From: Spinactinospora alkalitolerans | GTDB taxonomy: Bacteria > Actinomycetota > Actinomycetes > Streptosporangiales > Streptosporangiaceae | Assembly: GCF_013408795.1 (NCBI RefSeq) | Contig: NZ_JACCCC010000001.1 | Span: 4,588,001 to 4,652,000 of the forward strand | Length of the DNA stretch: 64,000 bases | Direction of reading: 5' to 3' | Shown here: one piece after another, positions 1-64,000 of the stretch | Position numbering within the stretch: position 1 is the first letter of the stretch | Layout of the letters: each line of letters opens with the position of its first letter | The notes under the pieces: generated by a model | The model's input: the letters and a program-made list of their open reading frames with translations, nothing else | What the model was told of the DNA's origin: nothing | Databases searched by the model: none | Position numbers and translations under genes: made by a program

Positions 1-160
1 GGCCTTCCGCGCCCTCGACGCCGAGGAGACGACCGTGCGGCTCACCGCGCTCATCGACGGCCTGGGCATCCAGGTCCTGACCGGCCGCCCCGGGCGCACC
101 GTCGACACCATGCGCACCGCCCTGCACGCGTTCATCGCCCACGAGGTCCTGAGGCGCTGA
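1..160 (+). CDS. TetR-family regulator, C-terminal fragment (BetI-like)
   Basis: Only the last ~52 codons are inside the window, open from base 2 and ending at TGA 158-160. The visible segment ([16 protein letters not shown] followed by an amphipathic helix) resembles the C-terminal ligand-binding end of BetI/AcrR-type TetR repressors. It sits 46 bases upstream of the carnitine catabolic genes on the same strand, so it is plausibly their local regulator. The DNA-binding domain is outside the window, so operator and effector cannot be judged. Confidence 0.6.
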
Positions 161-206
161 GCGGCACCGCGGCCACGGCCACCACATAAGGAGAGGACCG
201 GCAACC

Positions 207-1106
207 ATGAACGAGACGATGAACAGCGACGTCATCCTGACCTGCGCGCTCACCGGCGCGGGCGACACCGTGCGCAGGAGCGAGCACGTGCCGGTGACGC
301 CCAAGGAGATCGCCGCCTCCGCCGTCGAGGCCGCCGAGGCCGGCGCGAGCGCCGTCCACATCCACGTCCGCGACCCCGAGACCGGCGCGCCCTCCCGCGA
401 CAACGCGCTCTACCGCGAGGTCGTGGAGCGGATCAAGGAGACCGGCGTCGACGTCGTCATCAACCTGACGGCCGGCATGGGCGGCGACCTGGTCATCGGC
501 GCCGACGACCCCTTGGAGTTCGGCGAGGGCACCGACCTCGTCAACGGACTGGACCGGCTCCCCCACGTCGAGGAGCTGCTGCCCGACATCTGCACGCTGG
601 ACTGCGGCAGCCTCAACTTCGGCGACGGCAGCCTCGTCTACGTCTCCACCCCCGACATGCTGCGCGCCGGGGCCAGGCGCATCCAGGAGCTGGGAGTGCG
701 CCCCGAACTGGAGATCTTCGACACCGGCCAGTTGTGGTTCGCCAAGCGGTTGCGCGCCGAGGGCCTGATCGACGACCCGAGCATGTTCCAACTGTGCACC
801 GGCATCCCCTACGGCGCCCCCGCAGACCCCGGCGTGCTGCAGTCCATGGTCAACCTGCTGCCGGAGGGCGCGCAATGGGCCAGCTTCGCGATCGGGCGCA
901 TGCAGATGCCGTGGGTGGCCCAGTCGGTGCTGCTCGGCGGACACGCCCGCGTCGGCCTGGAGGACAACCTCTACCTCAGCCGCGGCGTGAAGGCCACCAA
1001 CGGCCGGCTCGTCGAGAGGGCGGTGCGGATCATCGAGCTGCTCGGCGCGCGCGTGGCCACCCCGGACGAGGCCCGCGCCGAACTCGGGCTGCGCGGCGCG
1101 AAGTGA
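207..1106 (+). CDS. BKACE family (DUF849) dehydrocarnitine cleavage enzyme
   Basis: 299 aa, full length for the beta-keto acid cleavage enzyme family. It starts [20 protein letters not shown] and carries the family's [11 protein letters not shown] segment near residues 50-60 and SLNFGDGS near 135, consistent with a zinc-dependent TIM barrel. Family chemistry is condensation of a beta-keto acid with acetyl-CoA to give acetoacetate and a new CoA ester. Next to a carnitine dehydrogenase and a thioesterase, the likely substrate is 3-dehydrocarnitine, giving betainyl-CoA plus acetoacetate (like Pseudomonas CdhC). An AAGGAGAGG box precedes the ATG. Substrate assignment is inferred from context. Confidence 0.85.
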
Positions 1107-1179
1107 GCACCCGCCCGGCGCCGCGCGGCGGCGCCGGCCCCCTCGTCCCCCACTTGTCCCGAACGCGGTCAGGAGCGTG

Positions 1180-2172
1180 ATGACGGAGCAGAGCAGGACT
1201 TTGGCCCCGCAGGACGTGCGCACGGTGGCGTGCGTCGGCGCGGGCGTGATCGGCGGCGGCTGGGTGGCGCACTTCCTGGCGCGCGGCTACCGGGTGGTGG
1301 CCTGGGACCCCGCGCCCGGCGCCGAGCGCGCACTGCGCGACCTGGTGTCCGCGGCGTGGCCGTCGCTCGCCCGGCTCGGCCTGGCCGAGGGCGCGGCGAC
1401 GGCGAACCTGACGGTCGCGCCGACGCTGGCCGAGGCGGTGGCCGGGGCCGACTTCGTGCAGGAGAGCGCGCCGGAGCGGCTGGAGCTGAAGGTCTCGCTG
1501 CTCGCCGAGATCGACGCGGCCGCACCGCCGCACGTCGTCGTCGCCTCCTCGACCTCCGGCTACCCGATGACGCGGATGCAGGTCGAGGCGTCGACCCCGG
1601 GCCGCCTCGTGGTGGGCCACCCGTTCAACCCGCCCTACCTGGTGCCCCTGGTGGAGGTCGTCGGCGGCGAGCGCACCGAGAGGTGGGCGGTCGAGTGGGC
1701 ATCGGACTTCTACCGCGCGGCGGGCAAGTCGGTGATCACCATGGACCGGGAGCTGCCGGGGTTCATCGCGAACCGGATCCAGGAGGCCGCCTGGCGCGAG
1801 GCCCTGCACATGGTCGCCAACGACGAGGCCACGGTGGAGCAGATCGACCTGGCCATGACCGACGGCCCCGGCCTGCGCTGGGCCTTCTTCGGCCCCTGCC
1901 TGACCTTCCACCTGGCCGGCGGCGAGGGCGGCATGGCGCACATGCTGGACCACTTCGGCCCGGCGCTGAAGTACCCGTGGACCCGGCTGGCCTCGCCGGA
2001 GCTCACCGCCGAACTGCGCGACGCAATGGTGGCCGGCACCGATGAGGTGGTGTCGGGGCGCTCCAACACCGAGCTGATCGCCCAGCGCGACCGCAGGATG
2101 ATCGCCGTCATGCGCGCGCTGGCCGAGGTGGCGGCCGAGGAGGCCGCCGAGCGCTCGGAGGCCCGGACGTGA
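1180..2172 (+). CDS. L-carnitine dehydrogenase (3-hydroxyacyl-CoA dehydrogenase fold)
   Basis: About 330 aa. The Rossmann motif GAGVIGGGW lies ~20 residues in, followed by the 3HCDH motifs VVGHPFNPPYLVPLVEVV and PGFIANRIQEA. Length and motif spacing fit bacterial L-carnitine 3-dehydrogenase, an NAD-dependent soluble enzyme oxidising carnitine to 3-dehydrocarnitine, better than fatty-acid 3HCDH, which carries a longer C-terminal domain. A GTG at 1177 is also possible, but the CAGGAG box favours the ATG at 1180. The stop overlaps the thioesterase GTG by 4 bases, so the two are translationally coupled. A generic 3-hydroxyacyl-CoA dehydrogenase is the main alternative. Confidence 0.82.
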   Translation: MTEQSRTLAPQDVRTVACVGAGVIGGGWVAHFLARGYRVVAWDPAPGAERALRDLVSAAWPSLARLGLAEGAATANLTVAPTLAEAVAGADFVQESAPERLELKVSLLAEIDAAAPPHVVVASSTSGYPMTRMQVEASTPGRLVVGHPFNPPYLVPLVEVVGGERTERWAVEWASDFYRAAGKSVITMDRELPGFIANRIQEAAWREALHMVANDEATVEQIDLAMTDGPGLRWAFFGPCLTFHLAGGEGGMAHMLDHFGPALKYPWTRLASPELTAELRDAMVAGTDEVVSGRSNTELIAQRDRRMIAVMRALAEVAAEEAAERSEART

Positions 2173-2603
2173 GCGGGGTGCTGCGGCAGCGGGTCCTGCC
2201 CGAGTGGATCGACTACAACGGCCACCTCAGCGAGCCCTACTACGTCCTGGTCTTCGGCTTCGCCACCGACGCCCTGATGGACCGGGTCGGCCTGGGCGCG
2301 GCCCACCGCGAGCGGACCGGATGCTCGCTGTACACGGTGGAGGCGCACGTGCGCTACCTGCGCGAGGTGGGTGCGGGCGCCGAGGTCTCGGTCGGCACCC
2401 GGGTCATCGCCCGCGGCGCGAAGAAGGTGCGGCTGTGCCACGAGATGCGGCTGGGAGAGGAGCTCCTGGCCACCGAGGAGCTGATGGCTCTGCACGTCGA
2501 CCAGGCCCGGGGGCGCGCGACGCCGTTCCCCGAGGAGGTGGCCGCGCGCCTGGCGGCCCTGGTCGAGCCGGCCCCCGACTACGCCGGCCGGTCGATCGGC
2601 TGA
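2169..2603 (+). CDS. Hotdog-fold thioesterase, probable betainyl-CoA thioesterase
   Basis: 144 aa, a 4HBT-type hotdog protein with the characteristic VLPEWIDYNGHLSEPYYV start and the Asp in the active helix region (WIDYNGHL). The GTG start overlaps the preceding TGA (GTGA, 2169-2172). In the carnitine pathway a thioesterase of this size releases betaine from betainyl-CoA made by the BKACE enzyme. The three genes together would convert carnitine to glycine betaine plus acetoacetate. A general acyl-CoA thioesterase is possible; the assignment rests on the operon. Confidence 0.8.
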   Translation: MSGVLRQRVLPEWIDYNGHLSEPYYVLVFGFATDALMDRVGLGAAHRERTGCSLYTVEAHVRYLREVGAGAEVSVGTRVIARGAKKVRLCHEMRLGEELLATEELMALHVDQARGRATPFPEEVAARLAALVEPAPDYAGRSIG

Positions 2604-2663
2604 GGGACCCGTCCGTCTGTGCGGCCTTGTGTTCTCCCGCCGATCTTGACCTTAGGCATGAGA

Positions 2664-2716
2664 AACGCCCGCCCGCTACGTTGTCCCAGGTAGGGAGCGC
2701 GGAGCGGACGGGCGTT
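2664..2716. terminator. Stem-loop 3' of the integrase gene
   Basis: Inverted arms AACGCCCGCCCGCT (2664-2677) and AGCGGACGGGCGTT (2703-2716), 14 bases with one mismatch, around a 25-base loop. It lies 22 bases past the integrase stop and between it and the converging carnitine operon, so it probably terminates one or both. Confidence 0.55.
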
Positions 2717-2737
2717 GCCGTATGTGTCAACGGGAGG

Positions 2738-3859
2738 TCAACGGAGGGGATCGGACGGGTCCGGAACGGTCGCCAACGGCGCAGGGCCGAGCGCGAACGC
2801 GTCATCCATGGCTGAGCGCAGCGAGTCATCAGAGGTCGGGTAGAGGTGACCGTAGACGTCCATGGTCACGGCGATGCTGCTGTGTCCCATCCACCGCTGA
2901 ATCTTCTTCGGCGACTCGTTACGGTCGATCAGCACCGAGGCGAACGTGTGCCGCAGCCGGTGGAATTTCCGGGCGGTGGCATCGATGCCCACCACCTCAC
3001 ACGCCGCTTTCCAGTACGGCGTAACCGTGGAGTCTGCGAGGAGACGCCCACGCGGAGAGGTGAAGACCGGTTCCACCGTGACCGCGTGGGAGCCCTTGAC
3101 ACCCACGGTCAGCCGCTTAGGAGGGTGCGCCAGCCGGTAGGCCCCCAGTTCGACCACGAGCGCGTCAGACAGCGGAACGACGCGCCGTGACGCCTTGGAC
3201 TTGACCGGCCGGAACTGTCCGTCCCGCACCTGGCGATCCACCGTCACGGTGCGCGCGTGCAGGTCGATCCGGTCCCAGGTCAGGCCCCGCAGTTCCCCGA
3301 TACGCAAGCCCGTTTGCGCCGCCATCAGCACCAGCAACCGGTATTGCGGCCGGATGGCCCCAGCCAGCGCCCACACCTGCGCCACCGTGAACGGTTCGAC
3401 CTCGGTATCGGGCAGTTCGGGCAGTTCAATCCCCACACACGGACTCACCCGCCGCAGACCGGCCACCACCGCCGCCTTGAACATCGAGGCGCACACGGTG
3501 TAGGTCAGATGCACCGAGCGAGGCGAACGCGTTTTGGCCCAGGCGTTGACCGCGCGTTGGACGTCCATGGCCGTGACCGCGCGCACCGCCATCCCACCCA
3601 GTTCGGGCAGGATGTAGAGCCGCAGCAGCGTTTCATAGGCAACGTGGGTCGCCTCACGCTTGATTGCGCCAGCGGTTTCCAGCCAGCCCGCCGCCCAGGC
3701 GCTCACGCTCTGCTGCCCCGCCTTGAAGTCTTCCAGCAGGCCCGCGTGTTTCTGCGAGCGCACCAGATCCCGGAACTTGCGCGCCTTGGTCAGGGTGGAC
3801 CAGGTTTCCGACGTCTGCGTGCCGTTGCCGTCCCGGTAGGGCACCTTGTAGGCAAACAC
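2738..3859 (-). CDS. Tyrosine recombinase/integrase of an integrated element; possible 5' frameshift
   Basis: 373 aa from a GTG. An N-terminal arm-binding part (AYKVPYRDGNG), a SAM-like core-binding domain (~60-150) and a C-terminal catalytic domain are visible. Active-site residues include the Arg in TGLRIGELRGL, HRLRHTFAS, the His in RWMGHSS, and the Tyr in VYGHLYP. It should integrate and excise the 2.6-10.9 kb element. The GTG at 3859 has no ribosome site. A better start, ATG at 3954 behind AAAGGAG, reads MVETSSAWAAGTMRNGIRKV in a frame one base away. It would join this ORF if one base were added near 3863. The gene may therefore be frameshifted, or the base call wrong. Confidence 0.88.
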   Translation of the reverse strand: MFAYKVPYRDGNGTQTSETWSTLTKARKFRDLVRSQKHAGLLEDFKAGQQSVSAWAAGWLETAGAIKREATHVAYETLLRLYILPELGGMAVRAVTAMDVQRAVNAWAKTRSPRSVHLTYTVCASMFKAAVVAGLRRVSPCVGIELPELPDTEVEPFTVAQVWALAGAIRPQYRLLVLMAAQTGLRIGELRGLTWDRIDLHARTVTVDRQVRDGQFRPVKSKASRRVVPLSDALVVELGAYRLAHPPKRLTVGVKGSHAVTVEPVFTSPRGRLLADSTVTPYWKAACEVVGIDATARKFHRLRHTFASVLIDRNESPKKIQRWMGHSSIAVTMDVYGHLYPTSDDSLRSAMDDAFALGPAPLATVPDPSDPLR

Positions 3860-4036
3860 CTCACGCCCGCCGCTTTGGACTCCCGCGCCAGCAGGACCTT
3901 ACGGATTCCATTTCGCATCGTTCCTGCCGCCCACGCGCTCGAGGTTTCCACCATGACCTAGACTCTCCTTTGTCGATTTCGCCTTACGTAACCAATTTTA
4001 TTAATTCCGAGTTCGAAATAGTTATAGGAAAGTCGT

Positions 4037-4249
4037 TTATTTTGGCCACATCTGGCCCCGAATCCATGCCTTTATTTCCGCAGGAGCGAACAGGAGCTGC
4101 TGACCCGCGCGCGCGGCATGAAAGTAACGCTTGTGATTATCATACACCCACGACACCGGTTTGCGCAGGTAGGACGCCATGTCGTCCACCGTCCACAGTT
4201 CGTCGAGGTCGCCAAGGAAATCCGGAATCTCGCCTTTTCTCTGTTTCAC
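4037..4249 (-). CDS. Excisionase-like MerR/HTH_17 DNA-binding protein
   Basis: About 70 aa. The core DELWTVDDMASYLRKPVSWV is a winged-helix HTH_17/excisionase motif, followed by a recognition-wing segment ending FAPAEIKAWIRG. Position between int and repSA is the standard place for xis in pSAM2-like elements. The reading frame is open further upstream, but family resemblance begins after the GTG at 4249, which I take as the start. That codon lies inside a perfect ParB-site palindrome. A ribosome site for it is weak, so the exact start is uncertain. Expected role: directing the integrase towards excision. Confidence 0.75.
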   Translation of the reverse strand: MKQRKGEIPDFLGDLDELWTVDDMASYLRKPVSWVYDNHKRYFHAARAGQQLLFAPAEIKAWIRGQMWPK

Positions 4250-4256
4250 GTGAAAC
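4243..4256. promoter_or_regulatory. parS-like ParB-binding palindrome
   Basis: GTTTCACGTGAAAC is a perfect 14-base palindrome identical to the core of the bacterial parS consensus (TGTTTCACGTGAAACA); with flanks, 15 of 16 consensus positions match. It spans the presumed xis start codon (GTG 4247-4249). No parA or parB gene is in the window, so any ParB would be the chromosomal protein. Confidence 0.6.
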
Positions 4257-4502
4257 CGTCCCGCTGTTTTCTGGTGAACGCGCAGCGAAGTGCAAATTAG
4301 GGCCGACTCGCGGTGGCCGGCGCCCACTGACCGGCCCCCGACCACCCACCCCTTTTCACCGCTTCGCGAGTGACATCCGACGCGCAAAGCGCGCAATTCT
4401 TCTGTTCCATCCCGGCCGCAGGCACGGAATGGGAAGGTGAGATGTGGGTTTTAGTGGTCGCGCTTCGCGCGGCTGCTTTTCCTAGTGCTGCCGCGCTAGG
4501 AC

Positions 4503-6122
4503 CTAGGTCGATTCGCACCAGTAGGTGATCTCTTTCTCCCGCCGCAACAGGTCACGGTATTCAGCGCGGGCGATCTCGTATTCCCGCGCCATCGTTTCGG
4601 CCAACTGGGCATCGGCCGCGCCCACATAGCCCCGGCCCGCATAGCGCCAGTCCGCAACGATCACCGTGGAGCCGTCACCGTCGCCGCTGGCCCACACATC
4701 GCTCTCGCCGGAGGCGGTGCGCTGACGGGCTCGCCAGGAGCGCCGGGCTTGGCGCAGCACCCCCAACGTGACCGAGTAGGCGCGTGACTTGGTCGCGAAG
4801 TGGCCCCGGAACCCCAGCGTGTGCGCCCAGTGCCGCAGCTTCAACGCGGCCAGGCCCCGCCGCGCACCCAGGTCCCACGCGGTCTCGACCATCCGCGCCA
4901 AATGCGGCCCGACCTTGCGCCGCAGATGGTCCCGATGCAGCCGCCGAAACCGCCGCGCCAGCGCCGCCGACGCCCCCGGCCCCGCCGCATCCGAAGCGGT
5001 CTTGGTCGCATACTTCGCCAGATACGCCCCGATCCTGCGTGAATCCGCCACCGGCCCGCCCGCGCTCACGTCGGTGATGTCGCGTTGGGCGCCCCAATGC
5101 GCCGCCCGCAGCACCCCATCGGGCGAGGGCAGCGCGAACGAGACCGCATCGACCGCCTGTTCCACCGCTTCGGCCAGCAGGCCCGCCGAAGCCCACGCCG
5201 GAGGAGCCACCACCGCCGACCGGTCACCGGCATCCACGCCGTCCAGGCGCAGCACCACATGCAGATGCACCAAGCCCCGCTTCTGGAACTCGGCGACCTT
5301 CACATAGGAGACCTTGAGCAGGTCCCGCGCCCCGGCCACCGTCATCCGGCACCCCAGCACCGCCGAGGCCAGCGGGGCGAGCGCCCGATCAACCGCGATC
5401 CGGGTCCGCCGCCACAGCTCCCCGGCATGGGCATTCCACAGCACCGCGCCCGCATAGTCCCAGCAGTCCGCACAGATCGGAGTGCCGACGACGGGGTGAG
5501 CGTCCTCATGGACCAGGCCGCAGCCCGCCGGCCGCCCGTGTGGGCAGGTCTTCTTCCTACCGGAGCGCGGACGGCAGGCCGCTCCGCCCCGCGCGCTATG
5601 CACCGGCCCAAAACTCGGAGCGGTCAGCGTCACAAACAGCCGAGGATGCGACTCCACCGAGGCAGGCACCGCCGATTCCACCGCACTTTGGCGCACCCCC
5701 GCCCCCTGGGTCGAGGAGGCAGGCGGCATCCGCCCCGACAGACCCGAAGCCACCACATGCCACATGTCCCGCCGATACGTCTCCGCACAACTCGGGCACA
5801 CCGACGCGCGCCGGTCCCCGCACGCGATCAACAGTGTCCCGTCAGGTTCGCCCCGCGTCGAAAACTCCGCCCGCACCTCACCCGACGAGCCATCCACCGC
5901 CGCCGCGCCACCAGCGACACGCACCGGATGAGAACAGAACCGCGCCCGCTCCACCTGCCGTTGCCACCGGCGGTAATCCCCACGCCCCACCCGCGCCCAC
6001 AGTTCCCGCTGAACCAGCGACTCCACGCCCACACCACCCCACACAGCCCGTCGAACACCCGTCCTACGAACAAGCCTGAGACAAAACAGCCCATCCGCAC
6101 GGCCGATATCGGCAGAACTCAC
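4503..6122 (-). CDS. repSA: RepSA-type rolling-circle replication initiator
   Basis: Up to 539 aa. Cys-rich segments (SVCPSCAETYRRD; CPHG...C...ICADCWDYAG) suggest zinc binding. LFVTLTAPSFGPVH, the HUH-like metal motif GLVHLHVVLRLDG and the YLAKYATKT motif with the putative catalytic tyrosine region are all present, as in RepSA of pSAM2. It would nick the element's origin and start rolling-circle replication after excision. The first ~30 residues look unlike the family and an internal start (for example near VWGGVGVES) is possible. Strand composition is strongly G-rich on the coding strand, common for this replicon type. Confidence 0.88.
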   Translation of the reverse strand: MSSADIGRADGLFCLRLVRRTGVRRAVWGGVGVESLVQRELWARVGRGDYRRWQRQVERARFCSHPVRVAGGAAAVDGSSGEVRAEFSTRGEPDGTLLIACGDRRASVCPSCAETYRRDMWHVVASGLSGRMPPASSTQGAGVRQSAVESAVPASVESHPRLFVTLTAPSFGPVHSARGGAACRPRSGRKKTCPHGRPAGCGLVHEDAHPVVGTPICADCWDYAGAVLWNAHAGELWRRTRIAVDRALAPLASAVLGCRMTVAGARDLLKVSYVKVAEFQKRGLVHLHVVLRLDGVDAGDRSAVVAPPAWASAGLLAEAVEQAVDAVSFALPSPDGVLRAAHWGAQRDITDVSAGGPVADSRRIGAYLAKYATKTASDAAGPGASAALARRFRRLHRDHLRRKVGPHLARMVETAWDLGARRGLAALKLRHWAHTLGFRGHFATKSRAYSVTLGVLRQARRSWRARQRTASGESDVWASGDGDGSTVIVADWRYAGRGYVGAADAQLAETMAREYEIARAEYRDLLRREKEITYWCEST

Positions 6123-6137
6123 TCAAAACGGCGACGC

Positions 6138-6166
6138 TGGCACACCCTGTCTACGCATGGCACACC
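6138..6166. repeat. Paired 9-bp direct repeats upstream of repSA
   Basis: TGGCACACC occurs at 6138-6146 and 6158-6166, exactly 20 bases (two helical turns) apart, 16 bases upstream of the annotated repSA start. TGTCT and AGACA (6149-6174 region) form an inverted pair around the second copy. This could be an operator or initiator-binding site for repSA control; no protein can be assigned. Confidence 0.4.
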
Positions 6167-6182
6167 GTACAGACATGAAAGA

Positions 6183-6209
6183 ACCCCCTCCCGCAGACAG
6201 AAAGGGGGT
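6183..6209. terminator. Stem-loop 3' of the DUF397 gene
   Basis: ACCCCCT (6183-6189) and AGGGGGT (6203-6209) form a 7-bp perfect stem 15 bases past the DUF397 stop on the minus strand. Probable terminator isolating the XRE/DUF397 operon from repSA. Confidence 0.55.
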
Positions 6210-6224
6210 GACCGAAACTTCTGG

Positions 6225-6416
6225 CTACTGCAAACGGCCCGCCTTCACATCCCGCAGGAAGGAAGCCCATGCTTCAGCCGAGAACCCCAGGTGTCCAAGC
6301 TCCCGGTTCTGCGTGTCACGGACGAGGACTTCGTGGGGGGTTTCCGCTACCTCGACGCAGTTACCGCCGTGTCCATCGCTGTAGCTGGACTTGTACCAGT
6401 TGGGGGTTTCAGTCAT
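6225..6416 (-). CDS. DUF397 domain protein
   Basis: 63 aa starting MTETPNWYKSSYSDGHGGNC, with the DUF397 signature (WxKSSYS...NCVEVAE...VLVRDTQNRE...F...W..FL.DVK). Its ATG overlaps the stop of the XRE gene (ATGA 6413-6416). DUF397 proteins are small actinobacterial partners of XRE-DUF5753 regulators and affect development or antibiotic production. Here the pair lies on a mobile element and may regulate it or act as a stabilising module. Biochemical activity is unknown. Confidence 0.88.
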   Translation of the reverse strand: MTETPNWYKSSYSDGHGGNCVEVAETPHEVLVRDTQNRELGHLGFSAEAWASFLRDVKAGRLQ

Positions 6417-7225
6417 TGAAGCTCTCCTTGCACCTTGCAGACCATCTCCACGGAAGCGGATGGGGACAACGCTTCCGCCTGCAATGACCCGAAGATCGTG
6501 TTGCATTCCCGCACCTGGTCAGTCGCGTCGATCAGCTCGCCGCCCTTCAGGCGCTCCGCGTAGGCCACAGAAGGGCGATCATCGAAGGACATCAACCGGA
6601 ACGGACTACACAAGCCGGGGTGATTCAGTGTGCTGAGCGGTACCACCTGAAGCCGGACCACCCCGTCCTCTGCTAGCTTCCTCAGGTGTTCTAGCTGGTC
6701 ATGCATGATCTCCTGGCTACCCACGATGCGACGGATGGTGATCTCATCCAGCACGAACCAGAGTAGTGGCCTTCCTGTCCGCGTGATGACCTCACGGCGG
6801 TTCATCCGAGACTCAACCGAACGTTCGACTTGCTCCACATCATCCCATGGGCGACTAGAGCGGATCACAGCCCGTGCATACTCCTCCGCCTGAAGGAGGC
6901 CGGGCACAAGGATGGATTGGTACTCCCGGATCTCTGCGGCTTGCCTCTCCAGAACTACGACGTCGCGGAACCAGTCCGGAACGTCCTGCTGATTCGACAG
7001 GTTGACCCACAACCGAGTGAGTGATCCGCCTGTGTTGAGCGCCGCGTCCAGCGCTTCCGCATGATGCCGTTTTGCGGTCCGTGTCCCCCGCTCAATTGCA
7101 CTGAGCAGGGCGGGAGAGACCCTGAGGGTTTTGGACAGCTGGTCCTGTGAGACACCGGCGTTTGTGCGCATCCGCTTGGCTTCCGCGCCAAACCTGATCC
7201 ATATCGCGTGTGGTTTCTCAACCAT
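6413..7225 (-). CDS. XRE-family regulator with DUF5753 sensor domain
   Basis: 270 aa from the ATG at 7225 (an in-frame GTG lies 6 codons upstream). An N-terminal XRE helix-turn-helix (MRTNAGVSQDQLSKTLRVSP, ~18-50) is followed by a DUF5753 domain (~95-265) with the typical IREYQSILVPGLLQAEEYAR and LWFVLDEITIRR segments. It is translationally coupled to DUF397. It is divergent from the small-ORF/ATPase operon across ~220 bases containing an inverted ACACCGGA/TCCGGTGT pair, a plausible operator region. Likely a local repressor or activator. Confidence 0.9.
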   Translation of the reverse strand: MVEKPHAIWIRFGAEAKRMRTNAGVSQDQLSKTLRVSPALLSAIERGTRTAKRHHAEALDAALNTGGSLTRLWVNLSNQQDVPDWFRDVVVLERQAAEIREYQSILVPGLLQAEEYARAVIRSSRPWDDVEQVERSVESRMNRREVITRTGRPLLWFVLDEITIRRIVGSQEIMHDQLEHLRKLAEDGVVRLQVVPLSTLNHPGLCSPFRLMSFDDRPSVAYAERLKGGELIDATDQVRECNTIFGSLQAEALSPSASVEMVCKVQGELQ

Positions 7226-7447
7226 GCACACATTCCTACACACCTCTTCTACATAATGCTACCTCTTCCAACAAAAAACACCGGATCGGTAGTGCCTATA
7301 GATGTGTCTTTAGCGTAGTGACAATGTGAGGTCCGGTGTCGCGCTGACTTCACCGCACATATCGGTGCACATGAAAGCGGCCCTGACCAGTGCAGACACA
7401 CCGGTCAGGGCCTTAGCCCCCAACCTGTTAGGACCAGGTGAGGACTC

Positions 7448-7552
7448 ATGAAACAGGCTATCGCCCGTCTTCGAGCCACCACGTCCCGGCCGCGACGCTC
7501 CCACCGCGTCCGCCCCTACGTTCTGCGGAGCGTGAAGGCGGTGCAGGTGTGA
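7448..7552 (+). CDS. Small leader-like ORF, 34 aa
   Basis: ATG at 7448 preceded by AGGTGAGG; 34 codons ending VKAVQV at TGA 7550-7552. The stop overlaps the GTG of the ATPase-like gene (GTGA, 7549-7552). The peptide is Arg/Ser-rich and basic, begins MKQAIARLRATTSRPRRSHR, and has no recognised family. It may be a translational-coupling leader or a true small protein. Support is the good ribosome site and exact overlap; short length keeps confidence low. Confidence 0.4.
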   Translation: MKQAIARLRATTSRPRRSHRVRPYVLRSVKAVQV

Positions 7553-8004
7553 CCGTCTACCTCACGGCATTTCCCGGCACGGTGGAGAGTGTGGCCGCTG
7601 CCCGCCGGTTCATGGCCGCAGCACTGCGCATCACCCCCGGGGTGAGCGTTCCCGAGACGGTGATCGGGGATGCCGAGCTGATCATCTCGGAGTTGGCGAC
7701 CAACGCGGTCCAGCACACCCGCAGCGGTGATCCCGGTCAGACCTACAAAGTCCGCATCGAGGTCAACGCCCGAGGCGTGGCAGCCGATGTGCGCACCAAA
7801 CCCCCGCGCCTGCTGCTGAACCATCCCCACATCAAGGAACCGGACTGCTGCACCGAGAGCGGGCGAGGACTGCACCTGGTCGCCTGCTTCGCCACCGAAT
7901 GGGGACCGCTTCCGTTCGAAGACGGCGTGTTCTTCACCCTCCCATGGCAGCCCGCCCAGGCCATTGCCCCGCACCTGGCCGAGCCGGTCACCGGGGGAGC
8001 CTGA
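7549..8004 (+). CDS. RsbW-like ATP-binding (HATPase_c_2) protein, degenerate
   Basis: 151 aa from GTG 7549. The N-box helix AELIISELATNAVQHT and the G2 loop ESGRGLHLV match anti-sigma/serine-kinase ATP-binding proteins common in streptomycetes. The G1 box, normally V-D-x-G-x-G, is here replaced by VRTKPPRLLL, so nucleotide binding may be altered. It is coupled both to the upstream 34-aa ORF (GTGA) and to the downstream 87-aa ORF (TGATG). The target sigma factor or partner is not identifiable from sequence. Confidence 0.75.
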   Translation: MTVYLTAFPGTVESVAAARRFMAAALRITPGVSVPETVIGDAELIISELATNAVQHTRSGDPGQTYKVRIEVNARGVAADVRTKPPRLLLNHPHIKEPDCCTESGRGLHLVACFATEWGPLPFEDGVFFTLPWQPAQAIAPHLAEPVTGGA

Positions 8005-8267
8005 TGTACAACCTCACCCCCGCCTTGGAGCTGCGCCGGGCACGGGCGGAGTTCACCCACTACGAGGTGTGTGAGTTCCACGACCGCTCCGGCGTCGCCG
8101 AGTACACCGCCGTCCTCAAACCCGGCCGCCACTACACCGGCCTGGCCGAACTCATCTGCGCGGGCACCATCACCGAACTCAGCGCCCTGCTGCGCGCCCA
8201 GCCACGGCCCCAACTGCCCCGCAGGACCAGAACCACGACACCACCGGACTCCCCGGACGCGGCGTGA
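8004..8267 (+). CDS. Hypothetical protein coupled to the ATPase-like gene
   Basis: 87 aa, ATG at 8004 within TGATG at the end of the ATP-binding gene. It begins MYNLTPALELRRARAEFTHY and contains two short conserved-looking segments (EYTAVLKPGRHYTGLAELIC; TELSALLRAQPRP), then a disordered Pro/Thr tail. No family recognised. The overlap makes co-translation with the ATPase likely. Confidence 0.6.
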   Translation: MYNLTPALELRRARAEFTHYEVCEFHDRSGVAEYTAVLKPGRHYTGLAELICAGTITELSALLRAQPRPQLPRRTRTTTPPDSPDAA

Positions 8268-8303
8268 CTCTGAGCGTGTGAGAACTTTCCCTACAGGATC
8301 AAG

Positions 8304-8334
8304 ACGTCCGCCCGCGCTTCGCGCGGGCGGACGT
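8304..8334. terminator. Perfect 14-bp stem-loop terminator
   Basis: ACGTCCGCCCGCGC (8304-8317), loop TTC, GCGCGGGCGGACGT (8321-8334), followed by TT. It lies 36 bases past the 87-aa ORF and between convergent operons. A second GC-rich hairpin (CTGCGCGCG 8390-8398 / CGCGCGCAG 8416-8424) follows, probably serving the opposite strand. The rest of 8268-8536 shows nothing else. Confidence 0.75.
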
Positions 8335-8536
8335 TGCCGTTGCCCGGGGCGTCGGCCGAAGGTCGGCACGCGCTTACGGCCCTTGCGCGCTGCGCGCGCG
8401 ACTCCGTCGCGTGCTCGCGCGCAGGCCGACACGCGGCCTCCCCGGCCTCACCACCGCCCACGCCCCACCGCCACGCGTGGCGGACGTGGACTCGCCCGTA
8501 CGAAGCCCCACACACAGCCCCAGCTCTGCCCGTGGA

Positions 8537-9685
8537 TCAGGTACCGATGGGAGCGCCGGGCGTGTCCAGCCATACCGTCTGGCCATCAGAGGTCACGGTC
8601 AGGCCGAAGCGCGTGTGCTCTGGTTCGCCTGCGTCGAGCCACCACCGGTAGGCATCTTCCAACTCTTCGAACAGGCAGCGAGGGCCATGCTGGCGCACCG
8701 TGTAGGCATCCCGGCCGGGTGCCACCCGCCACGACGCCCACGACCCGACGTACGGGTCCATGAGATACACCGTGTATGCGGCGCTGCCGGGGTTGTCGTC
8801 GTCGAAGACGACCACGGACTTCATCGCGGGCACGCGGAGCCCGATCGCGAACGACGCATCGAAGTTCGACAGTGCGTAGTAGGGGTGGAGCCCGGTGGTG
8901 GATTCGGTGTAGTCGTGTTCCGGGCGCACCCGGTCCTCTACCGCCCCATGGGGGGTGCGCTGGTCACGCAGCCACATGAACCCCACGTTCCCGCTGAAAC
9001 GGCCGGCGGCGGTTCCGTCGGCGCGGACCCGGAGGTGTAGTAGCGCGCCGTTGTGGAAGGCCGTCCCCCACGGGGTCACCACCCTGCCGCCGGGCGCGGT
9101 CTGCTCCACCCACGCATACGGGACACGCTGAACCGAAGCGGTGGACAGCACCCGGTCATAGGGGGCACCGGGAGGGTGGCCCTTCGTGCCGTCACCGGTG
9201 ACCACGTTCACCGGCCAACCGGTGGCCTTCAAGGCGGCGCGCGCCTGTTCGGCGATGCCGGGATCCACTTCAACGGTGGTGACGTTCTCCGTCCCGGCCC
9301 GGAAGGCCAGGAGCGCCGCGTTGTATCCGGTTCCCGTCCCGATCTCCAGGACGCGCCCGCCGGACTCCGGGTCCAGGGCTGCAAGCATCATCGCGACCGT
9401 CGTCGGCATGGAGATCGACGAGGAGAAGTAGCCCCGGCCACTACCGTCCCCGTCATCGAGCTGGGTGATCAGCGGCCGGTCGGCATAGCACGCCTCCAAC
9501 CATCGCTCCGGGGACTCGGACCTGGCAAGCACAGCCGGGGCCCCGGCTTCGTCCAGCCACACCGTCTCAGGGACAAAGCAGTGCCGAGGCACCGTTGAGA
9601 AGGCGTCGCGCCAGTCCGGGCCGAGCTCACCGGATTCGGCCAGCTCCCCGACCAGACGAGACCGGAGGCGTTGAGCGGCCCTCAC
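8537..9685 (-). CDS. PIMT-like methyltransferase of the RiPP-associated type
   Basis: 382 aa. The N-terminal VPRHCFVPETVWLDEAG and TQLDDGDGSGRGYFSSSISM, then the SAM-binding motif GGRVLEIGTGTGYNAALLAF, are those of protein-isoaspartyl methyltransferase homologues found with ATP-grasp peptide maturases. A ~170-residue C-terminal extension, absent from housekeeping Pcm, is present. These enzymes methylate Asp in a precursor peptide, leading to aspartimide or isoaspartate. No ATP-grasp ligase is nearby. The GTG start overlaps the stop of a 40-codon ORF (GTGA 9682-9685), making that peptide the obvious candidate substrate. A general protein-repair role cannot be excluded. Confidence 0.82.
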   Translation of the reverse strand: MRAAQRLRSRLVGELAESGELGPDWRDAFSTVPRHCFVPETVWLDEAGAPAVLARSESPERWLEACYADRPLITQLDDGDGSGRGYFSSSISMPTTVAMMLAALDPESGGRVLEIGTGTGYNAALLAFRAGTENVTTVEVDPGIAEQARAALKATGWPVNVVTGDGTKGHPPGAPYDRVLSTASVQRVPYAWVEQTAPGGRVVTPWGTAFHNGALLHLRVRADGTAAGRFSGNVGFMWLRDQRTPHGAVEDRVRPEHDYTESTTGLHPYYALSNFDASFAIGLRVPAMKSVVVFDDDNPGSAAYTVYLMDPYVGSWASWRVAPGRDAYTVRQHGPRCLFEELEDAYRWWLDAGEPEHTRFGLTVTSDGQTVWLDTPGAPIGT

Positions 9686-9804
9686 TTGTTGTCATCATCC
9701 CGTTCGTGTTTACCGCCACCGCTCCCGCCGCTGTCGGGCGTCGGCGGGGGAACCGGCTTGGGCCACTGGCCATCGCCTTCCTTCTTCTCTTCACGCTTGC
9801 CCAC
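9682..9804 (-). CDS. Small ORF, candidate precursor peptide for the PIMT-like enzyme
   Basis: 40 aa, GTG at 9804 behind a perfect AGGAGGT (9811-9817, spacing 6), stop overlapping the methyltransferase start by 4 bases. The peptide has a basic/acidic N-terminus (GKREEKKEGDG), a Pro-rich middle (PKPVPPPTPDSGG), a Gly/Ser stretch and a charged tail (KHERDDDNK). Asp-Gly and Asp-Ser-Gly contexts are those most prone to aspartimide formation. It has no signal peptide, fold or recognised family. The strong ribosome site and coupling argue that it is expressed; a precursor role is inference. Confidence 0.6.
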   Translation of the reverse strand: MGKREEKKEGDGQWPKPVPPPTPDSGGSGGGKHERDDDNK

Positions 9805-9853
9805 TGCTAGACCTCCTGGTGACCGGGGAAGACCTACAAAATCGACGGTAACC

Positions 9854-9867
9854 AGGCGTACACGCCT
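9854..9867. promoter_or_regulatory. Palindrome in a divergent promoter region
   Basis: AGGCGT-AC-ACGCCT, a 6-bp perfect inverted repeat in the 152-base gap between the peptide/methyltransferase operon (minus) and the 112-aa ORF (plus). Could be an operator controlling both; binder unknown. Confidence 0.3.
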
Positions 9868-9956
9868 TGTCATCGAAACGGCCCACTCCGGCCACCTGTG
9901 ACAGTCCCTAAGCTGATCCGGCATCGTGGGGAAGGCCACCACCAAGGAGTGAAGCC

Positions 9957-10295
9957 ATGGCCGACAACGTTCGCCGCATCGACTCAGCCCCCAGAGTCCA
10001 GGCCGCCAAGGAACGCACCGACGCCGAGCACGCCGCCCGGACCGCCCGGGTGGTCGAAGAGCTAACCGGGCCACGTCAGTACGGCAAGTTTCCCGCCCCG
10101 GATGAGGACACCCGCAAGGCATGGCACCGCGCCGCACGCGCAGCAGCCAAGCAGCTCGGTAAGAAGGTAATCAGCCGCAGGACCTCTGATCAGGCAGTGA
10201 TCATCACGGTTGCCGAGGAAGAGCCCAACCCGTTGCGAGAGCAGCGCGACGCCGCCCGGCTGCGCAACGCCATGGACCGCGCCTTTGGCCAGTGA
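9957..10295 (+). CDS. Hypothetical protein, 112 aa
   Basis: ATG preceded by AAGGAGTGAAGCC. Soluble, helical and charged: MADNVRRIDSAPRVQAAKER at the start, a Trp-containing basic helix (KAWHRAARAAAKQLGKK) in the middle, then a short strand region (DQAVIITVAEEE) and a C-terminal helix (REQRDAARLRNAMDRAF). No family recognised. It is the last gene of the mobile element and is divergent from the peptide/methyltransferase pair. Confidence 0.7.
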   Translation: MADNVRRIDSAPRVQAAKERTDAEHAARTARVVEELTGPRQYGKFPAPDEDTRKAWHRAARAAAKQLGKKVISRRTSDQAVIITVAEEEPNPLREQRDAARLRNAMDRAFGQ

Positions 10296-10851
10296 AGTTG
10301 ACCGTAGGCGGGTCAGGGTCGGGTGTCCGGATCTGTCCACGCGGGACCATCGGCGCGGGTCCCTCAGCCGGGCGGCCAGGCGGGGAAAGACGCGGCGGAG
10401 CCAGGGGCCCACCTTCGCCGCGAGCTTAGCGCCGCCCGGCTCCCGCGCCGCTGCCCCCGCCCCTGTGGCCAGATCCCGCCACCCTCAGCAATCCCGGGCG
10501 ATGATGGGACGACGCGGCATCGAGCCACGCCGCCCCATGCTGCCGCCCGCGCCCACCCGCGTCAGCACGCCGACCGGCCCCGTCAACACGCCCCGTTGAC
10601 ACGACCCCCGCAGGACCCGCGCCACCGGCCCACCCAGGCCAACACGTCAACCAGACATCAACGCACCACCCCGAAACCCCCCGGAACGGGCACCACCGCA
10701 CTCCAACCGCGCCACCCCAAAAAACCGCCCGCCACCAGGCCAGACGACACCACACCGGAACAGTCCCAAACAGGCCGGAACACCGGTTAGAGAACTTGGC
10801 CTTATCGGGCCTAAAAGCGTTGCAATAACCCCGATAGGATCAAGATCGGCG
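10296..10851. other. Gene-free right end of the mobile element, AC-rich and G-poor
   Basis: No convincing gene. From about 10590 to 10790 the plus strand is dominated by A and C, with very few G, unlike its surroundings. Such strand asymmetry would suit a rolling-circle origin, a cis-acting transfer locus or an untranslated RNA, but no known motif is recognised. The stretch ends with TCAAGATCGGCG (10840-10851), the inverse of CGCCGATCTTGA at 2638-2649 near the other end of the element. Confidence 0.4.
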
Positions 10852-10965
10852 AAAAGCGGCAGGGGCGCGGCGGGAGAACATCCGCGCCGCCCCGGACCCC
10901 TGCCGCCGTCGCCGCCGTTTTAAGGCCACCCGCCACCCGGCAGACCACAAGGCCGCACAGCGGAC
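10852..10965. terminator. Nested hairpin plus conserved box (repeat D)
   Basis: GCGGCAGGGG (10856-10865) pairs with CCCCTGCCGC (10897-10906), enclosing CGCGG/CCGCG. The whole is flanked by AAAA (10852-10855) and TTTT (10918-10921), a two-way terminator layout. It is followed by a box, CGCCACCCGGC...GGCCGCACAGCGG (10931-10963), that recurs after another strong terminator at 48.2 kb. No gene lies between here and 11109. Confidence 0.5.
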
Positions 10966-11108
10966 CCGGCCCGCGCGTTCACCGGCGGTGCGGGCCCCTG
11001 CGGCAGAAAACCTCGGTAATACGCGCATTTCGATTATCCGGGCCGCGGCGGGAGAATAGGATCCGTAACCGTACCGGCCGGATCCCCCTACCCTGCAAGA
11101 GGACCGCG

Positions 11109-11972
11109 ATGTCTGACCCCGGATTCCCGGACTTCATGAAGAGTTCAGTCCAGAACCGGACCCCTCCGCCCGAGATCGACACGACGAAGCCGAGCATTGC
11201 GCGCGTTTATTCGTATTACCTCGGCGGAAAAGATCATTTCCAGGTCGATCGGGACATGGCGGACTACGCCTCGAAAGTCGTTCCGGGACTGACCGACATC
11301 GCCCTGGGCAACCGCGAATTCGTGCAGCGCTCGGTGCGCTACATGGCCCGCGATGCCGGCATCCGCCAGTTCCTCGACATCGGGTCGGGCCTGCCGACGG
11401 ACGGCAACGTCCACGAGATCGCCCACGAGAGCACCCCGGACGCCCACGTCGTCTACGTCGACAACGACCCCATCGTGCTGGCGCACGGCCGCGCGCTCCT
11501 GGAGGACAAGCGCGGCAGCAACGTCATCACCGCCGACCTCACCCGCCCCGAGGAGATCATCGGCCATCCGGTCACCCGGGAGCTGATCGACTTCGGCGAA
11601 CCGGTCGGGCTGGTCCTGGGCGGGATCCTGCACCACCTGCACGACTGGCAGGAGCCCCGGCGGGTGGCGGCGGAGCTGTGCGGGGCGCTCGCCCCCGGCA
11701 GTCACGTGGCCGTCTCCCATTTCCATCGGCCGGACGAGGAGGAGTTCCCCGACGACGCCGACCGGGCCCGCCTCGTCGAGGAGGCGTTCCTGGAGAAGCT
11801 GGGACACGGGCGCTGGCGCACCCGCGAGGAGATCCTCGCCTGCTTCGGCGGCCTCGAACTCGTCGAGCCGGGCCTGGTCCCCTGCCAGGAGTGGCGGGCC
11901 GGGCCCGACACCCACCGGATGGCCGACTACGTGCATCGGCTCATCGTCGGCGGCGTGGGGCGCAAGGCCTGA
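11109..11972 (+). CDS. DUF574-family SAM-dependent methyltransferase
   Basis: 287 aa. The N-terminal TTKPSIARVYSYYLGGKDHF is the hallmark of the actinobacterial DUF574/Methyltransf_19 family. The SAM site FLDIGSGLPTDGNVHEIA and the acidic VVYVDNDPIVLAHGRALL strand follow. These proteins are highly duplicated in actinomycetes and their substrates are unknown. The ATG is preceded by AGAGGA. It appears monocistronic and faces the siderophore-binding gene. Confidence 0.92.
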   Translation: MSDPGFPDFMKSSVQNRTPPPEIDTTKPSIARVYSYYLGGKDHFQVDRDMADYASKVVPGLTDIALGNREFVQRSVRYMARDAGIRQFLDIGSGLPTDGNVHEIAHESTPDAHVVYVDNDPIVLAHGRALLEDKRGSNVITADLTRPEEIIGHPVTRELIDFGEPVGLVLGGILHHLHDWQEPRRVAAELCGALAPGSHVAVSHFHRPDEEEFPDDADRARLVEEAFLEKLGHGRWRTREEILACFGGLELVEPGLVPCQEWRAGPDTHRMADYVHRLIVGGVGRKA

Positions 11973-11988
11973 CCCGCGGCCGCACCGG

Positions 11989-12996
11989 CTACTGCGCCTG
12001 GACTCCGAAGGCCTCTTCCATGTCGTCCAGGATGGCGTTGGCGCCCTGGAGGCTCACCGAGGTCAGCCACTCGGTGTCGTCCACCTGGTGCTGCTCGCCC
12101 TCGAGCTGGTCCCACAGCGGGTTGGTCGCGAACTCGTCCGCGCCCTTCTGGGACTCCCCGGTGCCGTCGTTCCACACCGAGACGAAGATGTGGTCGGCGT
12201 CCAGGTCGAGGATCTCCTCCTGGCTGAGGTCGACCGAGATGTCGTCGGCGGCGTCGGGCGCGCCCTCGGGCCGGGGCAGGCCCACGTCGCTCTGCACGAT
12301 GCCGGTGAAGGAGTTGGAGGAGTACAGCCGGACCTTGGGGCCGCCCACGAAGCGGGCCAGCGTCATCGTCGGGGCCTCGCCGCCGGACTCCTCGGTGATC
12401 GCCTCGCCGAGCGCGGCGGCGCGCTCGTGGTAGGCGTCCAGCTTCTCCGCCGCCAGGTCCTCCTTGCCGGTGGCCCGGGCGAGCAGCTCGATGTTGTCCT
12501 TCCAGGTCGCCCCGGTGGTCTCGGAGAAGACGGTGGGGGCGATCCGACTGAGCTGGTCGTAGACGTCCTCGTGGCGGACCTTGGCCGAGACGATCAGGTC
12601 GGGTTCGAGCTCGGCGACCTCGGCCAGGTCCGGCGCCTCCAGGTCGCCGACGATGGTGGCGTCGCCCGCGTAGGTCCGGCCCTCCTCGCCCAGGTAGGCC
12701 GGGAGCGCTTCGTCACCGGCGGCGTAGGTGATCCTGCCCACCACGTCCAGCTCCAGGGCGACCGCGGCGTCAACGTAGCTGCTGTCGAGCGCCACAATGG
12801 TCATGGGCTCCGATTCGACCGTCGTCTCGCCCATCGCGTGTTCGACCGTGATCGGGAAGCCCTCGGATCCGGCGGCGGCCGCCTCGTCGGCCTCGTCCGC
12901 GCCCGAGGAGCAGCCGGTCAGCAGGGCGATCGCTGCGGCCGCGGATACGGCGAGCCACGAGCGCCCGAATGCCCGCGAGCGAGCGGCAAACGACAT
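11989..12996 (-). CDS. Iron-siderophore ABC transporter substrate-binding lipoprotein
   Basis: 335 aa. The signal peptide has a lipobox (ALLTGC, Cys near residue 29), followed by a two-lobed periplasmic-binding type III domain (TIVALDSSYVDAAVALELDV; PDLIVSAKVRHEDVYDQL; TVFSETTGATWKDN), as in FepB/CeuA-like ferri-siderophore receptors. It would deliver a ferric siderophore to the permease/ATPase genes divergently encoded from 13134. The shared promoter region contains a DtxR-type iron box, so low-iron induction is expected. The exact siderophore cannot be told. Confidence 0.92.
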   Translation of the reverse strand: MSFAARSRAFGRSWLAVSAAAAIALLTGCSSGADEADEAAAAGSEGFPITVEHAMGETTVESEPMTIVALDSSYVDAAVALELDVVGRITYAAGDEALPAYLGEEGRTYAGDATIVGDLEAPDLAEVAELEPDLIVSAKVRHEDVYDQLSRIAPTVFSETTGATWKDNIELLARATGKEDLAAEKLDAYHERAAALGEAITEESGGEAPTMTLARFVGGPKVRLYSSNSFTGIVQSDVGLPRPEGAPDAADDISVDLSQEEILDLDADHIFVSVWNDGTGESQKGADEFATNPLWDQLEGEQHQVDDTEWLTSVSLQGANAILDDMEEAFGVQAQ

Positions 12997-13024
12997 GGGG
13001 GACCCCTTACGTGTATAACCTGCG

Positions 13025-13043
13025 TTAGGTTTGTCTAGCCTAA
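13025..13043. promoter_or_regulatory. DtxR/IdeR/DmdR iron box
   Basis: TTAGGTTTGTCTAGCCTAA, a 19-bp imperfect palindrome matching the actinobacterial iron-regulator consensus TTAGGTTAGSCTAACCTAA at 16 positions. It lies between the divergent siderophore-binding protein gene and the permease operon, so one iron-dependent repressor site could serve both. Confidence 0.85.
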
Positions 13044-13133
13044 GGCTCGGACGTTTTGTCCGTGATCAGGGAGTATGCGGATCCACTCGCCGTTTGTCCA
13101 GTATCGGCGGGCCCACGATTGAGGAGTGAGGGT

Positions 13134-14195
13134 GTGATCGAACCCGCGCTCGCCGAGCGGAGGCGCCGACCACGCGCCGATTCACCGGCCGCCGTCACCA
13201 AGGGGCGACGGCGCGTCATCGGGCTTGTGATCCTTCTCGCTCTGCTCGGGGCCGCCGCGGTCGCCAGCGTCTCCGTCGGGTCCCGCTTCATCCCGCTGCC
13301 CCAGGTGTGGCACCTGCTCCTCTTCCCCGACGGCGGCGAGGCCGGCACGATCGTGCGGGAGCTGCGGATCCCCCGCACCGCCCTGGGCGTCCTGATCGGC
13401 GTCGCGCTGGGCGTGGCCGGCGCGCTCATGCAGAGCCACACCCGCAACCCGATCGCCGACCCGACCCTGCTCGGCATCGCCTACGGCGCGGCGTGCGCCG
13501 TGGTGATGAGCATCTTCCTGCTCGGGATCACCAGCATCGCCGGATACGTGTGGTTCGCGCTGGCCGGCGCGCTCCTCGCCAGCGTGGCCGTCTTCGCGCT
13601 GGCCTCCGGCGGGAGCCGGGGCCCCACCCCGGTGACCCTCGTGCTCGCCGGCGCGGCGATGACCGCGCTGCTCAGCGGCATCACCTCGGCGATCGTGCTG
13701 CTGGACCAGCAGAGCCTGGACGTCTACCGCTTCTGGCGGGTCGGCTCGCTGGTGGGCCGGCACTCCGACGTGATCTGGCAGGTGCTGCCCTTCATCGCCG
13801 TCGGCCTGCTGCTGGCGCTGGTCAACGCCCCCGGGCTCAACGCCCTGGCCCTCGGCGACGACGTGGCCACCGCACTGGGCCAGCGCGTCCGGCTCACCCG
13901 CGCCACCGGGGTGCTCGCCATCGCCCTGCTCACCGGCGCGTCGGTCGCCGCGGCCGGGCCCATCGGATTCCTCGGGCTGATGGCGCCGCACCTCGCGCGC
14001 GCCGTCACCGGCCCCGACCACCGGTGGCTGCTGCCCTACGCCGGGATGCTGGGAGCGGTCATCATCCTGGTCGCCGACGTCATCGGCCGGATCGTCCGCG
14101 GCACCGGAGAGGTGGAGGTCGGGATCATCCTCGCGGTGGTGGGCGCCCCCTTCTTCATCGCGCTGGTCCGACGCAGGAGGCTGATCGCCCTATGA
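13134..14195 (+). CDS. FecCD-family iron-siderophore permease 1
   Basis: 353 aa from GTG 13134, chosen for its GAGGAG box 7 bases upstream (the frame is open to 13056, but that extension lacks a ribosome site). About nine to ten membrane spans. Family segments LRIPRTALGVLIGVALGVAG, MQSHTRNPIADPTLLGI and GPIGFLGLMAPHLAR (the coupling region to the ATPase) are clear. The stop overlaps the next permease start (ATGA, 14192-14195). Inner half of a heterodimeric siderophore importer. Confidence 0.92.
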   Translation: MIEPALAERRRRPRADSPAAVTKGRRRVIGLVILLALLGAAAVASVSVGSRFIPLPQVWHLLLFPDGGEAGTIVRELRIPRTALGVLIGVALGVAGALMQSHTRNPIADPTLLGIAYGAACAVVMSIFLLGITSIAGYVWFALAGALLASVAVFALASGGSRGPTPVTLVLAGAAMTALLSGITSAIVLLDQQSLDVYRFWRVGSLVGRHSDVIWQVLPFIAVGLLLALVNAPGLNALALGDDVATALGQRVRLTRATGVLAIALLTGASVAAAGPIGFLGLMAPHLARAVTGPDHRWLLPYAGMLGAVIILVADVIGRIVRGTGEVEVGIILAVVGAPFFIALVRRRRLIAL

Positions 14196-15289
14196 CCGCC
14201 TCGCCTCCCCGCTCGCCGGCCCCCGCGACGCTGAATCGGCGCGCGCTGCGGCTGGGCCCCGCGTCGTGGCCCTGGCGGCCCCGCCCGCTGCTGGTCGGCG
14301 CCGCCGTACTCGCCGTCCTGCTCGCACTGTTCGTCCGGGCGCTGCTGGCATTCGACGACTACCCGATGGACCTGGGCGACGTGGTCTCGACGCTGCTGGG
14401 CGGCGGCGACGGCGGTCAGCGGTTCGTGCTGTTCGAACTGCGGATGCCGCGCGCGCTGACCGCAGCCCTGGTCGGCGGCGCGCTCGGGCTCTCCGGCGCC
14501 ATCATGCAGGGCATCACCCGCAACCCGCTGGCCAGTCCTGACACCCTCGGCATCGCCTGGGGCGCCTCGGTGGGCGCCGTCGCCGTGATCATCCTCGGCG
14601 GCAGCGCGGGCGGGGTGAGCGGCCTGGTCTCCGAGCTCGGCGTCCCCCTCGGGGCGCTGGTCGGCGGACTGGGCGCGGCCGTCATCGTCTTCGGGCTGTC
14701 CTGGCGGTCCGGGGTGGAGAACAACCGGTTGCTGCTCGTGGGCATCGCGACCTCGCTACTCTGCGCCAACCTGGTGTACTGGGCGCTGACCTGGACCGAC
14801 ATCCAGGACGCCGCCCGGGCCCAGACCTGGCTCACCGGCAGCCTGCACGCCGCCGACTGGGATCGGGCCGGCCCCGCCGCGCTGGTCCTCGGGGTGCTGC
14901 TGCCGCTGACCCTGGTCGCCGCCCGGATCCTCGGCGCCCTGGGCCTCGGCGACGACACCGCGCGCGGGCTGGGCGTGCGCGTGGACGCCTCCAGGCTGCT
15001 CCTGCTGGTGGCGGCGGCGCTGCTGGTGTGCGTGGCGACCTCCGCGGCGGGCCCGGTCAACTTCGTCGCCCTGGCCGCCCCGCAGATCGCGCTGCGGATG
15101 TGCAAGGCGGCCCAGCCGCCGCTGATGACCTCCGCGCTGACCGGCGCGGCGCTCACGCTGGCCGCCGACCAGTTGGCCGCGGGCCTGTTCGCCCCGACCC
15201 AGCTCCCGGTGGGCGTGTTCACCTCGGTGCTGGGCGCGCCCTACCTGATGTACCTCATCGTCCGCCGCCACAGGGAGGCACGTCTGTGA
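14192..15289 (+). CDS. FecCD-family iron-siderophore permease 2
   Basis: 365 aa, ATG 14192 overlapping the previous stop. FecCD motifs (LRMPRALTAALVGGALGLSG; MQGITRNPLASPDTLGIAWG; GPVNFVALAAPQIALRM) and about nine membrane helices. The coupling loop has AAPQIALRM where the partner has MAPHLAR. Pairs with permease 1 and the ATPase that follows; its stop overlaps the ATPase GTG (GTGA, 15286-15289). Confidence 0.92.
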   Translation: MTASPPRSPAPATLNRRALRLGPASWPWRPRPLLVGAAVLAVLLALFVRALLAFDDYPMDLGDVVSTLLGGGDGGQRFVLFELRMPRALTAALVGGALGLSGAIMQGITRNPLASPDTLGIAWGASVGAVAVIILGGSAGGVSGLVSELGVPLGALVGGLGAAVIVFGLSWRSGVENNRLLLVGIATSLLCANLVYWALTWTDIQDAARAQTWLTGSLHAADWDRAGPAALVLGVLLPLTLVAARILGALGLGDDTARGLGVRVDASRLLLLVAAALLVCVATSAAGPVNFVALAAPQIALRMCKAAQPPLMTSALTGAALTLAADQLAAGLFAPTQLPVGVFTSVLGAPYLMYLIVRRHREARL

Positions 15290-16143
15290 ACCCGGCCGAT
15301 CCGTCCCCGCCCTCGGAGCCGCGGCTGCGCGCCGACGGCGTCACGCTCGCCTACGGCGACAACGTGATCATCGAAGACCTGGACTTCTCCGTCATCGACA
15401 ACGCCGTCTCGGCGATCATCGGCCCCAACGGCTGCGGCAAGTCCACCCTGCTGCGCGCGCTCGGCCGGCTGCTGCGGCCGGCATCGGGGCGGGTGCTCCT
15501 GGACGGCCGCGGCATCGCGGCGATGCCGCCGCGGGAGGTGGCGCGAACCGTCGCGGTGCTGCCGCAGTCTCCGCAGGCACCACCGGGCCTGACAGTCACC
15601 GACCTGGTGGCGCGCGGCCGCCACCCGCACCAGAGCTGGTACCGGCAGTGGTCCTCCACCGACCACGGCGTGGTCGCCGAGGCCCTGGAGATGACGGGCA
15701 TGCTCCCCTACGCCGAGCGGACGCTGGAGCAGCTCTCCGGCGGTCAGCGGCAGCGGGCCTGGATCTCCATGGCGCTGGCCCAGGGAACCGACCTGCTGCT
15801 GCTCGACGAACCGACGACCTTCCTCGACCTCGCACACCAGATCGAGGTCCTGGACCTGGTGCGCGACCTGCACGAGGAGCACGGCCGGACGGTCGTCATG
15901 GTGCTGCACGACCTCAACCTCGCAGCCCGCTACGCCCACCGGCTGGTCGCGATGCGCGAGGGCGGGATCACCGCCCAGGGCCGCCCCGACGAGGTGCTCA
16001 CCCCCGCGCTGATCTCCGGCGTCTTCGGCCTGGACTCCACCGTCATCCCCGACCCGGTGACCGGAACGCCCATGGTCGTCCCGATCGGAACCCGCGACCG
16101 GGGACCGGCGCAGCACGCCGGCCACTCCGCCGCGTCCCCGTGA
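15286..16143 (+). CDS. Siderophore ABC transporter ATPase (FecE/FhuC type)
   Basis: 285 aa, GTG start overlapping the permease stop. Walker A GPNGCGKST (near residue 46), Q-loop VLPQSP, signature LSGGQRQRAW, Walker B LLLLDEPTTFLDL and the switch His in VLHDLNLA are all intact. The length and DEPTTFLDLAHQIEVLDL string are typical of FepC/FhuC. Completes the three-gene import operon; shares the iron box with the binding protein. Confidence 0.95.
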   Translation: MNPADPSPPSEPRLRADGVTLAYGDNVIIEDLDFSVIDNAVSAIIGPNGCGKSTLLRALGRLLRPASGRVLLDGRGIAAMPPREVARTVAVLPQSPQAPPGLTVTDLVARGRHPHQSWYRQWSSTDHGVVAEALEMTGMLPYAERTLEQLSGGQRQRAWISMALAQGTDLLLLDEPTTFLDLAHQIEVLDLVRDLHEEHGRTVVMVLHDLNLAARYAHRLVAMREGGITAQGRPDEVLTPALISGVFGLDSTVIPDPVTGTPMVVPIGTRDRGPAQHAGHSAASP

Positions 16144-16144
16144 C

Positions 16145-16861
16145 TCATCCCGAGGTGTCCTCGTCGTTCTCCCGCCTGATCCGATTCCATAGTTCGATCC
16201 GGACATAGGCATAGAAGTGCGGCATCTTTCTGAGGTTCCTCAGCAGTTCGGCCGCAGCGGGCATCCCCGTCTCCAGCACGTCGACGATGTCCGCCGCAAG
16301 ACTGGACGCCCTGCCGGCGAGCTGCCCCACCGGCGCGGTGGCACCCTCGTACAGACGCTCCTCAGCAGCGAGAAACCGATCCAGCCCCGCCGGCTTCCCC
16401 CGCTTGTGCCGAGGCTCCACCTTCGGCCCGTCCCCCCGCGTATACCTCGGCCCCTCCCCCTTGTGCCGCGGCCCGCCCACCGGCTTCGGCGTCTCCTCCC
16501 CGCCTCCGCCGGCACCGTCCGTCGACGTTCGGCCGCTCGTTCCCGATGGGACCGACCCGGCGGAGCCGCCTCCCGCCGCCAGGCGGGCGGCGTAGCCGTC
16601 GGCGTTGTCGGCGAAGCACTCCAGCGCCTTCAGGGCCCTGTCGAGCCGATCCGACGCCGCCCCCGCCCACTGCGCGGCCTCACGCAGCGTCGGATGACCC
16701 CGCAGCGACACCGGAGCCGCATACCTCGCCTGGCCTTGCAGCGCCGCAGCGACCGATGCGATGCGCCGCCGCCTTTCCGCCAGGTCCGCGTTCAACCGCT
16801 CGGCGTCAGCGCCGAGCCGCCGCACGGCCGCGGCGAGTCTCTCCAGTTCCGAGCCTGCCAT
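16145..16861 (-). CDS. Hypothetical protein with ESX-substrate-like N-terminus
   Basis: 238 aa. The first ~95 residues are helical (MAGSELERLAAAVRRLGADA), with WAGAASDRLDRALKALECFA, resembling the helical hairpin region of WXG100/LXG-type secreted proteins. A Gly/Ser/Pro/Lys-rich disordered linker follows (~95-155). The C-terminal ~80 residues are a separate helical domain ending HFYAYVRIELWNRIRRENDE. No signal peptide or membrane span. It lies 5 bases after a WXG100-like gene in an operon headed by an FtsK ATPase, so it may be an exported substrate. No family or activity recognised. Confidence 0.65.
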   Translation of the reverse strand: MAGSELERLAAAVRRLGADAERLNADLAERRRRIASVAAALQGQARYAAPVSLRGHPTLREAAQWAGAASDRLDRALKALECFADNADGYAARLAAGGGSAGSVPSGTSGRTSTDGAGGGGEETPKPVGGPRHKGEGPRYTRGDGPKVEPRHKRGKPAGLDRFLAAEERLYEGATAPVGQLAGRASSLAADIVDVLETGMPAAAELLRNLRKMPHFYAYVRIELWNRIRRENDEDTSG

Positions 16862-16866
16862 CGGGG

Positions 16867-17127
16867 TCAGATCCCGGCCGCATACCTGTTCGCCACCCTC
16901 GCCGCCTGCCGCAGCGCCAGCACCGCCTGCTCAACCTCCTTCTGGGCGGCCTGGAGGGTCGCGATCATCTCCTGGTCGACCTTCTGGGCCGATCCGCCGA
17001 CCGTCGCCGACACCTTGGCCACCTCCCCGGAGAACCGGCCACCGTAGGCAGCCAGTGCGCCCGCCGTCCTATCGGCCTCCGCGGCCAAGGAAGCGACGTG
17101 CGCCTTCAACTGCGACAACTGCGACAT
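16867..17127 (-). CDS. WXG100-like small helical protein
   Basis: 86 aa, almost entirely helical (MSQLSQLKAHVASLAAEADR ... VEQAVLALRQAARVANRYAAGI), with a central GG-containing turn region rather than a clear WXG. Size, composition and position fit the EsxA/B-like helical hairpins that accompany FtsK-type secretion ATPases. The missing Trp-X-Gly leaves membership tentative. ATG chosen over the longer frame because the upstream part is low-quality and a GAAGAAGG sequence precedes it. Four-gene minus-strand operon. Confidence 0.65.
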   Translation of the reverse strand: MSQLSQLKAHVASLAAEADRTAGALAAYGGRFSGEVAKVSATVGGSAQKVDQEMIATLQAAQKEVEQAVLALRQAARVANRYAAGI

Positions 17128-17161
17128 TTCTGCACCCTTCTTCGGAAACCGACAAACTCGA

Positions 17162-17956
17162 TCAGAATCTGACCTCCGAGAGGCACCATCCGCCGTCGTC
17201 CGCCGAGAAGACGAACACGCCCTCCCGCGTCTCCGGCTCACCGGGAACCGTCGCCTCGAAGGCCAGCCGGGCGCCGTCGCCGGATTCGTCCGGTTCTTCG
17301 GCGGCCTCGACGGCGAGCCCCTCCGGGATGTCGACGTCTCCGCGTCCGACGCTGCCGCAGGCGATGCCGGCGAGCATGTCCGCGTCGGCCGTGTTGTAGG
17401 CCTCGACGGCGACGTCCGCGGCTTCCCTGGCCGTGTCGGAACGGAGCGGCTCCGGCGGGGTCAGCCGGCGGATGACGAACACGGCGAGGACGACGACCAC
17501 GGCGATCACGAGCGCGACCGCGGCCAGGAAGGCGGCGGTCCGCAAAGCGCATGTCCGGCGCATGTCGGCGCGGACCCGCGCGTTCCTCGCCGCGGCTCTC
17601 CTGCGCTCCTCGGCGCCGACTTTGCGCGTCAGCTCCTGAAAGGCCCGCTCCGCCTCGTCGAGCGCCGTGGCGACCGCCTCGGTGTCGGTACGCGCCTCAC
17701 CATCGGCGGAGCCGTCGATCTCCAGCCGGTCCGCGAGTCCCAAGGGCCTGAGTTTGAGCTCGGCTCGACGGCACAGCTCACGGCGCCGCTTCTCGGCGCG
17801 GCCGGCGGTGTCTCGCAGTTCGTCGGCCTGCCGGTGAGCCTCGTCGAGCCGCTGCCGATGCGCCGATCGCCGGTCGGTGAGAGTCCGCTCGAGCTCGGCC
17901 TCCGCACCACTGATCCGGGCCGCGGCCGCCAGGTAGGCATCCCATGCCTCGCTCAT
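17162..17956 (-). CDS. Coiled-coil membrane protein of the FtsK cassette
   Basis: 264 aa. Residues ~10-130 form a long charged coiled coil. A single hydrophobic helix (~139-163, FLAAVALVIAVVVVLAVFVI) follows, then a ~100-residue C-terminal domain predicted outside the membrane, with an AYNTADADMLAGIACGSV motif typical of Mce/DUF4878-like lipocalin-type modules (tentative). Its ATG overlaps the FtsK stop (ATGA 17953-17956). It could be the membrane anchor for the soluble ATPase, a role filled by built-in membrane helices in canonical EccC. Confidence 0.75.
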   Translation of the reverse strand: MSEAWDAYLAAAARISGAEAELERTLTDRRSAHRQRLDEAHRQADELRDTAGRAEKRRRELCRRAELKLRPLGLADRLEIDGSADGEARTDTEAVATALDEAERAFQELTRKVGAEERRRAAARNARVRADMRRTCALRTAAFLAAVALVIAVVVVLAVFVIRRLTPPEPLRSDTAREAADVAVEAYNTADADMLAGIACGSVGRGDVDIPEGLAVEAAEEPDESGDGARLAFEATVPGEPETREGVFVFSADDGGWCLSEVRF

Positions 17957-20754
17957 GCGTCCCACGGCTCCGCTGTCAGCGCGCGGACGTCGTCCTCGGT
18001 GATCGGGCCGAACGGGACGATCGTCGTCGGCTCGCCCCCGGTGCGGTCGTGCAGCAGGCCGCGCGGCCCCCGCGGGTTCCACGTGACCAGTGGCCCGAAC
18101 AGGTCCTGGACGTCCCGGCCGCTGATCCGCAGGCCCAGGATTCCGTCGATGGTGTCCTGGGCCTCCAAGCCGACGTGCTCGTTCATCACGCGCACGCTCG
18201 ACCACCACGCCAGCAGGTGGGCGCCGACCGGCGGGCCGTGCTTGAGCAGCGCGTGCAGACCGTCGGCCGGGGTCGCGGCCCCACCGCCCGACAGGTCGAA
18301 CTCCCGCGACAGACGCAGCCGGTCCAGGCCGAGGCCGATGACGTACAGGCTCGACCCTGGAGTCCCGGCTTGGCGCTCCTCCAGCATTCCCGGCAGTTTC
18401 CGCAGGTAGGGATCGACCTTCGTGCGCCCCAGGCGGAGCACGCCCGCGCCGAGGCGGGTCAGCGTGCGCTCCAGGGCGTCGACGCCGAGCGTGTCGGAGG
18501 TTTCCGCGGGCAGCAGGTCGAGGACGACGAACTCGCAGTCTCGCGCGGGGTGCTGCAGTGCCAGACTCACAGCGGCGGCCTGCACGGCCCCGACCGCCTG
18601 GTTCCCGCCGCCGTTCGCGGCCCCCGAGTAGCGCGAGTCCCCCGCGCCGACGACGGCGAGGTGCCTGCCGTGGTCATCGGTGAGGGCGAAGCCCACCGCG
18701 GGAACCCCGACGTCGATCGCCGTGCCGAGCAGCGCGACGCGCGCGGCCCGGCCCGCCCGTTGCCGGCCGCGTAGTTCGTGGAGGCGGCCGACCGCGCCCG
18801 ATATCCGCTGGGCGGCCGACCCGTCGAAGAGGACCGGGACGGCAACGGAGTCGCCGACCCGGGCACAGACTCGCTCGCGTAGGCTCCGCAGCCTGGCCTC
18901 GTCCGCCCAGGCCACCGTCGCCCGCCGGTTGGCCTCGGCGGAGCCGGATTCCAGGTTCACCACCGCTTCACCGCGGTAGCGCAGCCTGGACGCCTCCGTA
19001 TTCTCCTGGTCGAGCACGGCCCGGGACTCCGATGGGGAGTTCTTCAGGGCCAGCCTGACGGGGAACTGCGCGAAGATCCCGTCCTGCTTCGCGAGCATCG
19101 AGATGATACCGGACAGGGTCTGGGACGCCAGCACGAGGTGCATGCCGTAGGCGCGCCCCTTCCTGGCCAGCCGTTCGAGGTCGGCGAGAGCACGCTCGGT
19201 GATTTCGTCGTCGGCTTCGAACAGCACCTGGAACTCGTCGATGACCGTCACGATCCGCGGCAGCACGTGCGACGGGTCGGCCCGCCGGTACTTGAGGAGG
19301 TCGTCGCCGTAGGAGCGGATGAGAGCGGCCCGGCGGTCGAACTCCTCGACCAGATGGGCGAGCACGGCCGCACCGTACTCGCGGTCGCTGTTCAACCCGA
19401 CGGTCCTGGCGTGCGGGAGCCATGACCGGCTGCCCGGGCGCGGGCCGAGCGGCTCGAGCGTGATGCCCTCCTTGAAGTCCAGCAGGTGCATCTCCAGCTC
19501 GGCCGGGGCGTAGCGCATGGCAAGGCTGTGCACCAGCACCATCAGCAGGTTGGACTTCCCCTGCCCGACGGCCCCGGAGACCAGGATGTTGTGCCGCTGC
19601 TCCCGGTCGTCGCCGAGGACGATCTCAATCGGTTCGTGGCCTTCCCGGCCGATGGTCGCCACCAGCCGCTCGGCCGACGAGTCGGACATCAGCGGCAGCC
19701 GGGGCTGCAGCTCGAGGAAGTCGATGTGCGGTGCCTCCGCGGCCTTGGCGCGCTCGGCGATGCGTGTCACGGCGGGCGCGAGATCGGCGGCGGGCGGCGG
19801 CTGGATCGTCCATCCCGGCAGCCATCCGGGCTCGAACCGTCCAGACGTGGCCGCGACCACGTTGCCGAGCTCGACCAGCGTGTCGGACTGGTCGTCGACC
19901 GTGCCCCCGCACCGCATCCGGGGGTCGTACTGCAGGATGGTGCTGATCCCGCAGGCCGGGCCTTGGCGCATGATGCTCACCAGGCTGCGGACGGCGTCTT
20001 CGGAGAAGCCCTGCGGGTAGTCGCACACGACGAGCAGCTGGTAACCGCCGACGGGCTGGCCCGTCTGCCGCCGGAGTTCCCCCAGTGTCGTACGGCGCCC
20101 TTGAAACGTGTCCACCGTCTGCCGGATGTCGTCGACCAGTGCCGCGAGCGACTGCTCGATGTCGGTCCCCGTCCCCGCCGGGCGCGGCAGCAGATCCTCG
20201 TTCACCTTGGCCAGCGGCGCGAAGGCCGAGGTCACCGCGCGCAGCCCGGGATCGATACCGCGGATCGCGACCTGGCCGGGTCCGCTGCGCTCCAGGGCTT
20301 GGCGGACGACGGATCGGACGAGGCCGCCGACGTCGTCGTCCCATGCGCCCGCGATCACCAGGTTGCCGTGGTCGAGCAGCGGCACCGGCGCGGGCACGCG
20401 CACGCTCTGGTCCGCTCGGCCGCCGGCGCCCGCATGAGTGGCGATCCCGAGCCCGACGTATTCGGCGGCGTCCAGCAGACCGGCCGGCGCGGACGGTTCC
20501 GGCAGCAGTTCCTCCGCGGCGTTCTGAGCCGCGGTCCGCGCCCGCGCGAACTCGGCCGCCATCCGCTCCCGGGTCGCGGCCTCGTCGCGCGCGTGCCGCC
20601 GTTCGGAATCGGCCACGCGTGACTCCCGCTGCCGCTGCGCCCCTCGGGTCAGCGAGTCGGCGGCGTCACGCAGGCCGGCCGCCTTCTCGGCGAACTCCGC
20701 GACCGCACGGAGCAGCGCCGCGGGAGTCCTGGTTGGGTCCTCGCCCGACGGCAT
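17953..20754 (-). CDS. FtsK/SpoIIIE-type ATPase with three modules and coiled-coil N-terminus
   Basis: 933 aa from ATG 20754 (AGGGGGAGC upstream; the frame is open further but non-coding in character). Residues 1-90 are a coiled coil. A degenerate ATPase-like module spans ~100-330 and lacks Walker A. The central module carries Walker A GAVGQGKS (394-401), Walker B VTVIDEF (~502-508) and LASQTLSG. A C-terminal degenerate module covers ~690-930. Three RecA-like modules recall EccC of type VII secretion, but no membrane helix is present and the active module is the middle one. DNA translocase and protein-export roles are both possible. Confidence 0.85.
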   Translation of the reverse strand: MPSGEDPTRTPAALLRAVAEFAEKAAGLRDAADSLTRGAQRQRESRVADSERRHARDEAATRERMAAEFARARTAAQNAAEELLPEPSAPAGLLDAAEYVGLGIATHAGAGGRADQSVRVPAPVPLLDHGNLVIAGAWDDDVGGLVRSVVRQALERSGPGQVAIRGIDPGLRAVTSAFAPLAKVNEDLLPRPAGTGTDIEQSLAALVDDIRQTVDTFQGRRTTLGELRRQTGQPVGGYQLLVVCDYPQGFSEDAVRSLVSIMRQGPACGISTILQYDPRMRCGGTVDDQSDTLVELGNVVAATSGRFEPGWLPGWTIQPPPAADLAPAVTRIAERAKAAEAPHIDFLELQPRLPLMSDSSAERLVATIGREGHEPIEIVLGDDREQRHNILVSGAVGQGKSNLLMVLVHSLAMRYAPAELEMHLLDFKEGITLEPLGPRPGSRSWLPHARTVGLNSDREYGAAVLAHLVEEFDRRAALIRSYGDDLLKYRRADPSHVLPRIVTVIDEFQVLFEADDEITERALADLERLARKGRAYGMHLVLASQTLSGIISMLAKQDGIFAQFPVRLALKNSPSESRAVLDQENTEASRLRYRGEAVVNLESGSAEANRRATVAWADEARLRSLRERVCARVGDSVAVPVLFDGSAAQRISGAVGRLHELRGRQRAGRAARVALLGTAIDVGVPAVGFALTDDHGRHLAVVGAGDSRYSGAANGGGNQAVGAVQAAAVSLALQHPARDCEFVVLDLLPAETSDTLGVDALERTLTRLGAGVLRLGRTKVDPYLRKLPGMLEERQAGTPGSSLYVIGLGLDRLRLSREFDLSGGGAATPADGLHALLKHGPPVGAHLLAWWSSVRVMNEHVGLEAQDTIDGILGLRISGRDVQDLFGPLVTWNPRGPRGLLHDRTGGEPTTIVPFGPITEDDVRALTAEPWDA

Positions 20755-21437
20755 GCTCCCCCTACACGGGAAAAACGGAAAAGGCCGCAGCCCTGGACGG
20801 CGGTGGAGACGGTCTCCGAATACCCGGCCCTTTGATCGGCCACGCCCGATCGCAACGCCATGGCCACTTCTTTTCCAAATCCGGATTTTCAGCATCTTAG
20901 CCGGGGCCATCGGCGCTCACAAGCCGGATTTACCCGGGAATTCCTGCGCACACCGGTGACGCGCCGATCCGTCCCCACCCTCCCCGTGCTTCCCACCGCG
21001 CTCCGGTTTTTGCGAGCCGTTGATCCGATGGGTATTCGGCTGCACCGTGCGTCCATTGCGGGACGAGGGCGGAGCGCACCGGACCGGGTCGGACCGCGGT
21101 GCCGCGGATACGGCGGATCTTCGGCATCGAGCTCCACCTGGAATGGAAGCCGCCCAACGGTCCGTTCTTCATCGGAAAGTCCGGACGTGGCCGGGTTGCC
21201 TCTCACCGAACTCTGACCGCTGCGTTCGCGGGTCGGGGTGGATTCTCAAGGCTCGGACCCGCCATGCCGCCGGCGCTACGCGCACTGCGACAGCCAACCC
21301 CCTGTGCGGACCCGATCGTCGAACATCAGTCAGCCCGCCTCACATGTTCTCAGCGGAGCAGCGGCTCAGAACACCGGCCGTAACGGCGAACCGCAGCCGG
21401 TCTTGACACCGCTCCCCGTCGCCGCCGACACCAACGC
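20755..21437. other. Gene-free region upstream of the FtsK cassette
   Basis: About 680 bases without a convincing gene. It should hold the promoter of the minus-strand FtsK operon; an A/T-richer patch around 20860-20900 is the most promoter-like part. A repeat copy occupies 21214-21333. A short frame at 21099-21213 (MPRIRRIFGIELHLEWKPPN and on) reads like coding sequence and runs into the repeat, but lacks a ribosome site. Confidence 0.4.
21214..21333 (+). repeat. Three-copy intergenic repeat, copy A
   Basis: Begins GACCGCTGCGTTCGCGGG and ends CGATCGTCGAACATCAGTCAG-like. It aligns end to end with 27902-28023 (same orientation) and the reverse complement of 56521-56639, at roughly 75-80 percent identity by eye. 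The most constant parts are GTTCGCGGG, GCCGCCGGCG and CCCCCTGTGCG. A small hairpin (GCGCAC...GTGCG) recurs in all copies. Confidence 0.75.
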
Positions 21438-21463
21438 AAAAAGCCAGGCTCCCGGCCTGGCTT
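21438..21463 (-). terminator. tRNA-Asn terminator
   Basis: On the minus strand AAGCCAGGC, loop CGGGA, GCCTGGCTT, then a T-run, starting 6 bases past the tRNA 3' end. Classic intrinsic terminator with a 9-bp stem. Confidence 0.85.
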
Positions 21464-21469
21464 TAAAAG

Positions 21470-21542
21470 CTCCCGCGATTGGACTCGAACCAATAACCTG
21501 CCGGTTAACAGCCGGCTGCTCTGCCGATTGAGCTACGCGGGA
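21470..21542 (-). tRNA. tRNA-Asn (GTT)
   Basis: 73 nt on the minus strand. Acceptor arms TCCCGCG/CGCGGGA, D-arm GCTCAATCGGCAGAGC, anticodon arm GCCGGCTGTTAACCGGC with anticodon GTT (21507-21509), and T-arm ATTGGTTCGAGTCCAAT. The discriminator base is G and CCA is not encoded. No attachment-site duplication is seen beside it. Confidence 0.97.
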
Positions 21543-21753
21543 TCGCGTTCGTCGCCGCCTTCGTCGGGGTGCTCCCTCGGCGACAACACACAGACTAGCG
21601 CATCCGGCGGGGTGCTCGTGACGGATTTCCGGTCGCCGAGCGCGTCGCGGGTCCGGCCGCGGCACCGGACTCCACGCGGGCGAAACCCGCCCCGGCCGGG
21701 ACCGACCCGGTAACGTTTGGTCCCGTAACGACCTTCGACGTCGAGAGGACCAC

Positions 21754-22065
21754 ATGCGCTACCGGATCACCTTCGTCGCCGGACTCGCCGTCGGTTACGT
21801 ACTCGGGGCCAAGGCCGGCAGGACCCGTTACGAGCAGATCACCCGCACCGCCCGCCGGATCGCCGAGAGCCCCGCCGTGCAGGAGACCGCCGGCCTGGTC
21901 GGCGCACAGGTGAGCAACGCGGGCCGGACCGCCTACGGCAGGGTCGCCGAGCGGCTGCCGGTGACGTCGCTGCGGGACTTCCTGGCCCGGCCGAGCGAGG
22001 AGGAGGCCGAGGCCGTACGCCGGTCCGAGATCGACGGCGCCCCGATGGGCGACACCCACCGCTGA
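21754..22065 (+). CDS. YtxH-like small membrane-associated protein
   Basis: 103 aa. The N-terminal hydrophobic helix with glycine zipper (MRYRITFVAGLAVGYVLGAK), then AGRTRYEQITRTARRIAESP and an amphipathic helical tail, are as in actinobacterial YtxH-domain proteins. Function unknown; probably an envelope stress or shape-related small protein. Preceded by GAGAGGACC. Confidence 0.8.
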   Translation: MRYRITFVAGLAVGYVLGAKAGRTRYEQITRTARRIAESPAVQETAGLVGAQVSNAGRTAYGRVAERLPVTSLRDFLARPSEEEAEAVRRSEIDGAPMGDTHR

Positions 22066-22100
22066 TCCGCGCACGCGCCTGCGCGCGCTAGCGTGGCCGC

Positions 22101-22586
22101 ATGGGATGGTTGCGCCGGAACCGGCTGCCCGATGACGTCCGCGCCCGGCTGGGGCGCGGCGAGCGCGTGCTCGCCCACGCGGCCTCCCCGAGCGGCCCCC
22201 TCGTCGCCACCGACCGCGCGCTGCACCTGCCCGACGGGCACGCCGCACCGTGGGAACGGGTGGACCGGGCACGCTGGTCCGAGGAGGGACTGGTCTTCAC
22301 CGAGGAGGGCTTCGGCGAACGGACGTACGCGATGGCCGAGCCCGGCTCGCTGGCCGAGGTCGTCTTCGAGCGCGTGACCGCCACGATCGTGGTCAGTCGG
22401 CACGTCCCGCTCGCCGAGGGCGACGACGGTCCCCGCGGCGTCCGGCTGGTGGCGCGCCGCCCGCCCGGCGGCGCCGACATCACCTGGCACCTCCGCTTCG
22501 ACGAGGGCGTCGACCCCGGCGACCCCGACGTGCGCGCCCGCAGCGCCGCGGCCCTGGCCGACCTCAGGGAGCAGATGGGCATCTAG
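22101..22586 (+). CDS. Conserved actinobacterial hypothetical protein
   Basis: 161 aa, soluble. Starts MGWLRRNRLPDDVRARLGRG, continues with a PH-like beta-rich middle (PLVATDRALHLPDG; WERVDRARWSEEGLVFTE) and ends in a helix (ARSAAALADLREQMGI). The first half resembles bacterial PH-domain proteins that turn up beside housekeeping genes in actinobacteria. No enzymatic motif. 35 bases downstream of the YtxH-like gene on the same strand. Confidence 0.75.
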   Translation: MGWLRRNRLPDDVRARLGRGERVLAHAASPSGPLVATDRALHLPDGHAAPWERVDRARWSEEGLVFTEEGFGERTYAMAEPGSLAEVVFERVTATIVVSRHVPLAEGDDGPRGVRLVARRPPGGADITWHLRFDEGVDPGDPDVRARSAAALADLREQMGI

Positions 22587-22702
22587 GCACCGTCTCTCGT
22601 CGGTCCCGGCCCTGCGGGTTCTGGACCCGCGGCTTCAGCGCCTGAAGGGCCGGATCGGCGTACCTGACGGAAGGTGTCAGGTACGGCTCGCATACTGGCC
22701 GC

Positions 22703-23167
22703 ATGACGACATGGCAGCAGTTCGCAGCGGAGGCGCCCGAGCTCGCCGAGGGCGTACGGGCGCGACTCGCAGCGACGGAGCACCACGTACTGGCCACCCT
22801 GCGCAAGGACGGATCGCCCCGGGTCAGCGGGACCGAGGCGGCCTTTCACGGGCTCGATCTGACGATCGGCTCGATGCCCGGCGCGGTCAAGGCCCGCGAC
22901 CTGCAGCGCGACCCGCGGTTCGCGCTGCACGCCAACCCCGGTGCCCCCTCGTCCATGGCCGACGGCGACGCCAAGGTGTCCGGCCGGGCCGTCGAGGTGG
23001 AGGGCGAGGGGAAGGAGGGCTACCGCGATCCCGGGCAGCCGCCCGGCGACTTCCACCTGTTCCGGCTGCTGCTCGACGACGCCGTGCTGACCTCGGTCGA
23101 GAACGACCGGCTCGTGGTCCGGATGTGGCGGCCGGGCGAGGGCGTGCGCCGGGTGGAGCGGACGTAG
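22703..23167 (+). CDS. PNPOx/flavin-reductase-like split beta-barrel protein
   Basis: 154 aa. VLATLRKDGSPRVSGTEAAF and the later GDAKVSGRAVEVEG match the pyridoxamine-5'-phosphate oxidase-like FMN/F420-binding fold. Actinobacterial members of this size are usually F420- or FMN-dependent reductases or haem-binding proteins; substrate unknown. Probable own promoter in the 116-base gap upstream. Confidence 0.85.
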   Translation: MTTWQQFAAEAPELAEGVRARLAATEHHVLATLRKDGSPRVSGTEAAFHGLDLTIGSMPGAVKARDLQRDPRFALHANPGAPSSMADGDAKVSGRAVEVEGEGKEGYRDPGQPPGDFHLFRLLLDDAVLTSVENDRLVVRMWRPGEGVRRVERT

Positions 23168-23235
23168 GGCGGAGGAGACGGGGAACGCGGGGGCGGCGGT
23201 GGACGGGGACGGGCCCGCCGCCGGGGCGCTCGGGC

Positions 23236-24588
23236 TCACCCCGCCAGGGACTCGTCCATCGCCGCCACCAGCTCGCCGCGCGGGTCCATGTCCAGATTCC
23301 ACAGCACCAGGCCGCGCAGGCCCTTGTCGAGGACGTAGTCGCCCTTCATCGCGACGATCTCGGGGGTGTCGTAGGTCCACCACTCGTCGCCGTCGTAGAT
23401 CCAGTAGGCGCCGTTGACCGGGTCGAAGAACCGCTGGCCGTCCCGCTCTTCGAGGACGGCGTAGGCGTCGGTGCCCTCCCCGTAGTCGCCCTCGGCCGCC
23501 CCCTGCGCCTGGGCGTAGCGGCCGAAGCCGGTCGGCTGCACGCCGCGCCAGCCCCGGCCGTAGCCGGGGAAGCCCAGCACCAGCTTGTCCGCCGGCAGCC
23601 CGTGGTCGAGGTAGGTGCGCACGGCCAGGTCCGCGCTGGTGTCGTCGGACGCGCCTTCGGGGGCGTAGAGCTGGGAGTGGTGGTCGGTGGTCTCGCTCCA
23701 CGAGCCGGCGAAGTCGTAGCCCTGCACGGTGGCGAAGTCCAGGGAGTCGAAGATCTCCGGTTCGTAGCCGTCGCGCATGATCTCCTCGTCGTGCGACAGC
23801 GAGGCCGACAGCGTGTACTCCTCGCCGGTCTCCTCCCCCAGCGCGTCCAGTTGGCGCCGGAACTCCTGCACCAGCAGGGTGAAGTTGCGCCCGTCCTCGG
23901 GGCGCTCCACGTTGTCGGGGTGGCCGCTGCCGCCGGGCCACTCCCAGTCCAGGTCGATGCCGTCGAAGATCCCCTCGGCCACGCCGTCGCCGCCCTGCGG
24001 CTCGCCCTCGAACCGGGGCAGGTCGCCGCGCAGCCACAGGTCGACGCAGGAGGCCGCGAACCGCTCGCGCGACTCCTCGGTCGCCGCGGCGTCGGAGAAG
24101 TACCTCGACCAGTTCCAGCCGCCCAGCGAGATGCTCGCGGCGAGGTCCGGGTACTTGTCCTGGAGCTCGCGCAACTGGTTCAGACTGCCGGCGAGCGGCT
24201 GCCGGTAGGTGTCGGCCTCGCCGTCGACGCTGTCGGCGGCGTCGTAGCGGCGCTGGTAGATCTCCCAGGGCTGGTTGGCGTCCTCGGGGATGTGGCACAG
24301 CCCCTCGGAGCTGACGTCGCCGAACGCCCACAGGATCCGGTCCAGCCGCTCGGCGGCGCCGCTGTCGTCGACGTCCTTGATCGTGTACCCGCGGTTGGCG
24401 GTGTTCCAGTCGGCGAAGTAGGCCATCCGCTGCGTACCGCCGCCGGACCCGACGGTGCGGTCGGCCATGACCGTGAACGCGCTGAAGAACAGGGCGCCGA
24501 GGACCACGGCCACGACGATCCCCAGGAGTGCGCTGGTGCGCCTGGCCCCGGCCTCCGGAGTGCGGCGCCGGTCATGCGTGGGCATCAC
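23236..24588 (-). CDS. Membrane-anchored GH18 chitinase-like glycosidase
   Basis: 450 aa (GTG 24588 or ATG 24585). A cytoplasmic basic N-terminus and one hydrophobic helix (LLGIVVAVVLGALFFSAF) act as signal or anchor. The GH18 barrel follows with SISLGGWNWS and the catalytic DGIDLDWEWP, whose last acidic residue is the proton donor. FATVQGYDFAGSW and YWIYDGDEWWTYD line the groove. No chitin-binding module is seen. It probably hydrolyses chitin or GlcNAc polymers outside the cell; endo-GlcNAcase activity is the alternative. It stands alone, with no GGTCTAGACC-type DasR site in the 130 bases upstream. Confidence 0.9.
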   Translation of the reverse strand: MMPTHDRRRTPEAGARRTSALLGIVVAVVLGALFFSAFTVMADRTVGSGGGTQRMAYFADWNTANRGYTIKDVDDSGAAERLDRILWAFGDVSSEGLCHIPEDANQPWEIYQRRYDAADSVDGEADTYRQPLAGSLNQLRELQDKYPDLAASISLGGWNWSRYFSDAAATEESRERFAASCVDLWLRGDLPRFEGEPQGGDGVAEGIFDGIDLDWEWPGGSGHPDNVERPEDGRNFTLLVQEFRRQLDALGEETGEEYTLSASLSHDEEIMRDGYEPEIFDSLDFATVQGYDFAGSWSETTDHHSQLYAPEGASDDTSADLAVRTYLDHGLPADKLVLGFPGYGRGWRGVQPTGFGRYAQAQGAAEGDYGEGTDAYAVLEERDGQRFFDPVNGAYWIYDGDEWWTYDTPEIVAMKGDYVLDKGLRGLVLWNLDMDPRGELVAAMDESLAG

Positions 24589-24720
24589 CTCAAAAGGTAG
24601 CCCGAAGACCGGGGTGAACGCACGGACTTCCGGGCGCCGGTCGGTCCGGGCCGACAGTGGTCAGCGTGGAACTTCGATCATGTCCGCCGCGTTCGGCCCC
24701 CCCGTCGGCGCCGCCCGCCG

Positions 24721-25884
24721 TCATTCCAGGTAGTCGCGCAGCATCCGGGCGCGCGAGGGGTGGCGCAGCTTCGCCAGCGTCTTGGACTCGATCTGGCGGA
24801 TGCGCTCGCGTGTCACCCCGAACTCCCGGCCCACCTCCTCCAGGGTCCTCGGGTGGCCGTCGAGGAGCCCGAACCTCAACTGGATGATGCGCTGCTCCCG
24901 CTCCGGCAGCGCCCCGAGCAGGAAGCCCAGGTGGTCCTGGAGCATGATGAAGGCCGCGGCCTCCACCGGCGCCACGGCGTCGGAGTCCTCGATGAAGTCG
25001 CCGAAGTCGGAGTCCTCCTCGCCGATCGGCGCCTGCAGCGACACCGGTTCCTGGGCGATGCGCTGGATCTCCTGGACGCGTTCACCGCCCAGCCCCAGCT
25101 CCCGCGAGAGCTCCCCGGGCGTGGGTTCCCGGCCGAGTTCCTGGTGCATCTGGCGCTGGACCCGCATCAGTTTGTTGATGGTCTCGACCATGTGCACCGG
25201 GATGCGGATGGTGCGCGCCTGGTCGGCTATGGCCCGGGTGATGGCCTGCCGGATCCACCAGGTGGCGTAGGTGGAGAACTTGTACCCCTTGGTGTAGTCG
25301 AACTTCTCGACCGCGCGGATCAGACCGAGGTTGCCCTCCTGGACCAGGTCCATGAGCAGCAGGCCGCGGCCGATGTAGCGCTTGGCGATGGAGACCACCA
25401 GCCGCAGGTTGGCCTCGATCAGCCTGCGCTTGGCGCGCTCGCCCTCGCAGCCGAGCGTTTCGAGGTCGCCGATGCTCTCTTCGGAGAGCTGCGGCGGCAC
25501 CGGGGAGCGGCGGGCCTGGTGGAGCTTCTGCTCCGCGTACAGGCCGGCCTCGATCGATTTCGCGAGTTCCACTTCTTCTTCTGCCGTGAGGAGCGGAACG
25601 CGGCCGATCTCTCGCAGGTAGATGCGTACGAGGTCGCTGGTGGAGGCCTTCCGGCCCGGATCGGCCGGGGCCGGCGCGTCATCGGCGGCCGGGTCGACGA
25701 CGTCGACCCCGTGCCGGGCCAGGTCGCGCAGCACGTGTTCCAGGGCCTCGGGCGGGGCGTCCAACCGGTCCAGGGCGGAGGCGACGTCGGCCACGGAGAC
25801 CGTACCGCCGGATCCTGCGCCCGCGACCAGTTCCACCACCTGCCGGATCGGTGGCATTTCGCTGGGCAGCACCGTAAGAGCCAC
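24721..25884 (-). CDS. Primary-type RNA polymerase sigma factor (HrdB/RpoD family)
   Basis: 387 aa. Region 1.2 ([20 protein letters not shown]), region 2 with [20 protein letters not shown] and [30 protein letters not shown], region 3 and region 4.2 ([20 protein letters not shown]) are complete. A shortened region 1.1-like N-terminus precedes them. It is either the principal sigma factor or a close paralogue (HrdA/C/D type). It lies 59 bases downstream of dnaG on the same strand, echoing the classic dnaG-rpoD arrangement. The start is unsure because no strong ribosome site precedes GTG 25884. Confidence 0.93.
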
Positions 25885-25943
25885 ACTTACAGTGTGCCTG
25901 CTGATACAGCGGAACAGAGAGAACTACTTTTGTCACCCTCGTG

Positions 25944-27818
25944 TCAGGCCGCGCCCCCCGAACGCTCCCGCATCGTGCGTCTGCGCTGCTCCATGGCCAT
26001 GAGCTCGCCGAAAACGGCCTGATATTCGGCTGCTTCGGCGACCGGGTCGAGCCGTCCCAGGCGCGATTTCAGGTTTGCGACCTGGCGATTGATGGAATGA
26101 ATTTTGATCGTGCCCAGGATTTCATTGGCGTAGTGCTCGTCGAGCTCTCCATAGATCTCGATCGGCTCCACCGCCAATTGCGTGAGCAACCCGCGCTGGG
26201 CGTCGTTGGGGGCGGCCTCGCGCAACCGCGCCGCCCACTGCGCCGGGTCGTCGGCGGCCGCGACCCCGCCCCGCGACCGGATCAGCTCATACATCGCCCG
26301 GTGCTGCGGCACGGAGAACGCCTCGGCGTCGAGCCGGTCGAACTCCGCCGCCAGGCCCGGGTACTGCACGGCGATCTTGAGCGCCTGGCGCTCCCGCTGC
26401 AGGGAGGGGTCGCGCAGGTCGTAGGGGGCGCCCTGGCCCTGCTGCGGCGCCGCGGGCTGACGGGGCGCCGACCGGTCGCCGCGGCGGCCGCCGCGCGCGA
26501 GCTGGTTGACCCGGCGCAGCACGAACCGCTCGTCCATGAGGCCGACCCACTTGTCCAGGCTCACGCCGTAGAACTTGCGCACGCCCTCGTTGCGGATGCC
26601 GGCGACGATCGGGGCCGCCGCCTCCAGCGCCGCCATCCGGCCCTCGGGGGTGTCGAGGTTGTGCCCCTCGATCTCGCTGCGGATCGCGAACTCATAGAGC
26701 GGCTTCTTCGCGGCCACGAGGTCCCGGATCGCGGCGTCGCCGTGCTGTATGCGCAGATCGCAGGGGTCGAGCCCGTCGGGCTGCACGGCGACGAAGGTCT
26801 CGGTGACGAACCCGTGCTCCTCGGCGAAGGCCCGCAGCGCGGCCTTCTGCCCCGCCGCGTCGCCGTCGAAGGTGAACACGACCTCGCCGCCGAACTTCGA
26901 GCGCCCCAGCAGCATGCGGCGCAGGATCTTCAGGTGCTCCTCGCCGAAGGAGGTGCCGCAGGTGGCCACCGCCGTGCCGACCCCGGCCAGGTGGCAGGCC
27001 ATGACGTCGGTGTAGCCCTCGACGACGACGGCCTGGCGCTCCCGGGAGATGTCGCGCTTGGCGAGGTCGAGCCCGTAGAGCAGGTGGCTCTTCTTGAAGA
27101 TCGGCGTCTCTTGGGTGTTGAGGTACTTGGGGCCGTCGTCGTCGGGGTCGAGCTTGCGCGCGCCGAACCCGACGACCTCGCCGGTCACCTCGCGCACCGG
27201 CCAGAGCAGCCGGTTGCGGAACTTGTCGTAGGGGCCGCGCCGCCCCTGGCTGGCCAGGCCGGCGAGGATGATCTCCTTGTCGCTGAACCCCTTGCCGCGC
27301 AGGTGCCCGGTGAGCGACTCCCACCCCGGCGGCGCGAACCCGACGCCGAAGCGCTCGGCGTCGGCCCGGGAGAACCCCCGCTCGCTGAGGAAGCGCCGCC
27401 CCTCCTGCGCGCCCGGGGTCAGCAACCGCTCGGCGTAGAACTCCGCCGCGGCCTTGTGCGCGTCGATCAGCCGCTGCCGCTGGCCCTGCTCGTTGCGCGG
27501 GACGTAGCCGCCCTGCTCGTAGCGCAACTGGATCCCCGCGCCCCTGGCGAGGCTCTCCACCGCCTCGACGAAGCTCAGGTGCTCGATCTTCTGCACGAAC
27601 GCGATGACGTCGCCGCCCTCGGCGCAACCGAAGCAGTAGAACAGGCCGCGCGCGGGGGTGACGTTGAAGGACGGGGACTTCTCGTCGTGGAAGGGGCACA
27701 GGCCCTTCAGGGAGCCGCCGCCGGCGTTGCGGAGCTGGAGGTACTCCCCCACCACGTCGGCGATGGGTGAGCGCTCGCGAACGAGCGCGACGTCTTCGTC
27801 TCGAATTCGGCCGGCCAC
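25944..27818 (-). CDS. dnaG: DNA primase
   Basis: 624 aa from GTG 27818, where family similarity begins (AGRIRDEDVALVRERSPIAD); the frame is open to 27893, but that part is not conserved. The N-terminal CHC2 zinc finger (CPFHDEKSPSF...YCFGC), the catalytic TOPRIM core (VVVEGYTDVMACHLAG; VFTFDGDAAGQKAALRAF) and the C-terminal helicase-interacting domain are all present. No strong ribosome site precedes the GTG, and the TAGACT-like stretch just upstream would suit a leaderless transcript (inference). Synthesises RNA primers at the replication fork. Confidence 0.96.
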   Translation of the reverse strand: MAGRIRDEDVALVRERSPIADVVGEYLQLRNAGGGSLKGLCPFHDEKSPSFNVTPARGLFYCFGCAEGGDVIAFVQKIEHLSFVEAVESLARGAGIQLRYEQGGYVPRNEQGQRQRLIDAHKAAAEFYAERLLTPGAQEGRRFLSERGFSRADAERFGVGFAPPGWESLTGHLRGKGFSDKEIILAGLASQGRRGPYDKFRNRLLWPVREVTGEVVGFGARKLDPDDDGPKYLNTQETPIFKKSHLLYGLDLAKRDISRERQAVVVEGYTDVMACHLAGVGTAVATCGTSFGEEHLKILRRMLLGRSKFGGEVVFTFDGDAAGQKAALRAFAEEHGFVTETFVAVQPDGLDPCDLRIQHGDAAIRDLVAAKKPLYEFAIRSEIEGHNLDTPEGRMAALEAAAPIVAGIRNEGVRKFYGVSLDKWVGLMDERFVLRRVNQLARGGRRGDRSAPRQPAAPQQGQGAPYDLRDPSLQRERQALKIAVQYPGLAAEFDRLDAEAFSVPQHRAMYELIRSRGGVAAADDPAQWAARLREAAPNDAQRGLLTQLAVEPIEIYGELDEHYANEILGTIKIHSINRQVANLKSRLGRLDPVAEAAEYQAVFGELMAMEQRRRTMRERSGGAA

Positions 27819-27901
27819 AGTAGACAAGTCTAGGCGCGCGCGGCGCGCGGGGAGGCGGCCGGCCGGTCCCTGTGGACGGCCCGTCCGGCTCATCGGACCT
27901 C

Positions 27902-28023
27902 GACCGCTGCCGTTCGCGGGGCGGGGGTGGGAGTTTCAGGACTCGGGCTGCTGCGTCGCCGGCGGCTTGCGCGCACAGCGACGGCCGCCCCCTGTGCGAA
28001 CCCGGTCGTCGGGCATCGGTCAG
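27902..28023 (+). repeat. Three-copy intergenic repeat, copy B
   Basis: GACCGCTGCCGTTCGCGGGG through CGGTCGTCGGGCATCGGTCAG-like end. Fills the gap between the dnaG start region and the ROK gene, overlapping the ROK stop codon by a few bases. The internal arms GCGCACAG and CTGTGCG form the best hairpin of the three copies. Confidence 0.75.
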
Positions 28024-29240
28024 CCGCGCGCCGGGGCGAACCGGGGCGAGTAGGTGGTGTGCAGGACCAGCGAGGCCGCGCCGATCGCCGCGACGTCGTC
28101 GCCGATCAGGGAGGTCTCGACCCTCAGCCCGCGCACCGCGCGGGCGATGGAGCGCGCGGAGACGGCCTCGGCCACCGCGTTGCGGTAGATGCCGCCCACG
28201 CGGGAGATGCCCCAGCCGCCGAGGACCACGGTGGGCACGTCGACGACGTTGAGCAGCCCGATCGCGGCGCTGCCGAGGTGGGCGGCCGCGGCGCGGACGG
28301 TGGCCAGGGCCTCGGGGTCGCCCGACTCCGCGGCGCGGCAGACCCGCGCGTAGTACTCGATGGCCGCCGCGCTGCCGCGGGGCAGGCCGGGCGGCTCCTC
28401 CCCCCTGCGCCGGGCCGCGTCGGCGACGATGGCGTGCGGTGCGAGGTAGGTCTCCAGGCACCCGCCGTTGCCGCAGGGGCAGGGGCGGCCGCCGGGTTCG
28501 ACGGTCACGTGCCCGATCTCCCCGGCGTTCCATGAGGCGCCCCGGTAGAGCCGGTCGCCGAGGACGAGGCCGCCGCCGATGCCGGTGCCGAAGTAGATGA
28601 AGGCCATGTCCCCGGCCCGGTGCACGCCGCCGGACCAGCGCTCGCCGATCGTGGCGGCGGTGGCGTCGTTGTCGATGATGACCGGCAGCCCCGTCCCGCT
28701 CTCCAGCGCCTCCCGCAACGGGACGCTGTGCCAGCCGGGCAGGTTGGGCGGCTCCACGACGAAGCCGCCGCCGGAGTCGATCGGGCCGGGCGTGGCCACG
28801 CCGATGCCCAGGACGCGCTCGGCCGGCACGCCGGAGCGCTCGACCAGCAGCCGGACCGCCCGGACCAGGGCGTTGATGACCCGGGCGGGGCCGTGCACGA
28901 CCGGCGTGCGGCGCCGGCTGCGCGCGATGACCCGGCCGCGCATGTCGGTCACCACCAGCGTGGTGCGCGCGGGGTCGATGTGCAGGCCGACGGCGTAGTA
29001 GGCGCCGGCGTTGAGGCGCAGCATCGTCGCGCGCTTGCCGCCGCGCGAGGAGCGCCGGCCGGCCTCCAGCACCAGTCCCGACTCCAGCAGCCGGCGCACG
29101 ATGTTGGAGACCGTCTGCGGGGTGAGGGCGGTGCGCTCGGCGAGCTCGACGCGGCTGATGTTCTCGGCGCGGCGGATCTCGTCGAGGACCAGGCTCTGGT
29201 TGAAGTCACCGAGCCAGAGCAGGTTGGTGCCGGTGGACAT
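28020..29240 (-). CDS. ROK-family transcriptional regulator
   Basis: 406 aa from ATG 29240 (GGGGAGGAAAACCGCAA upstream). An N-terminal MarR-like winged helix (RAENISRVELAERTALTPQT; IVRRLLESGLV) is followed by a sugar-kinase-like ROK domain with AGDMAFIYFGTGIGGGLVLG and the zinc motif GHVTVEPGGRPCPCGNGGCL. It is divergent from an ABC sugar importer at 29489, so it is the likely repressor or sensor for that importer. Ligand unknown; XylR-, NagC- and Rok7B7-like roles are all possible. Confidence 0.92.
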   Translation of the reverse strand: MSTGTNLLWLGDFNQSLVLDEIRRAENISRVELAERTALTPQTVSNIVRRLLESGLVLEAGRRSSRGGKRATMLRLNAGAYYAVGLHIDPARTTLVVTDMRGRVIARSRRRTPVVHGPARVINALVRAVRLLVERSGVPAERVLGIGVATPGPIDSGGGFVVEPPNLPGWHSVPLREALESGTGLPVIIDNDATAATIGERWSGGVHRAGDMAFIYFGTGIGGGLVLGDRLYRGASWNAGEIGHVTVEPGGRPCPCGNGGCLETYLAPHAIVADAARRRGEEPPGLPRGSAAAIEYYARVCRAAESGDPEALATVRAAAAHLGSAAIGLLNVVDVPTVVLGGWGISRVGGIYRNAVAEAVSARSIARAVRGLRVETSLIGDDVAAIGAASLVLHTTYSPRFAPARG

Positions 29241-29488
29241 TTGCGGTTTTCCTCCCCTGGTACCCCATACATCCTGGCATGTGCGGCGCTCCGGTCCCCG
29301 AGCCGCTCCATCGGCCGCCTTCATCCATTGCCTTTATCCAAGGATTTTAGTAACCATGTGACACACGTCATTGCGGCGACGGTCCGGGCAGGGATCGGGG
29401 CCGCATCGCTTGCGAAGGGATCGGACCGGCTCGCCAGGACCGCTCGCCGTTTCGCGCGGCGGGCCCGCACGTAAGGGGACCACCGCCC

Positions 29489-30868
29489 ATGACTCGAGTG
29501 CCCGTCGGCAGGCGGAAGCGCCGCGCGGCCCGCGCGGCCGCGGCCGCCGCCGCCCTGATCCTCGCCGCCGCCGGATGCGGCGGCGGCGCACAGGACGACC
29601 CCAACACGGTCACCATCGCCTACCAGGACTTCGGCACCTTCCAGGCGGCCGACGACCTGTTCACGAAGGTGAAGGAGGAGTTCGAGGGGCAGAATCCCGA
29701 CGTCACGGTCGAACTGCGCCCGATCGAGGCCCCCGCCGAGGACTACCAGACCCAGGTGAACCTGATGAACCAGTCGGCCGCCGAGGCGCCCGACATCATC
29801 TACGAGGACAGCTTCACCATCAACCAGGACGTCGACGCCGGCTACCTGGCCCCGCTGGACGAGTACTGGGAGGCCTGGGAGGACGCCGGGCAGTACAACG
29901 AGCAGGCCGACGCCGCGGTGACCGCGCTGGACGGCAAACGCTACGCGGCGATGCTGGGCACCGACACCCGGGGGCTCTGGTACAACACCGAACTGTTCGA
30001 CCAGGCCGGCGTCGACACCCCGTGGGAGCCGCGGACCTGGGACGAGGTGCTGGAGACCGCGCGCACGATCAGGTCGGAGCTGGGCGAGGAGGTGACCCCG
30101 CTCAACGTCTACTCCGGCACCCCGGCCGGCGAGCAGTCCTCCATGCAGGGTTTCCAGATGCTGCTCAGCGGAACCGACGGCGCCCTCTTCGACGAGGAGG
30201 CGCGGAAGTGGGTCACCGGGAGCGCCGGGTTCGAGGACGCGCTGGCGTTCGTCGAGACGGTCTACTCCGAGGACCTCGCCCTCGCCCCCCGCGACGCCCT
30301 CAACGCCAACGTCGCCACGCTCAACAACGAGGAGCGCATCCCTGCGGGCGAGATCGCGATCAGCCTGGACGGCTCCTGGGTGACCCAGAGCTGGATCGAG
30401 AGCGCGAACAAGCCGTGGCCCGAATGGCAGGACGTCATGGAGTTCGCCCCGATGCCCACGCAGAACGGCCAGGACCCCGGCGCCACCTCGATGTCGGGCG
30501 GCTGGACGCTGGCACTCGGCTCCCAGTCGGCCAACCCCGACCTCGCCTGGGAGGTCATGAGCCACGCCCTGAACGAGGAGAACGCGACCAAGTTCGCGAT
30601 CGAGGGCGGGCAGATCCCGGTGCGCGAGGACGTCGCCTCCTCCCCCGAGTTCCTGGAGGCCTCCCCCATGGCCGAGCAGGCCGCGGCGCTGGTCGACGTG
30701 ACGCACTTCCGCCCCGCCTACAGCGAGTACCCGCGGATCTCGCTGGCGGTCCAGGAGGCCATGGAGGCGGTCATGCTGGGCGAGGCCACCCCGGCCGAGG
30801 CCGCCGAGACCTACGCCCAGGAGGTCGAGGGGATCGCCGGAGCGGACAACGTGACCTCGGGCGGCTGA
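29489..30868 (+). CDS. ABC sugar transporter substrate-binding lipoprotein
   Basis: 459 aa. A signal peptide with lipobox AAAGC (Cys near residue 30), followed by a family-1 extracellular solute-binding domain (QVNLMNQSAAEAPDIIYEDS; LDGKRYAAMLGTDTRGLWYN; GGWTLALGSQSANPDLAWEV). ATG follows AAGGGGA. First gene of a three-gene importer under probable ROK control. A family-1 domain of this length suggests an oligosaccharide or similar uptake system; the ligand is not determinable. Confidence 0.92.
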   Translation: MTRVPVGRRKRRAARAAAAAAALILAAAGCGGGAQDDPNTVTIAYQDFGTFQAADDLFTKVKEEFEGQNPDVTVELRPIEAPAEDYQTQVNLMNQSAAEAPDIIYEDSFTINQDVDAGYLAPLDEYWEAWEDAGQYNEQADAAVTALDGKRYAAMLGTDTRGLWYNTELFDQAGVDTPWEPRTWDEVLETARTIRSELGEEVTPLNVYSGTPAGEQSSMQGFQMLLSGTDGALFDEEARKWVTGSAGFEDALAFVETVYSEDLALAPRDALNANVATLNNEERIPAGEIAISLDGSWVTQSWIESANKPWPEWQDVMEFAPMPTQNGQDPGATSMSGGWTLALGSQSANPDLAWEVMSHALNEENATKFAIEGGQIPVREDVASSPEFLEASPMAEQAAALVDVTHFRPAYSEYPRISLAVQEAMEAVMLGEATPAEAAETYAQEVEGIAGADNVTSGG

Positions 30869-30872
30869 GCCG

Positions 30873-31820
30873 ATGGAGTCGACGCTCACCGCCGCCGCGC
30901 CGCAGCGCGCGCCCCGGCCCCGCCGCAGCGCGCGCTCGGCCCGCCCCGGCCGGCCCGGGATCGCGCGCTGGCTGGTCCCGCTGGCCCCCGCCCTGTTCCT
31001 GCTGCTGACCTTCTTCGCCGGACCGATCCTGTGGACGGTGTGGGCCTCGTTCACCAACGCGGCCCTGACCGGCGCTGCGGCCGCCGACACCGAGTTCGTC
31101 GGCCTGGCCAACATCGAGCGACTGCTCACCGACCCGCAGTTCCTCGACGCCACCGTGGTCACCGTGGTCTTCCTGGTCGGCTCGGGGGTCGTGGGCCAGA
31201 CGGTGCTCGGGCTGGCGCTGGCGCTGCTGATGCAGAACCGGGGCGCCGCCGTGCGGACGGCGGTCAGCGCGATCGTGGTCGGCGCCTGGGTGGTGCCCGA
31301 GGTCGTGGCCGGATTCGTCTGGGTGGCGTTCCTGGAGCGCGAGGGCTCGCTCAACGCGCTGTTGGACCAGGTGGGGCTGGCCCCGCAGAACTGGCTGTAC
31401 ACCGCGCCGATCCTGGCCGTGGTGCTGGCCAACGTCTGGAAGGGCACCGCCTTCTCGATGATGACCTACTCCGCCGGGCTGTCGGAGGTGCCCACCGACC
31501 TCAAGGAGGCGGCCCGGGTGGACGGCGCGTCGGGGTGGCGGGTGCTGTGGCACGTGGTGCTGCCGCTGCTGCGGCGCACCATCGCCACCACGCTGCTGCT
31601 GGTGACGCTGCAGACCGTGCAGGTGTTCACCCTGATCTTCGTGATGACCGGCGGAGGCCCCGGCGGGCGCAGCACCACGCTGCCGCTGCTGATGTACCAG
31701 GAGGCGCTCAACTTCGGCGACCTGGGCTACGGCACCACGATCGCGCTCGCGCTGCTGGTGGTCGCCGGGCTGTTCTCGCTGGTCTACGTCCGTCTGCTGC
31801 GTCCGGAGGAGGTGCGATGA
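30873..31820 (+). CDS. ABC sugar transporter permease (MalF type)
   Basis: 315 aa, six membrane helices after a basic, Pro/Arg-rich cytoplasmic N-terminus. The EAA coupling loop is DLKEAARVDGASGWRVLWHV. Starts 4 bases after the binding-protein stop and ends in an ATGA overlap with the second permease. No ATPase gene follows, so the importer probably borrows a shared MsiK-type ATPase, as is usual for actinomycete sugar importers. Confidence 0.92.
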   Translation: MESTLTAAAPQRAPRPRRSARSARPGRPGIARWLVPLAPALFLLLTFFAGPILWTVWASFTNAALTGAAAADTEFVGLANIERLLTDPQFLDATVVTVVFLVGSGVVGQTVLGLALALLMQNRGAAVRTAVSAIVVGAWVVPEVVAGFVWVAFLEREGSLNALLDQVGLAPQNWLYTAPILAVVLANVWKGTAFSMMTYSAGLSEVPTDLKEAARVDGASGWRVLWHVVLPLLRRTIATTLLLVTLQTVQVFTLIFVMTGGGPGGRSTTLPLLMYQEALNFGDLGYGTTIALALLVVAGLFSLVYVRLLRPEEVR

Positions 31821-32659
31821 CACGGGCGATCAGTTCACCCGCGAAGGCGGCGGGCGGCGCGGTGGTCCATCTGCTGCTGGCCGTGCTGGCCCTGGTGTTC
31901 CTGCTGCCGTCGCTGTGGATGGTGTTCGCGGCCTTCGACGCCGAGGCGACGCTGCGCGCCGCGCCGCCGTCGGCGTTCACGCTGGACAACTTCGCCGCCG
32001 TGCTGACACCGGAGACCGTCTACGTCCCGATGTGGAACAGCGTGCTGCTGTGCGGCGGCGCCGCCGTGGTCACGGTGGCCGCCTCCGCCCTGGCCGCCTA
32101 CCCGCTGTCGCGCTACAGCCTGCGGTTCAGGCGGCCGTTCCTGTACACCGTGCTGTTCGCGACCGGGCTGCCGCTCACCGCGATCATGGTCCCGGTCTAC
32201 GGCATGTTCGTGCAGGCCGGGCTGCTGGACTCGCGGTTCGCCACGATGCTGTTCCTGGCCGCCTCCAGCCTGCCGTTCGGGATCTGGCTGACGAAGAACT
32301 TCATGGACGGCATCCCCATGGAGCTGGAGGAGGCCGCCTGGGTGGACGGCGCGTCGGCCTGGCAGTCGCTGCGGCTGCTCGTCGCGCCGCTGATCGCCCC
32401 GGGCATGGCCGTCGTTGGCATCTTCACGATCGTGCTGACCTGGGGCAACTTCTTCGTGCCGTTCATCCTGCTGAAAAGCCCCGACCACCTGCCGGCCGCG
32501 GTGCGCATCTACTCGTTCTTCGGCCAGTACGGTTCGGTGCGCTACGGCGAGCTGGCCGCGTACTCGCTGCTGTACACGCTGCCCGTGGTGGCCCTGTACG
32601 TGGCGGTCTCCAAGGCCCTGGGCGGCAGGTTCAACCTCGGCGGCGCCATGAAGGGCTGA
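31817..32659 (+). CDS. ABC sugar transporter permease (MalG type)
   Basis: 280 aa, six membrane helices. EAA loop ELEEAAWVDGASAWQSLRLL; C-terminal FNLGGAMKG typical of the MalG branch. ATG overlaps the previous stop (31817-31820). Last gene of the ROK-linked importer; a hairpin at 32733-32756 follows. Confidence 0.92.
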   Translation: MTRAISSPAKAAGGAVVHLLLAVLALVFLLPSLWMVFAAFDAEATLRAAPPSAFTLDNFAAVLTPETVYVPMWNSVLLCGGAAVVTVAASALAAYPLSRYSLRFRRPFLYTVLFATGLPLTAIMVPVYGMFVQAGLLDSRFATMLFLAASSLPFGIWLTKNFMDGIPMELEEAAWVDGASAWQSLRLLVAPLIAPGMAVVGIFTIVLTWGNFFVPFILLKSPDHLPAAVRIYSFFGQYGSVRYGELAAYSLLYTLPVVALYVAVSKALGGRFNLGGAMKG

Positions 32660-33086
32660 GGCCGCAGCGGGGCTAGATGTGTTGTTCGGTGAGGTGAGGA
32701 CTGTTGGCTCTGCTCGGCCTTTGCGGGCCTTCGCCCTCCCCGTGCGCGGGGAGGGCACCGCATCGCCGTCCGGGGACCCGGCGCCGCCGCGCTCGGTGAG
32801 CGCGGCCAGGCGCACCGGGCCGTCCCGGGGTACCGCGAGCACGACCGACAGGCCCGCGTGGCCCTAGGGAGTGTTTGACGAAGGCTTTCGGGTCAGCGAG
32901 CGGCCGTCCAGGCAATCTCTCGCAAGACGATTCGCGTAGATCATCCTGGTTGGCTGTTCAAGCGACATCGGCGCAGCGAGAGGCAGCCTGGTGGCCGCGA
33001 GCCCGAAATGATTCGGAAAACACGACCTAGGAGGCCGTCTCGGGTTTTTCCGTCATGGGGAGTCTCCGAAAGGGTCTGCCGCCGCC
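32660..33086. other. Intergenic region with a terminator hairpin
   Basis: Gene-free gap between convergent sugar importers. GCCCTCCCCG (32733-32742) and CGGGGAGGGC (32747-32756) form a perfect 10-bp stem, the likely terminator of the plus-strand importer. GCGCTCGGTGAGCGC is a smaller hairpin further on. Short peptide-like frames on the minus strand (DGPVRLAALTERGG) might be a gene remnant but cannot be assigned. Confidence 0.5.
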
Positions 33087-34364
33087 TCAGCGGCGGGCGT
33101 CTTCGGGGGCGGGCGGAGCGGCCGATTCGGTCGCGGCGCCATCGGGGTCCGGCTGCCGCGGGGCCGCCGTCGAGCGCCCGGCGCCGCCGCGCCTGGCGCG
33201 GCGCAGGCCGAGGTGGTCCTTGTTGTAGACGTCGAAGGCCACAGCGGCGAGCAGGACCAGGCCCTTGATGGCCTGCTGCCAGTCCACGCCCAGTCCGATC
33301 AGCGACATGCCGTTGTTCATGACGCCCATGACCAGCGCGCCGACGACGGAGCCGACGACGGTGCCCACTCCCCCGGTGGCCGAGGCGCCGCCGATGAAGG
33401 CCGCGGCGATCGCGTCGAGTTCGAACATCTCGCCCGCGCCCGGGGTGGCGGCGTTCAGCCGCGCCATGAACACCAGTCCGGCCAGCGCCGAGAGCACGCC
33501 CATGGTGACGAAGACCCAGAACGTCGTCTGCTTGGTGCGCACGCCCGACAGCAGCGCGGCCTTCTCGCTGCCGCCCACCGCGTAGACGTGCCGGCCGGTG
33601 ATCGTCTTGTTCATGACGAAGGAGAACCCGACGATCAGGACCACCAGCACCAGGCCCACGACCGGGATCCCGTTGTGGATGGCCAGCACGTAGGCGAAGA
33701 CGTTGATGACGATGACGAGGGCGGCGATCCTGGCGGCGAAGGCGTTCTGCGGGCTCACCGGCAGCCCGTGCCGTCGGCTGCGCGCCCGGGCCTGGAGCTG
33801 GGTCCACACCAGCAGCGCGGAGGCCGCGACGCCGATGAGCAGGGTCAGCACGTGGACGCCCGCCCCGAACGGGTCGGGCACGTAGCCCGATCCGAGCACC
33901 CGGAAGGAGGCCGGCAGCGGCGCGATGGTCTGGCCGTCCAGCACGATCAGCGTCAGCCCGCGGAACAGCAGCATCCCGGCCAGCGTCACGATGAACGCGG
34001 GGATGCGGACGTAGGCCACCCAGAAGCCCTGCCAGGCCCCGATGAGGGCGCCCATGGCCAGCGCGGCGACGACCGTGAGCCAGACCGGCAGGCCCCACTG
34101 GGCCATCATCACCGCCGACGCGGCTCCGACGAAGGCGACCACCGACCCCACGGACAGGTCGATGTGGCCGGTGATGATCACCAGCATCATCCCGATGGCC
34201 AGGATCAGGATGTAGCTGTTCTGCATGATGAGGTTGGTGATGTTCAGCGGCTGCAGCAGCAGTCCGCCGGTGAGGAACTCGAACAGCACCACGATGAGCA
34301 CGAGCGCCATGAGCATCCCGTACTGCCTGGCGTTCTTCCTGAACAGGTCGCGTATGGCGGTCAT
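33087..34364 (-). CDS. Multiple-sugar ABC permease (GguB/MmsB/XylH type)
   Basis: 425 aa, a ribose/xylose-type permease with about 10-12 membrane helices. Family segments: [33 protein letters not shown] and [21 protein letters not shown] disordered Pro/Ala C-terminal tail of ~50 residues is extra. The ATG overlaps the ATPase stop (34361-34364). The last gene in a 15-kb colinear arabinose run; with the two genes upstream it would import monosaccharides such as arabinose or xylose. Confidence 0.93.
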
Positions 34365-35953
34365 GGGGACACCTTCGTCTTGGTCATCAGCTTCATGATC
34401 GATTCCTGTGTGGCGCCGTCGCGCGGAACCTCCCCGGTGATGCGGCCCTCGCTCATCGCGTAGACGCGGTCGCACAGGCCGAGCAGTTCCGGCAGCTCCG
34501 AGGAGATGAGCAGCACCGCCTTGCCCTCGGCCGCGGCCTGCTGGACGATGAGGTAGATCTCGTACTTCGCACCGACGTCGATGCCGCGGGTGGGCTCGTC
34601 CAGGATCAGCAGGTCCGGCTCGGTGAACAGCCACTTGGCCAGCGCCACCTTCTGCTGGTTGCCGCCGCTGAGGTTGCCCGTGGCCTGGAAGACGTCGGGG
34701 GCCTTGACCTTCAGCGCCGTGCGCAGCCCCTCGGCGCGCACCGCCTCGCGGCCGTCGTCGATCACCCGGCCGCGGCTGACCCGGTCGAGCCCGGCCAGGG
34801 TGATGTTGCGCCGGATGTCGTCGCCGAGGATCAGGCCGAGCTCCTTGCGGTCCTCCGGCACGTAGGCGATGCCGTTGCCGATGGCGTCGCCGACGCTGTC
34901 GAGCCGGACCTCCCGGCCCTCCATCAGCGCGGTGCCCGACACCTTGCGCCCGTAGGAGCGGCCGAAGACGCTCATCGCGAACTCGGTGCGCCCGGCGCCC
35001 ATCAGCCCGGCCATGCCGACGATCTCGCCGCGGCGGACGTGCAGGCCGACCTGGTCGACCACGCGCCGGCCCGGCTGCGTCGGATGGTCGACGGACCAGT
35101 CGCGCACCTCGAACAGCGTCGCGCCGATCCGGGGCTCGCGCTCGGGGTAGCGGTGGTCGAGGTCGCGGCCGACCATGCCCCGGATGATCCGGTCCTCGGT
35201 CACCTCGCCGGCGACCACGTCCAGCGTCTCGATGGTCCGGCCGTCGCGCAGGATGGTGACCGAGTCGCTCACCTGGGTGATCTCGTTCAGTTTGTGTGAG
35301 ATCAGGATCGAGGTGATGCCCTGCTGCTTGAGTTCGCCCAGCAGGCGCAGCAGGTTGGCGCTGTCGGTCTCGTTGAGGGCCGACGTCGGCTCGTCCAGGA
35401 TCAGCAGCCGGACGTCCTTGGACAGCGCCTTGGCGATCTCCACGAGCTGCTGCTTGCCGACGCCCAGGCCGGTCACCGGCAGCCCGGGGTCCTCGTCCAG
35501 ACCGACCCGCTCCAGCAGCCGCCGGGCCGTGCCCAGCGTCAGGTTCCAGTCGATCACGCCCGACCGGGCCTGCTCGTTGCCGAGGAAGATGTTCTCCGCG
35601 ATGGACAACTGCGGGACGAGCGCGAGCTCCTGGTGGATGATGACGATCCCGGCCGCCTCGCTGTCCCTGGTGCCCTTGAACGCGCGGACGGCGCCGTCGA
35701 CCAGGATGTCCCCGCTGTAGGAGCCGTGCGGGTGGACCCCGCTGAGCACCTTCATCAGGGTGGACTTGCCGGCCCCGTTCTCCCCCATGAGCGCGTGGAT
35801 CTCGCCGTCGCGCACCTTCAGGTCGACGCCCTCCAGCGCGACCACCCCGGGGAACTCCTTGGTGATTCCGCGCATCTCCAGCAGCGCGCCGGGCGCCTCG
35901 GCGCCCGCGCCGGGCCCCGCCTCGGCCCGCTGCCCGCTCGCGCCGGTCGTCAT
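34361..35953 (-). CDS. Sugar ABC ATPase with duplicated domains (GguA/MmsA/XylG type)
   Basis: 530 aa, two fused ATPase domains. The first has Walker [11 protein letters not shown] and [12 protein letters not shown], with its signature region degenerate ([14 protein letters not shown]). The second has an altered P-loop ([10 protein letters not shown]) but a full [15 protein letters not shown] signature and [13 protein letters not shown], the usual pattern of XylG/RbsA-like ATPases. Both ends overlap neighbours by 4 bases. It carries its own ATPase, unlike the two MalFG-type importers in the window. Confidence 0.94.
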
Positions 35954-37032
35954 CCCGCCACCTCCGCCTCGGTGTAGTAGCCGCTGTCGACGAGCGTCTC
36001 CTCGTAGTTGTCCTGGTCGACGACGACCGGTTCGAGCAGCTGGGACGGCACGACCCTCTCGCCGTTGTCGTAGCTCTCGGTGTCGTTGACCTCGACCTCC
36101 CGTCCGTGGATCAGGGCGTCGGCCATGTTCACGGCGACGTCGGCGAGCTCGCGGGTGTCCTTGAAGATCGTCATGGTCTGGTCGTCGGCGATGATCGACT
36201 TGACCGAGGAGATGTCGGCGTCCTGGCCGGTGATGACCGGCATCGGCTTGCTCTGCGACCCGTAGCCGGCGCTCTTGAGGGAGGAGATGACGCCCAGGCT
36301 CAGCGAGTCGGCCGGGGCGAGGACCGCGTGCAGGGGCTCGCCCTGGTAGTGGGCGCTGAGCAGGTTGTCCATCCGCGCCTGCGCGGTGGAGCCGTCCCAG
36401 CCCATGGTGGCGATCTGGTTCATCTCGGTCTGGCCGCTGCGGACCACGAGTTGGCCGGAGTCGATGTAGGGCTGCAGGACCGACATCGCGCCGTCGTAGA
36501 AGAAGTAGGCGTTGTTGTCGTCGGGCGAGCCGCCGAAGAGCTCGATGTTGAAAGGCCCCTCGCCCTCGTCGAGGCCGAGTTCCTGCTCCAGGTAGCCGCC
36601 CTGCAGTTCACCGACCTTGAAGTTGTCGAACGTCGCGTAGTAGTCGACGTGCTCGGTGCCCATGATCAGGCGGTCGTAGGCGATGACCGGGATGCCCTGG
36701 TCGGCGGCCTGCCGGGTCACCTCCGTCAGCACCTCCCCGTTGATCGAGGCGATGACCAGGGCGTCGGCGCCCTTGGTGATCATGTTCTCGATCTGGGAGA
36801 TCTGCGTCTCCAGTTCGTCCTGCGCGTACTGCAGGTCGACGTCGTAGCCGAGGTCCCGGAACCGCCCGGCCATGTTCGAGCCGTCGTCGACCCAGCGCTC
36901 CTTCGACTTCGTGGGCATGGCGACGCCGATCAGCGGCCTGTCCTCGGCCCGCGCCGCTGCGCCGACGCCGTTGCAGGCCGCGAGGGGGAGCAGGAGCACC
37001 GCGGCGAGCGCGGCGTGCAGGAGTCTTCTCAT
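35950..37032 (-). CDS. Multiple-sugar-binding lipoprotein (ChvE-like)
   Basis: 360 aa from ATG 37032 (CAGGAG spaced 9; the ATG 9 bases upstream sits too close to the same box). Lipobox LPLAAC, then a periplasmic-binding type I domain ([68 protein letters not shown]), the pattern of ChvE/xylose-binding proteins for aldoses. First gene of its importer but co-directional with the GH51 gene upstream, from which it is separated by a perfect hairpin (37051-37081). Confidence 0.92.
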
Positions 37033-37050
37033 GGTCCTCATCTCCTGGTG

Positions 37051-37081
37051 GGTCCGCCCGGAAAAACCGCCCGGGCGGACC
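37051..37081 (-). promoter_or_regulatory. Intercistronic hairpin before the ChvE-like gene
   Basis: GGTCCGCCCGG (37051-37061) and CCGGGCGGACC (37071-37081), an 11-bp perfect stem with a 9-base loop. It fills the GH51-to-binding-protein junction and ends 19 bases before the start codon. No U-run follows on the minus strand. It may act as an mRNA end-protecting or partial termination element setting expression of the binding protein. Confidence 0.5.
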
Positions 37082-37091
37082 GGGTCGAAGG

Positions 37092-38606
37092 TCAGCCCCG
37101 CGGGACGGCGAGCTTGACGACGGTCCAGGACACCGGCGGGAGCACGACGTCGAGGCGGCCGTCGGCCAGCCGGGCGTCCTTGTTCTCCCGGGGCACCACG
37201 CGGTCGGGCGCCTCGGCGGTGTTGACAGCGTAGGCGTCGGGGCCGGAGAGCGTCAGGCACTCGGTGACGCGCTCGGCGCCGAGGCCGCGCGCGTCGACGT
37301 CGAGCGTCACGGGCTCGTCGACCGAGCGGTTGATGACGAAGACCGCGGCCTCGCCGCTCTCGGGGTCGTGCGTGGCGACGGCGTCGATCACCGGCACCTC
37401 GCCGTGGCGGCCGGTGTCCTGGACCGGGGCGACCGGCTCCACGCGCAGCACCTCGCCCCTGGCCGTCCTGGAGGTCTCGGCGAAGGGGTGGAAGATGGTC
37501 TGGCGCCACGCCGGCCCGCCCGGCTCGGTCATGATCGGCGCGATCACGTTGACCAGCTGGGCCAGGCTGGCCGAGGTCACCCGGTCGCTGTGGCGCAGCA
37601 GTGAGATCAGCAGCCCGCCGACGACCACGGCGTCGGCGAGGTTGTACCGGTCCTCGATGACCCGCGGCGCCACCGGCCAGTCCGTGGGCGCTCCCTCGTC
37701 GTGGAAGCGGCTCTGGTACCAGACGTTCCACTCGTCGAAGGAGAGCTGGATGCGCTTCCCGGCCTTGAGCCGGGCGCGGACGTGGTCGGCGGTGGCCACC
37801 ACGGACTCGATGAAGTGGTCCATGTCGGCGGCCGAGGCCAGGAAGCTCGCCAGGTCGCCGTCGTGCTCCTGGTAGTAGGCGTGCAGGGAGATGTAGTCGA
37901 CGTGGTCGTAGGTCTGCTCCAGGACCTCGGCCTCCCAGGCCCCGAACGTCGGCATCTGCGAGCCGGAGCTGCCGCAGGCCACCAGTTCCAGGTCGGGGTC
38001 GCTCATCCGCATCGCCCGCGCGGTCTCGGCGGCGAGCCGACCGTACTCGTGCGCGGTCTTGTGGCCGATCTGCCAGGGGCCGTCCATCTCGTTGCCCAGG
38101 CACCACATGCGGATGCCGTGCGGATCGGGCGAGCCGTTGGCGATGCGCTGGTCGGACAGGCGGGTGCCGCCCGGGTGGTTGGCGTACTCCAGCAGGTCGA
38201 TCGCCTCCTGGAGGCCGCGCGTGCCCAGGTTGACCGCCATCATGGGCTCGATGCCGGCCTCGGCGGTCCAGCGGATGAACTCGTCCAGGCCGAACTGGTT
38301 GGTCTCGGTGCTGTGCCAGGCCAGTTCGCGCCGCACCGGGCGCCGGTCGCGCGGGCCGACGCCGTCCTCCCAGCGGTAGCCGGAGACGAAGTTGCCGCCC
38401 GGGTAGCGCACCGTGCCCACCCCGAGCTCGCGGACCAGGTCCAAGACGTCGCGGCGGAAGCCGTTGGCGTCGGCGGTGGGATGGTCCGGCTCGTAGATGC
38501 CGGTGTAGACGCAGCGGCCCATGTGCTCGACGAACGAGCCGAACGTGCGGCGGTTGACGGGGGCGATCGTGAAGGCCGGGTCGAGGGTGAAGGAAGCGCT
38601 GTGCAC
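37092..38606 (-). CDS. GH51 alpha-L-arabinofuranosidase
   Basis: 504 aa, full length for intracellular GH51. [20 protein letters not shown] at the N-terminus, acid/base Glu in [11 protein letters not shown], nucleophile Glu in [10 protein letters not shown], and a C-terminal beta-sandwich. No signal peptide, so it acts on imported arabino-oligosaccharides, releasing L-arabinose for AraA/B/D. Lies between the secreted GH43 gene and the monosaccharide importer. Confidence 0.95.
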
Positions 38607-38638
38607 GTGGTCCTCTCTCCTTGGGTGGTCGGGATGGG

Positions 38639-38665
38639 GGCCGGGGCGGGCGGACCGCCCCGGCC
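38639..38665 (-). promoter_or_regulatory. Intercistronic hairpin between GH43 and GH51 genes
   Basis: GGCCGGGGCGG (38639-38649) and CCGCCCCGGCC (38655-38665), a perfect 11-bp stem with loop GCGGA, starting 4 bases beyond the GH43 stop. Second stem-loop of the same design in this transcript; likely affects relative expression of the flanking genes. Confidence 0.5.
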
Positions 38666-38669
38666 AGGG

Positions 38670-39704
38670 TCAGCCGCTCAGGGCGGGCCAGCCGTCGGCG
38701 CCCCAGCGGACGCGCTCGACGCCGAGCTTGAAGTCGCCGTCGGTGCCGTAGGGGCCGTAGGTGTGGTAGGCGATGAACTCGCCATGTCTGCCCTGGGGGC
38801 CGGAGAGCGACTGCCCGCCCGCGGCGACGTCGGAGCCGCGGTCGGCCAGGATCACGGTGCCGCCGCCCTCCAGCAGCGGGACGCCGTCGCGGTCGATGTA
38901 GGGGCCGGTGACCGACTCCGAGCGGCCCACCGCGATCTTGTAGGTGCTGTCGGTGCCCTGGCAGCAGGCGTCGAAGGAGACGAACAGGTAGTAGTGGTCG
39001 CCGCGGTGCACGATGTAGGGCGCCTCGATCGCGTTGGGCGGCTCCTGCCGGTCGGCGAGGTGCAGCACCTCCGCTCCGGAGGCGGGCTTCCCGCTGGGCC
39101 AGTCCAGCCGGACCATGCGGATCCCGCTCCAGTAGGAGCCGAAGGCCATCCACCGGGTGCCGTCGGCGTCGGCGACGATGCCGGGGTCGATGGCGTTGTA
39201 GTCGTCACCGGAGTGGGTCTCGAAGACCTTGCCGCGGTCGACCCACTCGTAGGAGGGGTCGTCGGGGTCGAGCGTGGTGTTGGTGGCCAGCCCGATGAGC
39301 GAGCGGTTGGAGCCGAACGTCGAGGCGGAGTAGTACAGGTAGTAGGTGCCGTCGTCCTCGTGGATCTCGGGCGCCCACAAGTTGGTGACGCCGGGGATCT
39401 CCTCGCTCAGCCAGGCCGGCTTCTCCTCCCACACGGCGCCCTCGTAGGTCCACTCCCTGCCGTTGCGGGAGGACCGGATCTGGATGTTGCCGTCGGAGAC
39501 CGCCGGGTCGCCGGTGCCGAAGACGTACCAGTCGTCGCCGCCTCCGCCCGCGACGAGGGCGGGGTCGTGCACCCGGACGTCGCCGGAGAGCCGGTGCGGT
39601 TTCGGGCCCGTCGGCGCCGGGGCCGCGTTGGCGGCCGGGGCGAGGGCCAGGGTGAGCAGCCCGGCGGTGAGCACCGCCGCCAGGCGGGGGATCCTGCCTG
39701 CCAT
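38670..39704 (-). CDS. Secreted GH43 arabinanase/arabinosidase
   Basis: 344 aa, ATG after GAGGAGGCAATCCC. Signal peptide ([20 protein letters not shown]). Five-bladed propeller GH43 residues are visible: catalytic base Asp in [12 protein letters not shown], the DYNAIDPGI segment, and proton donor Glu in AIEAPYIV. Best fit is endo-1,5-alpha-L-arabinanase or exo-arabinosidase acting outside the cell to feed the adjacent importer. Exact specificity not certain. Confidence 0.93.
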
Positions 39705-39736
39705 GGGATTGCCTCCTCTGGGGGACGAAGAGCCGG

Positions 39737-40630
39737 TCACTTCAGGCCGGCGTCGGTGACGCCGCGCACGACCTGGCGCTGGAACAGCATGAAGACGATG
39801 ATCAGCGGGAGCGCGCCGATGACGGCGGCGGCCATGTTCTGCGCGTACTGGATGCCGTAGCCCCCCTGGACGGTGCCCAGGCCGACGGGCACCGTCATCA
39901 GGGCGGGGTCGGTGGTGGCGATGAACGGCCACAGGAAGTTGTTCCAGGCCTGGACGAAGGTGAAGATGCCGACCGCCGCGAGGATCGGGGTGGACATCGG
40001 CAGGATGACGCTGCACAGGACCCGCAGGTGGCCGGCGCCGTCCAGGCGGGCGGCCTCCTCGTAGTCGCGCGGGATGGCGTCGAAGAACCGCTTGAGGATG
40101 AACACCATGACGGGGGCGACCACCTGCGGCAGCGCCACGCCCCAGTAGGTGTCGACCAGGCCCAGGGCGGTCATCTCGTCGAACAGCGGGACGATGAGCA
40201 CCTGCGGCGGGACCAGGATCCCGGCGATGAACAGCGCGAACAGCCATGAGCGCCCGGGGAAGTGCGTCTTGGAGAAGGCGTAGGCCGCCAGGACGCACAC
40301 CACCAGGGTGAGCAGGGTGACCACGGTGGAGATGATCGTGCTGTTGATCAGCCACTGCTGCAGGTCGCCGCGGGCGATGATGACCCGGTAGGCCTCCAGC
40401 GTGGGCTCCAGCGGCAGCCAGTGGACGGGGACGGCCGTGGTCTCGCCCTCGGGCTTGAGCGAGGTGAGCACCGCCCACAGCAGCGGCAGCAGCCAGACGA
40501 CGGCCAGGAACAGCGCGGACACGGTGACGGCCACGCTTCCGGGGGTGATGCGCACGCGCGGGCGGCGCCGCGGCGCCGCCGCGGCCCGGGCCGGCGGGGC
40601 GGGGCGGGCGGTGGAGGTGACGGTGCTCAT
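39737..40630 (-). CDS. Arabino-oligosaccharide ABC permease (MalG/AraQ type)
   Basis: 297 aa, six membrane helices after a Pro/Ala/Arg-rich N-terminus. EAA loop DYEEAARLDGAGHLRVLCSV. ATG overlaps the upstream permease stop (40627-40630). With its partner and the TAT-type binding protein it forms a CUT1 importer lacking its own ATPase. Confidence 0.92.
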   Translation of the reverse strand: MSTVTSTARPAPPARAAAAPRRRPRVRITPGSVAVTVSALFLAVVWLLPLLWAVLTSLKPEGETTAVPVHWLPLEPTLEAYRVIIARGDLQQWLINSTIISTVVTLLTLVVCVLAAYAFSKTHFPGRSWLFALFIAGILVPPQVLIVPLFDEMTALGLVDTYWGVALPQVVAPVMVFILKRFFDAIPRDYEEAARLDGAGHLRVLCSVILPMSTPILAAVGIFTFVQAWNNFLWPFIATTDPALMTVPVGLGTVQGGYGIQYAQNMAAAVIGALPLIIVFMLFQRQVVRGVTDAGLK

Positions 40631-41586
40631 GCCGCGTCCCCCTTCCGGGCGAAGAGGCGGAACTGGATGACCGAGGCGATGATGATGATGGCGAAGAACA
40701 GGTAGGAGATCGCCGAGGCGTAGCCGATGCGCAGCCCGGTGAAGCCGCTGTCGAAGATGTAGCCGATGATCGGGCGGGCGGCGTAGTCCGGGCCGCCGGA
40801 GCCGTTGGTCATCAAATACGCCTGGTCGAACAGCTTCAGCGACGCGACCATCTGCAGCATCACGATCAGCGCGGTGGTGCGGCGCAGCAGCGGCAGCGTG
40901 ATGCGGGTGAGCCGCTGCCAAGGGCTCGCGCCGTCGAGCGCCGCGGCCTCGTGGACGTAGCCGGGGATGCCCTGCAGCGCGGCGAGGTAGAGCAGGAAGT
41001 TGAACCCGACGGTCCACCACACGGTGGTGATGGCGACGGCGAGCAGCACCGTGTTCTCATTGGTGAGCCAGCCGACCTCGGGCAGGCCGACCGTTGTCAG
41101 CATCGCGTTGACCAGGCCGAACCCGGGCTGGTACAGCCAGACCCAGATCAGCGTCACCACGGCCACCGGCAGCAGGAACGGCGCGAAGAAGGAGAAGCGC
41201 AGGAACCAGCCCAGCCGAGTGACCCGGTTGGTGAGCAGCGCCATGGCCAGGGCGATGACGACCAGCAGCGGTGTGCTGATGGCGGTGAACAGCAGGGTGA
41301 CCCACAGCGACTGCCAGACGGCGGAGTCGGTCAGCATCTCCTGCCAGTTGGCCAGGCCGACGAAGGAGGCGTCCTCGCGCGCGAGGCTGCGGTCGGTGAA
41401 GCTGGTCCACAGTCCGGCGAGCAGCGGCCAGGCCAGGAAGACCGCGAAGAGGATCGTGAACGGGAGGACGAACCACAGGCCGGTCCAGGAGGTCGTGCGG
41501 CGGGCTCGGACCAGGCTGCGGACGCCGGGATCGGCGGGCCTGCTCCGCGCCGCCCCCGCCGGCGCGGTGTCGGCGTGTACGGTCAT
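40627..41586 (-). CDS. Arabino-oligosaccharide ABC permease (MalF/AraP type)
   Basis: 319 aa from ATG 41586, preceded by GGAG at 6 bases (an in-frame TTG four codons upstream is less likely). Six membrane helices; EAA loop YVHEAAALDGASPWQRLTRI. Located between the binding protein and MalG-type permease. No ATPase gene in the operon; a shared MsiK-type protein is expected elsewhere in the genome. Confidence 0.92.
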   Translation of the reverse strand: MTVHADTAPAGAARSRPADPGVRSLVRARRTTSWTGLWFVLPFTILFAVFLAWPLLAGLWTSFTDRSLAREDASFVGLANWQEMLTDSAVWQSLWVTLLFTAISTPLLVVIALAMALLTNRVTRLGWFLRFSFFAPFLLPVAVVTLIWVWLYQPGFGLVNAMLTTVGLPEVGWLTNENTVLLAVAITTVWWTVGFNFLLYLAALQGIPGYVHEAAALDGASPWQRLTRITLPLLRRTTALIVMLQMVASLKLFDQAYLMTNGSGGPDYAARPIIGYIFDSGFTGLRIGYASAISYLFFAIIIIASVIQFRLFARKGDAA

Positions 41587-41622
41587 GTCGGACTCCAAGG
41601 GAGAAGGGGAAACGGCCCGGGG

Positions 41623-42936
41623 TCACACCGGCGCGGGTGTGTCGAGGAGCTTCTGGGCGGCCCGCTTGAACCGGGCGAGTGCCTGCTCGGGCGTCGTTGT
41701 GCCGTTGTGCACGCCGCTGAAGAGGGAGTTGGCCTCGTTCTGCAGCGCCGCGGCGGATCCGCTGAACCACGCCTCCGGGTCGAACTGCACGTTCTCGGCC
41801 GCGACCCGGTAGTCCGACTGCGGTTCCAGGGCGGCGTACTCCTGGCTCTGCGTCACCGGGAGGTAGGCGGGGGTGTGCCCGCCGCCGGCCCAGGTGAGGC
41901 TGTTCTTCAGCATCCAGGCCGCGTACTCCACGGCCGCGCGCACGGCCTCGTCGTCGGGTTCCCTGCGGCGCGGCAGCACGAACGCGTGCGAGTCCCCCTG
42001 GCCGAGCTCATCGCCGAAGACGCCGGGGAACGGCCGCATGCCGAAGTCCATCCCGGCCGCCTGGAACGTGGGGATCTCCCAGTTCCCGCCGAACATCACC
42101 CCCGCGATCCCGTTCTGGAAGTTGGCCGGGGTGCCGGGTGCGTCGGAGGCCTTGGGTGCGAGCCCCTCCTCGCAGACCCGGCGCAGGAAGTCCAGCGACT
42201 GCAGCGCCTTGTCGTCGTCCATGCCGACGTCGCCCTCAAGGGTCATCTCGCCGCCGAGTTGGCGGTACAGCGACCAGAACTGCCGCCACGCGCCCGTGGT
42301 CTCCATCACGAGTCCGTACTGGCCGGTGGCGTCCTTGACCGCGGCGATCAGGTCGATGAACTCCTCGACGCCGCTGGTCTCGGCGAGTCCGCCCTCGGAG
42401 TCGAGGACGCCCGCGCTCTCGCAGATCTCGCGGTTGAAGTAGGTGACGACCAGGTGGGTGTCCAGCGGGATCGCGTAGAGCTCGCCGTCCACCCTGCACT
42501 TCTCCCAGACGTTGGGCAGCACGGTGTCCTCGGTGATCCCGTACTCGGCGAGCAGGTCCGCGGGAACCGGGTCGATCAGGGTCCCCGCGCCCATGCCGCG
42601 CAACCGCGACAGGTGCAGGGTCGCGATGTCGAAGGCGCGGCCGCCGGCGGCGCCCATCGCGAACTTCGTGTAGAAGGGGTTGCCCCACAGGTAGGTGGTG
42701 GGGCGGAAGTCGATCCCGGGGTGCTCCGCCCGGTAGGCCTCGTGCATCTCGACCATCCGGGCGCCGTCGCCGCCGGTGAAGAGGTTCCACTGGCGGAGCG
42801 GGGTGCGGCCGCCGGCCGCGGCGGGAGCGCCGCAGCCGGCCAGTCCCAGCCCCGCGGTCGCGAGGGAGCCGGCCAGGAAGGAGCGCCGTCCGATTCGGGG
42901 CTCCTGGGATGGGGTCCTTGCTCCGTTCGTGCGCAT
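41623..42936 (-). CDS. Sugar-binding lipoprotein with twin-arginine signal
   Basis: 437 aa from ATG 42936 (AGAGGAGATGCC). The N-terminus RIGRRSFLAGSLATAGLGLA ends in lipobox LAGC: a twin-arginine lipoprotein signal, implying export in a folded state. Family-1 binding domain (QWNLFTGGDGARMVEMHEAY; VDGELYAIPLDTHLVVTYFN). Placed between araA and its permeases, it probably binds arabinan-derived oligosaccharides. Confidence 0.92.
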   Translation of the reverse strand: MRTNGARTPSQEPRIGRRSFLAGSLATAGLGLAGCGAPAAAGGRTPLRQWNLFTGGDGARMVEMHEAYRAEHPGIDFRPTTYLWGNPFYTKFAMGAAGGRAFDIATLHLSRLRGMGAGTLIDPVPADLLAEYGITEDTVLPNVWEKCRVDGELYAIPLDTHLVVTYFNREICESAGVLDSEGGLAETSGVEEFIDLIAAVKDATGQYGLVMETTGAWRQFWSLYRQLGGEMTLEGDVGMDDDKALQSLDFLRRVCEEGLAPKASDAPGTPANFQNGIAGVMFGGNWEIPTFQAAGMDFGMRPFPGVFGDELGQGDSHAFVLPRRREPDDEAVRAAVEYAAWMLKNSLTWAGGGHTPAYLPVTQSQEYAALEPQSDYRVAAENVQFDPEAWFSGSAAALQNEANSLFSGVHNGTTTPEQALARFKRAAQKLLDTPAPV

Positions 42937-43081
42937 GGCATCTCCTCTGCCTGCTGATGCGCTGATGTGCGGCCGTCCCCCGAGGCCGCGTTCCTGGGGA
43001 TGTGCGCGGGGCACATCGCTGATGCGGGTGCGTGCGGCCGACGCGGGCCCTGTTCTGCTCCCCTGGCCCGCGCCGGACCGG

Positions 43082-44479
43082 TCATACCTGGTGGAACTCG
43101 ATGCCGGCCAGCTCGCAGAAGACCTTCCAGTCGGCCGCGGCGTGACCGAGGTTCATGACCATGTGGTGGGTACCGCCGGCGCGCAGCCAGGCGTCCATGC
43201 ACCCCCGGACCCCGCTGGCCGGCCTGAACTGGCCGTAGGGCATCTCCAGGACGGGCAGCTCCTGGGAGTCCAGGACCTCGCCTTCGGCGACGACCAGGCG
43301 GAAGTCCGTGCCGCCGAGGTAGACCAGGGAGGCCAGGGTCGCCGGACCGGGCTGGATGCGGAACAGCAGGGTGGGCGGGTCGTCGAGCCTGCCGATGCCC
43401 AGCGGGCGCTTGATCAGCCGGACCGGCTCGTCGGCGCGCGCGACCTTCCAGTTGCCCTCCCCCATGTGGCTCATGAGGATGGAGTCGCTGGGGAAGTCCA
43501 TCGCGTACATCTCGGTGAAGTGGCCGTCGCCGGCGAGCCGGTGGCCCGCGTAGACGATGGAGGCGGCCAGCACGTCGCCCTCGCCCGCGAAGCCGTAGCC
43601 CTTGGCCATGAGGCTGGAGGCCGAGGCCATGGGCAGCCGGGCGAACCGGCCGTCCTCGGCGATGGCGTCGAAGTGGGTGGAGTAGGCGCCGATCCCGCGT
43701 TCGGTGAGGATCTGCTCGATCGCCAACTGCATGCGCGCGTGGTCGTCGCGCTCCTCCTTGGACAGCCGGGCGTCGACCTCGAACCGCTCGTCCTCCCGGG
43801 CCATCAGGTCCTCGACCGCCGTCGTGTCGAGGGAGTCCATCGCCCGGTGCAGGTCGCCGGGGGCGATGGCGCTGACCTCGGGGCCGAGCTTGCGCAGCAA
43901 TGCGGACTCGTCGACGCGGGCGTCGCCCATGCCGTTCATGGCGTAGCCGAACACGCCCACCTTCAGCGTCTTCCACGCCGTCACCGCGCGCGCGGCCCTG
44001 GCCCAGCGGTCGATCCGCTCGGTGAAGGCGTCGCTCTGCCAGTCCTCGGTGACCACGTCGAAGGGCAGCCCGGCGCGCACCATGGCGTTGGCGGTGTCCT
44101 GCGCGCCGTGGATGCCCTGGTTGTAGGTCATGTCGTCCATGTCCCACGCCGGGGTGACCGCGGGATCGGGCTGGATGTTGGCCAGGCAGACCGGCAGCCG
44201 CATCCGGTCGAAGATCCGGGTGACCCGCAGCGACGGCGCGTAGGTGAGCATGACCACGAGGACGCCGTCGAGGTCGTCGTTTTCGAAGCCGCGCACCGCG
44301 CGCTCGGCGTCGGCGCGGCTCTTGACGGGTTCGCCGATCACGCAGTCGGCGACGTCGCCGAGCCGGTCGGCGACGCGCCTGGCGTATCCGGCCTGGCGTT
44401 CGGTGATGCCGGGGATCATGTGGTCGTAGAGCTCCTGCATGATCCCCAGGACCCCGATCCGGGGCAGACGGTCGGTCAC
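43082..44479 (-). CDS. araA: L-arabinose isomerase
   Basis: 465 aa from GTG 44479 (GAAGGAAGG upstream, 4-base overlap with the araD stop). It begins TDRLPRIGVLGIMQELYDHM and contains NIQPDPAVTPAWDMDDMTYN and a metal-site-like LMSHMGEGNWKVA. Converts L-arabinose to L-ribulose. Somewhat shorter than the ~500-aa enteric AraA and closer to the actinobacterial L-fucose/L-arabinose isomerase-like branch; operon context supports araA. Confidence 0.88.
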   Translation of the reverse strand: MTDRLPRIGVLGIMQELYDHMIPGITERQAGYARRVADRLGDVADCVIGEPVKSRADAERAVRGFENDDLDGVLVVMLTYAPSLRVTRIFDRMRLPVCLANIQPDPAVTPAWDMDDMTYNQGIHGAQDTANAMVRAGLPFDVVTEDWQSDAFTERIDRWARAARAVTAWKTLKVGVFGYAMNGMGDARVDESALLRKLGPEVSAIAPGDLHRAMDSLDTTAVEDLMAREDERFEVDARLSKEERDDHARMQLAIEQILTERGIGAYSTHFDAIAEDGRFARLPMASASSLMAKGYGFAGEGDVLAASIVYAGHRLAGDGHFTEMYAMDFPSDSILMSHMGEGNWKVARADEPVRLIKRPLGIGRLDDPPTLLFRIQPGPATLASLVYLGGTDFRLVVAEGEVLDSQELPVLEMPYGQFRPASGVRGCMDAWLRAGGTHHMVMNLGHAAADWKVFCELAGIEFHQV

Positions 44480-45177
44480 GAGTGCCCACCTTCCTTCGCG
44501 TCGCGGGCGGCCTGCTGGCCGTAGACGTTCTGATAGCGGTCGTAGAGCGCGTCGACGTGCTCGCGCGCCAGTGGTTCGACGGGGCCGTGGACGCGCGCCA
44601 GGTGGACGGTGCGCGCGACGTCCTCGCACATCACCGCGGCCTTCACGGCGGACTTGGCGCTGGCGCCGATGGTGAAGACCCCGTGGCTGCGCATGAGCAC
44701 CGCCGGGGAGCGGTGGCCGGAGAGCGTGGCGACGATGCCCTTGCCGATGTCGTCACCGCCGATCAGGGCGAACGGCCCGACCGGGATGTCCGCGCCGAAC
44801 TCGTCGGCCATGGCGGTGATGGCGCAGGGGATCGCCTCGCCCCGGGCGGCCCACGCCGTGGCGTAGGGGCTGTGGGTGTGCACGACGCCGTTCACGTGCG
44901 GCATGGCGCGGTAGACGTAGGCGTGGGCGTCGGTGTCGCTGGAGGGGGCGTGCACACCGTCGACCACGGTGCCGTCGAGGTCGGTCACGACCATCGACTC
45001 CGGCGTGAGGTCCTCGTAGAGCACGCCGCTGGGCTTGATCACGAGCAGGTCGGCGCCGGGGACCCGGGCGGAGATGTTGCCGCTGGTCCAGGTCACCAGG
45101 CCCCATCGAACGAGCTCGGCGTGCAGGGCGCAGACCTCGCGCCGGATCCCTTCGACGGTTTCGGGGAGCACGGTCAT
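44476..45177 (-). CDS. araD: L-ribulose-5-phosphate 4-epimerase
   Basis: 233 aa, a class II aldolase-fold enzyme. GLVTWTSGNISARVPGADLL (phosphate/substrate loop), IKPSG, zinc ligands in VVHTHSPYATAWA and RSHGVFTIG are all present. Converts L-ribulose-5-phosphate to D-xylulose-5-phosphate. ATG follows AGGAGCCG; the stop overlaps araA. Confidence 0.95.
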   Translation of the reverse strand: MTVLPETVEGIRREVCALHAELVRWGLVTWTSGNISARVPGADLLVIKPSGVLYEDLTPESMVVTDLDGTVVDGVHAPSSDTDAHAYVYRAMPHVNGVVHTHSPYATAWAARGEAIPCAITAMADEFGADIPVGPFALIGGDDIGKGIVATLSGHRSPAVLMRSHGVFTIGASAKSAVKAAVMCEDVARTVHLARVHGPVEPLAREHVDALYDRYQNVYGQQAARDAKEGGHS

Positions 45178-45223
45178 CGGCTCCTTCCAGGAGGTTGGGG
45201 TCGGTGGCGGGTCGGGGACGGCC

Positions 45224-46906
45224 TCATGAGGCGGCCGCCTCGTTGCGGATGCGGCGCAGCCGGTGCAGCGCGTCGCTGCCGCCGCGGCCGAAGTGGTCGT
45301 GCAGATCGGTGTAGATCGCGTACAGCTCGTCGTAGGCGTCGGCCCTGGTCGGGTCGGGGCGGAACGCGCCGCGCCGGACCTCGCCCATGGCGCGCGACGC
45401 CGCGTGGATGTCGGGGTGGGCCCCGGCGGCGACGGCGGCGTGGATCGCGGCCCCCACCGCAGGGCCCTGGTCGGAGCCGATGGCGTTGAGGGGTCGGCGC
45501 AGCACATCGGCGTAGATCTGCATGACGAACGGGTTGCGCACCAGGCCCCCCGCGACGGTGAAGTCGGTCACCGGCACGCCGGAGTCCTCGAAGGCCGCCA
45601 CGATGGTCCGGGTGCCGAACGCGGTGGCCTCGACCAGCGCGCGGTAGACCTCCTCCGGCCGGGTGGCCAGGGTCATTCCGGCGATCACCCCGGACAGGTC
45701 GTGGTCGACCAGCACCGAGCGGTTGCCGCTGTGCCAGTCCAGCGCGACCAGCCCGTGCCCGCCGACGGGCTCCTCGGCGGCCTTGGCCGACAGCAGCTCG
45801 TGCACCGAGACGCCGCGCTCGGCGGCCTCATCGGCGTACCCGGCCGGGGTGTGGGTGTCGGCGAACCAGCCGAAGATGTCGCCGACGCCGCTCTGCCCGG
45901 CCTCATAGCCCCACAGTCCCGGCACGATGCCGTCGCGCACCACGCCGCACATGCCCGGCACGTCGGCCAGGACGTCGGAGTTCATGACGTGGCAGGTGCT
46001 GGTGCCCATGACGGCGAGCATCTGCCCCGGGGCGACGGTCTGCGCCGCGGCCGCGGTGACGTGGGCGTCGACGTTGCCGACCGCCACGGCGGTCCCCTCG
46101 GGCAGGCCCGTCCAGGCCGCGGCCTCGGCCGTGAGGCCGCCGGCCCGCCCGCCGAGCTGCGACAGCGGGTGGGCCAGCTTGTCGGCCACGAAGTCGGCGA
46201 ACCGCGGGTCCAGCGCGGCGAGGTAGTCCCGGGACGGCCACGCGCCGTCCTGGTGGATGCCCTTGTAGCCGGCGGTGCAGACGTTGCGGGTCTCGCTTCC
46301 GCACAGCTGCCAGACGATCCAGTCGGCCGCCTCGATCCAGCGGTCGGCGCGGTCGTAGAGCTCGGGGTCCTCGCGCAGCACCTGCAGCGCCTTGGCGAAC
46401 TGCCATTCGGAGGAGATCCGGCCGCCGTAGCGGGCCAGCCACGGCTCGCCGCGCTCCCGCGCCACGGCGTTGACCAGGTCGGCCTCCGGCTGGGCCGCGT
46501 GGTGCTTCCACAGCTTCGGGTAGGCGTGCGGGCGCCCGGCCAGGCCGGGGAGCTCGCACAGCGGGGTGCCGCCGACGGTGGCCGGCAGGACGGTGCAGGC
46601 GGTGAAGTCGATGCCGACGCCGATGACCCGCGCGGGGTCGATCCCGCCGGCGGCCAGCGCCTTCGGCACGGCCCGGCGCAGGACCTCGCGGTAGTCCTCG
46701 GGCGACTGCAGGGCGGTGTCCGGGGGCAGCCGCTCCGCCGATCCGGGCAGCCGTTCCGAGATCACACCGTGCTCGTAGTGGTGGACGGCGGTGCCGAGCT
46801 CGGCGCCGTCGCTCACCCGGACGGCGACGGCCCGGCCGGAGAGGGTGCCGAAGTCGATCCCGACCACGACGGACGAGGGATTGTTAGCGCTAACATTTTC
46901 GGGCAC
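45224..46906 (-). CDS. araB: Ribulokinase
   Basis: 560 aa FGGY kinase: VVVGIDFGTLSGRAVAVRVS, AVGNVDAHVTAAAAQTVAPG, TVAGGLVRNPFVMQIYADVL. Phosphorylates L-ribulose. GTG 46906 is chosen for its CAGGAG box. Homologues usually begin about nine residues later, and the extra codons coincide with a LacI-type operator (46882-46895) inside the ORF, at codons 4-9. First enzyme gene after lacI, so binding there should block the whole arabinose run. Confidence 0.95.
   Translation of the reverse strand: MPENVSANNPSSVVVGIDFGTLSGRAVAVRVSDGAELGTAVHHYEHGVISERLPGSAERLPPDTALQSPEDYREVLRRAVPKALAAGGIDPARVIGVGIDFTACTVLPATVGGTPLCELPGLAGRPHAYPKLWKHHAAQPEADLVNAVARERGEPWLARYGGRISSEWQFAKALQVLREDPELYDRADRWIEAADWIVWQLCGSETRNVCTAGYKGIHQDGAWPSRDYLAALDPRFADFVADKLAHPLSQLGGRAGGLTAEAAAWTGLPEGTAVAVGNVDAHVTAAAAQTVAPGQMLAVMGTSTCHVMNSDVLADVPGMCGVVRDGIVPGLWGYEAGQSGVGDIFGWFADTHTPAGYADEAAERGVSVHELLSAKAAEEPVGGHGLVALDWHSGNRSVLVDHDLSGVIAGMTLATRPEEVYRALVEATAFGTRTIVAAFEDSGVPVTDFTVAGGLVRNPFVMQIYADVLRRPLNAIGSDQGPAVGAAIHAAVAAGAHPDIHAASRAMGEVRRGAFRPDPTRADAYDELYAIYTDLHDHFGRGGSDALHRLRRIRNEAAAS
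46882..46895. promoter_or_regulatory. LacI-type operator within the araB start
   Basis: TGTTAGCGCTAACA, a perfect 14-bp palindrome with the central CG step typical of LacI/GalR family sites. It lies 12-25 bases into the araB reading frame and is identical to the site at 48013-48026 upstream of the lacI-type gene. Confidence 0.85.
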
Positions 46907-46933
46907 GGGAGCTCCTGTTCGTGGTCGCAGGGG

Positions 46934-47956
46934 TCACGGGTTCGGGGCCGCGGCGCTGCTCATGCGCGGGATCAGCCGGGCGGGGACGACGTGCCGGGTC
47001 GGAGCGGCGCCCTCGCCGTTCTCCAGGAGTTCGAGGAGCACCCGGATGCTGCGCCGCCCGACCTCGCCGAAGTCCTGCCAGACCGTGGTCAGCGGCGGAG
47101 TGAGGAACTCGGCCTCGGGCACGTCGTCGAAGCCGACGACGCTGACGTCCTCGGGCACCCGCACCCCGGACTCGTTGAACGCCCGCAGCACGCCGACCGC
47201 CATCTGGTCGTTGGCCACGAAGACCGCGGACACGGCGCGGTCGCGGGCGAGCCGCAGCCCGATGCCGTATCCCGACCTCGGGCTCCAGTCGCCGTAGACC
47301 GGCTCCGGCGCCGGGACCCCGGCCTCCTGGAGCACCTGGCGCCAGCCCTGGACGCGCCCCTCCGCCTCCAGCCACTCCGGGGGGCCCGCGATGTGGTGCA
47401 CCGTGGGGTGGCCCAGGCGCAGAAGGTGCTCGGTGGCCATGCGGGCGCCGCCGACCTGGTCGACGCAGACGACGGGGACGCCCGGTCCCCGGCCGCCCTC
47501 GACCGCCACCAGCGGGCGGTGACCGACGAGGTCGGCGAGCGCCTGCACCGCGGCGCGCTGCGGCGCGATGACGATGAAGCCCTCCACCGACTGCTCGGTG
47601 AGGTAGTCCAGCGCCTCGCGTACGCTCCGGCGCGTGATGGTCTTCAGGCTGACGATGCTGACGAAGTAGCCGGCCTCGCGCGCCGCCTGCTCGATGCCGA
47701 ACAGCGTGCTGGCCGGGCCGTACAGGGTCGTGTCGAACGCGATGACGCCGAGGACGTTGGTGCGGCGGGTGACCAGCGCCCGCGCCGAGGAGTTGCGGTG
47801 GTAGCCCAACTCCTCGATCGCGGCCTGGACCCGCGCCTGCGTCTCGGTCCGGACGTTGGGATGGCCGTTCAGCACGCGGGAGACGGTCTGGTGGGACACC
47901 CCCGCGAGCCGGGCGACATCCGCCATGACCGGGCTGCGCCCGTTCGGGGACGGCAT
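46934..47956 (-). CDS. LacI-family repressor of the arabinose genes
   Basis: 340 aa from ATG 47956. HTH MADVARLAGVSHQTVSRVLN with hinge helix NSSARALVTRRTNV, then a periplasmic-binding-like effector domain (GVIAFDTTLYGPASTLFGIE; VFVANDQMAVGVLRAFN). It is transcribed towards araB with a 27-base gap and has an operator identical to that in araB upstream of itself, implying autoregulation. Effector is probably L-arabinose or a derivative (inferred). Confidence 0.93.
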   Translation of the reverse strand: MPSPNGRSPVMADVARLAGVSHQTVSRVLNGHPNVRTETQARVQAAIEELGYHRNSSARALVTRRTNVLGVIAFDTTLYGPASTLFGIEQAAREAGYFVSIVSLKTITRRSVREALDYLTEQSVEGFIVIAPQRAAVQALADLVGHRPLVAVEGGRGPGVPVVCVDQVGGARMATEHLLRLGHPTVHHIAGPPEWLEAEGRVQGWRQVLQEAGVPAPEPVYGDWSPRSGYGIGLRLARDRAVSAVFVANDQMAVGVLRAFNESGVRVPEDVSVVGFDDVPEAEFLTPPLTTVWQDFGEVGRRSIRVLLELLENGEGAAPTRHVVPARLIPRMSSAAAPNP

Positions 47957-48012
47957 GGTCGTTCGACACCTCGCGAAACATTTGGTTAACGCCGCTGTGA
48001 CGTGGGATACAT

Positions 48013-48026
48013 TGTTAGCGCTAACA
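48013..48026. promoter_or_regulatory. LacI-type operator upstream of the regulator gene
   Basis: TGTTAGCGCTAACA, identical to the araB site, with shared flanks (TTGTTAGCGCTAACATT). 57 bases upstream of the lacI-type start codon, in its probable promoter. Confidence 0.85.
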
Positions 48027-48145
48027 TTGAGCGGGGTCAAGAGGGGACGTGAAATTTCGAGAAAGTCCGGCGCGGGAACGCGGAACGAGGAGGCGGCGAG
48101 GAGGGCCTGCCTTGCGGTCGGCCGGGTGACGGGCGCCCCGGAGGG

Positions 48146-48233
48146 AAAAGCGGCACCGAGGGCGGCGGTCGCCCTCGCCGCCGCTTTTTGCAGACCGCTC
48201 GCCACCCGGCGGCGGACAGGGCCGCACAGCGGG
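48146..48233. terminator. Strong bidirectional terminator plus conserved box (repeat E)
   Basis: AAAAGCGGC (48146-48154) pairs with GCCGCTTTT (48180-48188), enclosing GAGGGCG/CGCCCTC (48158-48176), with A- and T-runs on both sides. It terminates dgt on the minus strand. It is followed by CGCCACCCGGC...GGGCCGCACAGCGG (48200-48232), nearly the same box that follows the hairpin at 10.9 kb. Confidence 0.75.
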
Positions 48234-48248
48234 CAGGAGCCGCACGGC

Positions 48249-49499
48249 TTAAGCGGCGGCCAGGCGCCGGTGCCGGGCCATGGCGGAGGTGTCGGTCAGC
48301 GAGGCCACCTGGTCGATGACCACGCGCAGCGCCGCGGCGTCGTCGGCCGCGCGCTCGTAGTCGTCGCGGAACGGCTCGTCCAGGGTGCCCGGCGCGCCCG
48401 TGCGCACGGCGGCGACGAGTTCGGCGATCAGCGCGCGCTCGCGCGCCTGGTACTCCCTGGCCTCCGAGCGCGCCATCACGTAGTGGGCCGCCACCGACTT
48501 CAGCAGCGCGCACTCCAGCAGTCGGCGCCGGGGCACCACGAGGGACGCGGCGTAGCGGGTGAGCGGGGCCGGACCGTGGGCGTCCCTGGTCGCCTGCTCG
48601 GCCCCGCGGCAGAAGCGGCCGATGAGCTCGCTGGTGAGGTTCTTCAGCGCGGCGAGCGAGCGCAGGTCGCCGTCGTAGCGGCGGGGCCAGTACGGCTCGG
48701 CGACCAGCGCGTCGAACACCTCCTCCAGCTCGGCGGGCTCGGCGTCGGCGTAGACCCTGGCCGCGAGTTCGCACAACTGGGAGCGCTCGCTCCGGCTGCG
48801 CAGCGCCTCCAGCCGGACCAGTCCGGCGTGCAGCCCGTCCTCCAGGTCGTGCACCGAGTAGGCGACGTCGTCGGACCAGTCCATGACCTGGGCCTCGAAA
48901 CAGGTCCGGGTGCCCTCGACGCCCTCGCGCACCCAGGCGAAGACCTCGGCGTCGTCGGGGTAGCAGTTGAACTTGCGGGCGGCGGGCCCGGCGCCGCGGG
49001 GCCACGGGTACTTGAGGGTGGCGTCGAGCGTCGCGCGGGTGAGGTTGAGGCCCGCGCTGCGCCCGTCGCCGGCCAGGACCTTGCCCTCCAGCCGGGTGAG
49101 CAGCCGCAGGCTCTGGGCGTTGCCCTCGAACCCTCCGCAGGCCGCCGCGGCCGCGTCCAGCGCGGTCTCCCCGTTGTGCCCGAAGGGCGGGTGCCCGAGG
49201 TCGTGGGCCAGGCAGGCGGCCTCCACCAGATCGGGGTCGCAGCCCAGGGAGCGGCCGAGTTCGCGGCCGATCTGGGCGCACTCCAGCGAATGGGTGAGGC
49301 GGGTCCGGGGGAAGTCGCCGGCCCCCGGCTGGACCACCTGCGTCTTGGCGGCCAGTCTGCGCAGCGCGAAGCTGTGCAGCACCCGGGCGCGGTCGCGCTC
49401 GAACGGCCCCCTGTTCCGGTTTTTGGCGGGCTCGGCGATCCAGCGCCGCCGGTCGTGGTCGGTGTAGGCGGGCGTCGACGGCCGTTGGAGCGCTGACAT
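48249..49499 (-). CDS. dgt: dGTP triphosphohydrolase (HD domain)
   Basis: 416 aa. HD-domain metal residues in [13 protein letters not shown] and [16 protein letters not shown], then [18 protein letters not shown]. Hydrolyses dGTP (or other dNTPs) to the nucleoside and triphosphate. In many actinobacteria dgt directly precedes dnaG on the same strand; here the two are 20 kb apart, separated by sugar genes. Confidence 0.95.
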
Positions 49500-49570
49500 G
49501 GTGCTTCCGACCTTACGCGGGCGGGGAGACCAAAACCCGGCACGCGCCGCGCGCCGGATCGCGCCGTCGG

Positions 49571-50575
49571 CTACGCGGCGTCGATGTTGATGTCGGAGCT
49601 GTTTCCGAAGATCCAGTAGTACCAGAGCGAGGCGGTCTCGCGGGTGATGTACCACAACTGGGTCTCGCGCTCCTGGACGGCCGGGCCTGAGCGGGCCGGC
49701 GAGGTCGTGGCCTCGATGTCGAAGTCCTCGGCCATGATGCGGGAGCGCAGCGAGTGCCAGGGGTCGGTGACGATCACCGCGGTCGTCCACCCCTGCTGCC
49801 GGAAGACCTCGGAGACGGCCTCGATGCTCTGCAGGGTGTCGCTGCCCTCCCCGATCGCGACCACCTGCTCATCCGGGACGCCCCCCTCCACCAGCCAGTC
49901 GCGGCCGCTGCCGCCCTCGGTGTAGTTGTCACCGGGCTGGTTGCCGCCGACGGTCACGATCATGGGGGCGACGCCCTCCTCGTGGAGGTGGGCGGCCTGG
50001 TCGAGGCGGGCCTCGAAGATCGGGGACGGCCTGCCGTTGTACTGGCTGGCGCCCAGCACGATGATGGCGTCGACCGGCGTGCGGTCGTCCTGCCTGGCGA
50101 CGTACCAGACCCATCCCCACGTGCCGACGGGCAGGGCGACGGCGACGAGCAGCACCAGGGCGACGACGTGCCGGAACCGGAACCCGCGCCGCCGTCCCGG
50201 CCGGGGGGCGCGCGGGTCCTCTCCGGACCGCCGGGACCGCGGCCCGCGCTCGCCACGGGCGCCGCGCCCCGGACGCGACATGGTGCGGGTCGCGTCGGGG
50301 GAAGGGCCGTCGGCGGGGTCGACCCGGGCCTCGTCAGCGGCGGCGCGGGAAAAGACCCTGGTCCGATCGGAGGTCTCGGCCTCCCACGGGGTGTCGCCGC
50401 GCTCGGGCCGGACGAACTCCGCGGTGGGCTCCGGCGCCCGCACCGGATGCTCCCGCTCGGGCTGCGCCTGGGCGCCGCCGCGGACGAACACCCGCGTCGC
50501 TTCGGCATCCGGTGAGGCGCCGAGCGGATGCTCCCTGCGCGGCCCGTCACCGCGCTCGTCTCCGGATGTCCGCAC
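49571..50575 (-). CDS. YdcF/SanA-family (DUF218) membrane protein
   Basis: 334 aa from GTG 50575. The N-terminal ~125 residues are disordered and charged, with an Arg-rich patch just before a single membrane helix ([20 protein letters not shown]). The outward DUF218 domain follows ([56 protein letters not shown]). Family members are implicated in envelope barrier and polysaccharide functions, mechanism unclear. Start uncertain because the N-terminus is low complexity. Confidence 0.88.
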
Positions 50576-50795
50576 GTCTCACCCCCTGAATCGGCCTGTG
50601 ACCCGCCCGACGACGACCGAGGTCGACCGGAAGGCGGGACGGCGGGCGGCGTCCCGGACGGTTCTCCCGGTCCGTCCCGGCCGGCAAAGCGTACTGGACG
50701 CCATCCGCCGACGCATGGTCGAGCCAATGCTATGAGACCGCCGCGGTGCCGCCCACTTCCGCGCAGGGCCGCGCCGAAGCCCGCCGCGCACGGAA

Positions 50796-50835
50796 GGGGC
50801 GTGCGGCGCGGGTCCGGACCCGTGCCGCACGCCCC
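50796..50835. terminator. 40-bp near-perfect palindrome terminator of ppdK
   Basis: GGGGC-GTGCGGC-g-CGGGTCC pairs with GGACCCG-t-GCCGCAC-GCCCC, 19 paired bases with one G/T position and no loop. It lies 12 bases past the ppdK stop. Long enough to form a cruciform as well as an RNA hairpin. Confidence 0.75.
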
Positions 50836-50846
50836 CGCGGTCGCCG

Positions 50847-53522
<2,676 letters not shown>

Positions 53523-53638
53523 GGGGTGCTCCTTTTCACGGCCGCTTGACCTCGAATGGGCGCGACTCTACCCGGCCGACCGAAAAAACACTGTCACCAC
53601 ACCCTCATATCAACGTTTGCGCAGCTCATAGCTATCCG

Positions 53639-53654
53639 ATTGGTCTAGTCCAGA
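53639..53654. promoter_or_regulatory. DasR-like (dre) motif upstream of ppdK
   Basis: ATTGGTCTAGTCCAGA differs from the streptomycete dre consensus (A/C-TGGTCTAGACCA core) mainly at one central position. A second GGTCTAG follows at 53655-53661. About 117 bases upstream of the ppdK start. Suggests control by a GntR-family regulator sensing amino-sugar phosphates; unproven. Confidence 0.4.
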
Positions 53655-53836
53655 GGTCTAGGCAAAAAAGCCGCGGAGACCCAGGTCACACCGCGTTCGC
53701 CGATACCCCGAGGCGACAATGGAGCAGGTCAGCCGGTTTCACGGCGGCCAGGGGTCGCCGGACGCCCGACATTGATCCAATGCGCCGGCGAACGGGGTGC
53801 GGGCTGTGCCGAGGACCACATCACTACCGATGAGTA

Positions 53837-53854
53837 ACCTACGGTTGCGTAGGT
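53837..53854. promoter_or_regulatory. TetR-type palindrome upstream of the hemolysin III gene
   Basis: ACCTACG-GTTG-CGTAGGT, perfect 7-bp arms, 79 bases before the hemolysin III start. Similar CCTACG...CGTAGG sites occur at actinobacterial TetR targets linked to membrane lipid genes. No TetR gene is adjacent. Confidence 0.5.
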
Positions 53855-53932
53855 AGAGTTTCCCGTGGGGAGGACGGTCCGCGCCCATGGCGCGGACGGC
53901 CGCCGAAGCGCCGAAGCGACGGAGATGGGAAC

Positions 53933-54673
53933 GTGTCAGCAGAGCAGTCCGACGACACACTCAGGCGCGACACCGAGGAGGACCCGCCCGTGGAGCACGA
54001 GGGCCCGCTCTCCCGAGCGTCCGACCTGCTGGAGGCGGTCAAGCCGCGGCTCCGCGGCTGGCTGCACCTGGGCACCGCACCCTTGGCCCTCGCGGCGGGC
54101 ATCGTACTCGTCTGCCTCGCGCCCACGGGGCTGTCCCGCGTCGCCAGCGCCGTGTACGCGGTGAGCTCGGTGCTGCTGTTCAGCACCTCGGCCATCTACC
54201 ACGTGGGGCGCTGGTCGCCCCGCGGCATGGCGGTCCTGCGGCGGATGGACCACTCCAACATCTACCTGATCATCGCCGGCACCTACACGCCGTTCGTACT
54301 GCTGGTCCTGGACGGCGCGCTGCGCGCCGCGATGGTCTCGCTGATCTGGGGCGCGGCGATCGCCGGCGTGCTCTTCAAGGTCTTCTGGCTGAACTCGCCG
54401 CGCTGGCTGTCCACCGCGCTCTACATCGCGGTCGGCTGGGCCGCCGTGCTGTTCATCCCGCAGCTGATCGGCGGCACCCACCCGGCCACCTGGATCCTGA
54501 TCCTCGTCGGGGGCGTGCTCTACAGCGTCGGGGCGCTCGTCTACGGCCTGAAGCGGCCCGATCCGGCGCCGCGCTGGTTCGGCTTCCACGAGATCTTCCA
54601 CTCGCTGACGATCGCGGCCTACGTCTGCCACTACATCGCGGTGTCCTTCGTCGTCTACACGGCGGCCCACTGA
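53933..54673 (+). CDS. Hemolysin III / YqfA (TrhA) family membrane protein
   Basis: 246 aa, seven predicted membrane helices (PAQR superfamily). Conserved SAIYHVGRWSP, RRMDHSNIYLIIAGTYTPF and the late HEIFHSLTIAAYVCHYIAV supply the metal-binding His set. Role is thought to be membrane lipid homeostasis rather than haemolysis. GTG 53933; 35-residue acidic cytoplasmic N-terminus. Confidence 0.92.
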   Translation: MSAEQSDDTLRRDTEEDPPVEHEGPLSRASDLLEAVKPRLRGWLHLGTAPLALAAGIVLVCLAPTGLSRVASAVYAVSSVLLFSTSAIYHVGRWSPRGMAVLRRMDHSNIYLIIAGTYTPFVLLVLDGALRAAMVSLIWGAAIAGVLFKVFWLNSPRWLSTALYIAVGWAAVLFIPQLIGGTHPATWILILVGGVLYSVGALVYGLKRPDPAPRWFGFHEIFHSLTIAAYVCHYIAVSFVVYTAAH

Positions 54674-54708
54674 CGCCGGTCCCGCGGGCTTCGGGGCCGT
54701 ACGGGCAA

Positions 54709-54897
54709 GGCTGCCGCGAGAGTGCGCGCCGTCACTGCCACCTGCGCGGTCGGAGGCGACCCGGCGCGCACCTCGCGGCCGAGGCGCACCGGCGAAGCGT
54801 GCGAGCCAGGACTCGGCCCCCGCTTCGGCGGCGAGGCGCGGCCACGGAGGGCTTACGGGCATCCGCAGGCGAACCGGGCCGCACTCTCGCCGCAGCC
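54709..54897. repeat. 189-bp element with 18-bp terminal inverted repeats
   Basis: GGCTGCCGCGAGAGTGCG (54709-54726) is the inverse of CGCACTCTCGCCGCAGCC (54880-54897) with one mismatch. Inside are further complementary pairs (CCTGCG/CGCAGG, GAAGCG/CGCTTC, CACCTCG/CGAGG). It sits between the convergent hemolysin III and glyS genes, contains no gene, and could be a MITE or a structured RNA/terminator element. Confidence 0.6.
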
Positions 54898-54946
54898 TCC
54901 CGTGGTGCCGCACCCCAGCGGCGTCCAAGAGACCTTCGAAGCGCCC

Positions 54947-56335
54947 CTAGCAGCCGGGGAGCCGCTCCAGCAGGTACATCTCGACCCGGTCGAGCGAGAC
55001 CCGCTCCTGGCTCATGCTGTCGCGCTCGCGCACGGTCACCGCGTCGTCGTCCAGGGTCTCGAAGTCCACCGTGACGCAGAACGGCGTGCCGATCTCGTCC
55101 TGGCGGCGGTAGCGGCGGCCGATCGCGCCGGCGTCGTCGAACTCCACGTTCCAGCGCGCGCGCAGCCGGGCGGCGAGGTCGCGGGCCTTGGGCGAGAGGT
55201 CGGCGTTGCGCGACAGCGGCAGCACCGCGGCCTTGACCGGGGACAGCCGCGGGTCGAGCCGCATGACGGCGCGCCGCTCCATCTTGCCCTTGGCGTTGGG
55301 CGCCTCGTCCTCGTGGTAGGCGTCCAGCATGAACGTCAGCAGGGCGCGGTCCACACCGGCCGCCGGCTCGATGACGTAGGGCACGTAGCGCTCGTTCTTC
55401 TCCTGGTCGAAGAAGGACAGGTCGATGCCGGACTTCTCCGCGTGCGTCGTGAGGTCGTAGTCGGTGCGGTTGGCGACGCCCTCCAGCTCGCCCCACTCAC
55501 CACCGACGAAGTTGAAGCGGTACTCGATGTCGACGGTGCGCTTGGAGTAGTGCGACAACTTCTCCTTCGGGTGCTCGTAGAACCGGAGGTTGTCCTTGCC
55601 GATGCCCAGGTCGACGTACCACTGCATGCGGGTGTCGATCCAGTACTGGTGCCATTCCTCGTCGTCGCCCGGCTTGACGAAGAACTCCATCTCCATCTGC
55701 TCGAACTCGCGGGTGCGGAAGATGAAGTTGCCCGGCGTGATCTCGTTGCGGAACGACTTGCCGATCTGGCCGATGCCGAACGGGATCTTGCGGCGGGCGG
55801 ACTGCTCGACGTTCTTGTAGTTGATGAAGATGCCCTGCGCGGTCTCCGGGCGCAGGAACGCCAGGCCGCTCTCGTCCTGCACCGGGCCCAGGTAGGTGCG
55901 CAGCAGGCCGTTGAACATCCGCGGCTCGGTGAAGGAGTTCTTCGCGCCGCAGTTGGGGCAGGCGAGGTCGGCCAGGCCGTTCTCGGGCTCGCGGCCGTGC
56001 TTGTCCTCGTAGGCCTCGACGAGGTGGTCGGCGCGGAACCGCTTGTGGCAGGACTGGCACTCGGTCAGCGGGTCGACGAACGCGTTGACGTGGCCGGAGG
56101 CCTCCCAGACCTCACGGGCCAGGATGACGCTGGAGTCGAGGCCGACGATGTCCTCGCGCTGCTGCACCATCGAGCGCCACCACTGGCGCTTGACGTTGTT
56201 CTTCAGCTCCACGCCCAGCGGGCCGTAGTCCCAAGAGGCGCGCAGACCCCCGTAGATCTCGCTGGAGGGGTAGACCAGGCCTCGGCGCTTGGCGAGGTTG
56301 ACCAGGGTGTCCATAGCCTCTGACTTGGCGGCCAT
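54947..56335 (-). CDS. glyS: Glycyl-tRNA synthetase (dimeric class II)
   Basis: 462 aa from ATG 56335 (GGAGAG upstream; another ATG lies six codons earlier). [17 protein letters not shown], a zinc-finger-like CQSCHKRF...CPNC, class II motif 2 ([20 protein letters not shown]) and motif 3 ([15 protein letters not shown]) are present, with a C-terminal anticodon domain. It is the homodimeric type. No T-box features are seen upstream. Confidence 0.96.
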
Positions 56336-56520
56336 AGTTAGATGACTCTCCATCCGGCTGGCGGTCGGCGGATCGCGGAGAAGGCGCGATGCTCGAAACG
56401 GTGAGTGCCCAGCTTATTGGACGCACAGGCACTGACATGCACCAACGACGATACGTGTCGGCGGCGGCCGCTTTCGACCGGTTTTCGCGCGGCGTCCGCT
56501 CGATGCCCGCTCGGTCCGCT

Positions 56521-56639
56521 CGCCGATGTCCGACGATCGGTTTCGCACAGGGGGCGGCTGTCGCGGTGCGCGCAAGCCGCCGGCGGCACAGCGGACCCGG
56601 ACCCTGAGACTCCCGCCCCGCCCCGCGAACGCGGCGGTC
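56521..56639 (-). repeat. Three-copy intergenic repeat, copy C (reverse orientation)
   Basis: Reverse complement begins GACCGCCGCGTTCGCGGGGC and runs to CGATCGTCGGACATCGGCGAG-like end. Closest to copy B. Starts 10 bases past the monooxygenase stop and lies in the glyS upstream region. It also shares 15 bases (GCACAGCGGACCCGG, 56586-56600) with the box of repeat D at 10955-10969. Confidence 0.75.
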
Positions 56640-56648
56640 GAAGCCCGC

Positions 56649-56945
56649 TCAATCCTCGGCCGGGCGCCGCGCGACCACCTCGAAGGCGGTCGGCTCGTCC
56701 CTGGCCAGCGACAGCAGCGGCACGGCCGCGACCTTGACGTCGTAGTCCGACAGCGCCCTGCGGTAGTACCCGGGGCCCTCCCACTCGGTGACGACGGTCC
56801 ACAGCCCCGGCTCGTCGGCCGCGCGCGCCACGGATCCGCCCAGATAGCCGGGTCTGCGGGCGAGTGCGTCGAGCGCCCCGCCGGCGCGGGCGACGAAGTC
56901 GTCGGAGTCCTCGGGGGCGACGTTGTAACGGGTGATGACGATCAC
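56649..56945 (-). CDS. Antibiotic biosynthesis monooxygenase (ABM) domain protein
   Basis: 98 aa, a single dimeric alpha/beta barrel ABM domain: MIVITRYNVAPEDSDDFVAR, PGYLGGSVARAADEPGLWTV, VTEWEGPGYYRRALSDYDV. Members oxidise small aromatic or haem-like substrates, or are simply conserved small proteins of unknown substrate. 12 bases downstream of the 74-aa ORF. Confidence 0.85.
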   Translation of the reverse strand: MIVITRYNVAPEDSDDFVARAGGALDALARRPGYLGGSVARAADEPGLWTVVTEWEGPGYYRRALSDYDVKVAAVPLLSLARDEPTAFEVVARRPAED

Positions 56946-56957
56946 CGGCCCATCGTC

Positions 56958-57182
56958 TCACCGATCGGCGCACGCCCGCTCGAAGTCCACCGCCCCGTCC
57001 ATGCGGCGCTTCCACTCCCGCTCGCTGAGCGGCCGGTCCGCGCGCTCGCACGCCTCGTCGAACCACACCTCGGGGTCCCACTCCCCGAAGCCGATGCCGG
57101 TCGGGTCCCCGGTGACGAGGATGCCGCCGTCGGCGCTGCCCGGACCGGTGAGGCGCGCTCCCCGGCGCAGGAAGGGCGCCAC
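56958..57182 (-). CDS. Hypothetical protein, 74 aa
   Basis: Coding character is clear in the second half (GEWDPEVWFDEACERADRPL then EWKRRMDGAVDFERACAD). Start uncertain: GTG 57182 lies 6 bases from the polymerase stop, and the first ~20 residues may be untranslated. No family or motif recognised; acidic and probably soluble. Co-directional with the polymerase upstream and the ABM gene downstream. Confidence 0.55.
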   Translation of the reverse strand: MAPFLRRGARLTGPGSADGGILVTGDPTGIGFGEWDPEVWFDEACERADRPLSEREWKRRMDGAVDFERACADR

Positions 57183-57188
57183 CGCAGG

Positions 57189-60100
57189 TCAGTCGGTACC
57201 GAAGACCCGGTCCACCACGCGGGCGGCGGCGTGGCCGTCGTCCAGCGGGCAGAACTGCTCGGTGAAGGCCCGGTACTTCGCGCCGTAGCGGTCGGCCACC
57301 TCGCCGATGTCGCTGATCGAGGCGATCACGTCGTCGGAGTGCAGCAGCAGCGGCCCCGGGGCGGTCTCCTCGAAGTCCAGGTAGAAACCGCGCAGGTTGT
57401 CCCGGTAGCTGTCGATGTCGTAGGTGAAGAACAGCATCGGCCGGCCGGTGTTGGCGAAGTCGAACATCATCGACGAGTAGTCGGTGACCAGGACGTCGGT
57501 GATCAGGAACAGCTCCATGACCTCGGGGTAGAGCGAGACGTCGTAGACGAAGTCGCGGCCCACGATCGGCACGCTGTCGACGACGCGCGGGTGCCGGCGG
57601 ACCAGCAGCACGTGGTCGTCGCCGAGCTTGTCGTACATGCGCTGCAGGTCCAGGTGCAGGTCGAGCTTGTGCTTGCCGCGGGTGTAGTACTTGTCGTCCC
57701 GCCAGGTCGGCGCGTAGAGGACGACCTTCTTGTCCGCGGGCAGCCCGAGCCGGCGCCGGGTGCGCTCGGCGATCGCGTCGCGTTCGGGCGCGAAGAAGAT
57801 GTCGTTGCGCGGATAGCCGGTCTCCAGGATCTCGCCGTCGAAGCGGAACGCCCGGCGCAGGATCGGCGTGGCCCACGGGCTGGGCGAGACCAGGTAGTCC
57901 CACTGCGCGGTCTCCCACGCGAGCTTGTCGTGGTAGTCCCTGGACTTGCCGCGGATGTTCTCGATGTCGAAGCCGATCCGCTTGAGCATCGAGCCGTGCC
58001 AGGTCTGCACGACGACCTGGCCGGGACGGCGGGCGAACCAGGCGGGCTGGCGGGAGTTGGTCACCAGGTACCTGGAGCGGGCCAGCGACTCGTAGAACTC
58101 GCGGCCGTTGTGGCGGACCCGCGTGAGGTCCTCCGGCAGGTTCACCTGGCCGTCGCGCACCAGCCAGGACATCGGGTAGTCGGCCCAGCGCCCGCCGCGC
58201 GAGCGCAGTTCGGCGTAGACGCCGTGCGGGCTGTCGGAGAACTGCCGGCCGGTGTAGCTGTCGAAGAGGATCTCCTCGCGCAGCCCCTCCTCGCGCATCC
58301 GCGGGTAGAGCTCCTCGCGCAGCAGGCGCTGCGCGAACGTCCCGCGCTCGTCGGGCCGCAGGTCGCTGCCGACCTTGAGCACCGGGGTGTCGAAACCGCT
58401 GTCGGCGAAGGTGTAGGCGCGCTCCGGCGTCTCCGTCTCCAGGGGCAGCTCCCGGACCAGGCCGGGGGAGAGCTCGGCGCCGACGTCGGTGCTTCCGCCG
58501 CCGGACAGGCGCACTCGCGCCCAGAGCCGGTAGGTGCCGGCGGACAGCGGGAGCGTGCCGGAGAGGGTCGGGATGTCGGCGGGGGTGAACGTCGCGCGAA
58601 AAGCCTCGCCGTCGCGGACCAGCGCGAAGGAGTGCTCCTCGTCGCGGCCCTTGGCCTTGAAGACCAGGTCGGCCTCTGACTCCGCCGCGTAGTGGCCGGT
58701 CAGGACGAGGTCCCGGCCGGACCATCGGGCGCCCTGGATGATCGGGTTCGCCCAGCCCGCCCGCAGCCGCAGGTGGCCGGTGCTGGTGCGCCGGACGGCG
58801 ATCTCACGGTGGCCGTCGCCGACGGCGTGGCTGAGCGTCTCCACCTCGTCGGGCAGCACCAGCGGGACGGTCTCGCCCTCGGGCGTGCGCAGTTCGGCCC
58901 GCCACTGCTCCTGGCGCAGTCCGGCGCCGCCCTCGTTGACAGCGCGGGCGAGCAGGTCGGCCGCCGGGATCCGGGCGTCGAAACGGGCGCCGACGGCTTG
59001 GATCGGGTACTCAAGGACGGCCGTGCCCGGCAGCCGGGTGAGCCGGAGCACGTGCGAACGCGCCGCCGGAGGGGCCACGAACTCCCCGCTGAGCTCCAGT
59101 TCGGCCGCCCCGGCCCGGTCGATGCGGTGGCCGGTGACCTTGGCCTGCAGCGGCGCGACGGCGATGCTCAGCCGGGCTTCGTCGTTCCAGGCCGGGCGGA
59201 TCCAGACCTCGTCGGCGACCTGGTGGTAGGGCGGGCGCTCCGGGGGCCCCGAGACCGGGTTGGCGACGGCCCTGCGGCGCACCAGGCCGCGGTTGATGAC
59301 GACGAGCTCCAGCCGCCATTCGGTGGCCCGCCACTCCCCCGACAGCCGCAGCCGGTCGGGGTCGACGGTGATCTCGAACCCGCCGTAGTCGTGCCGGGCG
59401 GCGTCGGGCAGGTCGGGCAGCCGGTACTCGGCGGCCCGCTGCACCTTGACCGGAACCGGGATGCGCCGGCCGGCCTCGTCGTTCACCGCGAAGGCGAGGA
59501 GGTGCTGCTGCCAGCGCCGACCGGCCCGCAGGTGCCGGATGCCGACGCGGCCGCCGACGACCAGTCGGCCGTCGCGCCACTCCACGCGCTCGGTCTTCTG
59601 GCGCACTTTCAGCTCGGAGTCGAGCCGGTAGATCTCGCGCGGGACGTCGGCGGCGGCGTCCTCGAAGAAGGGGTAGCGGATGTAGTAGTGCAGTCCCCGC
59701 CGCACCACCGGGGCCTTCTTCAGCTCCACGCTCTTCTGGAACGTGACGGTCTCCAGCAGGCGGGCCGACTCGCGCTTGCGCACCAGGTAGTAGTTGAGCC
59801 GGTGCAGGGCCGGGAGCCCGTCCAGCACCGCGCGGCCCACCGTGTCGAGGTAGGCGTTGACGAGGTCGAGGAAGCGCCCCCGGGCCGCCTCGTCTGCGTC
59901 GTCCAGCCGCAGCAGCACCCGGCGCAGGTCGCGGCGGAGCGCGGTGTCGTTCCACAGGTCGCGCTCGGCGCCGGCCAGGGAGGCGCCGAGGTCGGTGACC
60001 GCGCCGATCCGCCGGGTCAGCACGTCGATGTCGCTGAGGTCCTCGTGCTTCTCCCGGTCCCTGCGCAGGTGGACCGGTGCGGGCAGGACGTCGACGGCCG

Positions 60101-60881
60101 CGGCGGCGAAGTGCGCCCGCACGACCAGGATGTCGGTGTCGGCATCGGAGAGCTCGGTGCCGGACGTGCCGACAGTGCCGGCGGTGCTCTCCCAGAAGGA
60201 GCGGCGCCACGCCTTGTTGCCGATCAGCCGGTCAGCGAGCAGGACGGTGGCGTCGCGCACGTGGACGCCCGTCCGGGCCCGGGTGAAGACCGCCCGGTGG
60301 CCGGCCGACGGCCGCGAACCGAGCTCGTTGAACCGGTGGACGTTGCCGGTGGCGAAGTCGGACCCGCTGGCGTCGAGGGAGCCGGTGAGGTACTCCAGGG
60401 CGTAGCCGGTCAGCGCGTCGGCGCCCTCCAGGAACACCAGGTACTCCCCCGCCGAGTGCGCCGCGCCGCGCCGCCGCGCCTCGGCGTGGTCGGGCGCTCC
60501 GTCGTGGAGCAGGACGACCGGGGCGCCGCCCAGCCGGGTGCCGTCGACCTCCTCCGCGACGGTCAGGCCCTCGGCGCGCAGGGTGTCCGCGGCCTCGGTG
60601 TCCGCGGCCTCGGTGTCGTCGTCTTCGGCCGCGTCGCCTTCGGCCTCCGCCGCACCCTCGGCGTCGCCCTCGCCCTCGTCGGCGTCACCGTTCGGGGCCC
60701 GGTCGGCCTCCGGCTCCGCGCCGCCGACGGCCCCGGCGGTGGGATCGGGATGCGGCAGCACCGGGACCAGGACGATCTCGACATCGGCCATGTCCATGCT
60801 CTGCCCGGCCACCGAGTCCAGGCAGTGCTGCAGGTGGGGCTCTGTGACGTCGAATGACACGATGACGCTGAGCTTCGGCAC
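57189..60881 (-). CDS. Large teichoic-acid-type polymerase: GT2-like domain fused to CDP-glycerol glycerophosphotransferase
   Basis: 1230 aa from GTG 60881, where KLSVIVSFDVTEPHLQHCLD, the start of a GT-A fold, begins. Residues ~50-105 are an Ala/Glu/Asp-rich insert with near-tandem TEAADTEAADT. A second GT-A part (GEYLVFLEGADALTGYALEY) follows, then a ~450-residue beta-rich central region. The C-terminal ~380 residues are TagF-like: VVQTWHGSMLKRIGFDIE, VVLYAPTWRDDKYYT, VTDYSSMMFDFANTGRPMLF. It should polymerise a glycerol- or ribitol-phosphate-type wall polymer at the inner membrane face. No membrane helix is seen. Confidence 0.9.
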   Translation of the reverse strand: MPKLSVIVSFDVTEPHLQHCLDSVAGQSMDMADVEIVLVPVLPHPDPTAGAVGGAEPEADRAPNGDADEGEGDAEGAAEAEGDAAEDDDTEAADTEAADTLRAEGLTVAEEVDGTRLGGAPVVLLHDGAPDHAEARRRGAAHSAGEYLVFLEGADALTGYALEYLTGSLDASGSDFATGNVHRFNELGSRPSAGHRAVFTRARTGVHVRDATVLLADRLIGNKAWRRSFWESTAGTVGTSGTELSDADTDILVVRAHFAAAAVDVLPAPVHLRRDREKHEDLSDIDVLTRRIGAVTDLGASLAGAERDLWNDTALRRDLRRVLLRLDDADEAARGRFLDLVNAYLDTVGRAVLDGLPALHRLNYYLVRKRESARLLETVTFQKSVELKKAPVVRRGLHYYIRYPFFEDAAADVPREIYRLDSELKVRQKTERVEWRDGRLVVGGRVGIRHLRAGRRWQQHLLAFAVNDEAGRRIPVPVKVQRAAEYRLPDLPDAARHDYGGFEITVDPDRLRLSGEWRATEWRLELVVINRGLVRRRAVANPVSGPPERPPYHQVADEVWIRPAWNDEARLSIAVAPLQAKVTGHRIDRAGAAELELSGEFVAPPAARSHVLRLTRLPGTAVLEYPIQAVGARFDARIPAADLLARAVNEGGAGLRQEQWRAELRTPEGETVPLVLPDEVETLSHAVGDGHREIAVRRTSTGHLRLRAGWANPIIQGARWSGRDLVLTGHYAAESEADLVFKAKGRDEEHSFALVRDGEAFRATFTPADIPTLSGTLPLSAGTYRLWARVRLSGGGSTDVGAELSPGLVRELPLETETPERAYTFADSGFDTPVLKVGSDLRPDERGTFAQRLLREELYPRMREEGLREEILFDSYTGRQFSDSPHGVYAELRSRGGRWADYPMSWLVRDGQVNLPEDLTRVRHNGREFYESLARSRYLVTNSRQPAWFARRPGQVVVQTWHGSMLKRIGFDIENIRGKSRDYHDKLAWETAQWDYLVSPSPWATPILRRAFRFDGEILETGYPRNDIFFAPERDAIAERTRRRLGLPADKKVVLYAPTWRDDKYYTRGKHKLDLHLDLQRMYDKLGDDHVLLVRRHPRVVDSVPIVGRDFVYDVSLYPEVMELFLITDVLVTDYSSMMFDFANTGRPMLFFTYDIDSYRDNLRGFYLDFEETAPGPLLLHSDDVIASISDIGEVADRYGAKYRAFTEQFCPLDDGHAAARVVDRVFGTD

Positions 60882-61245
60882 GGAAAAACAGTCTCCCCGT
60901 CGTTTCTGCGGAAAAGAGAGCGCGGAGCCGAATGAGGGCACGGCTCGGCAGTTTGAAGGGTAAAGGATACGTCGCTTTGCGTAAGCGTCCGGCAAGTCTC
61001 CGGTCAAGCCCCCGTTCACGGTGCCGGCACCGCGGTCCGCCACTTCTCCTCTTCCCCTTCCCCTCCAAATTAGCGGGTGGGCCGGGTGCGGACCGCCACG
61101 GCGCGCGCCGGCGCCCCGCGGAGCAGGTGCTTCCCGCCCGCGGCGCCCGCACCGCCGGTGCCGCCGGTGCCGCCGGAACCACCCGCCGCGGCCGGGCGGG
61201 CTAGGCTTCGAACTGCCCGACGATCGCGCCGTCCGGAGGAGCCGC
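60882..61245. other. Divergent promoter region
   Basis: 364 bases between the polymerase (minus) and the 131-aa membrane protein (plus). TTGACC with a TTACGC 17 bases on (minus strand, around 60980-61015) is a possible polymerase promoter. A (GCCGCCGGT) triplet-like repeat occurs near 61150-61180. No gene or other signal seen. Confidence 0.35.
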
Positions 61246-61641
61246 GTGTCCCCCAAGCGCAAGAACTCCCGCAAGAGCCGCCCCTCCCCTGGTCGGCGCG
61301 GTGCGGGCCGGCCGGCCCGCCCGCTGCCGGAGGGTGACGCGTTCTACACTCCGGACGCCGGCGGGGTGCGGCGCCGGATCGAGCAGCGCAGTGCGGTCGC
61401 CCTGGTGTGGCTGCACAACGCCCCCCGCTGGATCCTGCCCGTGGCCATGGCGCTCGTCTTCGTCTCCGGGCTGCTGCTCGCGGGGATCGCCGGCGCGCTG
61501 CTGCTGGCCGCGCTCGCGCTGTTCTTCACCTGGCTGGCCTTCCTCGCCTGGCCCACGCTGCGCGGAGCGGAGCGGGCCATGCGCTGCGTCGTGGTGGTCA
61601 CCCTGCTCGGCCTGGCGGTGCTGCAGACCGGAATATTTTGA
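61246..61641 (+). CDS. Small membrane protein (DUF6703-like) upstream of zur
   Basis: 131 aa, GTG 61246 behind GGAGGA (spacing 5). Basic N-terminus (SPKRKNSRKSRPSPGRRGAG), then EGDAFYTPDAGGVRRRIEQR and three hydrophobic helices (WILPVAMALVFVSGLLLAGI; ALLLAALALFFTWLAFLAWP; VVVVTLLGLAVLQTGIF). Conserved among actinobacteria next to zur by my recollection; function unknown. Its stop codon is the first three bases of the Zur box. Confidence 0.8.
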   Translation: MSPKRKNSRKSRPSPGRRGAGRPARPLPEGDAFYTPDAGGVRRRIEQRSAVALVWLHNAPRWILPVAMALVFVSGLLLAGIAGALLLAALALFFTWLAFLAWPTLRGAERAMRCVVVVTLLGLAVLQTGIF

Positions 61642-61653
61642 CAATCGTTTTCA
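61639..61653. promoter_or_regulatory. Zur box
   Basis: TGACAATCGTTTTCA matches the actinobacterial Zur consensus TGAAAATGATTTTCA at 12 of 15 positions, with the outer TGA/TCA and the central spacing kept. It lies 152 bases upstream of the zur start, suggesting zinc-dependent autoregulation. Confidence 0.65.
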
Positions 61654-61804
61654 TTCTGCTGAGAGTAGACAGGGGCGTCCCCCGATGACCGCTGCGGCAG
61701 GGTCGCCCACGGCGGCGCCCGGGCCGCCGCCCACGCGCCCCGCGATGGGCGGGGCGGCGCTACGGTCGATACGATGCCCCAGACCGAGCAGGGAGCACAC
61801 CGAC

Positions 61805-62200
61805 ATGAGCACACGTCGCGAGACCGTACGCCAGGCGCTGAACGAGAGCAGCGGCTTTCGCAGCGCCCAGGATCTCTACGCCGACCTGCGCGCCGAGGGC
61901 TCCAAGATCGGACTCACCACGGTGTACCGAGCGCTGCAGGCGCTGAGCGACGCGGGCGAGATCGACGTCCTGCGCACCGACGACGGCGAGGCCGTCTACC
62001 GCGCCTGCGTCACCGGTTCGCACCACCACCACCTGGTCTGCCGCTCCTGCGGCAAGGCGGTGGAGATCGAAGGGCCCACGGTGGAGAAGTGGGCCGAGGC
62101 CATGGCCTCCCAGCACGGGTTCGTGGAGCTCACGCACACCGTGGAGGTCTTCGGCACCTGCGCCGACTGCGCCGGGGCGCGAAAGGCGCGGCGGCGCTAG
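61805..62200 (+). CDS. zur: Zinc uptake regulator, Fur family
   Basis: 131 aa, ATG after GGGAGCACACCGAC. Winged helix FRSAQDLYADLRAEG...IGLTTVYRALQALSDAGEID. Metal motifs HHHHLVCRSCGKAVEIEG and FGTCADCAG supply the structural Cys4 zinc and the sensory site. Wording is nearly that of streptomycete Zur rather than FurA or Nur. No znuABC genes are adjacent on this side. A large inverted structure begins at its stop codon. Confidence 0.94.
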   Translation: MSTRRETVRQALNESSGFRSAQDLYADLRAEGSKIGLTTVYRALQALSDAGEIDVLRTDDGEAVYRACVTGSHHHHLVCRSCGKAVEIEGPTVEKWAEAMASQHGFVELTHTVEVFGTCADCAGARKARRR

Positions 62201-62471
62201 ATCGTTGACGGGAGAGGGCGGGCCTGCTTCCAGGCCCTGCTGCAGTCCTGCGGGCCTGGTGGGGCTGTTGTCAGCGCGCAGCGTCCGGCGACGCGAAAGG
62301 GCGCGGGACTCCCACTGCTCAAGGCCCCGGCCCCCAAGGCGGGAGACCGGCGGAGAAGGTGCGGCGCGACCTTTCGCGCCGCCACCGCCGGCGCGCTGAC
62401 AGCGGCCTTCCCAGGTCACCAGGGGGAATGGAGGACCGCGACCACAGTCCTCCAACCCCCCGTCAACGATC
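62200..62471. repeat. 272-bp nested multibranched palindrome (MITE or structured RNA)
   Basis: Outer arms GATCGTTGACGGG (62200-62212) / CCCGTCAACGATC (62459-62471), 13 bp perfect. The 5' side hairpin is GGGCCTG-CTTC-CAGGCCC (~62220-62237). The central stem pairs TGTCAGCGCGC (62269-62279) with GCGCGCTGACA (62391-62401), extended outward by eight further pairs including G-T wobbles and by CCTGG/CCAGG. Nested within are CCGGCG/CGCCGG and CGCGAAAGG/CCTTTCGCG. The 3' side hairpin is GGAGGAC...GTCCTCC (62431-62453). No coding sequence. Confidence 0.7.
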
Positions 62472-62481
62472 CGGCCCTCCG

Positions 62482-63285
62482 TCAGCGCAGCCGCTCCAGG
62501 TTCGGGCGCTTGGGGCCCAGCCCGTCGCCCGATGAGCGGCCGGTGAGGCGGCGGCCGATCCAGGGCACCAGGAACTCCCGGGCCCAATGCAGGTCCGCCT
62601 GGCGCGCCGCGCGCCAGGCGAGCGGCGCCTCCAGCGGCCACGGCTCGTCCCAGCGCCCCTCCACCGGCACCCCGAGCACCTCGCAGGCCTTGAGCGCGAG
62701 CCTGCGGTGCCCCTCGGGCGAGGGGTGCAGCCGATCCCGGTTCCAGGCCCGCCGGTCCTGGAAGAACCGCAGGTTCCACAGGTCGATGACGGAGCAGCCG
62801 TGGGCGTCGGCGATGCCCCGCAGATGCATGGTGTAGGTGGCGATCTTGCCCCGCAGGTGCCGCATGACCGGCTGGAATCCGGTGTCGACGCCGGTGAGGA
62901 CCACCACGTGGGCGCCGGTCCCGCGCAGTCGCGCGACCGCGTGCCCGAAGATCCGCGCCACCTGGTCGGGGTCGCCGCCCGGCCGGATGATGTCGTTGCC
63001 GCCGGCGCAGACGGTCACCGGGTCGGGGCGCAGCTCCACCGCGCGCGGCACCTGCTCGTCGACGATCTGGCGGATCAGCCTGCCGCGCACCGCGAGGTCG
63101 GCGTAGCGCACCTCGGCGGCGTGGTCGGCCAGGTGCTCGGCCAGCCGGTCGGCCCAGCCCCGGTACCGGCCCTGCGGCAGGCTCCCGCTGTCCGGATGGG
63201 GGTCGCCGAGGCCCTCCGTGAAGCTGTCACCGAGGGCCACGTAGGAGACGTCGGCACTGCCCTGACCGATGCGAAAGCCGCTCAC
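62482..63285 (-). CDS. SGNH/GDSL hydrolase 1
   Basis: 267 aa from GTG 63285. Block I GDSFTEGLGDP carries the catalytic Ser; block III CAGGNDIIRPG and block V DRLHPSPEGHRR supply the Asn and the Asp-x-x-His pair. No signal peptide, so probably cytoplasmic esterase/lipase-like. Substrate unknown. Its C-terminal GRWDEPWP...GRRLTGRSSGD is shared with the next gene, showing a tandem duplication. Confidence 0.92.
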   Translation of the reverse strand: MSGFRIGQGSADVSYVALGDSFTEGLGDPHPDSGSLPQGRYRGWADRLAEHLADHAAEVRYADLAVRGRLIRQIVDEQVPRAVELRPDPVTVCAGGNDIIRPGGDPDQVARIFGHAVARLRGTGAHVVVLTGVDTGFQPVMRHLRGKIATYTMHLRGIADAHGCSVIDLWNLRFFQDRRAWNRDRLHPSPEGHRRLALKACEVLGVPVEGRWDEPWPLEAPLAWRAARQADLHWAREFLVPWIGRRLTGRSSGDGLGPKRPNLERLR

Positions 63286-63392
63286 TGTAGACGATGATGC
63301 ACGCCGAATCCATGGTTACTCGACAGCAGGTTCGGGGATTCCGGCCTTTTGTAGCGCGGGTCACGCGGGAGCTCCCGGCGTGCGCTCCCGGA

Positions 63393-64000
63393 TCAGCGCC
63401 GGATCTCCTCCGCCGGCCGCTCGACCTTCTCCAGATCGGGCCGCTTGGCCGTCACGGTGTCACCGGAGGAGCGGCCGGTCAGCCGGCGGCCGACCCACGG
63501 CGCGAGGAAGGACCTGGCCCACTGCACGTCATCGCGGCGGGCCGCGCGCCAGCTCGGCGCCGTCGCGGGCGGCCACGGCTCGTCCCAGCGCCCCTCCGCC
63601 GGCACCCCGAGCGTCTCGCACGCCTTCAGCGCGACCCTGCGGTGCCCCTCGGGGGACATGTGCAGCCGGTCGGTGTCCCAGGCCCGCACATCGGTCAGCA
63701 CGTCCATCGACCACTGGTCGACCACGTGGCAGCCGTGGCGGTCGGCGATCGAGCGGATGCCCATGAAGTACCGGGCGAACGTGCCGATCAGGGCGCGCAT
63801 GTAGCCGGTGGTGAAGTTCACGCCGGTGAACAGTACGACCTCGCAGCCGGCCTCGCGCAGCCGGCGGACGCCGTGCTCCAGGACGCGTGCGAGCCTGTCG
63901 GGGTCGGCGCCGGGGCGCAGCAGGTCGTTGCCGCCCGCGCTGAAGGTCACCAGGTCGGGGCGCACCTCCAGCACCCGCGGAAGCTGGTCCGACATGACCT
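63393..64000 (-). CDS. SGNH/GDSL hydrolase 2, N-terminus outside the window
   Basis: Paralogue of hydrolase 1. SAGGNDLLRPG (block III) and DRLHMSPEGHRR (block V) are visible; the Ser block lies past the window end. The reading frame is open to base 64000, so the ATG near 63995 is internal. The C-terminal region matches hydrolase 1 closely (RWDEPWP; WVGRRLTGRSSGD), then has a different charged tail. Confidence 0.9.
   Translation of the reverse strand, partial: VMSDQLPRVLEVRPDLVTFSAGGNDLLRPGADPDRLARVLEHGVRRLREAGCEVVLFTGVNFTTGYMRALIGTFARYFMGIRSIADRHGCHVVDQWSMDVLTDVRAWDTDRLHMSPEGHRRVALKACETLGVPAEGRWDEPWPPATAPSWRAARRDDVQWARSFLAPWVGRRLTGRSSGDTVTAKRPDLEKVERPAEEIRR

Follow-up and report, generated by a model that had tools for sequence, protein, structure and literature searches.

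The window analysed here comprises 64,000 nt of Spinactinospora alkalitolerans (assembly GCF_013408795.1, contig NZ_JACCCC010000001.1, positions 4588001-4652000, forward strand). On its minus strand lies a short ORF of 40 codons plus stop (9682-9804), which starts with GTG and encodes the peptide VGKREEKKEGDGQWPKPVPPPTPDSGGSGGGKHERDDDNK. A perfect ribosome-binding site, AGGAGGT (9811-9817, minus strand), is located 6 nt 5' of the start codon. The TGA of this ORF shares 4 bases (GTGA, 9682-9685, minus strand) with the GTG start of a gene for a PIMT-like methyltransferase (PAMT) of 382 aa (8537-9685, minus strand), and the overlap suggests stop-start translational coupling of the two genes. ORF, ribosome site, overlap and PIMT homologue are exactly as described in an earlier sequence-only reading of this DNA.

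Scans against Pfam and NCBIfam returned no family for the peptide. Homologues were sought within the same taxonomic family, where 232 of 343 genomes, the window's own included, contain a relative of the methyltransferase at E ≤ 1e-40; an order-level search returned an almost identical genome set. A homologous peptide is encoded 5' of the methyltransferase in 40 relatives, whose enzymes are 49-75% identical to the window enzyme, and among the best relatives it is present upstream of most enzymes with more than 50% identity. SD-like sites typically precede these ORFs, and the upstream regions of L009-L013, L018-L022, L024, L038, L040 and others show the same 4-nt overlap. Retention of the short ORF in most close relatives and of the overlap in many bears out what the sequence-only reading would lead one to expect. 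Codon differences to the three nearest homologues amount to 21, 20 and 22 at the third position and to 5-11 each at positions 1 and 2. Given its conservation in 40 relatives and the excess of codon differences at third positions, we regard the peptide from these comparisons as encoded by a genuine gene and not a chance ORF. Precursor and enzyme are inherited together: mapped on a tree of 128 enzymes, precursor types are strongly clustered and require 30 label changes, compared to 68.1 after shuffling, and none of the 200 shuffles reached so low a number. The clade of the window enzyme (n = 16) contains 13 intact precursors, two degraded ones and one enzyme without a matching peptide.

In L014, L015, L016, L029, L031, L048, L052, L054 and L061 the methyltransferase is kept and the precursor is truncated or missing; some such enzymes may therefore act on other substrates. 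In L014, L015, L031, L048, L052 and L061, where the methyltransferase frame stays open, only a C-terminal tail such as GGGKHERDDK is left of the precursor, or the precursor seems frameshifted, amounting to repeated precursor loss. At least one extra methyltransferase copy is found within a few kb of the pair in L099, L103, L105, L107, L109, L110, L112 and L113. These copies are 36-49% identical to the window enzyme and have their own precursor in L109 and L110, with none recognised for the others. Genes that recur next to the pair were sought in 20 relatives. They comprise extra copies of the methyltransferase, antisense ORFs opposite these copies, and HTH regulators of common types; no other gene recurs beside the pair in more than three of the 20.

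The methyltransferase matches the Pfam family PCMT (PF01135) with 108.4 bits (cut-off 20.3). Its best NCBIfam model is TIGR04188, 'ATP-grasp peptide maturase system methyltransferase', which scores 332.6 bits and thereby stays under the cut-off of 380, so the 'ATP-grasp' label indicates kinship only. The earlier description as a PIMT homologue of the kind found with ATP-grasp maturases is correct in this restricted sense. An AlphaFold model of the enzyme (mean pLDDT 92.3) has as its top PDB fold match the PIMT of T. maritima, 1dl5, with an alignment of ~380 columns spanning an extra domain, whereas the next PIMT matches cover the core only (~240 columns). Lee et al. (PMC10787088) state that, to their knowledge, no structure of the RiPP-associated clade other than 1DL5 has been solved, and describe its extra domain as ordered strand-helix-four strands-helix. 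The model of the window enzyme displays the same order from residue 260 on. This C-terminal domain (approximately residues 260-382; 8540-8908, minus strand) comprises ~120 residues, the class being delimited by more than 100 aa together with a WXXXGXP motif. The motif is present as WLDAGEP (W349-P355; 8621-8641, minus strand), with W349, G353 and P355 invariant in an alignment of 35 sequences. WXXXGXP is described for RiPP-modifying PIMTs in PMC13001092, which also reports that an acidic loop (DEDGD) in the C-terminal region of NmaM is required for full modification; the stretch FDDDN in the C-terminal domain of the window enzyme is suggestive of a counterpart. If the enzyme were a PIMT serving in protein repair, with the short ORF as a leader peptide that merely regulates its translation, the PCMT core and the gene overlap with its strong ribosome site would be expected. 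However, the amino acids of the peptide, not its position alone, are conserved and vary by subgroup with the enzyme, which moreover possesses the additional domain and the motif of RiPP-modifying PIMTs. We consider this explanation very unlikely.

Family scans of the neighbours (Pfam and NCBIfam) found the integrase, RepSA, an HTH/DUF5753 regulator, a HATPase_c_2-type ATPase, Methyltransf_19 and iron-transport-type genes. In agreement with the sequence-only reading, ATP-grasp, LanB/C and protease genes were absent among the scanned neighbours, and no exporter was recognised near the pair. The single TIGR04187 match in the genome, an ATP-grasp maturase at 698583-699512 of the contig (389.4 bits, over cut-off), lies 3.9 Mb away. 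It is followed after 46 bp by its own methyltransferase paralogue (start 699559), which is 37% identical to the window enzyme. ATP-grasp and PIMT there form a separate pair of graspetide type (698583-700710; L161, L005). Since the ATP-grasp of this genome has its own paralogue elsewhere, the window pair represents a separate system. The reading that the window enzyme is a stray tailoring methyltransferase of a graspetide (ATP-grasp) pathway, next to an incidental small ORF, can draw on its best NCBIfam model being one of ATP-grasp systems, but the score under cut-off, the remote maturase with an adjacent methyltransferase of its own and the conservation of the small ORF in 40 relatives argue against it. 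It was rejected as extremely improbable, given the conserved peptide and the distance of the sole ATP-grasp maturase. An FxLD lanthipeptide system was rejected as well, as TIGR04364 gave 154 bits (cut-off 320) and no Lan gene occurs among the scanned neighbours.

For prediction of the modified residue, the window peptide and its 40 relatives were aligned (n = 41). Asp11 (codon 9772-9774, minus strand) is D in all 41 sequences and is the sole column with one residue throughout. Gly12 follows in 39 of them, with Glu instead in L034 and L042, and subgroups with and without the C-terminal block alike keep Asp11-Gly12. Position 24 (Asp24-Ser25 in the window peptide; Asp24 codon 9733-9735, minus strand) is D in 20, N in 8 and another residue or a gap in 13 precursors. 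The equivalent of Asp24 is absent or part of Asp-Pro in members with a PPPPPPEP tail (L023, L025, L027, L028) and in most PPGGGKHEK members. Asp-Pro offers no backbone NH for ring closure, which makes an aspartimide impossible. Two sister groups, GTFVDP (L064, L066, L077, L079) and DGQ-SPHGGG (L076, L081, L084, L086, L090), keep Asp-Gly or Asp-Ser. Because Asp11-Gly12 is conserved and Asp24 is not, Asp11 is probably the modified residue, judging from the alignment. Asp11-Gly and Asp24-Ser-Gly had both been put forward earlier; the former is favoured, and conservation of the Asp24 context was not found.

Alternatively, Asp24 (or 24/25) within the block TP[DN][DSG]GGSGGGKHERD could be modified, the N-terminal part then being a leader as in NmaA-like precursors. 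Probable Nonomuraea-type precursors (group g40) have their candidate Asp, as D[G/H/E/S], 8 residues before K/R-H (TPDGYKESGGKH, STGDHNETGSGKH, NPDSHKAATGRH), and the same spacing of 8 separates Asp24 from the KH motif of the window peptide. Asp-His, the pair reported for NmaA, is included among them. Nearly all members of the GGSGGG group possess an Asp at 24 or 25 (DS, DD, DG, ND; NS or NG were not seen). In NmaA, according to the review PMC13001092, the modified Asp precedes His and 20 N-terminal residues are removable. Against this stand the 20 of 41 precursors as the full extent of D at position 24 and the PPPPPPEP and most PPGGGKHEK members, which lack Asp24 or have Asp-Pro, yet keep D11-G. 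A modified Asp24 therefore appears rather unlikely. With Asp11 as the preferred site, GGGKHERDDDNK may be the recognition tail of the window peptide.

Imiditides, equivalent to type I pamtides, are a class defined in 2023. The 40-aa peptide consists of 20% Gly, 15% Pro and 12.5% Asp, compared to 17.3, 16.8 and 10.2% in published type I precursors of ~45 aa. Like these it is rich in Gly, Pro and Asp and adjacent to its enzyme; it contains no Cys and no CXXCXGXG. It has a conserved Asp near Gly/Pro and conserved charged termini, which in most homologues read MGKH[DE][DE] at the start and GGG[KR]HE[RK] at the end, and the scanned neighbours include no primary enzyme from a different RiPP class. 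A type II pamtide (cysimiditide), with a CXXCXGXG-D-CXXCXGXG precursor, is ruled out for the cysteine-free peptide. With 8 K/R and 9 D/E the peptide is near neutral and does not share the strong positive charge which PMC13001092 gives as a property of known imiditides, not as their definition. This charge counts against an imiditide, as do the late Asp of the probable Nonomuraea-type precursors, the relatives with a truncated or missing precursor and the lack of a recognised exporter or protease gene near the pair. Nevertheless, the two genes very probably constitute an imiditide (type I pamtide) locus. The two-gene RiPP locus proposed from the sequence alone is sustained by the peptide conserved upstream of the relatives' enzymes and by precursor types that track the enzyme tree. 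The pair adds a member to an existing class; >1,500 pamtide clusters overall are reported by Lee et al. (PMC10787088), and a count of 1414 type I clusters by the same authors is cited in PMC13001092. As a separate observation, the precursor of L087 is of type II (CKRCNGSG...CPGCGGTG) and shares its beginning, VGKHGKK, with type I precursors, a hint that both types could be homologous.

In the proposed mechanism, the ribosome would synthesize the precursor of 40 residues and, through coupling of its stop codon to the next start, also the methyltransferase. The enzyme would bind the linear precursor via its extra C-terminal domain and perform a SAM-dependent O-methylation of one aspartate side-chain carboxylate, most likely that of Asp11. 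The backbone NH of Gly12 would then attack the Asp11 methyl ester to form an aspartimide (-18 Da), which would slowly hydrolyse to isoaspartate or aspartate. SpaM and NmaM catalyse such a conversion of linear precursors (PMC10787088, PMC13001092).

The pair is located in a segment of 8.5 kb (2604-11108, exact ends not located) between a thioesterase-like gene on the left (2169-2603) and a Methyltransf_19 gene on the right (11109-11972). In five relatives (L177, L178, L179, L180, L182) these two genes are separated by a gap of 140-230 bp, and transport genes then follow in four of them (L177, L179, L180, L182). In the window, the segment between the flanking genes holds a tyrosine integrase (2738-3859; Pfam Phage_integrase, 89.5 bits), a small excisionase-like HTH ORF judged by eye from its translation (4037-4396), the pSAM2-type replication initiator RepSA (4503-6122; Pfam RepSA 476.8 bits; NCBIfam RepSA 352.8 bits, under the cut-off of 700), all on the minus strand, and the peptide/methyltransferase pair. 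Since the flanks are 140-230 bp apart in relatives and 8.5 kb apart here, the segment is by synteny taken to be an inserted mobile element. Tyrosine integrase and RepSA occur together within it, as in pSAM2-type AICEs. No transfer gene (FtsK/Tra) was recognised among the scanned ORFs of 2604-11108, an FtsK-like ORF (17953-20910) lying beyond the chromosomal flank; a search for att sites found no direct repeat ≥ 18 nt involving the insert ends and no tRNA there. Of the pSAM2-like element suggested earlier, the insertion with integrase and RepSA was confirmed by synteny, whereas a recognised transfer gene and att repeats are missing.

Inverted matches of 15, 13 and 12 nt connect the insert ends (2617-2649 and 10840-10960); for the 15-mer (2617/10946) the chance by random placement is ~0.3%. 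Elsewhere in the genome, at 3383734-3384296 of the contig, a second RepSA gene in two pieces (L165, L166; 82-90% identical) is likely the remnant of a related element. Neither RepSA nor the integrase was found near the pair in 20 relatives with wide flanks; hence, the element carries this copy, but members of the family do not usually reside on it.

Streptomyces phages belonging to the genus Austintatiousvirus encode full-length relatives of the enzyme (43-46% identical). In the four phage records inspected, a small ORF 8 nt 5' of each methyltransferase encodes MSGKHGGGSGSGSGGSQQDDSSSGRQHGGGGSETSGGNSSDGSGPSKK or a near copy (L148:2310-3649, L149:2247-3649, L150:1313-2649, L151:1244-2649). These peptides are Gly/Ser-rich, 47-48 aa long and start with MSGKHGGG; their annotation reads hypothetical protein and methyltransferase only. 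The phage pairs are possibly phage-borne imiditide pairs. No published description of them was found in the literature searched, whose reach mostly excluded subscription papers, and the viral_contigs search with the window methyltransferase gave no match. Relatives of the enzyme also occur in 75 plasmid records, at least one of which has a similar precursor (...NPQDDSDSGNKHGGGGSDEGGNTNDGKDPADGK).

We tentatively suggest, as an idea that may well be wrong, that imiditide-type pairs are cargo shared by actinomycete mobile elements (RepSA element, Austintatiousvirus phages, linear plasmid), the modified peptide serving the element, e.g. in inter-element competition or as a host advantage, and that the D11-G subgroup is modified near the N-terminus with a C-terminal recognition tail, reversing the usual leader-core order. 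The pair is of interest for its predicted site, its near-neutral charge and its mobile carriers. The alignment of 41 precursors provides a sharp, testable site, Asp11-Gly12, plus two natural Asp-Glu variants. Insert, phage and plasmid pairs give a concrete handle on the spread of imiditide-type genes, and the carriers offer a possible setting, element versus element or element plus host, in which imiditide function may be sought.

Among known systems, graspetide PIMTs (AmdM, SsfM) are homologous enzymes of TIGR04188; they differ in that no ATP-grasp is recognised near the window pair and in that a linear substrate is expected for it. Cysimiditides (type II pamtides, FcaA/FcaM) are likewise two-gene PAMT loci, but their precursors carry CXXCXGXG zinc motifs and the window peptide is free of cysteine. 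NmaA/NmaM of Nonomuraea maritima, compared by description from PMC13001092, also combine a stand-alone precursor with a PIMT homologue that contains WXXXGXP and whose C-terminal region includes an acidic stretch (DEDGD for NmaM, FDDDN here). NmaA has an Asp-His site and at least 20 dispensable N-terminal residues, whereas Asp11-Gly is favoured in the window peptide, and the strongly positive charge stated there for imiditides contrasts with its near neutrality. SpaA/SpaM of Streptomyces sparsogenes (PMC10787088), likened to the window pair by description, share with it the restriction to two genes, a short Gly/Pro/Asp-rich precursor with acidic/basic termini, a PIMT homologue with a C-terminal domain and a linear substrate; the modification was demonstrated for SpaA and is predicted for the window peptide.

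What the first reader, a model, noticed from the sequence alone, without database searches (positions are those of the whole stretch)
16145..20754. Four-gene T7SS-like cassette without EccB/D/E
An FtsK-type ATPase with three RecA-like modules (only the middle one has Walker A) and an N-terminal coiled coil is coupled to a coiled-coil single-span membrane protein. A WXG100-sized helical protein follows, then a protein with helical N-terminus, disordered linker and separate C-terminal domain. Canonical type VII loci need EccB, EccD and EccE and a membrane-embedded EccC; none is here. The membrane helix seems to have been moved to a partner protein. This could be a minimal export machine or an FtsK-powered contact or DNA-handling system not yet described.
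Basis: partly seen in the sequence, partly recalled or inferred. Interest (0 to 1): 0.7.

Follow-up and report, generated by a model that had tools for sequence, protein, structure and literature searches.

The report
Stripped-down type VII-like secretion cassette
Four linked genes in an actinobacterium look like a cut-down version of the type VII protein exporter; the basic kind was already noted in the literature, but here the motor has handed its membrane anchor to a partner protein and belongs to a branch whose relatives carry their own Hsp70 chaperone genes.

Summary
The ATPase (933 aa) has an N-terminal coiled coil, no membrane helix and three RecA-like modules, with Walker A only in the middle one. 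Over residues 124-919 it aligns with the cytoplasmic part of EccC. A 4-bp overlap couples it to a coiled-coil, single-span membrane protein. An 86-aa helical hairpin follows; its family profile finds ESAT-6 in register (E 0.003). The fourth protein has a helical N-terminus and a separate C-terminus.

The genome (one 6.7 Mb contig) has no canonical EccC, EccB, EccD or WXG100; relatives gave positive controls for EccB and EccD. Homologues form one clade (100/99) apart from EccC and FtsK, across several phyla and plasmids, often with WXG100-like genes, sometimes with toxin genes. A Rhodococcus plasmid has the same four genes in order behind Hsp70-DnaJ/TPR-GrpE; its fourth protein has a different C-terminus, as expected of a secreted substrate.

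The kind is not undescribed: Zhang 2012 and Bell 2024 report WXG100 operons whose three-module ATPase is active only in the middle. New here are the coupled membrane partner, the Hsp70-linked branch, and its standing as the genome's only recognisable type VII-like locus. Export is inferred; no pore was identified.

The parts
17953..20754 (-). EccC-like three-module ATPase, 933 aa, no membrane helix
   Evidence: PF01580 E 3.5e-23; TIGR03924 EccCa E 1.8e-24 but 86 bits against a cut-off of 509; profile best PDB hit EccC 4nh0 E 4e-42; structural alignment to 4nh0 over residues 124-919
20509..20724 (-). N-terminal coiled coil (residues 11-82), in the place where EccC has membrane helices
   Evidence: AlphaFold2 secondary structure
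19735..20385 (-). module 1 (about residues 124-340), degenerate, no Walker A
18820..19734 (-). module 2 (about residues 341-645), the only one with an intact Walker A; invariant DEFQ
   Evidence: FtsK motor Z 30, rmsd 2.5, 269 aligned
19552..19575 (-). Walker A GAVGQGKS (residues 394-401)
19228..19239 (-). Walker B region DEFQ (residues 506-509), invariant in the family
17995..18741 (-). module 3 (about residues 672-920), degenerate, no Walker A
17162..17956 (-). coiled-coil single-span membrane protein, 264 aa, translationally coupled to the ATPase; C-terminus like Rv0361-family membrane proteins
   Evidence: ATGA overlap; hydropathy; NF051431 E 2.9e-6, below its cut-off; homologues with the same 4-bp overlap in L037-L039 and L079
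17468..17536 (-). membrane span (about residues 141-163)
16867..17127 (-). WXG100-sized helical hairpin protein, 86 aa; turn GGSAQ at residues 44-48, where ESAT-6 has its WxG turn
   Evidence: AlphaFold2; 52% identical to the Rhodococcus plasmid protein in the same slot; family profile best PDB hit ESAT-6 E 0.0029, 10-82 on 10-82
16145..16861 (-). 238-aa protein: helical N-terminal domain (about 1-95), Gly/Pro/charged linker, C-terminal segment (about 159-238); putative substrate
   Evidence: sequence; N-terminus 30-33% identical to slot partners in L079, L070, L049; C-terminus unlike that of L079
21469..21542 (-). tRNA-Asn whose 3' side faces the cassette; edge of a variable chromosomal slot

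Best explanation
A stand-alone, minimal type VII-like export cassette. Shown: the ATPase is an EccC relative with one intact module, lacks the EccC membrane part, and is coupled to a coiled-coil single-span membrane protein. Inferred: the ATPase coiled coil pairs with that of the partner, so that the motor docks at the membrane. The 86-aa hairpin pairs with the helical N-terminus of the 238-aa protein as an ESAT-6/CFP-10-like targeting pair. ATP hydrolysis in module 2 then drives the 238-aa protein, with or without the hairpin, across the membrane, its variable C-terminus being the payload. Relatives add a dedicated Hsp70-DnaJ/TPR-GrpE set, perhaps to hold substrates export-ready; here the housekeeping DnaK could serve. 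What forms the pore is unknown.
For: Module-2 profile scores family members 132-429 bits, EccC 91-122, FtsK 61-78. The family is one clade, 100/99, apart from EccC ATPase 1, EccC ATPase 2 and FtsK. Structural alignment with EccC spans all three modules. WXG100-profile proteins occur in the same operons: L080 89 aa E 3.6e-7, above cut-off; L073 1.6e-5; L082 7.6e-5 and 2.7e-4; L075 5e-4; L053 1.5e-5. A Rhodococcus plasmid has the same four genes in the same order, with an unrelated C-terminus on the fourth. Putative cargo in relatives: papain-fold glutamine deamidase on a helical N-terminus in Clostridia L053; WHH/colicin-DNase toxin with SUKH immunity protein next to the ATPase on a Helicobacter plasmid. 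Own genome has no EccC, EccB, EccD or WXG100 above threshold, with positive controls in relatives for EccB/D. Published readings of the same kind as secretion-related: PMC3482391, PMC11090510.
Against: No pore-forming component and no direct evidence of export. The 86-aa protein alone scores WXG100 at only E 0.04 and lacks WxG. Its model's structural matches to Esx proteins are tied with unrelated hairpins. No immunity gene follows the 238-aa protein, and its C-terminus has no recognised function. Several family members (L037-L039, L042-L044) show no evident adjacent hairpin gene.
Confidence: 0.6

Rival explanations
1. An intracellular conflict (defence or stress) module: the ATPase, membrane-tethered partner and hairpins form a sensing or remodelling assembly that acts inside the cell; nothing is exported.
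For: Relatives sit with TerY-P-type and CARF genes on a Caballeronia plasmid, with an Mrr-type nuclease (L040) and with E1/JAB genes. Bell et al. 2024 find the same ATPase inside CoCoNuT defence loci and note that a different mechanism is likely because the membrane helices are missing. PADLOC profiles SspH and mad8 hit module 2.
Against: PADLOC hits are to the generic FtsK module only. The window cassette carries no recognised nuclease or sensor gene. The membrane protein and the variable C-terminus on a conserved helical N-terminus fit export better.
Confidence: 0.22
2. An FtsK-type DNA pump or partitioning machine with membrane tether and helical accessory proteins.
For: Module 2 superposes on the FtsK motor (Z 30, rmsd 2.5 over 269 residues). 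Some relatives are next to a ParA/MinD-like ATPase gene (L042-L044; read by eye).
Against: Three-module layout as in EccC, tree position apart from FtsK, and WXG100-like and toxin genes in relatives; the host already has an ordinary FtsK.
Confidence: 0.07
3. A decaying remnant: the cassette has lost its Hsp70 trio, immunity gene and part of the substrate, and no longer works.
For: The closest relatives have Hsp70-J-GrpE upstream (L079, L072, L069, L037) which is absent here, and no dedicated copy was found elsewhere.
Against: All four frames are intact with strong third-position GC, tight spacing and conserved catalytic residues.
Confidence: 0.11

Closest known systems
Stand-alone WXG100 / three-module FtsK systems ('mobile versions of T7SS'), Zhang et al. 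2012, PMC3482391; CoCoNuT-associated EssC homologues, Bell et al. 2024, PMC11090510
   Same: Three FtsK-like modules with only the middle one active; N-terminal coiled coil in place of FHA and membrane helices; small WXG100-like partners; patchy, partly plasmid-borne distribution
   Different: Here the ATPase is translationally coupled to a coiled-coil single-span membrane protein and belongs to an Hsp70-linked actinobacterial branch; these features are not mentioned in the passages read
Canonical T7SSa / ESX (EccB, EccC, EccD, EccE, MycP)
   Same: EccC-like motor; ESAT-6-like hairpin; second protein with helical N-terminus
   Different: No EccB or EccD in the genome; motor without membrane part; the intact module is the middle one
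T7SSc-T7SSj of Garrett et al. 2024, PMC11217815
   Same: EccC/EssC-type ATPase plus WXG100-type protein, other partners differ
   Different: Those motors are membrane-bound with four predicted NTPase domains; most have a YukD-like protein; none is described with this gene set
Helicobacter pylori 'WXG100 secretion system' gene cluster (HP0062, HP0066), PMC4978471
   Same: WXG100 protein, FtsK-type ATPase, HNH nuclease and a DnaK homologue in neighbouring clusters
   Different: Gene-content report only; its ATPase was not compared here. A Helicobacter plasmid relative (L083) falls in another branch of the family

Membership tests
Canonical T7SSa (ESX) | EccC above the curated cut-off (TIGR03924) | tested here: not met
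   86 bits against 509; no place in the genome above cut-off
Canonical T7SSa (ESX) | EccD in the genome | tested here: not met
   no match; 6 of 7 relatives searched alongside are positive
Canonical T7SSa (ESX) | EccB in the genome | tested here: not met
   no match; 3 of 7 relatives positive
Canonical T7SSa (ESX) | EccE and mycosin | not tested
   no search was run
T7SSc-T7SSj | membrane-bound ATPase | tested here: not met
   no convincing membrane span in the ATPase; definition from PMC11217815
Stand-alone WXG100 / three-module FtsK system | three FtsK/HerA modules, only the middle one active | tested here: met
   single Walker A, in the middle module; three modules in the model; activity itself not assayed
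Stand-alone WXG100 / three-module FtsK system | N-terminal coiled coil in place of FHA/membrane helices | tested here: met
   helix 11-82, no membrane span; definition from PMC11090510
Stand-alone WXG100 / three-module FtsK system | WXG100 protein in the operon | tested here: inconclusive
   right size, hairpin model with turn at the right place, profile hits ESAT-6 at E 0.003, but WXG100 profile E 0.04 and no WxG motif in the 86-aa protein
WXG100 superfamily (86-aa protein) | WXG100 profile above cut-off | tested here: not met
   14.5 bits against 27.3; 13.9 against 44.85
FtsK DNA translocase | groups with FtsK motor domains | tested here: not met
   separate clade, 100/99
CoCoNuT | CnuB/CnuC (McrB/McrC-like) genes alongside | not tested
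   flanks were read only as ORFs; no McrB/C search was run

The most novel reading that the evidence does not exclude
A distinct, portable export machine in which the EccC-like motor is soluble and borrows its membrane anchor from a tail-anchored coiled-coil partner, with substrates prepared by a dedicated Hsp70 system in most close relatives; it works without any known T7SS pore protein.
Probability: 0.3. Interest if true: 0.75.

Novelty: new variant of a known kind. Interest (0 to 1): 0.5.

Why it matters
Which parts of the type VII machine are truly needed for transport, and whether WXG100 proteins and an EccC-type motor suffice, is open. A four-gene cassette in a genome with no other recognisable type VII parts could be deleted or moved as a unit, which makes the question directly testable. 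The Hsp70 link would be a new idea for how such substrates are delivered.

Tried and rejected
Canonical ESX: rejected on EccB, EccC, EccD. FtsK/DNA pump: rejected as main reading by tree, layout and neighbours. Known defence family (PADLOC): only generic FtsK-module hits. Phage origin: only short IMG/VR or faecal 'phage' contigs with E1/JAB-type or partial matches, probably bacterial. Integration mark: no copy of the tRNA-Asn 3' end beyond 11 bases near the cassette. Identity of the 238-aa C-terminus: no plasmid tblastn match; the only sub-1 PDB hits to the protein are N-terminal (a histidine kinase E 0.007, EsxB E 0.4-0.5), and the N-terminal profile did not recover EsxB, so that lead is weak. 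The different C-terminus of the Rhodococcus protein looked caspase-like by eye but has no database support. PDB matches of the hairpin model are tied with unrelated hairpins; the Foldseek list has Esx proteins on top, but at E 0.1-0.3. A family-wide search in 300-400 genomes failed twice for technical reasons.

Full report
Observation. All have high third-position GC. The ATPase stop overlaps the next start by 4 bp. Only one Walker A is present in the ATPase. The AlphaFold2 model (mean pLDDT 66) shows an N-terminal helix of 72 residues and three alpha/beta modules. Z-scored alignment places residues 124-919 on the cytoplasmic part of EccC from Thermomonospora curvata, 664 residues aligned (Z 26.9); the rmsd of 17 probably reflects different placement of the modules. 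The middle module alone fits the FtsK motor best (Z 30, rmsd 2.5, 269 aligned).

Family. A profile of the middle module gives at least 132 bits for all family members, including those not used to build it, 91-122 for EccC, and 61-78 for FtsK. A tree of 72 domains keeps 30 family members as one side of a branch with 100/99 support. Members were found in Actinomycetota, cyanobacteria and Clostridia, and on plasmids of Rhodococcus, Caballeronia, Deinococcus and Helicobacter. In a draw of 396 Actinomycetota genomes, 9 had a match at E 1e-60; this is a lower limit, as only two candidates per genome were scored. Among 25 genera of the host family, three have one at E 1e-40 or better.

Neighbours. 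In 18 of 27 loci an automatic count finds at least one soluble 65-125-aa protein in the operon, and in 17 a short protein with a membrane span; the ATPase has no predicted span in 26 of 27 (the gene caller missed annotated small genes, for instance in L079 and L080, and these counts have no background control). WXG100-profile matches among them run from E 3.6e-7 down. Putative toxins are next door in Clostridia (papain-fold deamidase on a helical N-terminus) and on a Helicobacter plasmid (HNH nuclease plus SUKH immunity protein).

The branch of this cassette. The window ATPase groups with those of a Rhodococcus plasmid (L079), L072, L069 and L037-L039. The loci that reach far enough upstream (L037, L038, L069, L072, L079) have an Hsp70 gene, most of them with DnaJ/TPR and GrpE genes. 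L079 matches the window gene for gene: ATPase (38% identical over 90%), coiled-coil membrane protein, 86-aa protein (52% identical) and a fourth protein with related N-terminus and unrelated C-terminus. The 4-bp overlap between ATPase and membrane protein recurs in L037-L039 and L079. The window lacks the Hsp70 set; the best Hsp70 match elsewhere in the genome is a 630-aa frame, consistent with ordinary DnaK.

The host. The genome, one contig of 6.7 Mb, has three PF01580 proteins: FtsK, this one and one in a stretch with integrase and replication-type genes. It has no EccC over cut-off, no EccD, no EccB and no WXG100 match. Relatives with EccB/EccD have them on other contigs than the cassette relatives, so this is not an appendage of ESX loci.

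Site. The cassette fills the space between tRNA-Asn and a siderophore ABC operon. In four relatives the same tRNA and the two genes beyond it are kept, but the cassette side holds other genes; in G008 the tRNA and the same siderophore operon flank about 4.3 kb of other DNA. This fits a variable slot and gain by transfer, but no integrase or att repeat was seen.

Small proteins. The 86-aa model is a hairpin with its turn at residues 44-48, where ESAT-6 has its WxG turn (ESAT-6 detail from general knowledge). A four-member profile has ESAT-6 as best PDB match at E 0.0029, residues 10-82 on 10-82. Single-sequence tests are weaker, and structural matches are not specific. So 'WXG100-like' is likely, not proven.

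Prior art. Zhang et al. 2012 mention the kind in a table footnote. Bell et al. 2024 describe the ATPase in detail, suggest secretion by a different mechanism for lack of membrane helices, and cite Anantharaman et al. 2012 for a mobile stand-alone operon. A Helicobacter pylori pan-genome paper lists a 'WXG100 secretion system' cluster with a DnaK homologue. Garrett et al. 2024 describe eight other subtypes, all with a membrane-bound motor. I found no mention of the coupled membrane partner or of the Hsp70-J-GrpE set with this ATPase in the passages read; a search for Hsp70, GrpE, FtsK and type VII secretion together gave one genome paper, not opened. Anantharaman 2012 itself was not read.

Verdict. 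An ordinary gene set it is not, but neither is it a wholly new kind. It is an actinobacterial variant of a sparsely documented WXG100/three-module-ATPase system. Export, membrane docking and chaperone supply are inferences that a deletion and secretome experiment could settle.

Noticed in passing
L053:3594-9413, L075, L076, L077, L078: The same ATPase family, with WXG100-like genes, sits behind E1 (ThiF) and JAB genes and a possible E2-like gene in Clostridia and some Actinomycetota: a ubiquitin-like conjugation set joined to a type VII-like cassette. E1 and JAB were confirmed by Pfam for L053 only; the rest is by eye.
   Followed up: partly
L080 (Caballeronia plasmid pSBC2-5): TerY-P-type set (VWA, PP2C, Ser/Thr kinase), CARF protein, WXG100 protein and the ATPase in one run of genes.
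   Followed up: no
L040:12795-14225 and L041: Mrr-type nuclease protein (PF04471 in L040) convergent with the ATPase plus three helical proteins, recalling the coiled-coil nuclease reported with CoCoNuT-linked homologues.
   Followed up: no
window 16144-21468: Variable slot on the 3' side of tRNA-Asn: four related genera keep the tRNA and the 103- and 161-aa genes but carry other DNA on the cassette side.
   Followed up: yes
window 11989-16143: Siderophore-type ABC transporter (binding protein, two permeases, ATPase; by eye) converging on the cassette with almost no gap.
   Followed up: no
L042, L043, L044: A second branch of the ATPase family lies between a ParA/MinD-like ATPase gene and a gene for a protein with three hydrophobic spans, followed by an amidohydrolase-like gene; no hairpin gene adjacent.
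   Followed up: no
L050:7676-8242: In the cyanobacterial locus a single-span protein follows the WXG100-like genes and, by eye, its outer domain resembles that of the window membrane protein; not tested.
   Followed up: no
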